Shown here: one piece after another, positions 1 through 64,000 of the stretch
How the letters are laid out: each line of letters opens with the position of its first letter
Position numbering within the stretch: the first letter of the stretch is position 1
Translations under genes and position numbers: made by a program
NCBI GenBank assembly: GCA_034231615.1
Contig: CM067298.1
Span: 3,291,834 to 3,355,833, forward strand
Length of the DNA stretch: 64,000 nt
Direction of reading: 5' to 3'
DNA from: Meghimatium bilineatum
Lineage: Eukaryota > Mollusca > Gastropoda > Stylommatophora > Philomycidae
The notes under the pieces: generated by a model
Database searches by the model: none
What the model saw: only the letters and a program-made list of their open reading frames with translations
What the model was told of the DNA's origin: nothing

Positions 1-404
1 TATTTATACGAGAAAGTGTTTATGTGCATGAATGTTCATATTTGTGTATACATATATATATGTATATTTATGTGAGCGCTTTTTTATGTTAATGCACGTA
101 TCTCCATTCTGTGTCAATGTGTATACCTATTCTGGTGTGAGCCCTTTCCTGTGTGTGGATACATTTACATGCCTGTGCATTTTGTGTGGGTATCCTTCAC
201 ACATCTGTGTCCATCTTGTTATGTGTTTATTTCTTGACTCTTGGTGTGTGTTTACATTTCTATGTATGTTTAGGTTTGGTTTTATATATATGTTTATGTC
301 TATATTTGGTTTCACATTCATTCCATGCGTTTTCAAATGTTGATTCTTCTTCTATCCTTCCTTCCCCAAACCCACTCACCCCACAACCTCATCATTACTC
401 ATCT
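1..404. other. TG-rich unassigned sequence
   Basis: AT-rich DNA with many TGTG and TATG runs and no recognisable gene. Short open frames on both strands have no family resemblance. It ends where the 545-bp duplicated block begins. Confidence 0.5.
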
Positions 405-949
405 ATCATTGTCATATGCCATTCTTGTTGGCGTAGGTGACCATGGTTCTCTGTTCACAGTATTGTTATCAGGATCGTTGTTTCCAAGCCTTGCTAGGTT
501 GTCACATGAATATTTTCTCACGTCCCCATCTGTCTCTGTTCCCTTCAGTCGTGCCTGTTGTGACTATGTTCTTAAAACCTGCCTGTCTGATAGAGTGACA
601 AAAGGGGTATTTTTCTTATCTTTTTCTTTTATTATTCTTGCACTCATCTATAGTGTCTCTAATTTCCCACTTTCGGTTTGTTTATAATGAATGCACGCAT
701 TTTCACTTTGACTAGATGCGTTGCCATCCCTGCGCTATTATGGAGACGAGGGCTTGATGAAATATAGACATCTATTTATTTTTTTATTTTGTCGTTTTCT
801 GTTGTTTGTCTCTTGAAAAAGGTTCAATTTGAGCCGATACGTTGAGAATTGTCCTGTTTAGTTTTATTGTATGTTTTTTTTCTTTAATATATTTTTTATT
901 AATAGGCTAGGTAAGTGTTTTAGTAACCTTTTTACATCATTTTGCATTA
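405..949 (+). repeat. 545-bp direct repeat, copy 1
   Basis: This block is repeated head to tail at 949-1497 with only a few substitutions and small indels. Near its 3' end, at 812-853, it carries a short stem motif (GGTTC...GAGCC followed by GATACGT) that recurs elsewhere in the window. It may be a terminal repeat of a Penelope-like element, since those often occur in tandem; this is inference. An 85-residue stretch is open in both copies but resembles no known protein. Confidence 0.85.
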
Positions 950-1497
950 TCATTGTCATATGCCATTCTTGTTGGCGTAGGTGACCATGGTTCTCTGTTC
1001 ACAGTATTGTTTTCAGGATCGTTGTTTCCAAGCCTTGCTAGGTTGTCACATGAATATTTTCTCACGTCCCCATCTGTCTCTGTTCCCTTCAGTCGTGCCT
1101 GTTGTGACTATGTTCTTAAAACCTGCCTGTCTGATAGAGTGACAAAAGGGGTATTTTTCTTATCTTTTTCTTTCATTATTCTTGCACTCATCTATAGTGT
1201 CTCTAATTTCCCACTTTCGGTTTGTTTATAATGAATGCACGCATTTTCACTTTGACTAGATGCGTTGCCATCCCTGCGCTATTATGGAGACGAGGGCTTG
1301 ATGAAATATAGACATCTATTTTTTTATTTTGTCGTTTTCTGTTGTTTGTCTCTTGAAAAAGGTTCAATTTGAGCCGATACGTTGAGAATTGTCCTGTTTA
1401 GTTTTATTGTATGTTTTTTGTTTTTTTTCTTAAAAATATATTTTTATTAATAGGCTAGGTAAGTGTTTTAGTAACCTTTTTACATCATTTTGCATTA
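949..1497 (+). repeat. 545-bp direct repeat, copy 2
   Basis: Second copy of the block at 405-949. Differences include TTATCAGG versus TTTCAGG and shortened T and TATTT runs. The hammerhead-like motif lies at 1352-1393, at the same relative position as in copy 1. Near identity suggests a recent duplication. Confidence 0.85.
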
Positions 1498-1742
1498 CTA
1501 TTTGTTCATTAGGTTACTGCGGCACCATCCACTTTGTCGGACACCCTCTGGCCATTTGGTTATTTATATTTATTTTCAGATGCAGCATATGTGAAGTATT
1601 TGTTTCTATTTGAAATTAAAGTCATTAATAGAAATGTCAGGAAAACAAATATTCCAGACACTCAATAAAACGTAAGTTTTGTGGAAATAGATTTACTAAT
1701 GAAAGCTGTTAGATGACGCACCTACCCCCCTAACCCTAACCC
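1498..1742. other. Intergenic or intronic sequence with an isolated satellite unit
   Basis: No gene is seen. At 1712-1726 the core AGATGACGCACCTAC appears once. The same core is the unit of the large array at 7655-9345. It is followed directly by CCCTAACCCTAACCC, a short telomere-like run. Confidence 0.5.
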
Positions 1743-2010
1743 TTAAGTCAGTATTTCCTGATACTGAACGCCATAAAATGGTGAAGATTTCATATATTCA
1801 ACAATGTGTGTTTTGATACCTTCTTCAAGATAGTCTATTCTACGTTTCACATTATGGTCAGAGAGAGGTTGTTGATAACATTTATGGGCTGTTATCACTA
1901 AGACATATCTGCGGCTAATAAATGCCGATATTACTAATGTGTCCTCCACTGTATGGTCTTTCTTGTCTTTTGCAATAAACAAAAGCAGTTCATAGGATCC
2001 TTCAGTTGCA
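1743..2010 (-). other. Unassigned coding-like frame
   Basis: The minus-strand frame ending at 1743 is open for 158 codons (to 2219). The last 88 or so look protein-like, with balanced acidic and basic residues and segments such as HTVEDTLVISAF and RRIDYLEEGIKTHIVEYM. I do not recognise the family. A possible acceptor-like AG lies near 2010, but no donor is evident and the frame ends in a stop. It lies downstream of the nicotinic receptor exon on the same strand and is not receptor sequence. It could be a decayed mobile-element ORF, a terminal exon of another gene, or chance. Confidence 0.25.
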
Positions 2011-2271
2011 AAGTTGAAGAGCAAGAGGGGTAAGGGAAGCACAAGAGAGAAGATTCTTGGCGACCTAGGATTATTGAAGGCACGAATGAAGAAGATTCTT
2101 GACGACCTTAGATTATGACAAGGGAGGATATCGATATTGGAAATGATTGACAGCACACGAAAGAGAGGCAGTGGAAAGACCTGATAGCCAACGCCACACA
2201 GCATGTCGACACTCGACATAGACCGTTATAAGTCGAACATGACGATGTGCAGTCAACAGAGACCAACTTAC

Positions 2272-2429
2272 CAAATCAATGATCTGTGCTAAAGCAACGC
2301 CGTACGAGACATTTAGAGCCTGGTTGTTTCCCAGGCTAGGTCTGACCTGCTTGTTGTAGCTCTTCATGAGATCCCGGACAAGTCTGTATTCATCTTCTGT
2401 CCCGAAGTATGTGCTGCCGTGACAGTGAT
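2272..2429 (-). CDS. Nicotinic acetylcholine receptor subunit, exon 2 (N-terminal ligand-binding domain)
   Basis: This 158-base exon encodes 52 full residues that match the start of the extracellular domain of nicotinic receptor subunits: EDEYRLVRDLM, then YNKQVRP, then LNVSYGVALAQIIDL. Cys-loop receptors of this class are pentameric ligand-gated cation channels at the cell surface. The exon follows a TTTTCTCAATTAG acceptor and ends at a GTAAGT donor directly after the IIDL codons. From general knowledge, the second exon of animal nicotinic genes ends at this place, before a short third exon (about 45 bp, DEKNQ-like). The first two bases (AT) complete a codon begun in exon 1, so the upstream intron is phase 1. 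No disabling change is visible. The conserved disulfide and transmembrane segments would lie in exons beyond the left edge. The subunit type cannot be named from this exon alone. Confidence 0.88.
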
Positions 2430-3264
2430 CTAATTGAGAAAATTTTGACAATTGTAACACATTAAACAACACAATAGAAATAAAATCGTGGCCCCCAATT
2501 GGGAGCACCGGAATATTAACACTGTTGCTTAGTAATACATGTAATAGGAGACGACTAACAATTGTTCAGTATCCCTTACCATAATCTTCACTTTGGTGAA
2601 GCCTGTTGAACACCCATGCCTGGAGTGCTGGTAATAAATCAATCCTATTATCTTTAGTAAACCTCGAGAGTCAACGAACGGCAAAGTCTTCTACTGAAAA
2701 GAAAGTTGCCAGACTCATGACATTGCATTCAACATCCACCCTGAGTCTAGGCATTTTAGACATAAAAACTATTGTAGAATGTCCCCATTTGGAAATAAAA
2801 ATTACTTTAAAATATCCCAATTGTAGGCTTATATAGTATTTTAGAATTTCCCCATTTGAGACAACCATTTTAGAATTTCCCCATAGGAGACCAAGTTTTT
2901 AGAATACCCTCATTAGAATGTCCCCATTAAAATGTCCTCCATTAGAATGTCCCAATTAAAAAATATGTTAAGCTGAAAGTGTAATTCCATCTCCTGGCAC
3001 GAGGAATATGAGTGCCATCTCGACCTTCCTAGGAATCATGTTATTATCATCATCATCAGTGATTGTATGAGCCTTTAATCCACACGAAGCACTTTCTTGA
3101 GCAATTGTCTGACGAGGAACAATATTTTTGTCAGAAGTCCCATTGTTAAAAATTACCTGCTTAGAGAGAAAACAAGTACTTAATCATCACTCTCTCACAC
3201 GCAGCTACACCTTTTCCTTAATCTTCCTGTATACCATTATATATCTTTTTACCTGATATATAAT
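2430..3264. other. Intronic sequence with a degenerate short repeat
   Basis: Probably within intron 1 of the nicotinic receptor gene. Between about 2770 and 2960 there are diverged copies of a motif like TTAGAATGTCCCCAT. No gene is seen. Confidence 0.5.
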
Positions 3265-3625
3265 TAATATTTGCCTGATCTCTTTACCTGATCATCCCTT
3301 ACTTTTCGTTATCTGACCATCCTGATTTCTTGATGTTTGCCCTCCTTCCACGTCTCGTAGCTTGACCTGCACACACTTCTCGTTGCCTGACCTTCCCTTA
3401 TTTCTCGATTATTTACCTTCTCTCATGCCTCAATGCTTGACCTTCCTTCATTTCTCAATTTTTGATCTGCCACACATCTTGATGCTTGACCAGCCTTACG
3501 TCTCGATACGTGACCCCCCCCCCCTCCCATGCCTTGATGCTTGATCTGCCTCACGTCTCGATACTTGAGCCCCTCCCATCATGTCTCGATACTTAATCGT
3601 CCTTCACGTCTCGAGACCTGCTTGA
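3265..3625 (+). repeat. Degenerate tandem repeat, unit near 32-36 bp
   Basis: Diverged copies of a unit containing CACGTCTCGATACTTGAC and TGATGCTTGACC run through this stretch, with a C run near 3515. The divergence suggests an old array. Confidence 0.6.
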
Positions 3626-3717
3626 CTGTGTGACAGTAATATTGTAACATCAGCATATTTTAGTTCTGGTATCTAGTGACCTCCGACGTTGAGTGGGTCA
3701 AAGTTATTCTCTGTTGG

Positions 3718-4894
3718 TCATTTCTTACATTCCTCATTATGTTCTCTGCATAAATGTTGAAAGAGATATGGTGAAAGGACACATCCTTGTCTAACGCCTT
3801 TTTCAACGCCGAAACAATCAGATGTTTCACTGCCTACTCTCACGGCTGCTTGCTGATCTTGATACAGTGTGTTGATGAGGCGGATTAGGTGTAGCGAGAA
3901 ATCCATGTTGTTTCAAAGTTGTGATGTACACATTTGAATTCATTCGTGTAGTCAATACAACATGCTATAAACTGCATTTCTCTATGATGTTCCGTATAGC
4001 GAAAATATAGTCTCTGGTGCCCCAGCCCAGTATGAAACCTGCGTATGTTTCATTTAACTCTTCTTCCAGCTTATGTTGTAGTCTGTTCATGATGATATCA
4101 AGTTGTATTTTGCTGGCGTGATTGATCAGTGCAATGTTTCTGTAGTTGGTGCATAGCGTTTGGTTTCCCTTCTTCAGTAGCGGTTTGTAGACTGATCGTG
4201 TCCATTCCTTGAGCCAAACTTCACTTTTCCAGATCTTGGTACAGAGTGTGTGGTAGATGGTGATGGAGGTTTCTCCCCCTGTCTGGATCATTTCAGCAAG
4301 TTATATTATCACACCCTGGAGATTTCCCTCTCTTCGGGTTTTTAATGGCTCATCTGACTTGATCTAAACTGGGCTCTGGTTCTAATCAACTGCTATCGTG
4401 GGTGTTTATTGTCAGTGTATTTGTGGATTTTATCATACATTTCCTGACAGTATTCTTTCCATCTTTGCATGTTATCTTTGTTTTCTGTCAATGTGTTACT
4501 ATATTTGTCTTGAATGATGTTTAGTGCTTGCTTGACATCACCTGTAACAGTTCTCATCTCTGTGAACATACTATCACTTGTTCCTTGTTTTGTTCATCCC
4601 CTCTATCTTTCCGCTGGTTTCCAGTTTGTATATATGCTTGTCTTGTATTTTTCCATATTGTTTGTGGTGATTTATTTGAATTTGCTGTGATTTGCAGTGT
4701 AATTCATTGTTTTAATTTGTCGTCTGTCTTCAATTAGTTTGAGAGTTACATCTGAGATGTAGCCATTTTTTCTTTTGTAACTTTTCTGGATATAAGATTT
4801 TGTGCTGTAGAAACAAGAATATCTCTTGCATAGTTGGCTAGTTCATCGGTTGTTAAATCTTCTTGTACAGCCAGAAGTATTTCCAATTTGTTGT
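3718..4894 (-). pseudogene. RTE-like LINE relic: linker and reverse transcriptase
   Basis: Minus-strand frames, interrupted by stops and frameshifts, read through the endonuclease-RT linker (VQEDLTTDELANYARDILV), the palm entry SPGCDNI and MIQTGGETSI, then LCTNYRNIALINHASKI and finally GVRQGCVLSPYLF, which is RT motif B. This order is typical of an RTE-like non-LTR retrotransposon. The catalytic YxDD segment and the C-terminus are missing at the left end near 3715. The endonuclease end continues at 5435-5700, on the other side of a 28-bp minisatellite. The copy is dead and probably lies in intron 1 of the receptor gene. Confidence 0.8.
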
Positions 4895-5434
4895 GAACTT
4901 GGATGCTATACTCTGTCGGTATGTTGTTGTGTGCTATATTCTGTCGGTATGTTGTTGTGTGCTATATTCTGTTGGTATGTTGTTGTGTGCTATATTCTGT
5001 CGGTATGTTGTTGTGTGCTATATTCTGTCGGTATGTTGTTGTGAACTTCGATGCTATACTCTGTCGGTATGTTGTTGTGTGCTATACTCTGTCGGTATGT
5101 TGTTGTGTGCTATACTCTGTCGCGTGTGTTGTTGTGTGCTATACTCTGTCGGTATGTTGTTGTGTGCTATATTATGTCGGTATGTTGTTGTGTGCTATAC
5201 TCTGTCGGTATGTTGTTGTGTGCTATACTCTGTCGCGTATGTTGTTGTGTGCTATACTCTGTCGGTATGTTGTTGTGTGCTATATTCTGTCGGTATGTTG
5301 TTGTGTGCTATACTCTGTCGGTATGTTGTTGTGTGCTATATTCTGTCGGTATGTTGTGTGCTATACTCTGTCGGTATGTTGTTGTGTGCTATACTCTGTC
5401 GGTATGTTGCTGTGTGTTATACTCTGTCGGTAGT
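4895..5434 (+). repeat. 28-bp minisatellite inside an RTE-like LINE
   Basis: About 19 copies of a 28-bp unit containing TGTTGTGTGCTATACTCTG and TCGGTA. The first and last units merge into the LINE coding sequence on either side, so the unit appears to be an amplified piece of the element (codons around TEYSIQVHN on the minus strand). Open frames across the array only reflect the absence of stops in the unit. Confidence 0.9.
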
Positions 5435-5700
5435 TGCTGGTGTCAAAACTGATGGGTCTAGCATCTTTTATAACATTGTAAAGCTTTATTTTGACATCCT
5501 TGACGAGAAGTTCGTGGTTTGTCTCGCAGTCGGCACTCCTAAGGATCTTGGCACATAGAATGATTGACCTTCATTTGTGTTGGATTAAGATGTAATCTAT
5601 TAGATTTTCTGTCTTGTCGTCTGGTGATGTCCGCGTGAACAGTTGTCTTGTGTCTTGTTGGAATAGTTATATGTCTACCTGTCGTTTCTCTGTCTGTCTA
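5435..5700 (-). pseudogene. RTE-like LINE relic: endonuclease C-terminal part
   Basis: Minus-strand translation gives FTRTSPDDKTENLIDYIL, then ILCAKILRSADCETNHELLV and KIKLYNVIKDARPISFD. This corresponds to the end of an apurinic-type endonuclease (the IDYIL and D-x-x-x-x-NHELLV segments, with NHE where active copies usually have DH). It is the same element copy as 3718-4894, split by the 28-bp array. Confidence 0.75.
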
Positions 5701-6359
5701 ATCAACATACCTCATATATATATATATCTGCGTCAATGTATAATTTATGATTTCTCAGAATACTACAATAAAACATAAATTGTATATTTAGCCAACTTTT
5801 CTTTCCTGCTTGACTTACAAATCTCACACAACCTTCCCACGTTGAAATGCATATGACAATTCTCTTTATCTTCCGCAGATGTCACAGGTGTCTCGTCAGG
5901 TTAACGATGACACATATCATTTACCTGGACTGAAATTAGTTTACCGCTCAGGTGAACCAGAGACAATAAGTTCTTAAACTCATGTTTGACTGTTGATTGA
6001 TCAGGTTGACTGACTTCATGGATGAGTTAGTAGGGCAGTGATATACGTCTAGATAGCACTATCAAGATCCACAACTGCAACCGATGTGTTTGCACGTATG
6101 CCATACGTATATTTGAGTACACGAAAACTATACGTATATTTGCGACCAACATACTGCATGCATATAAGCATGTATATAAATAGTTTAGTATATAACTTAT
6201 CGTGACCAATGGCTATATAAGACCTACCAGCAGAATGCAAACAATCCTTGATACTTAACGATTGTGATTATTTCTCTACTTTGTGTGTTTGCTGCATGAG
6301 GGATTAAAGCCTCTTGCTGAGGCATAATTTTTTCAACATAAGACTGGAGTCTTCTCTTT
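5701..6359. other. Unassigned AT-rich sequence
   Basis: Contains a short (TA)n run near 5711 and frames without family resemblance. From about 6290 it may be the 3' UTR of the LINE end at 6360-6690, because a hairpin (GCCTCTTGCTGAGGC) follows that stop. Confidence 0.4.
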
Positions 6360-6690
6360 TTAATTTATACCCTTTTATGCCGTGCTGCGTCAGGGGTAGA
6401 ACCTTGCAGCGTCAGGTGTAGAAGAGTTCTTCTGAGATGACATTTTTGTGTGTTTCATATATGTTTATTTTCGCTGACTCTTTTATTTCTGTAATCCATC
6501 GTTTGCGAGGTCTGCCTCTGGCTTATTTACATCGTGTCTGTATAGTAATGCATTTTGAGGAAGAAAACTGTCTGATGATAGTCTGGAAGCATGTGAAAAC
6601 CACTTAATCTGTTGTATTCTGATGTAATGCAATATTGACATTATGTTTGTTAGACTTCTGATGTTTTCATTACTGATTCTTTTTGTTATT
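6360..6690 (-). pseudogene. LINE C-terminus relic
   Basis: Minus-strand codons read IRIQQIKWFSHASRL, then RGRPRKRWITEIKESAK and HGIKGYKLKRE, with frame breaks and a stop. The QIKWF(G/S)H and GRPRKRW signatures are typical of the C-terminal tail of RTE-like and related LINEs. A related tail lies at 54030-54310. It is a short 3' fragment with no RT domain. Confidence 0.65.
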
Positions 6691-6732
6691 GTTAATCCGA
6701 GAATTATACATAGACATTTCTGTTGACCAGAG

Positions 6733-7031
6733 TCTGTCTATGTTAGTTATACATGGACGGTGATGGTTGTTGTCTATGTTAGTTATACATGGACGGTGAT
6801 GTTTGTTGTCTATGTTAGTTATACCTGGACGGTGATGTTTGTTGTCTATGTTAGTTATACCTGGACGGTGATGGTTGTTGTCTATGTTAGTTATACCTGG
6901 ACGGTGATGGTTGTTGTCTATGTTAGTTATACCTGGACGGTAATGTTTGTTGTCTATGTTAGTTATACCTGGACGGTGATGTTTGTTGTCTATGTTAGTT
7001 ATACATGGACGGTGATGTTTCTTGTCTATGT
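6733..7031 (+). repeat. 36-bp minisatellite
   Basis: About eight copies of a 36-bp unit containing TATGTTAGTTATACCTGGAC and GGTGATGTTTGTTG. Because 36 is a multiple of three, open frames run through on both strands. Confidence 0.92.
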
Positions 7032-7654
7032 GTGACCTTATTGTCTTGGACATTTAAATAACTGCAGATGCAAGTATTGCAAAATAAAATCCATAGGTGT
7101 CATGCGTCTTCTGTGCTGCGTGTTTAAGGGGTTTGAACAAAATGTAGGAACCATGAAAATGGCTAACAATCATGGCTAATTTTTGAGAATTGATAACTTT
7201 TGAGAATTGATAACTTTTGAGGACTTAAAGTCATGAGAAGAAGCAAAAGTCATACGAAGACTCAAACGTTTTGAAAAGATAAGACATAAATCTTCACATT
7301 AGCTGGAGTATGAAGCATCATCTAGGTGACTCTAAGCCATGTCAAGACCTGAAGAAAATTGAGGGGGTACTGGAAAGACAACTTAGAGGGGGCAGTGGTC
7401 ATAAGAGGACTTGGAAACTGAAGATGGTTTAGAGAAGATATTAATGAAAGTAAGCACAAACAACAAGATGAAATAAGTGTACTTGAGAGATGATACATAT
7501 AAAACACTAACATACAACCACTTCTGTATTTCAATTTGTTGTATTTGTACTGGACAGCTGACCATAAATGAAAAGACAATGATTGAAAAATCTGAAAGTA
7601 ATCAGAAAAATAATTCTCAATTGAGAATAGAGACAGCAACAGCAGTTCAACATC
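7032..7654. other. Unassigned sequence
   Basis: AT-rich, with a two-copy TTTTGAGAATTGATAAC repeat near 7180-7220. No gene is seen. Confidence 0.4.
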
Positions 7655-9345
7655 AGCAGCAGATGACGCACCTACCAACAGCAACATCAGATGACGCACC
7701 TACCAACAGCAACATCAGATGACGCACCTACCAACAGCAACATCAGATGACGCACCTACCAACAGCAACAGCAGATGACGCACCTACCAACATCAGCAGC
7801 AGATGACGCACCTACCAACAGCAACAGCAGATGACGCACCTACCAACATCAGCAGCAGATGACGCACCTACCAACAGCAACAGCAGATGACGCACCTACC
7901 AACATCAGCAGCAGATGACGCACCTACCAACAACAGCAGCAGATGACGCACCTACCAACAACAGCAGATGACGCACCTACCAAAAACAGCAGCAGATGAC
8001 GCACCTACCAACAACAGCAGCAGATGACGCACCTACTAACAACAGCAGCAGATGACGCACCTACCAACAACAACAACAGCAGATGACGCACCTACCAACA
8101 ACAGCAGCAGATGACTCACCTACCAACAACAACAGTAGCAGCAGATGACGCACCTACCAACAACAACAGCAGCAGATGACGCACCTACCAACAACAACAG
8201 CAGCAGATGACGCACCTACCAACAACAACAGCAGCAGATGACGCAACTACCAACAACAACAGTAGCAGCAGATGACGCACCTACCAACAACAACAGCAGC
8301 AGATGACGCACCTACCAACAACAACAGCAGCAGCAGTTGACGCACCTAGCAACAACAACAGCAGCAGCTAATGACACACCTACCAACAACAACAGCAGCA
8401 GATGACGCACCTACCAACAACAGCAGCAGATGACGCACATACCAACAACAACAGCAGCAGATGACGCACCTACCAACAACAACAGCAGCAGATGACACAC
8501 CTACCAACAACAACAGCTGTAGATGACGCACATACCAGCAATAACAGCAGATGACGCACCTACCAACAGCAACAGCTGCAGATGACGCACCTACCAACAA
8601 CAGCAGCAGCAGATGACACACCTACCAACAACAACAGCAGCAGATGACGCATCTACCAACACCAGCAGAAAATGACACACCTACCAACAACAACAGCAGC
8701 AGATGACGCATCTACCAACACCAGCAGAAAATGACACACCTACCAACAACAGCAGCAGATGACGCACCTACCAACAACAACAACAGCAGATGACGCACCT
8801 ACGAACAACAACAGCAGCAGATGACGCACCTACCAACAACAACAACAGCAGATGACGCACCTACGAACAACAACAACAGCAGATGACGCACCTACGAACA
8901 ACAACAACAGCAGATGACGCACCTACGAACAACAACAGCAGCAGATGACACACCTACCAACAGCAACAGCAGCAGCAGATAACGCACCTACCAACAACAG
9001 CAGCAGCAGATGACGCACCTACCAACAACAACAGCTGTAGATGACACACCTACCAGCAATAACAGAAGATGACGCACCTACCAACAGCAACAGCTGCAAA
9101 TGACGCACCTACCAACAACAGCAGCAGCGGATGACGCACCTACCAACAACAACAGCAGCAGCAGATGATGCACCTACCAACAACAGCAGCAGCAGATGTC
9201 GCACCTACCAACAACAACAGCAGCAGATGACGCATCTACCAACACCAGCAGCAAATGACGCACCTACCAACAACAGCAGCAGATGACGCACCTACCAACA
9301 ACAACAACAGCAGATGACGCACCTACGAACAGCAGCACAGGCTTG
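7655..9345 (+). repeat. CAG/CAA-rich minisatellite with TGACGCACCTACC core
   Basis: About 1.7 kb of units near 24-33 bp. Each has the core AGATGACGCACCTACC followed by a variable run of AAC and AGC triplets. Unit length varies mainly by triplet number, so it behaves like a minisatellite with an internal trinucleotide microsatellite. Frames through it are compositional, rich in Leu and Cys on the minus strand. It lies within the predicted intron 1 of the nicotinic receptor gene. Confidence 0.95.
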
Positions 9346-10159
9346 GCAGATGACGCACCCACCTATATTGTCACTACATGTCTTGTCTCAAATTCTTACT
9401 GTAATTTTCTATCAAATAATCTCCATGTCTTCTATCAAATGATTCCCTTGTCTGAAAATCTCGACTCAAAGAGGAATCAATAGTTGAGAGAATGAACTTC
9501 ACTGTACTAGGGTTTTTCCATATATGCTCATGCCTATCGAGATTGCACGTACCGGTAAAGATTAGCGGTCATGGCTCGTAACCTCAAGTACAAATCCCAA
9601 GGAAATCTGCGAAAATATGAGCTTGTAAACCAGACCTCATGACAATGGATCTGACTCGCGACCTCTTGAGAATAATGAAAAGGGCTGAACCACTGCACAA
9701 AAAGACCTCTCAAAGTTGAGGATAAATGATCTTTATTGAGAAACAGCAAGAAATGGTCAGTTAGATTATGTTTCTAACTTTATTCTCTCCCTTTAATCTT
9801 GAATGTATACGTTTGGTAAGAACTATGAACAGGGTAGTGAAGTTGTGTTCATCACTGGAAACACACATAATTACACACACAAAATGATGTTTCGATCCAA
9901 AGATTAAAGGTCTTTGAGAACTGAATGTGTTTATCCTAATTTACAGCTTGGGTGAGATATCTGCGCCTTAGACATGATATGATACATATATAACGTAAAC
10001 ATAACATCTATGGTTCACTTTGATCTAAATGGTAGGGTAGCCAAATCTACACCCAACCTTCTTAACTGTATCTTATAACATGCATGACATGTTACAATTT
10101 TGTTTATTTTCTGCTGGTCTTTTGGACTTAAAAATTGACGTTCGCTTGGTGTGATATTG
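9346..10159. other. Unassigned sequence
   Basis: No gene, RNA or repeat is recognised, and short frames lack similarity. Confidence 0.4.
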
Positions 10160-10376
10160 GTTATAGCAATGTAACATTTAATGTGGCAATGTTGTATAAC
10201 TTGTAGCTATGTAACATTGACTGTGACAATACAATGTTGTATAACGTGTAGCAATGTAGCTTTGAATGTGACAATGATATATAACGTGTAGCAATGTAGC
10301 TTTGAATGTGACAATGATATATAACGTGTAGCAATGTAGCATTGAATGTGACAATGATATATAACTTACAGAAATG
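10160..10376 (+). repeat. 40-bp minisatellite
   Basis: About five copies of a 40-bp unit containing GTAGCAATGTAGCTTTGAAT and GTGACAATGATATATAAC. Confidence 0.9.
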
Positions 10377-10401
10377 TAGCAGATATTGTTTGACGAACTG
10401 T

Positions 10402-10631
10402 CGGAAAGGGCAAAGAATTAGAGGCAGACCACTCGTTAGACACACAGATATATGTAAGCAATCGATGAAAAAAAATGTTCTATAGATCACAATCGCAGGA
10501 AAATTGTAGCAGAAGGCCGTGATGCATGGAGGTCGACATTGCAGAAAGTTGCGGACACATTTGAAACACTTTTGAGGGACAGACTACAAAACAAGCGACA
10601 TACACGTAAAGTAAAGGTCGGTGCACAATAG
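10402..10631 (+). pseudogene. LINE C-terminus relic
   Basis: Plus-strand codons read RKGQRIRGRPLVRHTDICK. After a frameshift in an A run near 10470 they continue NRRKIVAEGRDAWRSTLQK and end at a TAG at 10629-10631. GRP-L-R-x-D-x-CK followed by R-D-AWR is typical of the tail of Jockey- or CR1-like LINE polyproteins. No RT domain remains. Confidence 0.6.
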
Positions 10632-11035
10632 CGATGAGTGATTAATTCTACATTTAAAACTGTATAAACACACAGATATTCAAATAATTTAGGTAGATTA
10701 TAACTTGTCTTATCTATGCAGAAAATGGTATAAGTTGGAGAAGCAACAACATATATTTCTACCAGAATTGCAGTAGCATCAAGAGCACTCCACCAGTTAA
10801 CTAACACATGGAAATCAAAAACAATAAGTTAATATACCATAAATATGTGTGAAAATAAATTTCTTTGGAAAATCTTAACGATTTGTTGAGAAGAATTCAA
10901 GTGAAACAAGCAAGAGAAGACACCAAGTATCGCTATCGAAGTGGACATGAACGCCCACAATGATCTTGTAAATACAGTTAAATCTCTGCATGATTCACAA
11001 CGTTATACTATATATGATTTCAAAGTGGGACTTAC

Positions 11036-11117
11036 CGATAAGGCCAATGATGAACCCGTACACAAGTATCCAGACATCCATCTTGAGCACCAGCAACTCC
11101 TTGCAGTCATTAGGCAT
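11036..11117 (-). CDS. Candidate exon 1 of the nicotinic receptor subunit (signal peptide)
   Basis: From the first ATG after an in-frame stop, 27 codons are read and the exon ends with one extra base before a perfect GTAAGT donor. The peptide has a short polar start (MPNDCKELLVLK) and a hydrophobic core (MDVWILVYGFIIGLI), the shape of a signal peptide. A second ATG at 11081 is a possible start. The exon ends in phase 1 and the receptor exon at 2272-2429 begins in phase 1; joining them gives an Asp codon just before HCHGSTYF. From general knowledge, nicotinic genes often have a phase-1 intron right after the signal peptide. The link across 8.6 kb is inference. Alternatives are the start of another membrane protein (TM1 of a GPCR can look like this) or chance. 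Confidence 0.5.
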
Positions 11118-11384
11118 GAATTGTGAAATATTTCCTTTTAAATACACTAATATTCCAGCAGTCTGTCAGTCCAACTGTCCGGCAGTCCAGCAATCAACTG
11201 ACCATTCAATAATTAGCTGTTTGTACAGATAGATTCCTTCATTGAGACAAAATCCCATCAATCAAACAGCTGATATTACCAATTGTTTCTAAGACTGAAT
11301 CTCACACAAAATCTGTTTTCACGTGTAAAAATTCTCCCTCCCTATAAGTGCAGAAGTTACAGCTCGACTGAAATACACCATTAC

Positions 11385-11640
11385 ATATAGATACAGGTAC
11401 ACAAGATAACGATATACAGGTACACAAGATAACGATATACAGGTACACAAGATAACGATATAAAAGTACCAGATCACTATAATTGTATAAAAGTACCAGC
11501 TCTTTCTAATTGTATAAAAGTACCAGCTCTTTCTAATTGTATAAAAGTACCAGCTCTTTCTAATTGTATAAAAGTACCAGATCACTATAATTGTATAAAA
11601 GTACAATCTCTCTCTAATTGTATAAAAATACGAGTCTGGT
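11385..11640 (+). repeat. Two adjacent short minisatellites (about 23 bp and 27 bp)
   Basis: About three copies of a unit with ACAGGTACACAAGATAACG are followed from 11459 by about seven copies of a 27-bp unit with TATAAAAGTACCAGCTCTTT. Confidence 0.9.
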
Positions 11641-13204
11641 TGTACAATGGAAGTTTGTGTGGGTACAACCTATGTAACAGAAACAGATGTATTATCTTGT
11701 TTTGTCCTATCTATATGTGCCGCTTGCGTGGTGTGTAACACAAACAGATGTGCATAACAAATTAAAGTAACAAGAATGTGGAAGCAACAGGCTAATAAAT
11801 GTATGATTACAACTTTCTAAAGTAACAAGACTGTCAGCAAAATAAATTTTTTTTATAAATATAAATACTTTCTCATAACGGTATCATACCATTTATAAGA
11901 TTTTGCTATCTAACAATCGCTGAATGTTAGGTACAACTATGCACTGTCAATCGTTTTGCTAGTACAACGAAAACGATCTGTTTTCGTACCACAGGCAATT
12001 TTAAGCGAGCTTAGTTTCTTATACGCATCCACTGACCACTCCGTCACCGAATAGACACTACTCATTAAGACACCATAAGTATTTGTTGACAGGAAACCAA
12101 AGTAACAAATCGTATATGAAGCTAAAGTAACACGCTTCTGTTACAGCTGAGTGAGGAAGCACGTTTATGTTCATATTGAACTAAAATAATATGTTTATGT
12201 TACTATTTAAATAAAGTAACAAGTTTCCTTGTACAACTAATTGAATCAGCCATTTTGTGATAACAGCTAACTAAAATAGCTGATTTACGTTCCAATTTAG
12301 TTAAAGTAACAAGTTTCTGTGTATAGTTAATTAATGTAATACCTATAAACAATTGTAGTCCATGTGATTTGTTAACATTAACAAAATAGTTGAATCCTGA
12401 TCCACTACAAGCTTGCAGCTACAACTACGCACAATCACATGTGTCCTTAAAAAAATACACACCTATCGACTGCCACAAGAGGCTATTGAAGATACTTCCA
12501 AACGTGAAAACATGGTCGTATGCAGGTAATTATACAATTTGACTACAGTTGGCAGGAGTTCTAAGCCAATTATCACTTTTCTTTTCCTTGAATATAGGCG
12601 CGTAGTATCAAGCGGTGACGCAGGCATTGAGAGACAACTTGAAATAAATTACTACCATACTTGAAATGTGGATACAGTTTCGCGAAATTGGTATCAGGGC
12701 CAGCTGTTCACTTCTTGAAGAAACCTTGAACAATATCGTAGCTACATTGATCCTTGCCTCAAGGTAGATGCGTTTCTGAAATAAGAAAAAACATCAACTG
12801 TCATTATTTATAGTGTATCCGCGCACCTTTATGAGGTTATATTGGAAAATAATTACGTGATTTAAAATGTTGGTGTGCTCATGTGTATGCTTACTTGTGT
12901 TATTTATTTGTGTGATCGGCTGTTTGTGTCGCCTGTTTATTTACTGGTTTGTTTAGTTTGTGATTAGTTTTGTGTGTTGTATATGTGAATGTTTATGTGT
13001 GTGTTTTTCTGTGTTGTGCGGTTATTTCTTAGTTTGATCGGTTGTTTGTGTATAGGTCTGAATGTTTGTTAGTTTGTAATTAGTTGGTGGGTGTAATTTA
13101 TTTGTTTGTTTTTCTGTTTGTTTATGTAATGTTGTGGTTTTCCCCTGTCATATATACTTTATTTTGTTTGTTTACGTGTTCGTTTGTTACTGTAGTTTTG
13201 CTGC
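11641..13204. other. Unassigned sequence with diverged AAAGTAACAAG repeats
   Basis: From about 11760 to 12340 the motif AAAGTAACAAG recurs at irregular spacing near 40 bp, which suggests an old, diverged array. From 12870 to 13200 the DNA is TG-rich. No gene is recognised. Confidence 0.5.
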
Positions 13205-13400
13205 AGGAACATTTAAGGGGAGGGGAAGAACAAGAGGAGGTCAGATGACAGTATGGATTGATAATATAAACGACTGACAGAATTAAGATTTCCCACACTG
13301 AAACAAAGAACAGATAACAGGGAAGCTTGACGGGATTTGTGTGCTGATGTTTTCAGTGTGGCACTAGTACGACCCTGAAGTGTTATAGGTTTGTTGTTAT
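13205..13400 (+). pseudogene. LINE C-terminus relic
   Basis: Plus-strand codons read RGRGRTRGGQMTVWIDNIND, then REAWRDLCADVFSVALVRP and a stop. RGRxRTR...W-I-DNI and AWR-L are the usual tail of RTE-like LINE ORFs. A related tail is at 45760-45930. Confidence 0.6.
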
Positions 13401-13432
13401 TAGATTTGTTGTTTGTATGTTGGATGAAATGG

Positions 13433-13560
13433 TTCGCACTGAATTGTGGGATGTAATTGTGTGCACTGAATTGTGGGATGTAATTGTTTGCACTGAATTG
13501 TGGGATGACGTCGTGTGCACTGAATTGTGGGATGACGTCGTGTGCACTGAATTGCGGTCT
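13433..13560 (+). repeat. 27-bp minisatellite
   Basis: About five copies of a unit with GCACTGAATTGTGGGATG. The last three carry GACGTCGT. Confidence 0.9.
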
Positions 13561-13718
13561 GTCAATATTGAATGCGTAATTCTGCACCTCATCTAAATGC
13601 TGCACCAGAACTGCGACTAGGACAATGACCTATTGTAAGGAAGACATTGTCTAGGTTTTGGTTGTTTTTTTTTCTACAGTTTTCTATATTGTTGTGTTGT
13701 CTTAGTTGGTTTTTGTTT

Positions 13719-13759
13719 CTTGATAAAGGTCCCAATAGGTCGACACGTCATTAATTGTC
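13719..13759 (+). other. Hammerhead-like stem motif
   Basis: CTTGATAAAGG, then a short loop, CGACACGTC and ATTAATTGTC. It matches the motif at 812-853 in layout and is followed by the same kind of T/A-rich tail ending in CAGTAACCTGTTTAC. Confidence 0.45.
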
Positions 13760-14562
13760 TTTGTTCTTTGTTTTATTGTTATTTCTGATTATTTATATTG
13801 ATATTTAACTTCAGTAACCTGTTTACTTAACTTCGTATTAATCTCTTCACATATTTTGTCATAATGTCTGCTGTTTTCATATCTCTTCATCAATCACCTT
13901 TCCTTTTTTTTCTACTTTTAACCAATCCTTCGAGATGTTTTCTCTGATTTTCACACATCTCAACACACTTTTTACCGTACACATTTCTCCCTTTTTCCCT
14001 GCGTACCTACAACAATGAATCACCATCTCACAATACTTACAAACCGTGCTCACTCTGTTAACAACGAGATGAAAAGCTGCAACAAGCTGTCATAGATAAA
14101 TCTATTCCTACATCATAAAAACACAACCGTATTTGTGAAGATAAAAACCTTACTGTTATTTCTTCGAGTCTGTGTAGATTACTACATTTATGTTTCGGTT
14201 GTATGCACTTCATGATCACTCACCTTTCCCTCTTGGGACAACAAATTGTACAATGTTTTTTCACCTGAGTCGTCCTCAGGAGAATATTACCTGGAGGTTA
14301 TCTTGAATTAGTATGATTCTATCACTTGCTGACTGTTGGAACTGATGTTACCGTTAGAAATGATGTTGTTATAACTGCAATTATGATAAGGGATAAAAAC
14401 AGTCCCTCGCCAATTATATAGTCCTGTCATGTGTACTTACTTATATGTGCATTTATTAGTGTACCTCGTGTAGTCATAAGTAACGCTATATCACTTTTCG
14501 TAATTTTGATTGGTAACTTTGTGTATACATTACGCCGACATCACGGGGAAAGTCACATATTG
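13760..14562. other. Unassigned sequence
   Basis: No gene or repeat is recognised beyond the tail of the preceding motif. Confidence 0.4.
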
Positions 14563-14725
14563 TCACTAGGCTGTATGTATACATGACGAGAGACTTGGTT
14601 CACTAGGTTGTATGTATACATGACGAGAGACTTGGTTCACTAGGTTGTGTGTATACATGACGAGAGACTTGGTTCACTAGGTTGTATGTATACATGACGA
14701 GAGACTTGGTTCACTAGGTTGTATC
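14563..14725 (+). repeat. 37-bp minisatellite
   Basis: Just over four copies of a unit with TTCACTAGGTTGTATGTATA and CATGACGAGAGACTTGG. Confidence 0.92.
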
Positions 14726-14853
14726 TGTAATATATGAAAGTCACTGTACAAAATATACTAACATGGCGCTTATCATTTTAGTGTAAACGAACAACTTCAC
14801 GTCATAATGGCAGTTTAACGATGACTCCCCCATTATTGTCAAGCACGAAAGAG

Positions 14854-15032
14854 TGTAAACTAGACTGGAGGGATGTAAACTAGACTGGAGGGATATAAAC
14901 TAGACTGGAGGGATGTAAACTAGACTGGTGGGTTTAAAGTAGATTGGAGGGGTGTAAACTAGACTGGAGGGTTTAAAGTAGGCTGGAGGGTTTAAAGTAG
15001 ACTGGAGGGGTGTAAACTAGACTTGAGGGGTG
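14854..15032 (+). repeat. 19-20-bp minisatellite
   Basis: About nine copies of a unit with GTAAACTAGACTGGAGGG and variants with TTTAAAGTAG. Confidence 0.88.
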
Positions 15033-15424
15033 TAATATATTGTGTGTAATCCACGAATGAAAGATATACATTTGCTATATACTAACGTTGGTGACACTGA
15101 AGCGATTTACCTGTGCTAATCTGGAAACGGACATACGTATGTAAGAAAAAAATAACCACCAAAAACTGGACACATAAAAGCACAAGAAAGACTGATCAAT
15201 AGATGTCAGCAGCGAAAACAGCTGCTAGTATAAACATATTATGTAGCCAGGTGGACTTGATGGAAATAAAATGTTAGGCTCGTATTTTATATTTACCAAG
15301 GGTATACTGTGCATGATGGGGTCAACATCACCACTACCGCCTCTACTTTTCCAGAAGATCTGGTACTATTTTTCATAGGTTGCGTTCACATAAGAGCCAT
15401 TGATTACTTAAATACTAACATTTA

Positions 15425-15491
15425 AACTGGAAATTGAATCTTCGATTCCCCGATTAGGAAGCCAATTGACTAACAACTGAGCTATCTCTGC
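15425..15491 (-). repeat. tRNA-like sequence (SINE head or tRNA relic)
   Basis: The minus strand reads GCAGAGATAGCTCAGTTGTT and, further on, GGGGAATCGAAGATTC. The first holds a good A-box-like segment (TAGCTCAGTTG) and the second a weakened B-box-like segment. A full cloverleaf cannot be drawn cleanly, so a tRNA-derived SINE head or decayed tRNA is more likely than a working tRNA gene. Confidence 0.5.
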
Positions 15492-15590
15492 AGTAGAATC
15501 AGCACAACTGTGCTATTTCTGCAGTGGAAACAGTACAACTGTTCTATTTCTGCATTGGAAACAGTACAACTGAGCTATATGTGTATTGGA
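15471..15590 (+). repeat. 31-bp array starting in the tRNA-like head
   Basis: Nearly four copies of a 31-bp unit (ACTGAGCTATCTCTGCAGTA and variants). The first unit is the 5' part of the tRNA-like sequence on the opposite strand. Confidence 0.75.
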
Positions 15591-16654
15591 ACAAATCGAC
15601 TGTTAACATTCTGTTCTTGTGCTTTAACCGTACGTTAGTTAATTCAAACACTAATACAGATGACAGATTCTGGGATCGGTGGTTAGAGTTTTACCCCGGG
15701 GTCTGTTACGGAAATTATTCTCGTGATTCATCAGGTTTTATTTAAACGTTATTAGGAAGAATCGCAAGTTATTCGTAACTTGTGATCATTTGTTCTCATT
15801 AGTCAGCTGAATTTAATTTCTGGTGAAATATTCCAGATATTTCATGTGAACAGTTGATTAATTTTGAGGGGTTTATATATTTATTACATTTGAATGGATG
15901 TTGTATCTATATAATTATTACATTTGAATGGATGTTGTATCTATATAATTATTAAATTTGAATGGGTGTTGTAATTATGTGACATGTTAATTGTAGCTAG
16001 TGGTCTGATGCCATGTGGAGTTGCAGCGGACGTGATGTATTCAGACTCGATAGAAGTCCATTGGTTTGGATGAGACGATGTGTGAAACAGACGAGAAAGG
16101 ACATGGTGACGGTGAATTTAACCCAAGGGCTGATCCAAATATTAACTCACTTCTGGTTGTAACATCGAAAAGGATTTTGTTTTACAAAGTTACGACATTC
16201 ACTCAATAACGACAAAGCGTTATGTTTGAGGTGTATTTTTCCAGACATGGAGTGAAAGAGTTTGATTGAGCGAGACATAATACTGGTTTTGTTGATGCAT
16301 ATATTTTTTGTGAATAAAATTATTTCATATTTGTTCACAAAGGACACATGTTACCGGTTTGTTTATGTAGCCTAGCAGCTGTTCCATTTTGAATAAGTCA
16401 GCCTTGAGGGGCTCTGGTACAGCGTCATGTTATTGGATTATATTCAGTGAAGGGGTGGATTCTTTTAGAAGGTAATGGGTGAATGAACGTCCTGTAAAGT
16501 GACGCATGCCTGTCAAAAGAGCACGTGCATGATTGGAGCATGATGTTTTTAAACGGCCTGAGTTCTGCCACAGACTGTGATCATCGTGCCAGGTACACTA
16601 AGCACACAGTGACAACCCCCCCCTCCCCCAGAGTTGCTTGAAGAGATTGAACAC
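15591..16654. other. Unassigned sequence with a small 37-bp repeat
   Basis: At about 15870-15970 a 37-bp unit containing TTACATTTGAATGGATGTTG is present about 2.6 times. No gene is recognised. Confidence 0.45.
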
Positions 16655-17553
16655 CATGTATATAACATCTAGACAGCTGTCAATTGTATAGGACATCTAG
16701 ACAACTGTCAAGTGTATGGGACATCTAGACAACTGTCAAGTGTATAGGACATCTAGACAACTGTCAAGTGTATAGGACATCTAGACAACTGTCAAGTGTA
16801 TAGGACATCTAGACAACTGTCAAGTGTATAGGACATCTAGACAACTGTCAAGTGTATAGGACATCTAGACAACTGTCAAGTGTATAGGACATCTAGAGAA
16901 CTGTCAAGTGTATGGGACATCTAGACAACTGTCAAGTGTATAGGACATCTAGACAACTGTCAAGTGTATGGGACATCTAGACAACTGTCAAGTGTATGGG
17001 ACATCTAGACAACTGTCAAGTGTATGGGACATCTAGACAACTGTCATGTGTATAGGACATCTAGACAACTGTCAAGTGTATAGGACATCTAGACAACTGT
17101 CAAGTATATAGGACATCTAGACAATTGTCAAGTGTATAGGACATCTAGACAACTGTCAAGTGTATAGGACATCTAGACAACTGTCAAGTGTATAGGACAT
17201 CTAGACAACTGTCAAGTATATAGGACATCTAGACAATTGTCAAGTGTATACGACATCTAGACAACTGTCAAGTGTATAGGACATCTAGACAACTGTCAAG
17301 TATATAGGACATCTAGACAATTGTCAAGTGTATAGGACATCTAGACAACTGTCAAGTGTATGGGACATCTAGACAACTGTCAAGTGTATGGGACATCTAG
17401 ACAACTGTCAAGTATATAGGACATCTAGACAACTGTCAAGTGTATGGGACATCTAGACAACTGTCAAGTATATAGGACATCTAGACAACTGTCAAGTGTA
17501 TAGGACATCTAGACAACTGTCAAGTGTATAGGACATCTAGACAACTGTCACGG
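16655..17553 (+). repeat. 28-bp minisatellite, about 32 copies
   Basis: Very regular array of a 28-bp unit with GGACATCTAGACAACTGTCA and AGTGTATA. Variants such as ATGGGACA, AAGTATATAGG and CAATTGTCAAG recur, so some copies have spread as blocks. Each unit holds a TCTAGA palindrome. Confidence 0.97.
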
Positions 17554-18109
17554 TTCAAAATACCACATATCCTCTTCTTCATCCCCCCCCCCTCCCTGAA
17601 TATTTTCACCAAGAAAAAAAGCATTTGGCGCATGAAAGTTTCAAGGTTTAATATTTCAGGTATTCACTTGAAGTACCCTCCATGAGAAACGTGTAGACAT
17701 CAAGTAACGACAATAGTGTCGTTGTTGCCGTCTTTTTTTGTGTACGTAGTCTTAGCTTTTGGTAGAAACGTCGACTCGTATGTCTTATTGTGTGTGCTGC
17801 TAGTGATTAGTAATATTTAATTACTCTGTTCCAAGTCTCGTCTGTTGGATTTCAGTTTTACTGCAGTGAGTACATATTATACATTTGTGAAAATATCACC
17901 CCCCCCCCCCCCAAGAATATTTTCCCCAACAAAAAACAATATTTACGGTTTTCATTTGAAGCACCACAAAATAACACGTTTCGTTTACAGTAGAATATAA
18001 GTAAGTTGTTTCCCTTAGACGATATACACGAGAAAAATGAATGCATTTTTACAAACATTGTGTTCAACTTGTATTCAAATGTGTATGTATATACAGTCAG
18101 TGCAGTATA
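17554..18109. other. Duplicated poly-C block and flanks
   Basis: A poly-C run followed by GAATATTTTC and a CACTTGAAG-type segment occurs at about 17578-17690. A diverged copy occurs at about 17887-17975. No gene is seen. Confidence 0.5.
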
Positions 18110-18430
18110 TACTTAGGGCCCCATATCTCAAATAGCTTAGGGCCCCATATCTCAAATAGCTTAGGGCCCCATATCTCAAATAGCTTAGGGCCCCATATCT
18201 CAAATAGCTTAGGGCACCATATCTCAAATAGCTTAGGGCACCATATCTCAAATAGCTTAGGGCCCCATATCTCAAATAGCTTAGGGCCCCATATCTCAAA
18301 TAGCTTAGGGCCCCATATCTCAAATAGCTTAAGGCCCCATATCTCAAATAGCTTAGGGCCCCATATCTCAAATAGCTTAAGGCCCCATATCTCAAATAGC
18401 TTAGGGCCCCATATCTCAAATAGCTTAGGG
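18110..18430 (+). repeat. 24-bp minisatellite
   Basis: About thirteen copies of a 24-bp unit with AGCTTAGGGCCCCATATCTC. The period is a multiple of three, so 8-residue peptide repeats appear on both strands; these are not called as genes. Confidence 0.95.
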
Positions 18431-18489
18431 CGTTATCAAGTCTACATCCGGCCATGTATACAGATATATCGATGAAGATTTTCACTTCA

Positions 18490-20537
18490 ACGTGGCGGTG
18501 TCTTATCAACAACGTGGGCGGTGTCTTATCAACAACGTGGGTGGTGTGTCTTATCAACAACGTGGGCGGTGTGTCTTATCAACAACGTGGGCGGTGTGTC
18601 TTTTCAACAACGTGGGCGGTGTCTTATCATCAACGTGGGCGGTGTGTCTTATCAACAACGTGGGTGGTGTGTCTTATCAACAACGTGGGCGGTGTCTTAT
18701 CAACAACGTGGGCGGTGTGTCTTATCAACAACGTGGGTGGTGTGTCTTATCAACAACGTGGGTGGTGTGTCTTATCAACAACGTGGGCGGTGTCTTATCA
18801 ACAACGTGGCGGTGTGTCTTATCAACAACGTGGGTGGTGTGTCTTATCAACAACGTGGGCGGTGTGTCTTATCAACAACGTGGGCGGTGTCTTATCAACA
18901 ACGTGGGCGGTGTGTCTTATCAACAACGTGGGGCGGTGTGTCTTATCAACAACGTGGGCGGTGTCTTATCAACAACGTGGGCGGTGTGTCTTATCAACAA
19001 CGTGGGCGGTGTGTCTTATCAACAACGTGGGCGGTGTCTTATCAACAACGTGGCGGTGTCTTATCATCAACGTGGCGATGTGTCTTATCAACAACGTGGG
19101 CGGTGTCTTATCAACAACGTGGCGGTGTCTTATCAACATCGTGGAGGTGTCTTATCATCAACGTGGCGGTGTGTCTTATCAACAACGTGAGCGGTGTCTT
19201 ATCAACAACGTGGCGGTGTCTTATCAACAACGTGGCGGTGTCTTATCATCAACGTGGGCGGTGTGTCTTATCAACAACGTGGGCGGTGTCTTATCAACAA
19301 CGTGGGCGGTGTGTCTTATCAACAACGTGGGCGGTGTCTTATCAACAACGTGGGCGGTGTGTCTTATCAACAACGTGGGCGGTGTGTCTTATCAACAACG
19401 TGGGCGGTGTGTCTTATCAACAAACTGGCGGTGTCTTATCATCAACGTGGCGGTGTCTTATCAACAACGTGGCGGGGTCTTATCAACAACGTGGCGGTGT
19501 GTCTTATCAACAACGTGGCGGTGTCTTATCATCAACGTGGCGGTGTCTTATCAACAACGTGGCGGTGTCTTATCAACAACGTGGCGGTGTCTTATCATCA
19601 ACGTGGCGGTGTGTCTTATCAACAACGTGGGCGGTGTCTTATCAACAACGTGGCGGTGTCTTATCAACAACGTGGCGGTGTCTTATCATCAACGTGGGCG
19701 GTGTGTCTTATCAACAACGTGGCGGTGTCTTATCAACAACGTGGCGGTGTCTTATCAACAACGAGGCGGTGTGTCTTATCAACAACGTGGCGGTGTCTTA
19801 TCATCAACGTGGCGGTGTCTTATCAACAACGTGGCGGTGTCTTATCAACAACGTGGCGGTGTCTTATCATCAACGTGGCGGTGTGTCTTATCAACAACGT
19901 GGGCGGTGTCTTATCAACAACGTGGCAGTGTCTTATCAACAACGTGGCGGTGTCTTATCATCAACGTGGGCGGTGTGTCTTATCAACAACGTGGCGGTGT
20001 CTTATCAACAACGTGGCGGTGTCTTATCAACAACGTGGCGGTGTCTTATCAACAACGTGGCGGTGGCTTATCATCAACGTGGTGGTGTGTCTTATCAACA
20101 ACGTGGCGGTGTCTTATCAACAACGTGGCGGTGTCTTATCAACAACGTGGCAGTGTCTTATCATCAACGTGGGCGGTGTGTCTTATCAACAACGTGGGCG
20201 GTGTCTTATCAACAACGTTGCGGTGTCTTATCAACAACGTGGCGGTGTCTTATCAACAACGTGGGCGGTGTGTCTTATCAACAACGTGGGCGGTGTCTTA
20301 TCAACAACGTGGGCGGTGTGTCTTATCAACAACGTGGGCGGTGTCTTATCAACAACGTGGGCGGTGTGTCTTATCAACAACGTGGGCGGTGTGTCTTATC
20401 AACAACGTGGGCGGTGTCTTATCAACAACGTGGCGGTGTCTTATCATCAACGTGGCGGTGTCTTATCATCAACGTGGCGGTGTCTTATCAACAACGTGGC
20501 GGTGTCTTATCAACAACGTGGCGGTGTCTTATCAACA
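18490..20537 (+). repeat. Two-kilobase 22/23/25-bp satellite, about 87 units
   Basis: Units alternate in length by one extra G (GTGGCGG or GTGGGCGG) and one extra GT (GTGTC or GTGTGTC), and most contain CTTATCAACAACGTG. A CATCAACGTG variant recurs, often every three or four units in the right half, which suggests higher-order structure. The units lack stops on the plus strand, so frames of hundreds of codons run through. These are artefacts: the peptide is only the translated repeat and shifts frame with each unit length. Confidence 0.97.
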
Positions 20538-20574
20538 AAGCTGTTCAGCAAACATAAACAGGATTAACAGAAAA

Positions 20575-21405
20575 ACTGTACACGACACTTGCGTACAAAT
20601 CATGTACCAGGATTGTACACGATACTTGCGTACACATCATGTACCGGGATTGTACATGACACTTGCGTACAAATCATGTACGGGAATTGTACATGACACT
20701 TGCGTACACATCATGTACAGGGATTGTACATGACACTTGCATACACATCATGTACGGGGATTGTATATGACACTTGCGTACACATCATGTACGGGGAGTG
20801 TACACGACACTTGCGTACAAATCGTGTACGGGGATTTACAAGACACTTGCGTACAAATCATGTACGGGGATTGTACATGACACTTGCGTACACATCATGT
20901 ACGGGGAGTGTACACGACACTTGCGTACACATTATGTACGAGGATTGTACATGACACTTGCATACACATCATGTACGGGGTGTGTACACGACACTTGCGT
21001 ACAAATCATGTACGGGGATTTACACGACACTTGCGTACAAATCATGTACAGGGATTGTACATGATACTTGCGTACACATCATGTACGGGGAGTGTACACG
21101 ACACTTGCGTACACATCATGTACGGGGAGTGTACACGACACTTGTGTACACATCATGTACGGGGATTGTACATGACACTTGCATACACATGATGTACGGG
21201 GATTGTACATGATACTTGCGTACACATCATGTACGGGGAGTGTACACGACACTTGCGTACACATCATGTACGGGGATTGTACATGACACTTGCATACACA
21301 TCATGTACGGGGATTGTACATGACACTTGCGTACAAATCATGTACGGGGATTGTACATGTCACTTGCGTACAAATCATGTACGGGGATTGTACATGACAC
21401 TGTAC
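20575..21405 (+). repeat. 37-bp minisatellite, about 22 copies
   Basis: Unit of 37 bp with GACACTTGCGTACACATCAT and GTACGGGGATTGTACA. It starts about 40 bp after the preceding satellite. GTAC sites recur at fixed spacing and local inverted pairs (GTACATG with CATGTAC) could form hairpins. Confidence 0.96.
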
Positions 21406-21470
21406 AAATAATAAAAAATGGTGATACGTGACGTTTTACGTAAACTGACCTGTTCATTAATTATGTGAAC

Positions 21471-21481
21471 AATTTTGTGTC
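21471..21481 (+). repeat. Target-site duplication, left copy (LINE copy A)
   Basis: AATTTTGTGTC directly flanks the 3' end of LINE copy A and is repeated at 24673-24683 on the other side. Confidence 0.8.
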
Positions 21482-24400
21482 TTTTTCTTCTTCTTTCGTT
21501 CACTTGAAACATGTCTATATCTGTAATTCTGTCTCCTTAATAAAACTCACTGTCTTTTGTAGTTCATACAGTGTCCCATAGAGCTTTGATTCCAGTGTTG
21601 TTTCCTCTGACCAATATGTCTGCCTCAGCGTTTCATGCTCAGAACACTCTTGAAGTATATGTTTGGCACTCTGTGCTGCCTGTCCACATGTACACATGGC
21701 CGTGTTGCCAATATTGAACTTTGTATACATGTTACTGCGGAGTCGGTTGTGTCCTGTTCTGAGACGTAGAATTATAACTTGTTCTGATCTGTTCATAATG
21801 TCATAGTCATCTTGTGTTGGTGTTTGTGGCTTTCTTATTGACTTGATCATCTGTTTTTTTCTGATGGTAGGTGATTGGTATATCTGGTTGGTCTTCGGCA
21901 GCACCTTCCTTAGCCAGTTGGTCTGCTTTTTCATTTTCTGGTATTCCACAGTGAGAGGGTATCCACTGCATGGTTACCCTATACTGGTAAGACAATTCGC
22001 TAAGACGTTTTTTTAAGTCTGTTAGTTTTCCAGACTGGAGAGCTTGAAGCACTGACCTTGCATCTGTCAGGAATACCACAGGCTGTAGGCCAGAGTTGGA
22101 GTTCAGCAGTTTTTTAGCTGCCACACTAATTGCCTGGATTTCTGCATCATAATCATTGCAGAATTTTCCTGTCGGTGTTCTGATTGTATCTCTAGGCTTG
22201 TGTGGATATTCTATATATACACCTGCACCTCCATTCCTCACGGCATTCTGTGCTGACCCATCTGTGTACACTCTGACCCATATATCTTGTGGATATTCCT
22301 CATCCAGGAAACTGGGGGTGACTGTCATTCGCTGCACACTGTTCTGTTCATCCTCGCTTAGTATTCCTTTCACATGGGTCTGAATGTATATTGGCATTCC
22401 ATGGCTTTCACTCCACTGGGTTTGTTCTGGTACAGACCTTAAGGGGCTGTCAACTTCAGGTAGGTCTGTAAGTTGTCTACGGAGTCGTTTAGCTTGATGG
22501 ATAAAGCTGCTCCTTTTCAGTCGCCACATTGCTAGATTTTGGAATCTTTCCTTCATTGGATGACTTGGCATACACTGAAACTTTTCTGCTTGAATTAGTA
22601 CTTTTGTGTCTCTGCGTTCGCCAAGTGTTTGCATTCTTCCCATTTTCTGCATCTCTGCTATGGGTGTTGATTTCATTGCTCCCAACACTATTCTAAGTGC
22701 CTGGTTTTGCACTTTATCTAGATCTTGTAATGTGGTGTTTGATGCAGGACACCACACAGCTGAACCATATTCCAGGTGTGGTCTTATGCCAAGCTGGTAA
22801 ACTTTACTGAGTATATTTCCACTGGCTCCCCATGTGGTTCTACTTAGTTTTCTCAGGATAGCTAACTTCCTCCTGGCTTTTGTTGTTGCTTTGTTTATGT
22901 GCTGCTTCCATGTCAGCTTATCATCAAAAGTAACTCCGAGGTATGTGGGTTGTTTGTCTTCTTTCAAGAGCTCTCCATCTATCTTGACATGACCAGCATT
23001 TTGTTTTGGTGAGGGGGTAAAGAGTGTAGTGCTGCACTTATCTGTGTTAATGCTGACGCACCATCTATTTGCCCATAAGGTTTTGGCATCGATAGCTCTT
23101 TGTATTTGTTTAGTGGCCACTGTTGCATGTTCTTCCGTGCACCAGATCACCAGGTCGTCAGCATACATTGCCACTTTGATCCCGTGTGTTAGTTCAGCAA
23201 CTAGGTCATTGATGTAAACCAAGAAAAGTGTGGGTGACAGGACTCCTCCCTGGGGGACTTCATGACGCAGTAGAACTTTCTTGCTCTTGCGACTATCTAA
23301 TTTTACCCTGGCTCTTCTATTATGCAGGTATGGTTTCACCCATTTGTACATTCTTGAGCTAACCCTGCAATTTCGCAATTTCTTTAGGAGCCCTTCTTTC
23401 CAGACCTTATCAAATGCTTTCCTGAGGTCTATCCATGCTGCTAGTACCAGTTTCTTATCTTGGAAGGCATCCTCAATCTCTTGGGAGATGTAGGTTGCCT
23501 GATCTTCAGTAGAGTAGCACTGAATCATTTCATTGAACACTCCATCAGCTCCAGGGGACTTTTTCAGTTTCAATTTGGATATTGCATGCTTCAGTTCTCT
23601 CATTGTGATTGGTGCCTCCATGACTTCAGGTATAGGTTCACCTTGTCCAATGTTTTGCTGGTTCTCTCGAACCTCCTGTTGTTTGTCTGGGCTGACTTTG
23701 ACATTATTGTTTTCTGCAAAGGAATCTGCAAAGTAATCAGCTGCATGTTTACATGTTAAAATGTTTATATGTTTATAAAGTGTGATCCTGGTATTTCTCC
23801 CTGTACCTTCATCATTTAGTTGTTTTACAAGTTTCCATAATTTCCTAGTATCTCTTTCTAGGTTCAGCGACTCTGTTTTTTCTTTCCAGCTGCTCCGTCT
23901 GGCTTGTAACTTGGCTCTTTGAAATTTAGCCTTTGTTTGCTGATATTTGTTGTGATGTTCTTGGCTAGGTCTGTTCTCATCCTGCTGTCTAGATGTTTCC
24001 ATCTCATTTTGCAGCTTTTCCAGTTCATCATTCCAGTAGGGTTTGTAGTTTTTGCGTGCCCCCCTGGGTATGATTTTACTAGCAGCATGTAGTATACATC
24101 TATTAAATTCACTCACTGCTCTATTGATGTCTTTGTCCAAGTTCATGTCCTTAGCTAGAACTCTGGTTAAATGCTGATTCATTTTCCAGTCTGCCCTTTT
24201 ATAGTTCCACCAAGTGAGCGTGCTGCTGTCCTTGGTAAATTCATTGTGGATTTCCAGAAATACTGGTCTGTGGTCACTACCTCCAAGCTGCTTTCCAACG
24301 ACACGTGTGATGTTCCATTCCAGGCCTGGTGAGTGGAATGCCAGGTCTGGTATAGAGGTTGTGTGCCATGCTCTCGAGTAGAAGGTTGGTGAATCTGCTG

Positions 24401-24672
24401 GCTGGTTAATAAGGATGAGATTATTTTCATCCTGCCAGCTCTCAAGTTCCTCACCTCTCTTGTCGATATGATCGTAGCCCCAGCTCTGAGAGTGGCTGTT
24501 GAAGTCACCAGACACCATAAGTCTCTCTTTGTCTGGAATTGTGTCTAGTGTCAATGGTTTATCATTTGGGCAGTAGTAGTTCAGGAGATGGAATTCTGCA
24601 CTGTCTGTTTTTAGGTGGAGCATCTGGTATTCTGCCCCTTCCATATATACCTCCAGCTGACATGCGCTGATA
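21482..24672 (-). mobile_element. I-superfamily LINE copy A, 5' truncated
   Basis: Non-LTR retrotransposon reading leftward. The main frame (24644 to 21807) holds the rear of the endonuclease (SGDFNSH, GGSDHRPVFLEI), reverse transcriptase (AFDKVW, PQGGVLSPTLF-like, MYADDLVIW, YLGVTFDDKLTWK) and RNase H (VYTDGSAQNA, DAEIQAI, FLTDARSVLQAL, NEKADQLAKEG). One extra T in a T run at about 21853-21860 shifts the frame. The last part continues in the frame 21949-21515, with a C-C-H-C knuckle (CTCGQAAQSAKHILQEC). Relative to copy B, 88 codons of the front of the RT palm are deleted in frame at about 23521. Motif B begins HEVPQGG where copy B has HGVPQGG. The 5' end is cut at the endonuclease, the 3' end has an AAG-type tail, and 11-bp target duplications flank it. 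It cannot be autonomous. Confidence 0.95.
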
Positions 24673-24683
24673 AATTTTGTGTC
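24673..24683 (+). repeat. Target-site duplication, right copy (LINE copy A)
   Basis: AATTTTGTGTC, identical to 21471-21481. It marks the 5' truncation point of LINE copy A. Confidence 0.8.
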
Positions 24684-24844
24684 AATTTGTGATCACCCCC
24701 AACCCCCCCCCCCCTAACCAGTTTTACATCCTATCGTCAATAACTGTCAAGAATGAATTGAAGAACAGCACTTATCATTCTGTAAACCAACAGCAAGAAA
24801 TATTGTGGAAAATATTACTGTTTTGTTTTAGACCTACGAATAAT

Positions 24845-25030
24845 GTTTCAAATTCAAACATTACAATTACTTGATTAAGACAGTATTGTTGACATCAACT
24901 TTTGTCAAAACCCTCCCCCCTTCTTGTCAAAACCCCCCCCTTTTTTTTCTTGCCAATTACTTGTCACAGCTGTTCAGACACTCCACTTAATTCTTTACCT
25001 AATTTATAGACACCACTCAAGAAAGCTCGC
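24845..25030 (+). repeat. Dispersed repeat, copy 1
   Basis: Contains AATGTTTCAAAT, CAGTATTGTTGAC, TTTTGTCAA and C-rich runs. A diverged copy in the same order lies at about 36260-36440. Nature unknown. Confidence 0.55.
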
Positions 25031-25279
25031 AGATAAATGGGGGTATATGGGGTATTCACCCCTTCCCTCCTTTAACAAATCAGGAATGGGGTTTTAGTAC
25101 TAACAGCTTAGCCATGATGTTGTTACCCCTCGCCCCAACCTATTTTTTCACATATAAACTACGTCATCAAATTGCAAATCAAACACAGATGAAATATTAC
25201 ACATGACAACCTGCGAACGACACGCCCCTCCCCACCACCACCACCATTAAGGAGTACGTATCTACGGGTCGGCTCTTAA
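25031..25279. other. Unassigned sequence
   Basis: C-rich patches and a CCACCACCACCACC run. No gene is seen. Confidence 0.4.
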
Positions 25280-25282
25280 ATT

Positions 25283-25575
25283 TGAAGCAATTATATGAAG
25301 AATTGCTGTCATTGAAACAAATATAGGAAGAATTGCTGTCATTGAAACAAATATAGGAAGAATTGCTGTCATTGAAACAAATATAGGAAGAATTGCTGTC
25401 ATTGAAACAAATATAGGAAGAATTGCTGTCATTGAAACAAGTATAGGAAGAATTGCTGTCATTAAAACAAGTATAGGAAGAATTGCTGTCATTAAAACAA
25501 GTATAGGAAGAATTGCTGTCATTGAAACAAGTATAGGAAGAATTGCTGTCATTGAAACAAATATAGGAAGGATTG
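25283..25575 (+). repeat. 30-bp minisatellite
   Basis: About ten copies of a unit with GAAGAATTGCTGTCATTGAA and ACAAATATAG. The 30-bp period gives a 10-residue peptide repeat on the minus strand, not called as a gene. Confidence 0.95.
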
Positions 25576-26662
25576 CAATCACTGAAAATGGCTGACACCG
25601 CGATGAAGATGATGACAAAACTTGGCAAGTGACAGCAAAAAACGCTGATATCAAACTGAATAAAAAATATTAGGAAAAACAGACCAGGAGATAAAACCAG
25701 TGAATATGATATCACGTTATCTATCCCCGCTATAGGGACACATTAAGATAATTCTGCTGGATAAGCTAAGGATGTTTTTAGTTGATATAAACACAAGTTT
25801 GACGCAGATAGCGGAATATTAAATCCTGGCAAAGGAACAGACAAACTTATTTGATAATTAAAAGAAGCAATAGGTAGCATGGCAATATATAAATATGATA
25901 ATAAACAGAAAGTGTGACAAATATATAAAATAAAAGGAATTCCCAGGAAAAAAATATTCAAGTTAATTCAGTAAATATGTAGTCAATGTACAAGGTTTTA
26001 TGCTTTGGTTAATAGTAAAAACACAAACGGAAAGATATGGATATATCATAATAAAACATAAGACAGTCAGGCAGGGAATAGTGTATGAGAAATGTATCAT
26101 TCACGAGAACCTGCAGAGTGAGATAATACACGAGTGCGAGAAGAGATAGAGAGATAGCGGAAGTGAGATTAGATGAATAAGGGAGAGAAATGTCAGATGA
26201 GGTCAAGAAAGACAAAGAAGAGGGAGAGAGAGAGCGAGAGAGTGCCATCATATGATAAAACTGGAAATCAGATGAGGTAAAGAAAGACAACGAAGAGGGA
26301 AGGAGAGAGAGAGTGCCAGCATATGATAAAACTGGAAATCGAAGAGTAAAAGAAGATGATGATGATATTAACCTAGTATAGGAAATATAACTTTAAGAGT
26401 GATGGATGTACAGAAACTGTCGGAGAGAGAGAAAGAGAGAAAGAGAGAGAGAGAGATAGCAGAAGGAGAAAGAGACAGACAAAGCAGAATTACTTCACCA
26501 GAGTGGAAAACTAGAAAAAAATGACTTCAGAAAAATCCAACAGTGTGACATTCAAGAGACATTAGCAAAATTGATAGCGAACAGGCCCGCAGGTTTAACA
26601 GGGCCATGTTCGGATCTTAATGGTCAAGATTTAATGAATTTCATTAGAAAGTGATAGTGCCA
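25576..26662. other. AG-rich unassigned sequence
   Basis: GA-rich simple sequence near 26215-26330 and 26425-26460, with a block at about 26165-26245 partly repeated at 26255-26335 (CAGATGAGGT, AGAAAGACAA). No gene is seen. Confidence 0.45.
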
Positions 26663-26915
26663 TTCTCTCTCTCTCTTGCTCTCTCTCTCTTTCTTTCTCT
26701 GTTGTCTCTCTCTCTCTCTTGCTCTCTCTCTCTTGCTCTCTCTCTTGCTCTCTCTCTTGCTCTCTCTCTTGCTCTCTCTCTTGCTCTCTCTCTTGCTCTC
26801 TCTCTTGCTCTCTCTCTTGCTCTCTCTCTTGCTCTCTCTCTTGCTCTCTCTCTCTCTTGCTCTCTCTCTTGCTCTCTCTCTCTTTCTTTCTCTGTTTTCT
26901 CTCTGTCTCTGATGG
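26663..26915 (+). repeat. CT-rich 12-bp tandem repeat
   Basis: Runs of TCTCTCTCTTGC repeated about twelve times between pure CT stretches. Confidence 0.95.
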
Positions 26916-27006
26916 AGATTGATCTTGAACTAGACATAACATTTTAACAACCACAAAACAACAGAAGACAACAGTTCCATCAGTTTAGTTTCTTGATTTG
27001 TGCATG

Positions 27007-27345
27007 AAACATTGACAGATTTCTCTTCAGACAAACATTGACAGATTTCTCTTCAGACAAACATTGACATATTTCTCTTCAGACAAACATTGACAGATTT
27101 CTCTTCAGACAAACATTGACAGATTTTTCTTCAGACAAACATTGACAGATTTCTCTTCAGACAAACATTGACATATTTCTGTTCATACAAACATTGACAG
27201 ATTTCTCTTCAGACAAACATTCACAGATTTCTCTTCAGACACACATTGACAGATTTCTTTTCAGACAAAAATTGACAGATTTCTCTTCAGACATACATTG
27301 ACAGATTTCTCTTTAGACAAACATTTACAGATTTCTCTGGAGAGA
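27007..27345 (+). repeat. 26-bp minisatellite
   Basis: About thirteen copies of a unit with ACATTGACAGATTTCTCTTC and AGACAA. Confidence 0.95.
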
Positions 27346-27459
27346 TACGTTTAGAGATTCGAGTTTATTCGCCTAGCACACGTTTCTCTTATATTCTACA
27401 CATGCTCCAAGACTTAGCCAAAGCTGCAACTACTGGACAGTATACGCTTCGAGATCAAA

Positions 27460-27930
27460 TTGAGTGATATAGCAAAGATTCACTGATATAGAAAAGATTC
27501 ACTGATATAGCAAAGATTCACTGATATGGCAAAGATTCACTGATATGGCAAAGATTCACTGATATAGCAAAGATTCACTGATATAGCAAAGATTCACTGA
27601 TATAGCAATGATTTACTGATATAGCAAAGATTCACCGATATAGCACAGATTCACTGATATAGCACAGATTCACTGATATAGCAAAGATTCACTGATATAG
27701 CACAATTCACTGATATAGCAAAGATTCACTGCTATAGCACAATTCACTGATATAGCAAAGATTCACTGATATAGCAAAGATTCACTGATATAGCAAAGAT
27801 TCACTTATATCGCACAACTCACTGATATAGCAAAGATTCACTGATATAGCACAATTCACTGATATAGCAAAGATTCACTGATATAGCAAAGAGTGACTGA
27901 TTTATTTAAAAAAACTGACTGATATAGCAA
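27460..27930 (+). repeat. 19-bp minisatellite
   Basis: About 24 copies of GATATAGCAAAGATTCACT, with a shorter CACAATTCACT variant in the right half. Confidence 0.95.
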
Positions 27931-28520
27931 AGAAATTCAACACAATTATTTGTATTAAGTATACTGTCAATTTATTTTTAATTTCAAATTATTATTGATC
28001 ACTGCATTTTCTAGCCATGTATCTTCACATATTTCCATTGTATTATTTATTTCATATTTCTTTATTTTCAGATCTGTCAGTTTCCATCGTAAAATAACAA
28101 GCAGTCTTATGCCTTATCCGCTGTTAAATTCAGTGTTTGTACTGTTTGATAGCAGTATGCACCCATTTAAAATGTGGAACATAGCCTGTGGCGGGTTACC
28201 TGCCATTCCAATGTTATCTAAGCCTGGCTTTCAAGGAACATAAGAAAGATTTATATTATCGCGGAATTGAATTTTTAAAGCGTTGCTTTGGGCTCATTAT
28301 CGAGATGGAAACATTTTTAGAAGGTCACATTTCAAAATATGGAAATTCTGACACAATGAATTCATCTTACCTGTCTAAAAACACCTGTGAGGAATTCACT
28401 CATTTAATGGAGCTGATGGGATCACAAGATCATCTTTGCCAAAGTAACATTTGCGGATAGATATTTCAATATCACAAGCTCATGTGATTCACCATCAGAT
28501 TTATCACAAATCGTTAAGTT
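27931..28520. other. Unassigned AT-rich sequence
   Basis: A plus-strand frame at 28188-28460 has no recognised family. No splice context or domain supports a gene. Confidence 0.35.
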
Positions 28521-28790
28521 GGGAATCCCCCTGGTGCAGTGATTAATAAGCTGTTTGCTTTGTGCACAAGAGGTTACGGGTTCAAATACAGTTGGCGACT
28601 TCTTATTATAAAGTGGATATTTTTCGGAGATCCGTGGGGAATTATAGCTTAACGATACGGAGTTACGTGCTGTAGGTTGTACTCTTGGTAGCGGTGTACC
28701 GTATCGTTATGAAGGATTAGAGTACATATGGGTTAACACGATTACAGCGAAGTCAGTCTTCTATGACTTTTGAGCTTCTTTTCTTGAGCC
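28521..28790 (+). mobile_element. tRNA-derived SINE
   Basis: The head has an A-box-like TGGTGCAGTGATTAA and, about 35 bases later, a B-box-like GGTTACGGGTTCAAATAC. A non-tRNA body follows with an 11-bp perfect inverted repeat (TAACGATACGG at 28650-28660 and its complement at 28699-28709). RNA polymerase III promoter boxes at this spacing are typical of SINEs. The 3' end is uncertain. Confidence 0.65.
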
Positions 28791-28821
28791 TGTTCAGTTA
28801 ATTAATGTTGTTACGAATTAA

Positions 28822-28965
28822 AAACATAGCCAGTACACCTAACATTTATGTAAATGAAGCAATAAAAACATAGCCAATACATCTAACATTTGCGTAAATG
28901 AAGCAATAAAACAATAGCCAATACATCTAACATTTATGTAAATGAAGCAATAAAAACATATCGGC
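28822..28965 (+). repeat. 44-bp tandem repeat, three copies
   Basis: Unit with ACATAGCCAATACATCTAAC and ATTTATGTAAATGAAGCAAT. Confidence 0.9.
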
Positions 28966-29556
28966 AAATAAGAAGTTTCTATAGCTGCATGATGCTTATT
29001 ATTTGTCTTTTATGTGAAGTGTATTTGCAGAACGACATCCTCACTGCCACTCTGTAAGCCAAGCGGTTCTTTGAAAGATTTCCTGCTTCTTCAAGTTATA
29101 TTTTAAACTTCAGTATTTTCTTGTGTTGTCGACGTTTTGGGCATCCTCTTTTACTCGTACCTTTTCTCAAATCTGTTCTTACAATCTCTAACTTATTGTG
29201 TCTTTATTTATAACCAGAATGTGTTAAATTGTGTTTTTCAAAAGATAATCTTATATGTTCAGATCTCTGCCAACGTCCACTTTGGATCGGATCTATAGCC
29301 AAGATAATCTTATGATTTTTCTATAGCAGTTGATTTGAAACGTTTTCTTTTTCATTGGTCATGTTTCACAGTTACATGTTGATACTGACAAGCTAAATTC
29401 TTTAAAAGATTTACAACTTTTTGTTTTGAGATTTGATATTTCCCAGTGATTGTTTATTTATGAATGTTTTTATATAGCCACCAGTAATTATTTCCTCTGA
29501 GCTCTACTGGTTAGTTTCGTGTGTTGTTAATGGTTGACTCGTAATATTCATTAATT
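28966..29556. other. Unassigned AT-rich sequence
   Basis: No gene, RNA or repeat is recognised. Confidence 0.4.
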
Positions 29557-30084
29557 GTTGTCTGTTCTACAAGTCCGGGACAGTAATAAGCTGTCAGACC
29601 TTAAGGGAATCAAACAAGAAGTGAGCATCCAAAGACGGGAAGTGCTTCAGTGGACACCATCCCACTGTGACATACTGGTAACTGAAGAGGCAGATATGCT
29701 TGGAAAAAATGGAGCAACAAAAGAACACAAAGACGAAATTACCTATAAGGAAAAGAGGGACCTTCATCAAAACTATTGACGACATCGACTACGTAAAGAA
29801 TAACTACCACTATCTAGATAGTGCTGAACATATTATATCTTCCACACCAGGACAGGGAACATTGTATTAAACAGTCCCTTAAATAGACTGCTTCCATTAC
29901 CCATGTGTCCATGGGAGAAGGCAGCACAGACTGCGGAACATACTCTGCACGTCACCATTACACTAAACCAGTAGAGGGTGGCGCACTGACCAATAAAGTT
30001 ATACTTTACAGAAAAATTTACGATAGACTAGAGGGGCTTTTAAATACAGCAGCATTTATCAAGAGACCCGAACTTGCTGTGTAG
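29557..30084 (+). pseudogene. I-superfamily LINE relic: RNase H end and C-terminus
   Basis: Plus-strand codons read DSNKLSDLKGIKQEV and QWTPSHCDILVTEEADMLGKN, which is the last RNase H motif, then a decayed knuckle (PMCPWEKAAQTAEHTLH). The frame RLEGLLNTAAFIKRPELAV then reaches a TAG at 30082-30084. The layout matches the ends of copies A and B, where [18 protein letters not shown] precedes the stop. Frameshifts and stops are frequent and RT is absent. A long minisatellite begins at the stop codon. Confidence 0.8.
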
Positions 30085-31864
30085 ACATGATAAAATAGAC
30101 TTGTTGTGTAGATGTTAAACTGGACTTGTTGTGTAGATGTTAAACTAGACCTGTTGTGTAGATATGTTAAACTAGACTTGTTGTGTAGATGTTAACAAGA
30201 CTTGTTGTGTAGATGTTAAACTAGACTTGTTGTGTAGACATGTTAAACTAGACTTGTTGTGTAGATATGTTAAACTAGACTTGTTGTGTAGATATGTTAA
30301 ACTAGACTTGTTGTGTAGACATGTTAAACCAGACTTGTTGTGTAGATATGTTAAACTAGACTTGTTGTGTAGATGTTAAACTAGACTTGTTGTGTAGATG
30401 TTAAACTAGACTTGTTGTGTAGATGTTAAACTAGACTTGTTGTGTAGATATGTTAAACTAGACTTGTTGTGTAGATATGTTAAACTAGACTTGTTGTGTA
30501 GACATGTTAAACCAGACTTGTTGTGTAGATATGTTAAACTAGACTTGTTGTGTAGATGTTAAACTAGACTTGTTGTGTAGATGTTAAACTAGACTTGTTG
30601 TGTAGATGTTAAACTAGACTTGTTGTGTAGATGTTAAACTAGACTTGTGTAGATGTTAAACTAGACTTGTTGTGTAGATGTTAAACTAGACTTGTTGTGT
30701 AGATGTTAAACTAGACTTGTTGTGTAGATGTTAAACTAGACTTGTTGTGTAGATGTTAAACTAGACCTGTTGTGTAGACATGTTAAACTAGACTTGTTGT
30801 GCAGACATGTTAAACTAGACTTGTGTAGATGTTAAACTAGACTTGTTGTGTAGATATGTTAAACTAGACTTGTTGTGTAGATGTTAAACTAGACTTGTGT
30901 AGATGTTAAACTAGACTTGTTGTGTAGATATGTTAAACTAGACTTGTTGTGTAGATGTTAAACAAGACTTGTTGTGTAGATGTTAAACTAGACTTGTTGT
31001 GTAGATGTTAAACAAGACTTGTTGTGTAGATGTTAAACTAGACTTGTTGTGTAGATATGTTAAACTAGACTTGTTGTGTAGATATGTTAAACTAGACTTG
31101 TTGTGTAGATATGTTAAACTAGACTTGTTGTGTAGACATGTTAAAACAGACTTGTTGTGTATATATGTTAAACTAGACTTGTTGTGTAGATGTTAAACTA
31201 GACTTGTTGTGTAGATGTTAAACTAGACTTGTTGTGTAGATGTTAAACTAGACTTGTTGTGTAGATGTTAAACTAGACTTGTTGTGTAGATGTTAAACTA
31301 GACTTGTTGTGTAGATGTTAAACTAGACTTGTTGTGTAGATGTTAAACTAGACTTGATGTGTAGATGTTAAACTAGACTTGTTGTGTAGATGTTAAACTA
31401 GACTTGTTGTGTAGATGTTAAACTAGACTTGTTGTGTAGATGTTAAACTAGACTTGTTGTGTAGATGTTAAACTAGACTTGTTGTGTAGATGTTAAACTA
31501 GACTTGTTGTGTAGATGTTAAACTAGACTTGTTGTGTAGACATGTTAAACCAGACTTGTTGTGTAGATATGTTAAACTAGACTTGTTGTGTAGATGTTAA
31601 ACTAGACTTGTTGTGTAGATGTTAAACTAGACTTGTTGTGTAGATGTTAAACTAGACTTGTTGTGTAGATGTTAAACTAGACTTGTTGTGTAGATGTTAA
31701 ACTAGACTTGATGTGTAGATATGTTAAACTAGACTTGTTGTGTAGATATGTTAAACTAGACTTGTTGTGTAGATGTTAAACTAGACTTGTTGTGTAGATG
31801 TTAAACTAGACTTGTTGTGTAGATGTTAAACTAGACTTGATGTGTAGACATGTTAAACTAGACT
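30085..31864 (+). repeat. 25/27-bp satellite grown from a LINE 3' end
   Basis: About seventy units with GTTAAACTAGACTTGTTGTG followed by TAGAT or TAGATAT. The first unit overlaps the LINE ending: GAACTTGCTGTGTAGACATG becomes GACTTGTTGTGTAGACATG. To the right the array stops at AAACGAGAAG, resembling the LINE 3' terminus. It shares unit and flanks with the array at 62728-63488. Confidence 0.95.
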
Positions 31865-32016
31865 AGCTTTTAGAGAAACTGCAAACGAGAAGTGAAAATT
31901 GACGTTGTCTTTCATTGACATACACACATTCTCACATGTTATTGCTCGTCCGTTGTAAGTCACGACGGCTATTCATACATATAAACACCCGCACATACAC
32001 CCTCTTTCACCTGCAC
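31865..32016. other. Unassigned sequence
   Basis: Short stretch between two arrays. Nothing is recognised. Confidence 0.4.
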
Positions 32017-32117
32017 CTCACAGACACACATCCTTACTCACGGGCCCTCACAGACACACATCCTTACTCACGGGCCCTCACAGACACACATCCTTACTCA
32101 CGGGCCCTCACAGACGC
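32017..32117 (+). repeat. 29-bp tandem repeat
   Basis: About 3.5 copies of a unit with CAGACACACATCCTTACTCA and CGGGCCCT. Confidence 0.92.
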
Positions 32118-32668
32118 ACACCGACAAACATGAATGTTAGAAAACAATGTACCGCCATTTACATCACACCCCACCTGCAAGAACTATTGTAAAGTGAGCC
32201 ACTTCGTCACATAATCATCTTCAAACATCCCAGATTTACCAGACGATGGTTCTTTTCTTATATTGTGTCTTGCCGCTAATTTTCAATTGCCCTATCAAAC
32301 CTTTTCAAGTAGTATTGTATGATTAGTACTACACGTCAGAGCGTACAGGCTGGAATGAAATGATTCTATTTATATGTAGAACCAAGCATCAACTGGAGAC
32401 CGCTTGACTTACAACAATTTAGTCTGGGCACCAGGCACCAATGTTGGCTAGTCATTAAGACATGCGATGTAGCGCTGGAGTGCCTACAAAAAACTCTTGT
32501 GTCTGACAAAGGATAGAAAGTGTCAGGTCCGCTTGACTAACGGAAGTTTAGGGAGGAAATGAGTTTTGTCTTGTGAAATATTGACAATCTATTATTTGAC
32601 ATGTGTCTGTTCAAACACATACTAGTCTCTGTGTTATATCTACAATTTATTCTTGTAATATCTACACT
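32118..32668. other. Unassigned sequence
   Basis: No gene, RNA or repeat is recognised. Confidence 0.4.
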
Positions 32669-32943
<275 letters not shown>

Positions 32944-33576
32944 TACAGGGGTACTCGGTGAGGAAGATTATATCACAAAGGCACGGAAGATACTCAACAG
33001 AGAGAGAGATGGAGAGAGACGTAGAGAGAAGAGAGAAATAAAACTACAAAGAAAAGTAAGATAAGTTGGACAGAGAGAGAGATAAGAAGGAAGCTGCAAC
33101 AGACAGACACAATTAGATACACTCACATGCTGAGATAGTAGTTGACAGAACAATTAAAGAGTTTGAGTTCCATCCCCTCTCTTCGTAAACGACTCGCCCC
33201 CATCTATCTCAATCTTTCTATTTTCTCGGAGTTCATCATTCCTTCTGTCTGTGTTTCCCGTTATTATCATCTATAACATCTCACACGGACCAGAATCCAC
33301 GTTTACTCACAAATAAAAATGGCCACTGTAGCCGGGACAAGTCTTCTCTCGCGTTATTTTCCCCAAGACAAATATACTTTTCTCAAATGTCTATGTTCAG
33401 ATTTTGTTTAAATTTGAATATCTGTAGTATTTCAGTTCCGGTCAAACGTTAGCCAGACGAACAGCTAGAAAATTGATTTCTCCAGAAACTGATATTTAGA
33501 AATGGATTCTTGATGTCAATTTCATTCCAGATTGTTGCTTGTTATTAACTCTTTGTCTGCACCGTATCTTTAGTAC
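32944..33576. other. Unassigned sequence
   Basis: GA-rich to about 33090, then mixed sequence without recognised genes. Confidence 0.4.
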
Positions 33577-33826
33577 TCTTCCATTACATAGAGTGTCTGA
33601 GGTAACTTCTTCCATTACATAGAGTGTCTGAGGTAACTTCTTCCATTACATAGAGTGTCTGAGGTAACTTCTTCCATTACATAGAGTGTCTGAGGTAACT
33701 TCTTCCATTACATAGAGTGTCTGAGGTAACTTCTTCCATTACATAGAGTGTCTGAGGTAACTTCTTCCATTACATAGAGTGTCTGAGGTAACTTCTTCCA
33801 TTACATAGAGTGTCTGAGGTAACTTC
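33577..33826 (+). repeat. 31-bp minisatellite
   Basis: Eight near-identical copies of a unit with TAACTTCTTCCATTACATAG and AGTGTCTGAGG. Confidence 0.96.
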
Positions 33827-33985
33827 GACTGAAGAGAGAAAGAAAATACTTCGACTGGAGAGAGAAAGAAAATACTTCGACTGGAGAGATAAAGAAAATA
33901 CTTCGACTGGAGAGAGAAAGAAAATACTTCGACTGGAGAGGCAGTAAATACTTACACTGGAGAGAGAAAGAAAATAGATTGGAGA
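33827..33985 (+). repeat. 26-bp minisatellite
   Basis: About six copies of a unit with TTCGACTGGAGAGAGAAAG. It joins the preceding array at a shared TAACTTCGACTG. Confidence 0.93.
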
Positions 33986-34435
33986 GATGATATAAAGAAA
34001 ATATCACTTCTCATACTTGTATTGGGTAAATACAAATTTCCAGTGACTGAAAGATGACAAAGTAAACGTGCGATGTTGCACCTAGATTAACCGAATATTT
34101 CACACAGCAAATGAAGCAATCATATCATCGACAACAGAGACGGGGAAATAAAAAAACCATGATTAGCTGCAATATTTTGTTACCGGAGTTGAGATATCAG
34201 TCAGGTATAGCGAGAAAAACTTGTTTTTCTATCAGAAGTTCACGAACAGAAGGTGCACACGGCACTCGTTGTTTGATAACAACAAGTACACATAACAGCA
34301 GATATAGATAACAACAGGTGCACATAACGGTAGGCAGGGATAACAAAAATTTCTCTGACAATAATTGCGCATCACGAAATAAATTCCTTTTTGTTTTATG
34401 TGGTACAACCGGATGTAAATATATCAACCAACGGG

Positions 34436-34524
34436 AACAAGTTATCACGTTCATAGGGGCAAGTTATCACATTCATAGGGGCAAGTTATCACATTCATAG
34501 GGGCAAGTTATCACATTCATAAGG
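34436..34524 (+). repeat. 22-bp minisatellite, left part
   Basis: Four copies of a unit with GGGCAAGTTATCACATTCAT. Related units resume at 35252, after the LINE fragment. Confidence 0.88.
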
Positions 34525-34531
34525 GAAAGTT

Positions 34532-35251
34532 GGACGTGTAACGAGCAGTGGTTCTACCAACACTGCTTTATGCTGCGTCATCCTGGACTGTCTATGCGAG
34601 ACACGCTCGACAGCTTAACTCTTTTCATCTTCGGTGCCTACGAAACCTCATGGGAGTAAGTTGGCAGGATCGTGTACCAGATATGGAAATTCTTCAGAAG
34701 TCCCGTATGCAAAGCATCCATGCAATGCTGACTAGGTCCCAACTCCACTGGACTGGCCACATCGTCCGTATGCCAGATAAGCCCCCTTCAAAGAGATTAT
34801 TCTATGGGGAGCTGTGCGAAGGTAAACGTTCAAGTTGAGGGCAGAAAAAGCCCTTCAAAGATCACCTAAAAAGCTCTCTCAAGCACTGCAGCATCGATCC
34901 TAGCTCCTGGGAGACTACATCACTTGATCGCTCAGCCTGGCGCACCCAGATCACTGCTGGCATTACGAAATTTGAAAAAGAAAGAACACTGCGGGCAATC
35001 CACAAGCGCAAGAAGCGGAAAGACAAATCCGTAAATTCTCCTACCCCGAACCTTCAGCACTCCTGCATGCACTGCAATAGAACTTTCCGTGCACGAATCG
35101 GACTCATGGGGCATCCACGAACTCACAAACCAAATTAGTTAATTTCCAATTTTAATAATTTAAAAAAAAATATTTTTTTTACATCGCATTTAATGTTTTT
35201 CATGCAATTGCTCATCTTCGCTTGCGAAGGAGGGACACCATCATCATAGGC
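34532..35251 (+). mobile_element. LINE 3' fragment inserted in a minisatellite
   Basis: In one frame from about 34548 to a stop at 35136-35138 the codons read LPTLLYAASSWTVYARH, LRNLMGVSWQDRVPD, LHWTGHIVRMPDKPPSK, AWRTQITAGI and a terminal zinc finger (C-x2-C-x12-H-x3-H, around HCNRTFRARIGLMGH). This is the post-RT region of a non-LTR polyprotein. A single TGA at 34836-34838 breaks the frame, and the RT domain itself is absent (5' truncation). GAAAGTT occurs at both edges (34525-34531 and 35252-35258) as a possible 7-bp target duplication. The 3' end is CACCATCATCAT. Confidence 0.85.
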
Positions 35252-35315
35252 GAAAGTTATCACTTTCACTGGGGCAAGCTATCACCTTCATTGGGGTAAA
35301 TAAACACTCTCATAA
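35252..35315 (+). repeat. 22-bp minisatellite, right part
   Basis: About three diverged units (GAAAGTTATCACTTTCACTG, GGGCAAGCTATCACCTTCAT) of the array at 34436-34524. Confidence 0.75.
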
Positions 35316-35357
35316 ATTACATGAACAGATGTTTAGTTCATCGTTAACTCGCTCCTA

Positions 35358-35585
35358 CATCCTCCATCCAACATCATCATCATTAAGTGTCGTCTCCACA
35401 ACGAAGGTTGTTTGCAGCGGACCACCAACTTCCCGTTTCTTGCATTGGTGGTGCACTCTGCTAGTCTGTAACCTGTTCATCTCATGATGTTACTCTCCCA
35501 CTTGTATCTCTGCCTACCTCTTGTTCGCCTTTCATCGATTTTACACTCAAGTAAGGTCTTCACGTCTTTTTTCCCGAAGTCGTAA
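35358..35585 (-). pseudogene. LINE C-terminus relic
   Basis: The minus strand reads LLECKIDERRTRGRQRYKWE, then a stop, TGYRLAECTTNARN and an ATGATGATG tail. The plus-strand relic at 46120-46610 has the same order (GKRAGGRQRYKWKSNITRW, TGYSLAEC, LRCGDGT, then TGATGATG), so both belong to one family. Confidence 0.7.
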
Positions 35586-35589
35586 CCTT

Positions 35590-35850
35590 CGATAACAGTT
35601 ACCATGTTGTTCCGACAGGCCGACGTTGTGCTTGAACTAGTTACGGGCACGGCGTGGGTGGGTGGAAAACAAAGAAACCTGTCGCAAGGGTCAGGGTTGT
35701 GCCCTGATGTCGACGTCTGTTTCGGCAACATTAGACTCGAAACACCATCGAGTCGAGTGGCTGCTGGAACAGAGGGCGGAGCACTTATGGGAATGCCCCA
35801 CGTGCTGTGAGGCCAGTTTCTAATCAACAATCAAGAATCAAGAAGGTCTT
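35590..35850 (+). pseudogene. RNase-H LINE C-terminus relic
   Basis: The plus strand reads EWLLEQRAEHLWECPTC and a stop, followed by a tail with TAATCAACAATCAAGAATCA. Related ends are at 50029-50100 (minus strand) and 50818-50920 (plus strand). The AEHLWECPxC segment is the terminal knuckle of this family. Confidence 0.6.
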
Positions 35851-36056
35851 CAACAAGATTTCATGTCTGTTAATATGTTCAAAATATTTTATTTGTTTGA
35901 TCTATAATTCTTTTAATAGTTCTTTTTTATAACATACAGTTGTTAGAACCTCTTTGTCGATGGAACCCCCCCCCCTCCTCCCCCCAGACAACAAACACTT
36001 TCTTTTGCAGGAGAAGTGGCATAAAACGTAGCTTGTATTTTGTAACTTATAAAACT

Positions 36057-36177
36057 ACGTCCAACACAAAGTAGATCAGCTTTACAACGTCAAACACAAA
36101 GTAGATCAGCTTTACAACGTCAAACACAAAGTAGATCAGCTTTACAACGTCAAACACAAAGTAGATCAGCTTTACAA
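36057..36177 (+). repeat. 30-bp tandem repeat, four copies
   Basis: Unit with ACGTCAAACACAAAGTAGAT and CAGCTTTACA. Confidence 0.95.
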
Positions 36178-36259
36178 GGCTGATGGAACGACCTTGTGTG
36201 TTACGTAAGCACGATGATATGCAGTTCTACAAACAGTGGCACTGATTATTGTAAAAATG

Positions 36260-36440
36260 TTTCAAATCTAATCATATTAATTGGTGTATAAAAGCAGTAT
36301 TGTTGACGTCAATTTTTGTCAAGCCCCCTCCTTCTTCCTTGGCAACAATTGTTAAGGGTTTTCAGATTCTTCTCTCCCTAATTACTGATGTAATTTATGT
36401 ACAACCTATACACAACTCATAGACAACCCATAGACAACTC
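36260..36440 (+). repeat. Dispersed repeat, copy 2
   Basis: Shares AATGTTTCAAAT, CAGTATTGTTGAC, TTTTGTCAA and C-rich segments in the same order with 24845-25030. Confidence 0.5.
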
Positions 36441-36607
36441 ATAGACAACCCATACACAACTCAGACAACCCATAGACAAAATACACATAATTTGTAATTT
36501 TTAGAAGCATCGCCAGCATTTATAAATAAATATTAAAAATAACTATAATTGATGCATATCACATAAATCATCGCTCATTTATATGTAAATAAGTATATAT
36601 TATTGTT

Positions 36608-36611
<4 letters not shown>

Positions 36612-36665
<54 letters not shown>
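36612..36665 (+). repeat. (TA)n microsatellite
   Basis: About 54 bp of pure TA. Confidence 0.99.
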
Positions 36666-36667
<2 letters not shown>

Positions 36668-36854
36668 CTGTTATATTTGAAAACCTCAAGAATTGCGAAC
36701 GATTACCTCTTACTTCCTATGTGCAGTGTGGTGGTTTTCTGAACTTTCTTTCATACCCAGGAGACTTCAGCTTTCGGCTGAGTGCAATGCTTACTGAAGG
36801 AGCCTTCTACTCAGAGAGGGTCTATAATTGTATAGGTGACATGCTACAATGTTA

Positions 36855-37010
36855 ACCATAAAACCACTTTATGTTCTTACATAAATAACCACTGTATGTT
36901 CTTACATAAATAACCACTGTATGTTCTTACATAAATAACCACTTTATGTTCTTACATAAATAACCACTTTATGTTCTTACATAAATAACCACTTTATGTT
37001 CTTACATAAA
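36855..37010 (+). repeat. 25-bp minisatellite
   Basis: Six copies of a unit with TAACCACTTTATGTTCTTAC. Confidence 0.95.
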
Positions 37011-37094
37011 GAGAGCCTCAGTATAATGACGTCTCATCTACTACGGTTTTCTGTTGCATGGGTGGTTTATCTAGAGGGCCATTGGTGAGACCCA

Positions 37095-37195
37095 CAGATG
37101 GAACCGCATGCGCATATTTATATATAAACAAGATAACACGGGTCGTATTCGAACCCGCGAGAACAAGATAAAAAGCTTAACCACTACTGTAGTAT
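37095..37195 (-). mobile_element. tRNA-derived SINE head
   Basis: The minus strand carries AGTAGTGGTTAAGC (A-box region) followed by GCGGGTTCGAATACG, a nearly consensus B box. Head only; the body is not delimited. Confidence 0.65.
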
Positions 37196-37849
37196 TCAAC
37201 TAATTATCTGTATTTTATCCATATTTCTAGTTGACTACCTATTCTTGTCAATGTCCACTCTCGAGCTAATGGAACAAGAATAGAGATAGCTCTTATGATA
37301 CGACATTTCTCCCGTAGATGCTAAGGAAACACGTATTGAAAGATGCAGTTACAATCTCTTCCATCAGCAATTAACTTAATGGCACACTCCAGAAACTCGG
37401 AGACTTGGACAAGTATTCATGAGAAGAAGCAAATTCTGAAATCAGTTTGTTTATCAGCGACTAAATTGATGGTATAAGCCGACTTTTCGACGTATCGTGG
37501 CCTTCCTTTCAGTGATTCTCAATCATCGATATTGTTCACAGATTTCTCTCTTGTTCTAGAGTTTGAACAAAATGTTGACGGTACTAGAAGACATTGCGAA
37601 CATCTGATTACCTCTCGCATCTAGAAAGTAGACAGTTAATGGATGGAGCAGCCCTTGTACTAAAACATACACACATACAAAATAGATAAAATAAATGGAA
37701 AATAGAGATGTTTTAGCGTATGTTTTTACAGTCACCGGAGAGCTCTACTGTACAAGGACAATAGTCCTACCAGATGTCCACTACTGTATAAGGACAATAG
37801 TTCTACTACATGTCCTCACAGTCCTACTAGGTGTCCTCTAGGATGAAGT
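37196..37849. other. Unassigned sequence
   Basis: A 2-3 copy repeat with AAGGACAATAGT lies near 37739-37830. No gene is recognised. Confidence 0.4.
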
Positions 37850-38090
37850 CTAAAGAAAATATCGGCATTAGAAATGAAATGTTCTAGAAAATTTATAAAA
37901 ACTTCATGGACAGAAAGACGAACCAATGCAGACGTCTGCAAAGACATGAATGTAAAAGATGATCACTCGCAAACTAAAAAAAAGTCAGATTTCAACGGCA
38001 CAAACCGCCGGGGTGCCCGCGATGTCCAGGAAACGTTCATTAGGTGGTGCTCCTCTGATGATCGGACTAGATATGCATTTCATTAACCGA
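37850..38090 (+). pseudogene. LINE post-RT relic
   Basis: Codons read KCSRKFIKTSWTERRTNADV, similar to the R-x-x-x-SWTDRRTN segment after the RT domain in RTE-like LINEs, then decayed sequence. Low information remains. Confidence 0.45.
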
Positions 38091-38194
38091 TATAGCCACC
38101 AATTAAGCACACTACCGCATTTATGGTTAACATTCATCCGTTTAAATATGTTCTGTCATTTTTCTTTTTTTTTTTTTGGTTTTCTCCATTGTCT

Positions 38195-39010
38195 AATATC
38201 TACACATTGTAACTCTAATATGGGTCACTACACACTGTAACTCTAATGTTCGCCATTACAAGCTATAAATATAATGTTGGTCACTACACACTGTAGCTCC
38301 AATGTTGGTCAATAGACACTGTAGCTCCAATGTTGGTCAATAGACACTGTAGCTCCAATGTTGGTCAATAGACACTGTAGCTCCAAAGTTGGTCAATGGA
38401 CACTGTAGCTCCAATGTTGGTCAATAGACACTGTAGCTCCAATGTTGGTCAATAGACACTGTAGCTCCAAAGTTGGTCAATGGACACTGTAGCTCCAATG
38501 TTGGTCAATAGACACTGTAGCTCCAATGTTGGTCAATAGACACTGTAGCTCCAATGTTGGTCAATAGACACTGTAGCTCCAATGTTGGTCAATAGACACT
38601 GTAGCTCCAATGTTGGTCAATAGACACTGTAGCTCCAATGTTGGTCAATAGACACTGTAGCTCCAAAGTTGGTCAATGGACACTGTAGCTCCAATGTTGG
38701 TCAATAGACAATGTAGCTCCAATGTTGGTCAATAGACACTGTAGCTCCAAAGTTGGTCAATGGACACTGTAGCTCCAATGTTGGTCAATAGACACTGTAG
38801 CTCCAATGTTGGTCAATAGACACTGTAGCTCCAATGTTGGTCAATAGACACTGTAGCTCCAATGTTGGTCAATAGACACTGTATCTCCAATGTTGGTCAA
38901 TTGACACTGTAGCTCCAATGTTGGTCAATGGACACTGTAGCTCCAATGTTGGTCAATAGACACTGTAGTTCCAATGTTGGTCAATGCAAACTGTAAATCT
39001 AATATTGGTA
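38195..39010 (+). repeat. 28-bp minisatellite, about 28 copies
   Basis: Unit with TGTTGGTCAATAGACACTGT and AGCTCCAA. A CAAAGTTGGTCAATGG variant recurs at about 38385, 38469, 38666 and 38750, spacings of three, seven and three units. This shows block duplication. Confidence 0.97.
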
Positions 39011-39279
39011 ACTAGACACTTCTCAACTTCTGACTATAGAAAAATAAATTACTCGTGCACATTTCTGCCCATACACCTGCTGATACTGCCCATACACCTG
39101 CTGAGTAGAACATGTCAACAGCACACGGTATGGATTCCCAAAAATTAAAATATGGTTAGATAAAATTAATATTAATAATAATCGCATAATGTTGTTTAAA
39201 AAGTCCTTGCATAAGTTTAGTTTTATTAATAAACAAATTAAACAAACAAGTATATCGACAAATATATATATTTAGAAAA

Positions 39280-39915
<636 letters not shown>

Positions 39916-40559
39916 TCACGGACATGTCAAGCAGCGACTGTATAAGCAATGAATTTATTGTATATTCCTCCGCTGGCATGCTACACTATTAAGGCACACA
40001 TTACTAGCATCCCTACACAAACTGAATTTCAACGCCCGACTCATCATTTTTCAAGTATCGACGCCATTGATAAACATCAGTTAAAATCTCATTTCTCCGT
40101 CCACTTTTATACAGCTCAATCCTCGACTAAAAACATCTTTTGATAGTTTGTTTTAAAATAATGCCTGGAACGTCTGTAACCAGTTATTTTTATTTAGTAT
40201 GAAGATGGAGTTCCTATACCTTTTAGCGCGTTCATGATTGCTGTCGATCGGGAAATCCCTCTACGACTCTTGTTGGTTAAAGTTCTTGCCGCTGTGTCAA
40301 GTGTTAGAAATGTTCATGGAAAGTGTCTGGTCAAATCGAATTCGTCTTTGTTGTTAGATTATTGTTAAGGAAACATAATATAGTACTAATAGATTCAGCC
40401 CTGTCAGCCGATACATCAGTATTTAAAAATATTGATATTCCTTTTTTCTGACTCACGAATATTACATTTTATTTGTAGTATATAAAACACTACAATGTTT
40501 GAAGAATGTTATGTATTCCTTGGACAGTAAAGAATGAAGAATGGATCTAACCCTAACAA
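39916..40559. other. Unassigned sequence
   Basis: No gene, RNA or repeat is recognised. Confidence 0.4.
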
Positions 40560-40589
40560 TGAAGAATGAAGAATCTATCTAACCCTAAC

Positions 40590-40880
40590 AATGAAGAATG
40601 TCTTAGAAGGGTGGATGTGAAAAGATGCATTATTGATAAGAAAAAGACAGTCAAAATGTATTGGGCACATAATGAGAAGAGGAGGCATTGAGAATATGGT
40701 GACAACAGGAAAGATAGAAGGGAAAAGATTAAGGTAAAGACATAGAGAAAAGATATTGGACAATTTGACTAAACGATGTCGATTGATGACACCAACAGAG
40801 ATTATGGGATATATGGGAGATCGATGTACATGGAGAAATATGATCACCAACGCCATTCGGCACAGCACTTGATGATGATG
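40590..40880 (+). pseudogene. LINE C-terminus relic
   Basis: The plus strand reads CLRRVDVKRCIIDKKKT, then, after a frame break, GIENMVTTGKIEGKRLR, REKILDNLTKR and CTWRNMITNAIRHST, ending in TGATGATGATGAT. The MxxGKIEGKR-RGR-R and W-x-x-MI-x-NA segments are typical of RTE-like LINE tails. Confidence 0.65.
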
Positions 40881-41146
40881 ATATAAAACACAGGACATAT
40901 TTGTCACAACTGTCTACTGTATGACACCGCCAGAAAAAAAACATAGTCACTTCATGAAGCTATGATGGACAACCCAATGGGCTGGTACAAATAGTACAGT
41001 TTGTTTATGAAATCTATATTAGCTTCTGACCGACTGGAGAACGAGGTAGAAGAAGAAGAAGAGTGTATATTTCCTTTCTGACTTCTTCTTCTCCTGCCAA
41101 GGTTTTCTATCATCATTATTATCATGGCTGTATTTCTTTGTTTCTG

Positions 41147-41307
41147 TTTACATGAAATATTCTGTTTACATGAAATATTCTGTTTACATGAAATATTCTG
41201 TTTACATGAAATATTCTGTTTACATGAAATATTCTGTTTACGTGAAATATTCTGTTTACATGAAATATTCTGTTTACATGAAATATTCTGTTTACATGAA
41301 ATATTCT
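41147..41307 (+). repeat. 18-bp minisatellite
   Basis: About nine copies of TTACATGAAATATTCTGT, giving a 6-residue repeat in frame. Confidence 0.96.
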
Positions 41308-41369
41308 CCATCGTAGTGACTAAATCAGCTGACAATATGAAACCAGTTGCTTTTATAGAGTCAATAATG

Positions 41370-42065
41370 TTGTCACAACCTTTATCATTCACTCAACCAC
41401 TAGTAAAAGTTGTCACAACCTTTATCATTCACTCAACGATTAGTAAATGTTGTCACAACATTTATCATTCACTCAACGACTAGTAAATGTTGTCACAACA
41501 TTTATCATTCAATAAACCACTAGTAAATATTGTCACAACCTTTATCATTCAATAAACCACTAGTAAATGTTGTCACAACCTTTATCATTCACTCAGCGAC
41601 TAGTAAATGTTGTCACAACATTTATCATTCACTCAACGACTAGTAAATGTTGTCACAACCTTTCTCATTCAATAAACCACTAGTAAATGTTGTCACAACC
41701 TTTCTCATTCAATAAACCACTAGTAAATGTTGTCACAACCTTTCTCATTCAATAAACCACTAGTACATTTTGTCACATCCTTTCTCATTCAATAAACCAC
41801 TAGTAAATGTTGTCACATCCTTTCTCATTCAATAAACCACTAGTAAATGTTGTCACAACCCATCTCATTCACCCAGCTACTAGTACTTGTTACAACCCAT
41901 CTCATTCACCCAGCTACTAGTGCTTGTTGTCACAACTCATCTCATTCACCCAGCTTCTAGTACTTGTTGTCACAACCCATCTCATTCACCCAGATACTAG
42001 TACTTGTCACAATCCATCACATTCACCCAACCACTATTAAATATAGTCACAACCCAACCTCATCT
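41370..42065 (+). repeat. 40-bp minisatellite, about 17 copies
   Basis: Unit with TTGTCACAACCTTTATCATT and CAACGACTAGTAAATG. The right end diverges to CCATCTCATTCACCCAGC variants. Confidence 0.95.
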
Positions 42066-42764
42066 ACCCAGCTAGTAAATGAGCATCACGGTTCACATTC
42101 TATGAGATTACTTAATTGTACTGTAGAAGGCTTTGTGTGATTTGGATCTTGTAATTCACAGCAATCATTGCTTCAGGGTTGTAGGTTGTACCTCGTATGT
42201 CTCAACAATAATACACTGCAATTCCTCTATAGCGTATACTTCTATACCGCATTTTCCAACATAGCAACAATTTTCAAAATCCCCAATTATATTTATTCTA
42301 TATAGCGAATTTCTGTTATTCCATAACTAGATTCATTCGGATACCGTCGGGACTCGCGTCGGGACGATATTTATTGTGTTGCTTACCCTGATATACCTCA
42401 CATTGCCAATGTGCTTGCCAACCCGGCTCCATTGTATGGGAACACAAGCGAGTATGACAGCATACAGTTCATAACCAATTCATCGATTACAGTTCATAAT
42501 CAATATTTTATGAATGAGTAAACGTGAATGTCGCGGTGAAAGTATGGTTCGCCATCTTCGTTGACAAAAACTATTGGTGTTGGTTCATTATAGCGACGCT
42601 TATGAGATTGACGATCGCGTTTGAAAACCATGTTTACTATTGGGATTCCTCTTCCAGTTTAAGCAGCATTCTGAATCTCTCTTGTTTTGATATCACTCAT
42701 TACTTGTTACGACTGTGCTAATCCATCATATTGACGAAAGGAATGTATAGATTTTATCAAGAAT
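42066..42764. other. Unassigned sequence
   Basis: May contain decayed Helitron sequence downstream of the Rep relic, but no motif is clear. Confidence 0.35.
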
Positions 42765-43440
42765 TTATCTTCCACGTGGTGCATTTTCTGCGAGTGATTG
42801 TCCAACGTATGTTGCTAGAGTACTGTCAAAAACATGATACTGAGTGAACTGTAAAACTTTGCTGTATGGCGGTTGTATATGAAAAGTTCGATGATAAGTT
42901 TTTCCATGAAAGTTTAAAACATATGGACCTCGACCTTGACAATCCGTAATTTTTGCTCTAATTGACGCGAATGAAAGAGCGCTATTATCAGTGCGAATAT
43001 TCTCGCGAAAATGTGTGTATTTAGGGCGTGTAATATCAGAGAGCATCAGGCGTAGGAACTCTGTATACTCCAGCTTATTACCATGGATATCTTGTGGCTT
43101 AGGGAGCGTGACCTTTCGCCAACAACTTGTCAACTTGCCATCAGTCGTTCAAAAATGTTTTAGCATCACAGAACTGACATATAATATCGGAAATAAATTC
43201 CAGTTATGTGCAGCAATACGATCCTCAGCAAAATTTGCTGCTTCATTTGAAAATACTTGACTTCGACGCATTTGTGACAATGAGTGAGCCTCGGCATCTG
43301 CAGCTCGACGTCTCTTTGTTTGCTCAACAGTTTCATGCTGTCTGTGATGACATTGTTATTCTCTATTCATAGCTTGTCGATTTTCTTTTTGCGCTAGTGA
43401 TTCTAGCCTAGCTCGGCGCTGAAAATCATCATCCTTAACT
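42765..43440 (-). pseudogene. Helitron Rep/helicase N-terminal relic
   Basis: The minus strand first gives a basic stretch (RRARLESLAQKENRQAMNRE, then KRRRAADAEAHSLSQ), then a Cys motif (IICQFCDAKTF), KVTLPKP and FRENIRTDNSALSFASI. RGPYVLNFHGKTYHRTFHI and FDSTLATYVGQSLAEN follow. This order (basic repeats, zinc motif, FRENIR-x-N-ALSFAS, GPY-x-HG-x-YHR, DS-x-x-AT) is the N-terminal region of Helitron-like Rep-helicase proteins. There is at least one in-frame stop and a frameshift, and the Rep catalytic and helicase domains are missing. A 37-bp array abuts its upstream side. Confidence 0.75.
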
Positions 43441-43445
43441 TTGCT

Positions 43446-43660
43446 ACACATCACAAGGAAACGCAACTATAACCCACTATACTACAACACATCACAAGAA
43501 AACACAACTATAACCGACCATACTACACATGACAAGAAAACACAACTATAACCGACCATACTACACATGACAAGAAAACACAACTATAACCGACTATACT
43601 ACACATCACAAGAAAACACAACTATAACCGACTATACTACACAAAACAAGAAAACACAAC
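43446..43660 (+). repeat. 37-bp minisatellite
   Basis: About six copies of a unit with CAAGAAAACACAACTATAAC and CGACTATACTACACAT. It starts where recognisable Helitron sequence ends. Confidence 0.93.
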
Positions 43661-44185
43661 GCTAGTAGATGTTTAAGTGCAAAGACGTATATTTTTTAAC
43701 GTATAAAAAATCACGGTAAGCTCACGCAAAGTGTAAATTAGATAATCCATCACATCAAGACGAAACACCAACAAGAACCTTTCATATATTTCAAAACATG
43801 TGCTTCCAAGTTTCCACAAATGTCGTTTATTTTAGGAGAAAAAAACACAAAAAACTTCAGCGATTTTCCTAGCAACTTTCGCAGTGAAGATGAAGGGAAA
43901 ATGATGAAGTTGTATTAGTCCACGAGTCTGCAGAAGTTCTTATGATTTCATCTGTTTCTAGCAGATCTTTGATGTTGTTTATTTGTTTCCTGGTATTTTT
44001 CCTTCTGTCATGCCAAATCATCTTTTGTTGCATGAAAAATGTGATTGTTGACCTAGCAATCCTTCAAATCCCAGATTTCCGTCTTTTTTTTCGACTGTTC
44101 ATACGCCGGTGTTTCAATCTGATATTAGACATCCACTGTGTGATGTTCTCAGTATGCTAGTTAGCAGACATGCTGAATCTGTCTG
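43661..44185. other. Unassigned AT-rich sequence
   Basis: Frames exist on both strands without family resemblance. Confidence 0.35.
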
Positions 44186-44385
44186 ATCATACAACTCGAC
44201 TATCCCCAGTTCTTTGCATCTGCAAACAAAACTAATGTAGAAGTTCTCAAAGATGCTGGAGTAAAAAGACAAATTATAGCAAAAACGTTTATGGCACGTG
44301 ATGAGAAAAGTAAATCTTCAACATTTAGCAACTACCAGATAAATCAAGGAGAAGTTGTGGAGAAACGTAATCGCCTAGGCTGATC
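44186..44385 (+). other. Unassigned coding-like fragment
   Basis: About 63 codons with protein-like composition, for example ASANKTNVEVLKDAGVKRQI and STFSNYQINQGEVVEKRN, end at a stop near 44382. I do not recognise the family. It may be part of a decayed mobile element together with 44619-44849. Confidence 0.25.
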
Positions 44386-44516
44386 TGCAAGATACATAAT
44401 TGATTGATTGTTCTGACATAGTCTTGACATCCCAAGATAGAACTTCTATGACATAGTTTTTGTCGTCCCCAGATAGCTCTCTCTGGCACAGTCTTTGCAT
44501 TTTTAGATAATACTTA

Positions 44517-44587
44517 TATGACATAATTATGACGCCACGAGATAACACTTATATGACATAATTATGACGCCACGAGATAACACTTAT
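44517..44587 (+). repeat. 34-bp direct repeat, two copies
   Basis: ATATGACATAATTATGACGC followed by CACGAGATAACACTT occurs twice in a row. Confidence 0.9.
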
Positions 44588-44618
44588 CTCGGGGTGCAAA
44601 GCGTCTCATATTGCTTTC

Positions 44619-44849
44619 GTGCAGACCCCAGGGTTAGCAGATAATCAAGATTCTAATATTCACCTCCTCGTGTTGTATTCTGGAAACAGATACAGCTGCT
44701 GTGATGTTTTGCCGGCCAACACTTTTAGGCTCATGTTCGTGGATGTGAAGCCTGTAGATGGAATGAGAATTGCGTGCAAAGAAAAAGCAATATCTCCGAG
44801 ACTTCTACAACAACACATTCAGCATCACTGTCGGCGCACAGTGATGTAA
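44619..44849 (+). other. Unassigned coding-like fragment
   Basis: An open frame with a protein-like middle (NTFRLMFVDVKPVDGMRIAC). No family is recognised and no splice context is clear. Confidence 0.2.
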
Positions 44850-45759
44850 GGCATATGTACATTTCGTCTCAGTCAGCCAAAAATGTAGAAACATTGGAGG
44901 AGCGAAAATGCAAAAGTTTCAATACTGGTCAATCTTGTTACGATATGGTGATCCTAAGAGTATACATTAAATCTGGAAAAGGCAACACACACTACAGGAC
45001 AGCATTGTGTATGTGAAACAATGTAGTTGTAACGAAGCTACAATTGCCCAGCTTGAGACTGAGTGGCGGGGGTGCCGGTCATACTTGAAAGTACACAGAA
45101 GTACACATGTCCCACAACAATTAACCTCATTCAAAGTAGGAGTCATGACTTAGGTACTGGATACGCGTACTTGAATATGCACTCTTGGATATGGAAAAAA
45201 AAATTTAAATACAGTTCCACATTGCACACATGAAAGCTTTGATCAAATGTCAGTTACACATTCTTCAAAACCTCTGTACGAAACAGTGTTGAGACTCGGA
45301 CTCTGGACGCTGTGGGCAACGTAGACGGGACGCAAGCCCTTGTCTTCGAGGGCATCGCAAACCTAGTCTAACTGGACTGTCGCACTGCCCAATACAGAGA
45401 CATTTGGGTTATGTACACGAGGGCATAGAGGGGAACGATGCCTGTCCTACACGAGATTTAATCGCAGACTGCGAAGCTTCTCGTCTGGGATAGGTGCAAT
45501 CTACCTACTTCTGTGGGTGATACGCAAAGTAGACACTGGGACACTCAATGCAGACACAGAAAGAAGGGATTGGCTGTTAAAAACAAGTGCTGCAGACGTT
45601 TGTTAAAAATTTGCAAAGTAGAACACAAGACAAATATATTTGTCCTGCAGCAAATAATCAAACTTGCAGGTTATCAAGAACCACTTTTCGCAGTGATGAA
45701 ACGGCGTAAACATGTTTAGTTTGGACCGAGACTAGACTCACTTTCTACAATTATTTTGC
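44850..45759. other. Unassigned sequence
   Basis: Higher GC near 45260-45480, with no recognisable gene. A frame at 45513-45719 lacks similarity. Confidence 0.35.
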
Positions 45760-45930
45760 AAGAAATAGTCAAGGGTTGAAGAAGAAGAGAGGAACATAAC
45801 AAAATTCTGGATTAATAATATCAAGGAATGGTCTAGGAATTATTTTATACACTTCACCGAATGGCTGACGATAGAGGTGTTTAGAGAGCTTTTTTGTGTT
45901 GGTGTCCCCAGTGTGACACCACTACGACCC
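45760..45930 (+). pseudogene. LINE C-terminus relic
   Basis: The plus strand reads KFWINNIKEWSRN, then GVPSVTPLRP and a stop, related to the relic at 13205-13400. The 31-bp array begins in its last codons. Confidence 0.55.
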
Positions 45931-46088
45931 TGATGTCTCCAGTGTAGCACCCCAACGACCCTAATGTCTCTAGTGTGGCACCCCTACGACCCTAATGTCT
46001 CCAGTGTGTCACCACTACGACCCTGATGTCTCCAGTGTGGCACCCCTACGACCCTAATGTCTCCAGTGAGGCACCCCTACGACCTTGG
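45905..46088 (+). repeat. 31-bp array grown from a LINE C-terminus
   Basis: About six copies of a unit with TGATGTCTCCAGTGTGGCAC and CCCTACGACC. The first unit is the end of the LINE frame (SVTPLRP and its stop). The array ends in GGCGGGTTATGGGTTATT and a TTA microsatellite, as expected for the element terminus. Confidence 0.88.
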
Positions 46089-46119
46089 CGGGTTATGGGT
46101 TATTATTATTATTATTATT

Positions 46120-46610
46120 ATTTTGGATAACGTTATGCAAGTGCTAATTGTAAATAACATAAATATGAGAATTATAAAATGCTACATCTATTCTATATTA
46201 ATGTATGGCTCAGAAACATGGACATGTAACACACAACTAGAAGACAAGAATTATGTCTTTGATATGTGGATATATAGAAGAATTAAGAGAACTTCACTGA
46301 AATAAAAGGAAAACAAAACCAAAGAGACTATAACAACACGTTGCACAAAAAATAACTATACATGGAATAAGAATCACAGAAATGAAGTGTATTGGACGTA
46401 TTAAAAGACATGACACCTTGTTGAAGACCTTACGTGAAGGTAAAGTCAAAGGGAAGCGAGCAGGAGGTAGACAGAGATACAAGTGGAAGAGTAACATCAC
46501 AAGATGGACAGGTTACAGTCTAGCAGAGTGTACCACCAAGACAAGAGACAAGGGATGTTGGGGGTCCGTTGCAGCCAACCTTCGTTGCGGAGACGGTACT
46601 TGATGATGAT
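46120..46610 (+). pseudogene. LINE post-RT and C-terminal relic
   Basis: Codons read SILMYGSETWTCNTQLEDKN and FDMWIYRRIKRTS. After breaks they continue GKRAGGRQRYKWKSNITRW, TGYSLAECT and VAANLRCGDGT with a stop and TGATGATGAT tail. The LLYGSETWT segment, the M-W-x-YRR-x-x-R-x-S segment and the GRQRY-W tail are classical RTE-like LINE signatures. Confidence 0.78.
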
Positions 46611-46659
46611 AATGACTTGTCATATATATCTCTAATGAAAAGAAAGAAAATATTCCAAC

Positions 46660-46712
46660 TTTAGCAGGAGGTAACCAAATATTCCAACTTTAGCAGGAGG
46701 TAACCAAATTAA
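46660..46712 (+). repeat. 30-bp direct repeat, two copies
   Basis: ATTCCAACTTTAGCAGGAGG followed by TAACCAAAT occurs twice. Confidence 0.9.
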
Positions 46713-46913
46713 CCGATCAGTCACTCTTTGCCGGTCAAGAAAGACTATTTCTATCAAAAGTAACAGAAAGTAGATTACACATTCCGACGCCAATAATATT
46801 AGAAAATATCATTCATAAAATATCCATTCCATCAGATACACAAACATGGTTACAACAAGACGGGCCAATTGTCGGGTTCCATTACCGCTGGTAGACGCAT
46901 GGACGTCAGGGAA

Positions 46914-47346
46914 ACGTCTGCAGTGTCTGTGTAATCATGATGTTTTATATGACATGCACAGGAAGAAACGTCTGCAGTGTCTGTTTAATCATGATTTTTT
47001 ATATGAAATGCACAGGAAGAAATGTCTGCAGTGTCTGTGTAATCATGATGTTTTATATGACATGCACAGGAAGAAATGCCTGCAGTGTCTGTGTAATCAT
47101 GATGTTTTATATAAAGTCACAGGAAGAAATGCCTGCAGTGTCTGTGTAATCATGATGTTTTATATGACATGCACAGGTAAAAATGTCTGCAGTGTCTATG
47201 TTTTGATGATGTTTTATATGACATGCACAGGTAGAAATGTCTGCAGTGTCTATGTTTTGATGATGTTTTATATGACATGCACAGGTAGAAATGTCTGCAG
47301 TGTCTGTGTTTTGATGATGTTTTATATGACATGCACAGGAAGAAAT
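46914..47346 (+). repeat. 54-bp minisatellite, eight copies
   Basis: Unit of 54 bp with GTCTGCAGTGTCTGTGTAAT and GATGTTTTATATGACATGCA. The period is a multiple of three, so an 18-residue repeat is open from 46846 to 47385; no protein family is evident. Confidence 0.95.
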
Positions 47347-47529
47347 GCATTAAAACACGTACACATAGAAGTTATTAATTTATAGTTCACAGTGTCATCT
47401 CGTTCATCTTCCTGGTCTGTACAGACGCTTAGTTGTGGACAATTAGATATTCACAGAAAACATTGACAATGTCTATGCAAGACAACAATAAAATATTTTG
47501 TCTATGGATGCTATGGATAATGAGATTGC

Positions 47530-49012
47530 ATGATTTATTCATCAAATTTCTATTCTCTGTTGTGTAAACTATGTCCTGATTTATTCATCAAATTTCTATT
47601 CTCTGTTGTGTAAACTATGTCCTGATTTATTCATCAAATTTCTATTCTCTGTTGTGTAAACTATGTCCTGATTTATTCATCAAATTTCTATTCTCTGTTG
47701 TGTAAACTATGTCCTGATTTATTCATCAAATTTCTATTCTCTGTTGTGTAAACTATGTCCTGATTTATTCATCAAATTTCTATTCTCTGTTGTGTAAACT
47801 ATGTCCTGATTTATTCATCAAATTTCTATTCTCTGTTGTGTAAACTATGTCCTGATTTATTCATCAAATTTCTATTCTCTGTTGTGTAAACTATGTCCTG
47901 ATTTATTCATCAAATTTCTATTCTCTGTTGTGTAAACTATGTCCTGATTTATTCATCAAATTTCTATTCTCTGTTGTGTAAACTATGTCCTGATTTATTC
48001 ATCAAATTTCTATTCTCTGTTGTGTAAACTATGCCCTGATTTATTCATCAAATTTCTATTCTCTGTTGTGTAAACTATGCCCTGATTTATTCATCAAATT
48101 TCTATTTTCTGTTGTGTAAACTATGCCCTGATTTATTCATCAAATTTCTATTCTCTGTTGTGTAAACTATGTCCTGATTTATTCATCAAATTTCTATTCT
48201 CTGTTGTGTAAACTATGTCCTGATTTATTCATCAAATTTCTATTCTCTGTTGTGTAAACTATGTCCTGATTTATTCATCAAATTTCTATTCTCTGTTGTG
48301 TAAACTACGTCCTGATTTATTCATCAAATTTCTATTCTCTGTTGTGTAAACTATGTCCTGATTTATTCATCAAATTTCTATTCTCTGTTGTGTAAACTAT
48401 GTCCTGATTTATTTATCAAATTTCTATTCTCTGTTGTGTAAAATATGTCCTGATTTATTCATCAAATTTCTATTCTCTGTTGTGTAAACTATGTCCTGAT
48501 TTATTCATCAAATTTCTATTCTCTGTTGTGTAAACTATGTCCTGATTTATTCATCAAATTTCTATTCTCTGTTGTGTAAACTATGTCCTGATTTATTCAT
48601 CAAATTTCTATTCTCTGTTGTGTAAACTATGTCCTGATTTATTCATCAAATTTCTATTCTCTGTTGTGTAAACTATGTCCTGATTTATTCATCAAATTTC
48701 TATTCTCTGTTGTGTAAACTATGTCCTGATTTATTCATCAAATTTCTATTCTCTGTTGTGTAAACTATGTCCTGATTTATTCATCAAATTTCTATTCTCT
48801 GTTGTGTAAACTATGTCCTGATTTATTCATCAAATTTCTATTCTCTGTTGTGTAAACTATGTTCTGATTTATTCATCAAATTTCTATTCTCTGTTGTGTA
48901 AACTATGTCCTGATTTATTCATCAAATTTCTATTCTCTGTTGTGTAAACTATGTCCTGATTTATTCATCAAATTTCTATTCTCTGTTGTGTAAACTATGT
49001 CCTGATTTATTT
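47530..49012 (+). repeat. 46-bp satellite, about 32 near-identical copies
   Basis: Unit with CTGATTTATTCATCAAATTT and CTATTCTCTGTTGTGTAAAC. Copies differ by only isolated substitutions (TATGCCC, TACGTCC, TTTATCA), so the array is young or actively homogenised. Confidence 0.98.
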
Positions 49013-49204
49013 TTGTCTGTTTCATTATCACATTCAATGGAAAATCATTTGTTTACTTCTTTATTTGAGAACATTATAACCTTGTACAGTGTTTCTCTAT
49101 TTTTGTTTTCGCCCGACTTTCTCCTCTATCCGTGACAATCTCTTGCATGAACGCAACCCCCAGGAACATCTCCCAAATACAACTTGACTTTCTTCAAGGT
49201 TTCT

Positions 49205-49500
49205 TGCTATATAGCTATCTTGCTATGTAGCTATCTTACTATATAGCTATCTTGCTATGTAGCTATCTTGCTATGTTAAGATCTTGCTATGTAGCTATCT
49301 TGCTATGTAGCTATCTTGCTATGTAGCTATCTTGCTATGCAGCTATCTTGCTATGTAGCTATCTTGCTATGTAGCTATCTTGCTATGTAGCTATCTTGCT
49401 ATGTAGCTATCTTGCTATGTAGCTATCTTGCTATGTAGCTATCTTGCTATGTAGCTATCTTGCTATGTAGCTATCTTGCTATGTTAAGATCTTGCTATCT
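49205..49500 (+). repeat. 16-bp minisatellite
   Basis: About eighteen copies of TTGCTATGTAGCTATC, with GTTAAGATC variants. Confidence 0.96.
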
Positions 49501-49659
49501 TGATTTCTTTCTATCTTGATATATTACTACGTTCCTATTTTGGTGTTTTTTTGTAATTTTGCTATATTTCTATGTTGATATATTAATATGTAGCTATGTT
49601 GCTGTATTTGCTATACAGCACATGTCCTTGAAGTAGTTACCTTTATATGCGAATACAGG

Positions 49660-50028
49660 AGAAAGAGGGAGTTACATACAACAGCACTTAATTGGTTGAT
49701 AATCGATACATCAATACACGCTGTAGTACTCACAGACTCTCGAAGCATGCTGCGCAAGATAGAAAAATACATGCTGAGAAAGGGAATGGTTTTATCTATT
49801 GAGTAACTCATTTGTCCAGAGCATTACTTGGATATGATGCCCGTGTTATGCCGGGATCAGATGGCACGAGAGAGCCGACTCTCGGCAGGCAATGCGGCGA
49901 TAAACGGCACAATGCTGAGAAGAGATAAATCAGACTTGATTAAAGCAATCATAAATTCATTGCAAGAAGAAGATGAGGTTAAAGAGAATGATAACGTTCA
50001 CATACAAAGAATGTCAGAAATGGGAGTG
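49660..50028 (+). pseudogene. RNase-H LINE 3' relic, plus strand
   Basis: Codons read VVLTDSRSMLRKIEKYML (the third RNase H acidic motif), then SAGNAAINGTMLRRDKSDLI and NDNVHIQRMSEMGV. The frame changes near 49830. It ends where an opposite-strand copy of the same family begins. Confidence 0.7.
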
Positions 50029-50790
50029 TCTTGATTCTTGATTAGGAACAAGCGTCACAACACTGGGAGCATTCCCATATATGTTCTGCTTGCTGTTCTG
50101 TCAGCCATCTAAATGTGTATAATCTCAGTGTCCCAGTCAGTTGCTGAACACGCGTTCCCCTGATCCCTCAGGAGAGGAAGCACCCTCTCCCATCGCCTCC
50201 AGCCACCCCCATCTCCACAACTCTCTAAACACGTACATCATCCCGCCCGACCCCCTCCTCGTCTTCTCGCAGGACATCCATGACCGCTCCAATAAATTCA
50301 ATCCCGTCTCTTCCTATCTCGGTGCCGTTTACCAAGGCTTTACCAGCCAACACTGCGGCTCATTCGTTTCCCCTGACCCCAGCATGACCTTGACAGTAGA
50401 TCCATGCAATGCTCTGCGCGTTGTTGAGAAGACAATGTTCCCCCAGCTCCGATCACACACCTTTCTATCTTGCGCAGCATACTTTGAGAGTCCGATAGAA
50501 TCACTGAGTCTGTTGGTGGTTGCGTCGCCAGCCAAGTGAGAGCTGCTGTCACCACTTCTATTTCCATTCTCATACTCGATGTTGTAGTGGGGTACGCAGC
50601 TGACCTCTCAGCTAATTTCTTGCCACCTTGGTAGTCCACGAAACCACAACCACAGCCGCTTGCCCCCCACCCCCCGTGTCACCGAGCCGTCTGTATAAAT
50701 TATCGCATCATGTGGCCTCGAGTGCCGCAGCGCGAGTCCCCGGATCATTCCGGGCAGTGTCTAGAGGTAGGGAAGGACAAGTTTTTTTGT
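50029..50790 (-). pseudogene. RNase-H LINE 3' relic, minus strand
   Basis: The minus strand reads IIYTDGSVTRG (first RNase H acidic motif), RSAAYPTTTSSMRMEIEVV, SVILSDSQSMLRKIE, then MDVLREDEEGVGRDDVRV and a knuckle-like tail before TAATCAAGAATCAAGA at the 3' end. Frameshifts are frequent. With the plus-strand relic at 49660-50028 it forms a tail-to-tail pair. Confidence 0.72.
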
Positions 50791-50817
50791 TTTTTTTTAA
50801 ACTCGAAGATTGCGAAA

Positions 50818-50920
50818 TCAATATCTAACCGGTACTCTGAGTCTGCATACACTGGGATGGCTGCTGGAACGAAGGGCGGAGCACTTATGGTGCTAGCTTC
50901 TAATCAAGAATCAAGAACAA
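50818..50920 (+). pseudogene. RNase-H LINE terminal fragment
   Basis: About 100 bp matching the end of the same family: GGCTGCTGGAACGAAGGGCG, then GGAGCACTTATGG and TCTAATCAAGAATCAAGAAC. It resembles 35760-35850. Confidence 0.55.
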
Positions 50921-51582
50921 TCTAAGTCCGCTACCATTCTCAAACTCCTGCTGGTTACCAGGATGTAATTCGAAGAGCGAGATACGTTGTGAGTTACATT
51001 TTAGCTGCATGTCAGCGGTTTTTGGCTTGACACATCCGACTTCACAATGTCTGATGGGAATGGCTATATCGCACTTTCATTTATGAGGTATGCAGGTATC
51101 TTAACCCTTAAACTCCTTAGTCCCCTCTTAAGATATAGCAGGTCTCAGATATTTTTGACTTCCCTCACCAAACAGGTAACACACTGAAGACAAATGTAGT
51201 TCATAAAGTACGCTTACCTACCAGAAGACATCAACCGAAAAACCTGCACTTAACAAACTTGTCATGTTTTTATGATCACTTTGCTGTGACATTTTCCCTA
51301 CATCATTTACAAGTCTGTTGTGATATTTTATATCTCCTGAATGAGTGGAGGGTAGATTAACCTGCTGTGTGCTGGGAACACTCATATGTCAAATATTGGT
51401 GTATCAGGCAGATGGAATTGTACGTGTGCGGTCACCTCTGACTATAAAGAGATCAACCACAGGTATCGGGAAACGGTCTGATACTGGAAGTGCCAGTTCT
51501 GTGGTAACACTAGGCAAATGTGAAAATGAAAGAAAATAGGTACAAGTGATAGCAATAATTTAAAATAAAAAATACTAGTAAT
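50921..51582. other. Unassigned sequence
   Basis: No gene or repeat is recognised. A 64-codon frame at 51345-51539 has a hydrophobic start but no family resemblance. Confidence 0.35.
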
Positions 51583-51624
51583 CAGACACTGAGACACGCA
51601 TTTCGACTAAAAGTCTTCATCAGG
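51583..51624 (-). other. Hammerhead-like stem motif, best match
   Basis: The minus strand reads CCTGATGAAGACTTTTAGTC followed by GAAATGCG. CTGATGA, a short stem-loop (GAC/GTC) and GAAA is the layout of a hammerhead ribozyme core. Helices I and III are not clear by eye. The downstream T/A-rich tail resembles those of the motifs at 812, 1352, 13719 and 62296. Confidence 0.45.
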
Positions 51625-51699
51625 ACGAAAGACAACACAGGAAACAATATACTAAACATAGGAAAGCACATTTAATGATGACACGATGAATAGATTAAA

Positions 51700-51945
51700 G
51701 CCTGGGGTATGAAACGTGTGACATAGAAGAGATTATAGCGTGGCATGAAACGTGTCACGGAGAAGAGATTAAAGCGTGGTATGAAACGTGTCACGGAGAA
51801 GAGATTATAGCGTGGTATGAAACGTGTCACATAGAAAAGATTATAGCGTGGCATGAAACGTGTCACGGAGAAGAGTTTAAAGCGTGGTATGAAACGTGTC
51901 ACGGAGAAGAGATTATAGCGTGGTATGAAACGTGTCACGGAGAAG
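51700..51945 (+). repeat. 36-bp minisatellite
   Basis: About 6.5 copies of a unit with GCGTGGTATGAAACGTGTCA and GAGAAGAGATTATA. CACATAGAA and CACGGAGAA variants mix, suggesting partial higher-order blocks. Confidence 0.94.
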
Positions 51946-52094
51946 AGAAAGCTCAAAGCTGGAAAGGCCTAGCACGGTAAGAGAATACAGACCTAGCATG
52001 GCGAGTGAATAGGATGGACAATAAATTGATGATGATTTGAGATATAATATCTCAGAGTCGACCTTACACTTAGAATATCTCAAGTATATATCGC

Positions 52095-52430
52095 ATACAT
52101 CAAAGTTATCTCTGCATACATCAAAGTTATCTCTGCATACATCAAAGTTAACATACATCAAAGTTATCTCTGCATACACCAAAGTTATCTCTGCATACAT
52201 CAAAGTTATCTCTGCATACATCAACGTTATCTCTGCATACATCAAAGTTATCTCTGCATACACCAAAGTTATCTCTGCATACATCAAAGTTATCTCTGCA
52301 TACATCAAAGTTATCTCTGCATACATCAAAGTTATCTCTGCATACATGAAAGTTATCTCTGCATACACCAAAGTTATTTCCGCATACATCAAAGTTAACA
52401 CACATCAAAGTTAACATACATCAAAGTTAT
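52095..52430 (+). repeat. 21-bp minisatellite
   Basis: About sixteen copies of a unit with TCTCTGCATACATCAAAGTT. The 21-bp period gives 7-residue repeats on both strands. Confidence 0.96.
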
Positions 52431-53317
52431 ACAAATACACAAAACTCAGACGTATATTATCATTGCCTGCGAGGAACGGCTGCAGCCATCTGTAACAAAA
52501 TGTATTTGAACAGAATAAAGTACACTAAGCTGCAACTTTGTACATGTATGTCATTCTTATAGTCTCCATCAAATAAGAAATGCATTTTAGCAAGTTTATA
52601 TTGTTTAACGCATATTCAACAAATACAAACTCAATGTTTGAAATAATCTAACCGTCTTACAAAATACATGCACGACCAATCGGTAATTTAGCGTAGCGGC
52701 TCCGTTCACCCGTCCATCTCCCACGCCATAGCCCAAAAAAAATATTTCTTTCTCCACGTATAGAAGAGTTCTTAAACGTTGAACTAGGAATTCGATTGAT
52801 TCCACGGTCCTGTATAGCTGGCTTGATCTGCTCTCTGATTCTCTTAGGTTCAAACGCGATAATCACTGTGTCTGGATGGTGGAAAGTTACTGTAGATTTG
52901 GAGATATTCTAAGAAACGTTTATAGCGACTTGAGAGACCGACCAGTGTTGTTCTGTGAGGCGTTGTCAGAATGTCTCCTAGGTCAAATTAAAACTTTAGG
53001 GGGGGGGGAAGGGGAGGGGGGATTTGTAGATAAATCTAGAAGGAAGAATGCAAACACACAGAGTGAGAGAAATATGTATGTTGGTTGTCCCTGACAAGTG
53101 ATAGTGACCGTTTGTTATTTCCACTTTATGAAATGAACTTCAGTTAGCTATGTCCTTGACTATAAGTTCATAGTTGGTTAGCTATCTGCTGTCCTTTCTA
53201 CTCACGTCGCTATTAAGCACCGTGGAGGGGGGGAGGAGGTGAAATTATATGTCTTTGGATATTTGGGTCGCATTAGACAGTCATCTCGTGTCTTAATAAG
53301 AGTTCTTTGATTGTTTC
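52431..53317. other. Unassigned sequence
   Basis: Overlapping frames on both strands at 52605-53094 have no recognised domain. G-rich runs lie near 53000 and 53225. Confidence 0.4.
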
Positions 53318-54035
53318 TACTCATCTAGTGCTTTCTTGTTTCCACTCATCTAGTTCTTTCTTGTTTCCACTCATCCAGTGCTTTCTTGTTTCCACTCATC
53401 TAGTTCTTTCTTGTTTCCACTCATCCAGTGCTTTCTTGTTTCCACTCATCTAGTGCTTTCTTGTTTCCACTCATCTAGTGCTTTCTTGTTTCCACTCATC
53501 TAGTGCTTTCTTGTTTCCACTTATCTAGTTCTTTCTTGTTTCCACTCATCTAGTGCTTTCTTGTTTCCACTCATCTAGTGCTTTCTTGTTTCCACTTATC
53601 TAGTTCTTTCTTGTTTCCACTCATCTAGTGCTTTCTTCTTTCCACTCATCCAGTGCTTTCTTGTTTCCACTCATCCAGTGCTTTCTTGTTTCCACTCATC
53701 CAGTGCTTTCTTGTTTCCACTCATCCAGTGCTTTCTTGTTTCCACTCATCTAGTGCTTTCTTGTTTCCACTCATCTAGTTCTTTCTTGTTTCCACTCATC
53801 TAGTGCTTTCTTGTTTCCACTCATCTAGTTCTTTCTTGTTTCCACTCATCTAGTGCTTTCTTGTTTCCACTCATCTAAGTCTTTCTTGTTTCCACTCATC
53901 CAGTGCTTTCTTGCTTCCACTCATCTAGTGCTTTCTTGTTTCCACTCATCTAGTGCTTTCTCGTTTCCACTCATCTAGTGCTTTTTTTTCCACTCATCTA
54001 GTGCTTTCTTGTTTCCACTCATCTAGTGCTTTCGA
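53318..54035 (+). repeat. 25-bp minisatellite, about 28 copies
   Basis: Unit with GTGCTTTCTTGTTTCCACTC and ATCTA. CCAGTG and TAGTTC variants alternate. Confidence 0.97.
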
Positions 54036-54310
54036 AAGTGAGAAACGAGGACATTCGACAAAAAAACAGGCACCACCCCAATCTTAGTATATATGAAGAG
54101 ACAACAGATCAAATGGTTTGCACACATCAACAGACAACCACCAGACTGCATACCACAGAAAACTATGCTACTCAAATACAGTGAAGGCAGACCATGAAAA
54201 CGATGGACCACCGAAACAAAAGACGCGACAAAATGCCACAATATACTCAGCACACAAGAGGGCCGTCTCCAGAAAACTCTTCTACCCCTGACACTGAAAG
54301 GCAATAAAGG
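54036..54310 (+). pseudogene. LINE C-terminus relic
   Basis: The plus strand reads KVRNEDIRQKTGTTPILVYM, QQIKWFAHINRQ, EGRP, a stop, RWTTETKDATK and LLPLTLKGNKG. The VRN-x-x-IR-x-x-TG and QIKWF-H segments are typical of RTE-like LINE tails. It is the plus-strand counterpart of 6360-6690. Confidence 0.7.
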
Positions 54311-54319
54311 GTTTAGCGA

Positions 54320-54350
<31 letters not shown>

Positions 54351-54373
54351 GATAGATAGATAGATAAATAGAT
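54320..54373 (+). repeat. Interrupted (TAGA)n microsatellite
   Basis: GATA repeats with two GATAAATA interruptions, at the end of the LINE relic. Confidence 0.95.
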
Positions 54374-54374
54374 C

Positions 54375-54500
54375 TAGTCCTTGGTCTTCCTCCTGTCCTG
54401 TAGCACGATCTTCAGCTGATGCATGCACCTAGGGCTGGCTTTGTTGGGTCCATTCTCATGATGTGGCTAAACCACCTGGTTCGGTAGATGGTTATACTAG
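54375..54500 (-). pseudogene. LINE C-terminus relic
   Basis: The minus strand reads RWFSHIMRMDPTKPAL and then GGRPRT. WF-H-x-MRMDP is typical of post-RT LINE tails. It is tail to tail with the relic at 54036-54310, with the microsatellite between. Confidence 0.55.
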
Positions 54501-54549
54501 TCGAAAGGAAAAAATTGTTAAATATAAAAAGACAGTTTATTATTTTACA

Positions 54550-54850
54550 CAGTTTTCAACTGCCTGTGAAGCACATGTATTTAACCCCATGTTAATCTAG
54601 TGTCTTCAACGTCATGTGAATCTCGTGTCTTCAACTCCATGTGAATCTCGTGTCTTCAACTCCATGTGAATCTCGTGTCTTCAACTCCATGTGAATCTCG
54701 TGTCTTCAACTTCATGTGAATCTCGTGTCTTCAACTCCATGTGAATCTCGTGTCTTCAACTCTATGTGAATCTCGTGTCTTCAGCTTCATGTGAATCTCG
54801 TACCTTCAACTCCATGTGAATTTCGTGTCTTCAATTCCACGTGAAGCACT
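54550..54850 (+). repeat. 25-bp minisatellite
   Basis: About ten copies of a unit with TTCAACTCCATGTGAATCTC. Outer copies are diverged. Confidence 0.93.
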
Positions 54851-55006
54851 TGTGTTTATCAAACATATTCGTTTTTGTCTGTAACTAATTGTTATTTCTT
54901 CCACTTCTTTCCATTGCGTTCTTTCCTCTTCTTCTTTTCCGAGAGTCTCTTGCGTGTTTTACAACTGTACTCATCTTGCTAAATGTTTGATGGTTGCCTT
55001 ATCTTC

Positions 55007-55045
<39 letters not shown>

Positions 55046-55289
55046 ATTTCTCCCCATGTCAACACAGTTCTTGTCATGAATTTCTTATTTCTAATCATAT
55101 AAAATTTCAATTCCTGCATCCATACTGAAGTCGGATGTGTCAGAACGAAAGGTGCAAATATAGCAGAAAACTGTAAATCATGACAAAACATATTACGTTC
55201 TCATGTGCTACATCCTGCTAATGTGCAGGAGTTTGAGATAGGGCACAGAAGAATTCTTGTATCGCATGACCAGCGTTGCCAGATGACTG
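54851..55289. other. Unassigned sequence with a CT run
   Basis: A CTCTCTAT microsatellite at about 55004-55050. No gene is seen. Confidence 0.45.
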
Positions 55290-55450
55290 AGACCTACTGG
55301 AACATTATAAAATCTCTGGAACATGCTAAAATCTCTGGAACATGCTAAAATCTCTGGAACATGCTAAAATCTCTGGAACATGCTAAATCTACTGGAACAT
55401 GCTAAAATCTACTGGAACATGCTAAAATCTACTGGAAAATGCTTAAATTA
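55290..55450 (+). repeat. 19-bp minisatellite
   Basis: About eight copies of TCTCTGGAACATGCTAAAA, changing to CTACTGGAACATGC. Confidence 0.94.
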
Positions 55451-55529
55451 CGTGAGATGAAGTTAGAAGCACATTTAATCTTGTGGCAGTAATCAGTAAT
55501 CACATAAAATAGATATATCTTTCTAAAAA

Positions 55530-55625
55530 CAATAAGAAGAACACGATGGACTTAAAATGGGTACCAGAAGATAGAAGAAAAAGAGGAAGAGTGATTCTGC
55601 ACAGAATAGCCATCAAAGAGTTATA
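55530..55625 (+). pseudogene. LINE C-terminus relic
   Basis: The plus strand reads MDLKWVPEDRRKRGR and then HRIAIKEL with a stop, matching the W-x-P-x-x-RR-x-RGR tail of LINE polyproteins. Short, with moderate support. Confidence 0.45.
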
Positions 55626-55689
55626 ACTACGGGTCCTTCTACGCTGAAGTAATATAGCAAGACAGTTAGATATAAATATATAGATATAT

Positions 55690-55942
55690 AGAAATAAAGA
55701 TATAGACAGGCAGGCAGGACAGGACAGGACATAGCAGATATACAGGACAGGACATGACAGGACAGGACGGAACGGGCGGACGGACTGACGGACAGACAGA
55801 CAGACGGACCGACTGCCAGAGGCATGGACGGACCGACCGACGGACGGATGGACGGGCGGGGGGGCGCTCGGGCAGGCAGGCATGCAGGAAGACAGACAGA
55901 CAGCCAGATAGATTCACAGACAGGCAGGCAGGCAGACATATG
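55690..55942 (+). repeat. Degenerate GGAC/CAGA/GGCA tetranucleotide region
   Basis: Imperfect tetranucleotide repeats leading into the pure GATA array. Confidence 0.9.
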
Positions 55943-56141
<199 letters not shown>

Positions 56142-56183
56142 TTCTTCTTCTTCTTCTTCTTCTTTCGTTCACTTGAAACATGT

Positions 56184-57809
56184 CTATATCTGTAATTCTG
56201 TCTCCTTAATAAAACTCACTGTCTTTTGTAGTTCATACAGTGTCCCATAGAGCTTTGATTCCAGTGTTGTTTCCTCTGGCCAATATGTCTGCCTCAGCGT
56301 TTCATGCTCAGAACACTCTTGAAGTATATGTTTGGCACTCTGTGCTGCCTGTCCACATGTACACATGGCCGTGTTGCCAATCTTGAACTTTGTATACATG
56401 TGACTGCGGAGTCGGTTGTGTCCTGTTCTGAGACGTAGAATTATAACTTGTTCTGATCTGTTCATAATGTGATAGTCATCTTGTGTTGGTATTTGTGGCT
56501 TTCTTATTGACTTGATCATCTGTTTTTTCTGATGGTAGGTGATTGGTATATCTGGTTGGTCTTCGGCAGCACCTTCCTTAGCCAGTTGGTCTGCTTTTTC
56601 ATTTCCTGGTATTCCACAGTGAGAGGGTATCCACTGCATGGTTACCCTATACTGGTAAGACAATTCGCTAAGTAGATTTTTTAAGTCTGTTAGTTTTCCA
56701 GACTGGAGAGCTTGAAGCACTGACCTTGCATCTGTCAGGAATACCACAGGCTGTAGGCCAGAGTTGGAGTTCAGCAGTTTTTTAGCTGCCACACTAATTG
56801 CCTGGATTTCTGCATCATAATTATTGCAGAATTTTCCTGTCGGTGTTCTGATTGTATCTCTAGGCTTGTGTGGATATTCTATATATACACCTGCACCTCC
56901 ATTCCTCACAGCATTCTGTGCTGACCCATCTGTGTACACTCTGACCCATATATCTTGTGGATATTCCTCATCCAGGAAACTGAGGGTGACTGTCATTCGC
57001 TGCACACTGTTCTGTTCGTCCTCGCTTAGTATTCCTTTCACATGGGTCTGAATGTATATTGGCATTCCATGGCTTTCACTCCACGGGGTTTGTTCTGGTA
57101 CAGGCCTTAAGGGGCTGTCAACTTCATGTAGGTCTGTAAGTTGTCTACGGAGTCGTTTAGCTTGATGGATAAAGCTGCTGCTTTTCAGTCGCCCCATTGC
57201 TAGATTTTGGAATCTTTCCTTCATTGGATGACTTGGCATACACTGAAACTTTTCTGCTTGAATTAGTACTTTTGTGTCTCTGCGTTCGCCAAGTGTTTGC
57301 ATTCTTCCCATTTTCTGCATCTCTGCTATGGGTGTTGATTTCATTGCTCCCAAAATTATTCGAAGTGCCTGGTTTTGCACTTTATCTAGATCTTGTAATG
57401 TGGTGTTTGATGCAGGACACCACGCAGCTGAACCATATTCCAGGTGTGGTCTTATGCCTTGCTGGTAAACTTTACTGAGTATATTTCCACTGGCTCCCCA
57501 TGTGGTTCCACTTAGTTTTCTCAGGATAGCTAGCTTCCTCCTGGCTTTTGTTGTTGCTTTGTTTATGTGCTGCTTCCATGTCAGCTTATCATCAAAAGTA
57601 ACTCCGAGGTATGTGGGTTGTTTGTCTTCTTTCAAGAGCTCTCCATCTATCTTGATATGACCAGCTTCATGTTTTGGTGAGAGGGTAAAGAGTGTAGTGC
57701 TGCACTTATCTGTGTTAATGCTGACGCACCATCTATTTGCCCATAAGGTTAGGGCATCGATAGCTCTTTGTATTTGTTTAGTGGCCACTGTGCATGTTCT
57801 TCCGTGCAC
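56184..57809 (-). pseudogene. LINE copy B ORF, downstream part (RT thumb, RNase H, zinc knuckle)
   Basis: A 541-codon frame, out of frame with the upstream part by one base near 57790; the real polyprotein would span both. The post-catalytic RT region has YLGVTFDDKLTWKQHI (residues 67-82). RNase H carries its four acidic residues in VYTDGS (D294), AEIQAI (E334), FLTDAR (D360) and NEKADQLA (D407). A C-C-H-C knuckle follows (CTCGQAAQSAKHILQEC, residues 483-499) and the end is FIKETELQI. RNase H removes RNA from the hybrid after reverse transcription. The WPEETTLESKLYG segment (510-522) is the ancestor-like form of the unit amplified at 62420-62697. Confidence 0.9.
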
Positions 57810-59881
57810 CAGATCACCAGGTCATCAGCATACATTGCCACTTTGATCCCGTGTGGTAGTTCAGCAACTAGGTCATTGATGTAAACCAAGAAAAGTGTGG
57901 GTGACAGGACTCCTCCCTGGGGGACTCCATGACGCAGTATAACTTTCTTGCTCTTGCGACCATCTAATTGTACCCTGGCTCTTCTATTATGCAGGTATGC
58001 TTTTACCCCTTTGTACATTCTTGAGCTAACCCTGCAATTTCGCAATTTCTTTAGGAGCCCTTCTTTCCAGACCTTATCAAATGCTTTCCTGAGATCTATC
58101 CATGTTGCTAGTACCAGTTTCTTTTCTTGGAAGGCATCCTCAATCTCTTGGGAGAGGTAGGTTGCCTGATCTTCAGTAGAGTAGCACTGTCTGAAACCTG
58201 CTTGCTGTGATACCAGAAGGTTTTCACTTTCAAGGTACCACTGCATCCTAAGATTGATAATGCGTTCCATTGTTTTACATAGACAGCTTGTGAGGCTGAT
58301 GGGCCTGTAGCTGGAGACTGTGTTGCCATCTTTTCCTGATTTGAGGAGTGGTATCATTATTGCTTCTCTCCACGCCTGTGGTACATTACCTGTGGACCAG
58401 CTTGTGTTAAAGATCTGTAGTAGCTTTGCTCTCGCTGCAATTCCCAGGTTTCTAATCATTTCATTGGACACTCCATCAGCTCCAGGGGACTTTTTCATTT
58501 TCAATTTGGATATTGCATGTTCCAGTTCTCTCATTGTGATTGGTGCCTCCATGACTTCAGGTATAGGTTCACCTTGTCCAATGTTTTGCTGGTTCTCTCG
58601 AACCTCCTGTTGTTTGTCTGGGCTGACTTTGACGTTATTGTCTTCTGCAAAGGAATCTGCAAAGTAATCAGCTGCATGTTTACCTGTTAAAATGTTTCTA
58701 TCTTTATAAAGTGTGATCCTGGTATTTCTCCCTGTACCTTCATCATTTAGTTGTTTTACAAGTTTCCATAATTTCCTAGTATCTCTTTCTAGGTTCAGCG
58801 ACTCTGTTTTTTCTTTCCAGCTGCTCCGTCTGGCTTGTAGCTTGGCTCTTTGAAATTTAGCCTTTGTTTCCTGATATTTGTTGTGATGTTCTTGGCTAGG
58901 TCTGTTCTCAGCCTGCTGTCTAGATGTTTCCATCTCATTTTGCAGCTTTTCCAGTTCATCATTCCAGTAGGGTTTGTAGTTTTTGCGTGCCCCCCTTTTA
59001 TAGTTCCACCTAGTGAGCGTGCTGCTGTCCTTGGTAAATTCATTGTGGATTTCCAGAAATACTGGTCTGTGGTCACTACCTCCAAGCTGCTTTCCAACAA
59101 CACGTGTGATGTTCCATTCCAAGCCTGGTGAGTGGAATGCCAGGTCTGGTGTAGAGGTGGTGTGCCATGCTCTCGAGTCTGCTGGCTGGTTAATAAGGAT
59201 GAGATTATTTTCATCCTGCCAGCTCTCAAGTTCCTCACCTCTCTTGTCGATATGATCGTAGCCCCAGCTCTGAGAGTGGCTGTTGAAGTCACCACACACC
59301 ATAAGTCTCTCTTTGTCTGGAATTGTGTCTAGTGCCAATGGTTTATCATTTGGGCAGTAGTAGTTCAGGAGATGGAATTCTGCACTGTCTGTTTTTAGGT
59401 GGAGCATCTGGTATTCTGCCCCTTCCATATATACTTCCAGCTGACATGCGCTGATATTGTTTTTAACAAGTGTCAGAATTCCACCCTTTCGCCTGTCCTT
59501 TCGGTCACATCGGTAGCACTGGTAGCCTCTGAAGGCTATGTCGCTGCTGAGGTGTGTTTCTTGTATACAGCATATGTTAACTTGTTCTTCACTGAGGACA
59601 TTTTCAAGTTCCAATTTTTTGCTGTATCCATCTCTTTTACTGTTGACACCCTCAGCATTCCAGTGCATTATTTTTATTGGTCGTTTGTTTGTTTGGCCAG
59701 TAGCTCTATTCCCTTGCCTCCTGGCTCCTCGGGGCAATTGAGAAGGACTTCCAGTAACTGAGGTTGGGCCCTTTCGAGGTATAGGGCCCGGCACCGTCCC
59801 TGCCTGAACGTCCGCCACAGGGCAGGCACCATAACTATTTATAGATGTAGACATGTTTCCATTGTGTTTTGTGCGTGGCAT
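57749..59881 (-). pseudogene. LINE copy B ORF, upstream part (endonuclease, RT catalytic core)
   Basis: A 710-codon frame from the first ATG after an upstream stop. An apurinic-type endonuclease occupies about residues 70-280: MHWNAEG (72-78), IQETHL with E108, VCGDFNSH (195-202) and GGSDHRPVFLEI (267-278). The RT domain follows from GADGVSNEMI (467-476) with SYRPISL, AFDKVW (D602), PQGGVLSPTLF (654-664) and MYADDLVIW (683-691). A one-base loss directly after the YADD box ruins the last 15 or so codons. The linker between endonuclease and RT is 44 codons shorter than in copy A. These enzymes nick the target and copy element RNA in place. The catalytic residues look intact, but the frameshift makes this copy inactive as read. 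Confidence 0.93.
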
Positions 59882-60048
59882 CCTGATTATCTGTGCGCCT
59901 TTTGGCTGGATGCCTCCGTCTTCAGCACTCTGCTTACTAGGGCAGGACTATGGTCCTGCTCGAGTGGGACTGCCCGACCAGTCTTAGTTTCCAGCCCCTG
60001 ATGGCTGAACTAAGCCCCATCACCTCTGCACGGTGCTGGTCTCGATGG

Positions 60049-60654
<606 letters not shown>

Positions 60655-60778
60655 CGTAATCCGTACCTTCGAGCTAAAATCCCCGATAAAAAGTAAGCAG
60701 TTTTCTGCTGTATTACAATTGATGACAATCTTATTCCTGTTCATACAAATAGTACTCAATTGGGAAACAAGTACTGAA

Positions 60779-61310
60779 GTTTTACTGAACGACGACTAAC
60801 ACACTATCACTGTCGGATTCTTACGTGAGATATTTCTGCCATCCGATCCTGCAGCACCGATGATAGATCTAGGTACGCTCTAGACAATTGTCTTATTTCT
60901 GATTTGGGTAAATCAAGACAAGCGGACTCAAGACATGGGGAGTTTCCGACAACTCTTTTGTCTAGTTCTCGGTCGGATTGACCTTTGTCTTTATTCATTT
61001 TGTTCCGTCATTTACGTCATAATTTTGTTCGGTTCGGTTCTACCTATGCTTACGTTTTATGTACTTCCTGTTCTTATCCTTCCGGTATCTCACATCCGTA
61101 TTTCACTCGACACTTTCGTTCTGGTATAGTAATTTCTGCTGGTCGTCTTTTCCGTTTTGTGCGTATATCTTAATAAAGGCCTGTTGATTCGAAAAGTCGA
61201 TTACGTTCTATGTATTGTTATTGGTATGATTATATCCCGTGTTTTGTTGCGTGTATTATTTCACGTAATCATCCGACAGAGATAGTTTGCTAGCCGTCGT
61301 TCAGTAAAAC
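60779..61310. mobile_element. 532-bp element with 51-bp terminal inverted repeats
   Basis: The left end (60779-60829) begins GTTTTACTGAACGACG and the right end (61260-61310) is its inverted partner. About 44 of 51 positions match, including CTGTCGGAT and TTACGTGA. There is no ORF of note. A hammerhead-like motif lies at 61169-61207. It is either a small non-autonomous inverted-repeat element or a Penelope-like terminal unit. No clear target duplication is visible. Confidence 0.7.
61169..61207 (+). other. Hammerhead-like stem motif (diverged)
   Basis: CTTAATAAAGGCC, then TTGATTCGAAAAGTCG. Same relative layout as the other copies but weaker. It lies about 100 bp before the right end of the inverted-repeat element. 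Confidence 0.35.
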
Positions 61311-62295
61311 GTCATATAAATGTTACCTACGTAAGTACTATTTTCATACAGTTTTACTAGCACAATTACCTTTTATTGATGTTCCTTTTCATTCATGAAT
61401 AATAAATGTCTTTTATAGCTTGTGCTGTTCAATTTCACCGAAAATCTACAGAACTGTTGCTGGAATCACATTAAAATGCAATTTTGCGCACAGTTTTATA
61501 CTTTTAATGACGTTAGCATGTTACAAGTTATAATTTTGCAAAAACTGCTAATTTCTTAAACGTTCTTTGATCTTTGTTTGTGAAATAATTATTAAACACC
61601 TAAAAACATAATTTTGTTTCTGTAATTGTGTAATTTAAATGTTCAAGTGTCAATGTTAGCAAGGCATAAGCATATATCTCCAACTGTAATTTCATAACTT
61701 TGTAAATGTGTGTATTGAAGAATATGTTCACATTGTATTTTTCTCGCAGTGAAAATTTTTTTTAAAGAAAAAAAACTTTTATGTGTGAATCGAAAATAGA
61801 GAATTTGTGTTGTTGTGGTTGTGAAGACATGTTATCTATTTAAAAAAACAACCTGTTCACTCTAACAATGAAGTGGGTCAGTGCTTCTCATTGGTTGTTG
61901 GACGCAGAACGCATTATGATCATTATATAGATTGTTAAGTGCCCAATAATATTTTGTTTTAAATTTCTTTTTTTTAAATTTTTACATATTGTTTTTAAAT
62001 GTTTTAAATAATATTGTTTTTTCCTGTCATTAGCTGTTTAAAAATCACCAGTTGTCGCGGAGTAATAGGGAGGGGGTGTTTTGACCCACTTCATTCTTAA
62101 AGTGAACAGAGTATTGTGGTGTATCCTCTGATTGTTTGCTGGTGCGACTCTCGGCCTGGTATTTCCGACTTCAGTACATATGTTCCCATTTTCAGTTGGT
62201 ACAGGTATATTGTAATATTACACTTCATCTGCCCCTCAAGATCATGTCATTGTATTGACAGTTTTTGTGTATTTATTTCTGATTTAATGTTGTTT
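61311..62295. other. AT-rich unassigned sequence
   Basis: Long A and T runs. GTGGGTCAGTGCTTCTC and a TGACCCACTTCATTC segment near 61872 and 62084 form a short inverted pair. No gene is seen. Confidence 0.4.
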
Positions 62296-62336
62296 CTTGA
62301 CAAAGGTCACTATTGGAGCGTAATGTTAACAATGTC
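62296..62336 (+). other. Hammerhead-like stem motif
   Basis: CTTGACAAAGGTCAC, then GGAGCGTAATGTTAAC and AATGTCC, followed by a T-rich tail and TAGTAAACAGTAAC. It is related to the motif at 13719-13759. Confidence 0.4.
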
Positions 62337-62419
62337 CTTGCTTATTTGTTTTTTATTTATCATTGCCATTATGTTTTATATTTATTAGTTACATTAGTAA
62401 ACAGTAACACTAGTTACGG

Positions 62420-62697
62420 GTGGAGCACTGGACCAAAGAGACAGGTATTCACAGAAAGTTGCACGGGTGCACTGGCCCAAAGAGACAGGTATTCACAGAA
62501 AGTTGCACGGGTGCACTGGCCCAAAGAGACAGGTATTCACAGAAAGTTGCACGGGTGCACTGGCCCAAAGAGACAGGTATTCACAGAAAGTTGCACGGGT
62601 GCACTGGCCCAAAGAGACAGGTATTCACAGAAAGTTGCACGGGTGCACTGGCCCAAAGAGACAGGTATTCACAGAAAGTTGCACGGGTGCACTGGCT
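62420..62697 (+). repeat. 44-bp array grown from LINE codons
   Basis: About 6.3 copies of a unit with TGGCCCAAAGAGACAGGTAT and AAGTTGCACGGGTGCAC. In one frame the unit reads WPKETGIHRKLHG, which aligns with WPEETTLESKLYG near the C-terminus of LINE copy B. Confidence 0.9.
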
Positions 62698-62727
62698 AGC
62701 TTTCAAGTACAGCAGCATTTATCATGA
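62698..62727 (+). pseudogene. LINE C-terminal sliver between two arrays
   Basis: TTTCAAGTACAGCAGCATTT and ATCA match TTTTAAATACAGCAGCATTT just before the LINE stop at 30082. It links the two arrays to one element end. Confidence 0.6.
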
Positions 62728-63488
62728 AAACTAGACTTGATGTGCAGACATGTTAAACTAGACTTGATGTGCAGACATGTTAAACTAGACTTGATGTGCA
62801 GACATGTTAAACTAGACTTGATGTGCAGACATGTTAAACTAGACTTGATGTGCAGACATGTTAAACTAGACTTGATGTGCAGACATGTTAAACTAGACTT
62901 GATGTGCAGACATTTTAAACTAGACTTGATGTGCAGACATGTTAAACTAGACTTGATGTGCAGACATGTTAAACTAGACTTGATGTGCAGACATGTTAAA
63001 CTAGACTTGATGTGCAGACATGTTAAACTAGACTTGATGTGCAGACATGTTAAACTAGACTTGATGTGCAGACATGTTAAACTAGACTTGATGTGCAGAC
63101 ATGTTAAACTAGACTTGATGGCAGACATGTTAAACTAGACTTGATGTGCAGACATGTTAAACTAGACTTGATGTGCAGACATGTTAAACTAGACTTGATG
63201 TGCAGACATGTTAAACTAGACTTGCTGTGCAGACATGTTAAACTAGACTTGCTGTGCAGACATGTTAAACTAGACTTGCTGTGCAGACATGTTAAACTAG
63301 ACTTGCTGTGCAGACATGTTAAACTAGACTTGATGTGCAGACATGTTAAACTAGACTTGCTGTGCAGACATGTTAAACTAGACTTGCTGTGCAGACATGT
63401 TAAACTAGACTTGCTGTGCAGACATGTTAAACTAGATTTGCTGTGCAGACATGTTAAACTAGACTTGTTGTGCAGACATGTTAAACTA
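62728..63488 (+). repeat. 27-bp satellite grown from a LINE 3' end
   Basis: About 28 copies of a unit with GTTAAACTAGACTTGATGTG and CAGACAT. The left two-thirds have GATGTG and the right third mainly GCTGTG. It shares unit and both flanks with 30085-31864. The right edge (ACGAACGAGAAGAAGAT) resembles the LINE 3' terminus (ACGAAAGAAGAAGAAG). Confidence 0.96.
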
Positions 63489-63529
63489 CGAACGAGAAGA
63501 AGATCCCATTCCGTCAAAGGTTATATGAA

Positions 63530-63540
63530 AAATCTCTCTG

Positions 63541-63596
<56 letters not shown>

Positions 63597-63600
63597 TATC
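63530..63600 (+). repeat. (CT)n microsatellite
   Basis: About 60 bp of CT repeats with CTGTCTCT at the left edge. Confidence 0.98.
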
Positions 63601-63952
63601 AAAGTATCGCATAATTCATCAATATAATATTAAATGTATCGATCTGTGTATACGATAACACTTCATTTAAAATGTACACTACGTCGAAAGACATCGCTCT
63701 GGTCTCCCTAAGCCATCCATTCTTAGATGTAAAAAAAATACAGAGAAACGTTACTATTAGTTCCTATCAAATTCCTTACCCTGGTATCATGCCATCAGCT
63801 GTCACCTACAAACCCAGTAATTTGACTGCGGGTGATTGTAACTTGTACAAAGAACACGTCTGATTAATTCTAAATAAAATCACGTGATGGAAGAAGAAAT
63901 TGATATTTTAACTTGAGTTTTAAATCCAGACTTGAATATTTGGTACAGTACG
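63601..63952. other. Unassigned sequence
   Basis: A 63-codon frame at 63672-63863 has no recognised family. Confidence 0.35.
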
Positions 63953-64000
63953 CGGGAGCCGCATTGCGCAGTGGCTTCGCATATGAGTTGTGCTGGGTTC
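63953..64000 (+). mobile_element. tRNA-derived SINE head, cut by the window edge
   Basis: CGGGAGCCGCATTGCGCAGT followed by GGCTTCGCA resembles the 5' end and A box of a tRNA-derived SINE, and the final CTGGGTTC could start the B box. Confidence 0.5.

Follow-up and report, generated by a model that had tools for sequence, protein, structure and literature searches.

How do two different minisatellites come to lie side by side in one locus? The question is raised by the window (the whole stretch of DNA that was analysed, 64,000 nucleotides of the Meghimatium bilineatum genome, C1:3291834-3355833 in an assembly of 1.61 Gb and 32 contigs), in which TRF identifies an array of 44 bp x 6.2 copies at 62425-62696 (99% matches) and an array of 27 bp x 28.2 copies at 62728-63488 (98% matches). 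A sequence-only reading had proposed that the 44-bp unit, the sliver that follows it, the 27-bp unit and the right flank are consecutive, collinear pieces of one LINE end, two adjacent segments of which were amplified separately. Alignment to a consensus of the LINE family and a survey of its other copies bear this proposal out: the two arrays belong to one short dead LINE copy, adjacent pieces of which were each multiplied.

One LINE end with two internal arrays

The consensus was built from 52 array-free copies, located through exact matches with a 23-bp marker, and was restricted to such copies in order to avoid circularity. The LINE end that it describes terminates in HWPTETDIHRKLYGSLEELSNTAAFIKKTGLAV and a stop, followed by ACATGTTAAACTGCGAACAAGAAGAAG; one open frame of the 52-copy consensus reads CPCGQAAQTAEHILQDCITLNQLREEHWPTETDIHRKLYGSLEELSNTAAFIKKTGLAV, then a stop and ACATGTTAAACTGCGAACAAGAAGAAGAAGAA. 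The locus at 62.7 kb, collapsed to single units, aligns to this consensus with a score of 99, compared to a maximum of 24 in 1000 shuffles, which rules out chance similarity. Each piece also scores above its own shuffle maximum (1000 shuffles each): the left flank together with the first 44-bp unit (41.5 versus 17), one 44-bp unit (31 versus 15.5), the sliver (27 versus 16, with dinucleotide-preserving shuffles), one 27-bp unit (19 versus 15) and the right flank (20 versus 14.5). Every piece of the locus is found in LINE order, between consensus positions 98 and 252. A family consensus with an end unlike either unit and unlike the sliver would have refuted the sequence-only proposal; the opposite is seen. 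No gap interrupts the 93-base alignment that spans the last 44-bp unit, the sliver and part of the 27-bp array, nor the 48-base alignment of the last 27-bp unit with the right flank; the gaps relative to the consensus are a single-base one in the left flank and one more at the artificial join of the collapsed sequence.

Thus, the plus-strand segment 62401..63504 is the 5'-truncated 3' end of a LINE (consensus ~98-252, from the consensus alignment and blastn blocks), enlarged by two internal arrays that are assigned by TRF and unit scores. The 44-bp array consists of the LINE codons HWPTETDIHRKLYG and the bases after them. The sliver, a single-copy LINE segment from the LSNTAAFIK region, separates the two arrays at 62697..62728. 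The 27-bp array includes the final LINE codons, the stop and the start of the 3' UTR, and is followed by the AAG-type LINE terminus at 63480..63504; like the sliver, the terminus is identified by its consensus alignment score. These assignments agree with those made from the letters alone, with two amendments. The extent had been given as 62420-63488, but the LINE copy itself starts slightly upstream, at about 62401. The LINE origin of the 44-bp unit stands, but LINE copy B of the window, with which this unit had been aligned, is displaced as the parent of the arrays by a separate, abundant family that is nearer by consensus match.

The parent LINE family

The 23-bp marker has 5860 sites in the genome at no more than two mismatches (none for the reversed control), and the dispersed copies of the array-bearing family differ in the left ends of their matches, i.e., are variably truncated at the 5' side. 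This family is distinct from both LINE copies, A and B, of the window. A tblastn search with the LINE B protein detects matches upstream of the array at two loci (L021 and L030), with identities mostly of 30-56%, in keeping with upstream reverse transcriptase and RNase H in longer copies of the array-bearing family; the Pfam domains detected in LINE B itself, endonuclease, RVT_1 and RNase_H, describe this related but different family.

Among 100 listed marker places, merged into 89 sites, 60 were fetched and scored for arrays inside the LINE end (period of at least 10, score of at least 100). Most ends (52 of the 60) are array-free. The eight array-bearing sites are L047, L061 and L093 with 27-bp units, L062 with 29 bp, L096 with 30 bp, and L079, L090 and L095 with 71-80 bp, types that are over-sampled because the marker occurs several times in them; L047 corresponds to the array at 30072 in the window. 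Two sites counted as array-free, L054 and L097, have arrays that begin at the outer edge of the LINE and are made of flanking sequence. The birth of minisatellites is difficult to investigate, as the ancestor that was not yet amplified has usually disappeared; the 52 unamplified copies sampled here serve as internal controls.

Related arrays at other loci

Neither array of the 62.7-kb locus is unique, given that both units recur at other loci. A genome DNA search started with this locus yielded 1827 first-look candidates, 40 of which were scored, so that the resulting counts are lower bounds. With TRF and a unit filter, related arrays are detected at 35 of the 38 other fetched loci (L034, L037 and L039, with no TRF array passing the unit filter, were dropped); these and the two in the window make up the 37 arrays compared here. 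The second array-bearing LINE end of the window, on the plus strand at 29868..31900 (TRF, blastn, flanks read), has the 27-bp segment amplified: a consensus blastn match at 29868-30094 (79% identity) leads into an array at 30072-31864 (TRF period 25, 70 copies), beyond which lies the AAG-type terminus. The same LINE end gave rise to 27 bp x 309 copies (8.3 kb) at positions 718-9052 of L015 and to 34 bp x 157 copies (5.3 kb) at positions 2383-7729 of L033. The pieces amplified elsewhere are 29, 30, 34, 48 or 71-80 bp long; of two extra stretches, one contains a 48-bp repeat and the other, by eye, an 80-bp repeat.

Pattern searches extend this recurrence. The left edge of the 27-bp array is found at 16 sites (no more than three mismatches in 54; control 0), whereas the array-free form, searched at equal length, is found at 119 (control 0). 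For the 44-bp junction there are 99 occurrences, distributed over 30 loci, and at 15 of these the spacing is a multiple of 44 +/-1; joins other than the searched one would escape because the pattern fixes the junction. Among all fetched loci, the repeated 44-bp segment is present only in the window's own locus, L001.

The edges of the arrays bear on how they came to be where they are. LINE C-terminal sequence lies directly upstream of 23 of the 37 arrays (alignment end no earlier than consensus position 201, score of at least 15). Examination by eye of the downstream side finds a clear AAG-type terminus in 27 and a doubtful one in 3, whereas 6 have none and 1 is unreadable (N). The 14 arrays outside the group of 23 have no upstream LINE by alignment, with a short remnant visible by eye in L023 and L027; some of these may have been inserted already repeated, or may have lost their edge. 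These 14 arrays, the 6 with no recognisable 3' terminus, and L012, which begins mid-unit yet ends in a LINE tail and is hard to derive from the insertion of a single unit, are what would be expected if the arrays were carried by retrotransposition, as tandem units present in the LINE RNA or made during target-primed reverse transcription and then spread by truncated copies. Such transport is unlikely as the general explanation: array-bearing copies do not cluster on the tree described below, arrays are concentrated towards contig ends, in contrast to the single copies, whose distribution is compatible with uniformity, and an automatic search for target-site duplications beside the arrays detects none that is convincing.

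Tree and divergence of the arrays

The tree comprises 48 LINE ends, namely, 13 bearing arrays of 27 or 29 bp, 33 single ones and 2 others that were left uncounted. The array-bearing copies show no clustering on it (34 of the 45 inner branches are open): the array label changes 11 times, compared to a mean of 11.4 after shuffling, and 232 of 500 shuffles are as low. The tree is therefore to be read as giving no sign of a common source, not as proof of independence, because it is poorly resolved and the 62.7-kb copy is absent from it. A single common source of all arrays is left without support from the tree, and it is the 14 arrays with no upstream LINE that keep transport of ready-made arrays under consideration. 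Taken together, the recurrence of the arrays and the lack of clustering favour separate births in place, plausibly through slippage between short direct repeats.

Divergence within the arrays is consistent with this at the locus in question. In the 62.7-kb array, the divergence of the 27-bp units from the array's consensus is 0.3% (calculated from 14 of 28 units), whereas 4 of the 27 sites of this consensus disagree with the LINE, which points to expansion after decay of the LINE copy. At several other loci, the divergence within the array equals or exceeds the difference from the LINE unit. In the pattern matches, 44-bp units at other loci have variants that are common within one locus and different between loci.

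Position along contigs

Array-bearing ends are over-represented near contig ends, an observation that is new here. Within 3.5 Mb of a contig end are found 6 of 8 arrays compared to 2 of 52 single copies in the 60-locus sample, which covers C1 to C8 only (Fisher 1.5e-5); within 5 Mb, 11 of 16 arrays from the matched pattern search compared to 14 of 100 listed single copies (out of 119; genome expectation 15.5%; Fisher 1.3e-5), with 3 of the 16 also among the loci of the locus DNA search. The single copies themselves are compatible with a uniform spread along contigs (KS p 0.26). The locus DNA search contributes 40 loci, including two in the window; for 22 of the 40, the distance to a contig end is at most 5 Mb. 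For the 44-bp type, the corresponding counts are 9 of 17 multi-hit loci versus 2 of 13 single-hit loci (p 0.057).

Other measures do not fit a simple gradient, as is also the case for these 44-bp counts. The 71-80-bp junctions are spread evenly along contigs (KS p 0.81 for 9 of the 11 loci), and the 37 arrays are not significantly longer near contig ends (rho -0.22, p 0.19). The density of other minisatellites around array loci does not rise towards contig ends (Spearman -0.01), in a test of restricted range because all 38 loci bear arrays or were fetched for them. The surroundings of array loci are rich in minisatellites: 96 were counted in 168 kb, and 4 in the 22.6 kb of flanks from the survey (p 0.012), although the latter count may be too low given the shortness of these flanks. 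The window itself contains 49 minisatellite arrays (period of at least 10, score of at least 100) that occupy 20.2 of its 64 kb. It is located 3.3 Mb from a contig end, but its distance from the true telomere is uncertain because the nearest end, the left one of C1, is not TTAGGG. Of the six contig ends fetched, four have TTAGGG or CCCTAA, one is N, and the left end of C1 has another tandem repeat, of the CACTGCTGCTACTAGTGTCGCTATCTCAGCTATGT type (L109, C1:1-500).

The concentration near contig ends could also be produced by spread between chromosome ends, through subtelomeric segmental duplication or ectopic exchange after a few original births. One case of duplication is apparent: L021 and L030, both on C12, have similar flanks on both sides and are grouped at 100/100. 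No other pair of array-bearing copies is starred on the tree, however; the remaining array loci differ, by eye, in the sequence beyond the LINE, and the 44-bp units are locus-specific, so that such spread is improbable as the source of the arrays at large.

Short direct repeats and the proposed origin

In the array-free consensus, GGAGC recurs at a distance of 44 bp and AAAC at one of 27 bp; in some copies, e.g., L067 and L097, the former repeat is GGAGCACTG. The closing partial unit of both arrays at 62.7 kb sits at its native position in the LINE, which implies that the short repeats predate the arrays. Pooled over 8 types, the homology at junctions has a p of ~4e-4, a result that is suggestive only because four anchors were chosen by hand and the 30-bp type shows no homology.

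Birth in place, thus, probably accounts for the locus as a whole. A 5'-truncated copy of an abundant LINE would have been inserted and would then have decayed. Replication slippage or unequal exchange would then, as the most likely mechanism, have duplicated two adjacent segments of its end in situ, with the short direct repeats that the LINE already contained (GGAGC.. for 44 bp, AAAC.. for 27 bp) as substrate. The two duplications would have grown separately into minisatellites, in what appears to be the part of the chromosome where such LINE ends most often expand. The arrays would be by-products, with no evident function. This account is supported by the collinear alignment to an independent, array-free consensus, by the unclustered arrays, the locus-specific 44-bp variants, the native closing units and the position effect, and by the low divergence of the 27-bp units in the 62.7-kb array relative to their difference from the LINE. 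It is weakened by the 14 arrays lacking upstream LINE, the high divergence within arrays elsewhere, the poorly resolved tree, the limits of the junction analysis and the even spread of the 71-80-bp junctions, as well as by the share of human TE-derived tandem repeats, ~6%, that two known birth models explain according to one study (PMC3389668).

A further proposition has about an even chance of being correct, namely, that the LINE end acts as a pre-cut template in which fixed short repeats choose the piece, repeatedly the 27- and 44-bp ones, and the position relative to the chromosome end decides whether it expands. If so, thousands of near-identical LINE ends would constitute a natural genome-wide assay of the rate of minisatellite birth by position. 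The present data show which pieces amplify, and also the repeated use of these pieces and the dependence of the outcome on the distance from the contig end.

Relation to known systems

In the model of Haber and Louis (1998), minisatellites are born between short flanking direct repeats, and a link to transposable elements has been made (PMC6947457, PMC3389668). As in that model, which names transposable elements as a substrate, the unamplified ancestral form is found at other loci (52 of 60 sampled ends; 119 single-unit versus 16 array sites), and the segment between short direct repeats may have become the unit. What differs is that many unamplified copies are still present as controls and that separate loci have amplified the same unit. 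The SINE-derived satellites of squamate reptiles (PMC10702118), with their subtelomeric preference, are similar in being tandem repeats of retroelement pieces, with a remnant at the array edge, several units per element, and subtelomeric arrays of an evenly spread parent element. The same preference is seen here for the arrays, within 5 Mb, relative to the uniformly spread single copies (11 of 16 versus 14 of 100), but the element is a LINE, the unit is 25-80 bp, and two separate arrays occupy one copy. Satellites from LINE 3' ends, namely, chicken HinfI from CR1 and a cetacean satellite from L1 (PMC9659126), likewise derive their unit from the 3' UTR and the end of ORF2; in contrast, the present arrays are short minisatellites dispersed over many loci rather than a single large family. 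Human VNTRs with units longer than 15 bp are concentrated within 5 Mb of the ends of chromosome arms, 21-fold for GC above 60% (PMC7608644); the enrichment over the same distance is shared, but here it involves one LINE family, units that are not GC-rich, and array-free copies for comparison. Thus, TE-derived minisatellites and SINE-derived subtelomeric satellites are already known, and the present case is a clean, well-controlled example rather than a new system; a literature search, consisting of short listings with most subscription journals outside their coverage, returned no report of it.

Other features of the window and loci

LINE copies A and B of the window also adjoin tandem repeats, and the ends of both lack an internal array: a 37-bp array (20577-21401) lies just 3' of LINE A, ~110 bp past its stop, and TATC repeats (55943-56142) directly follow the AAG tail of LINE B. 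At L036 (after 3486) and L041 (before 2375), an apparent inverted AAG-type LINE tail adjoins the array, and that in L036 runs on into a LINE B copy. The array at 14853-15035, with TGTAAACTAGACTGGAGGG-like units, has AAACTAGACT in common with the 27-bp unit but appears to be a look-alike, not a further LINE-end array, given that the consensus has no blastn match there. The minus-strand ORF at 42765-43148 resembles what we take to be a Helitron protein.
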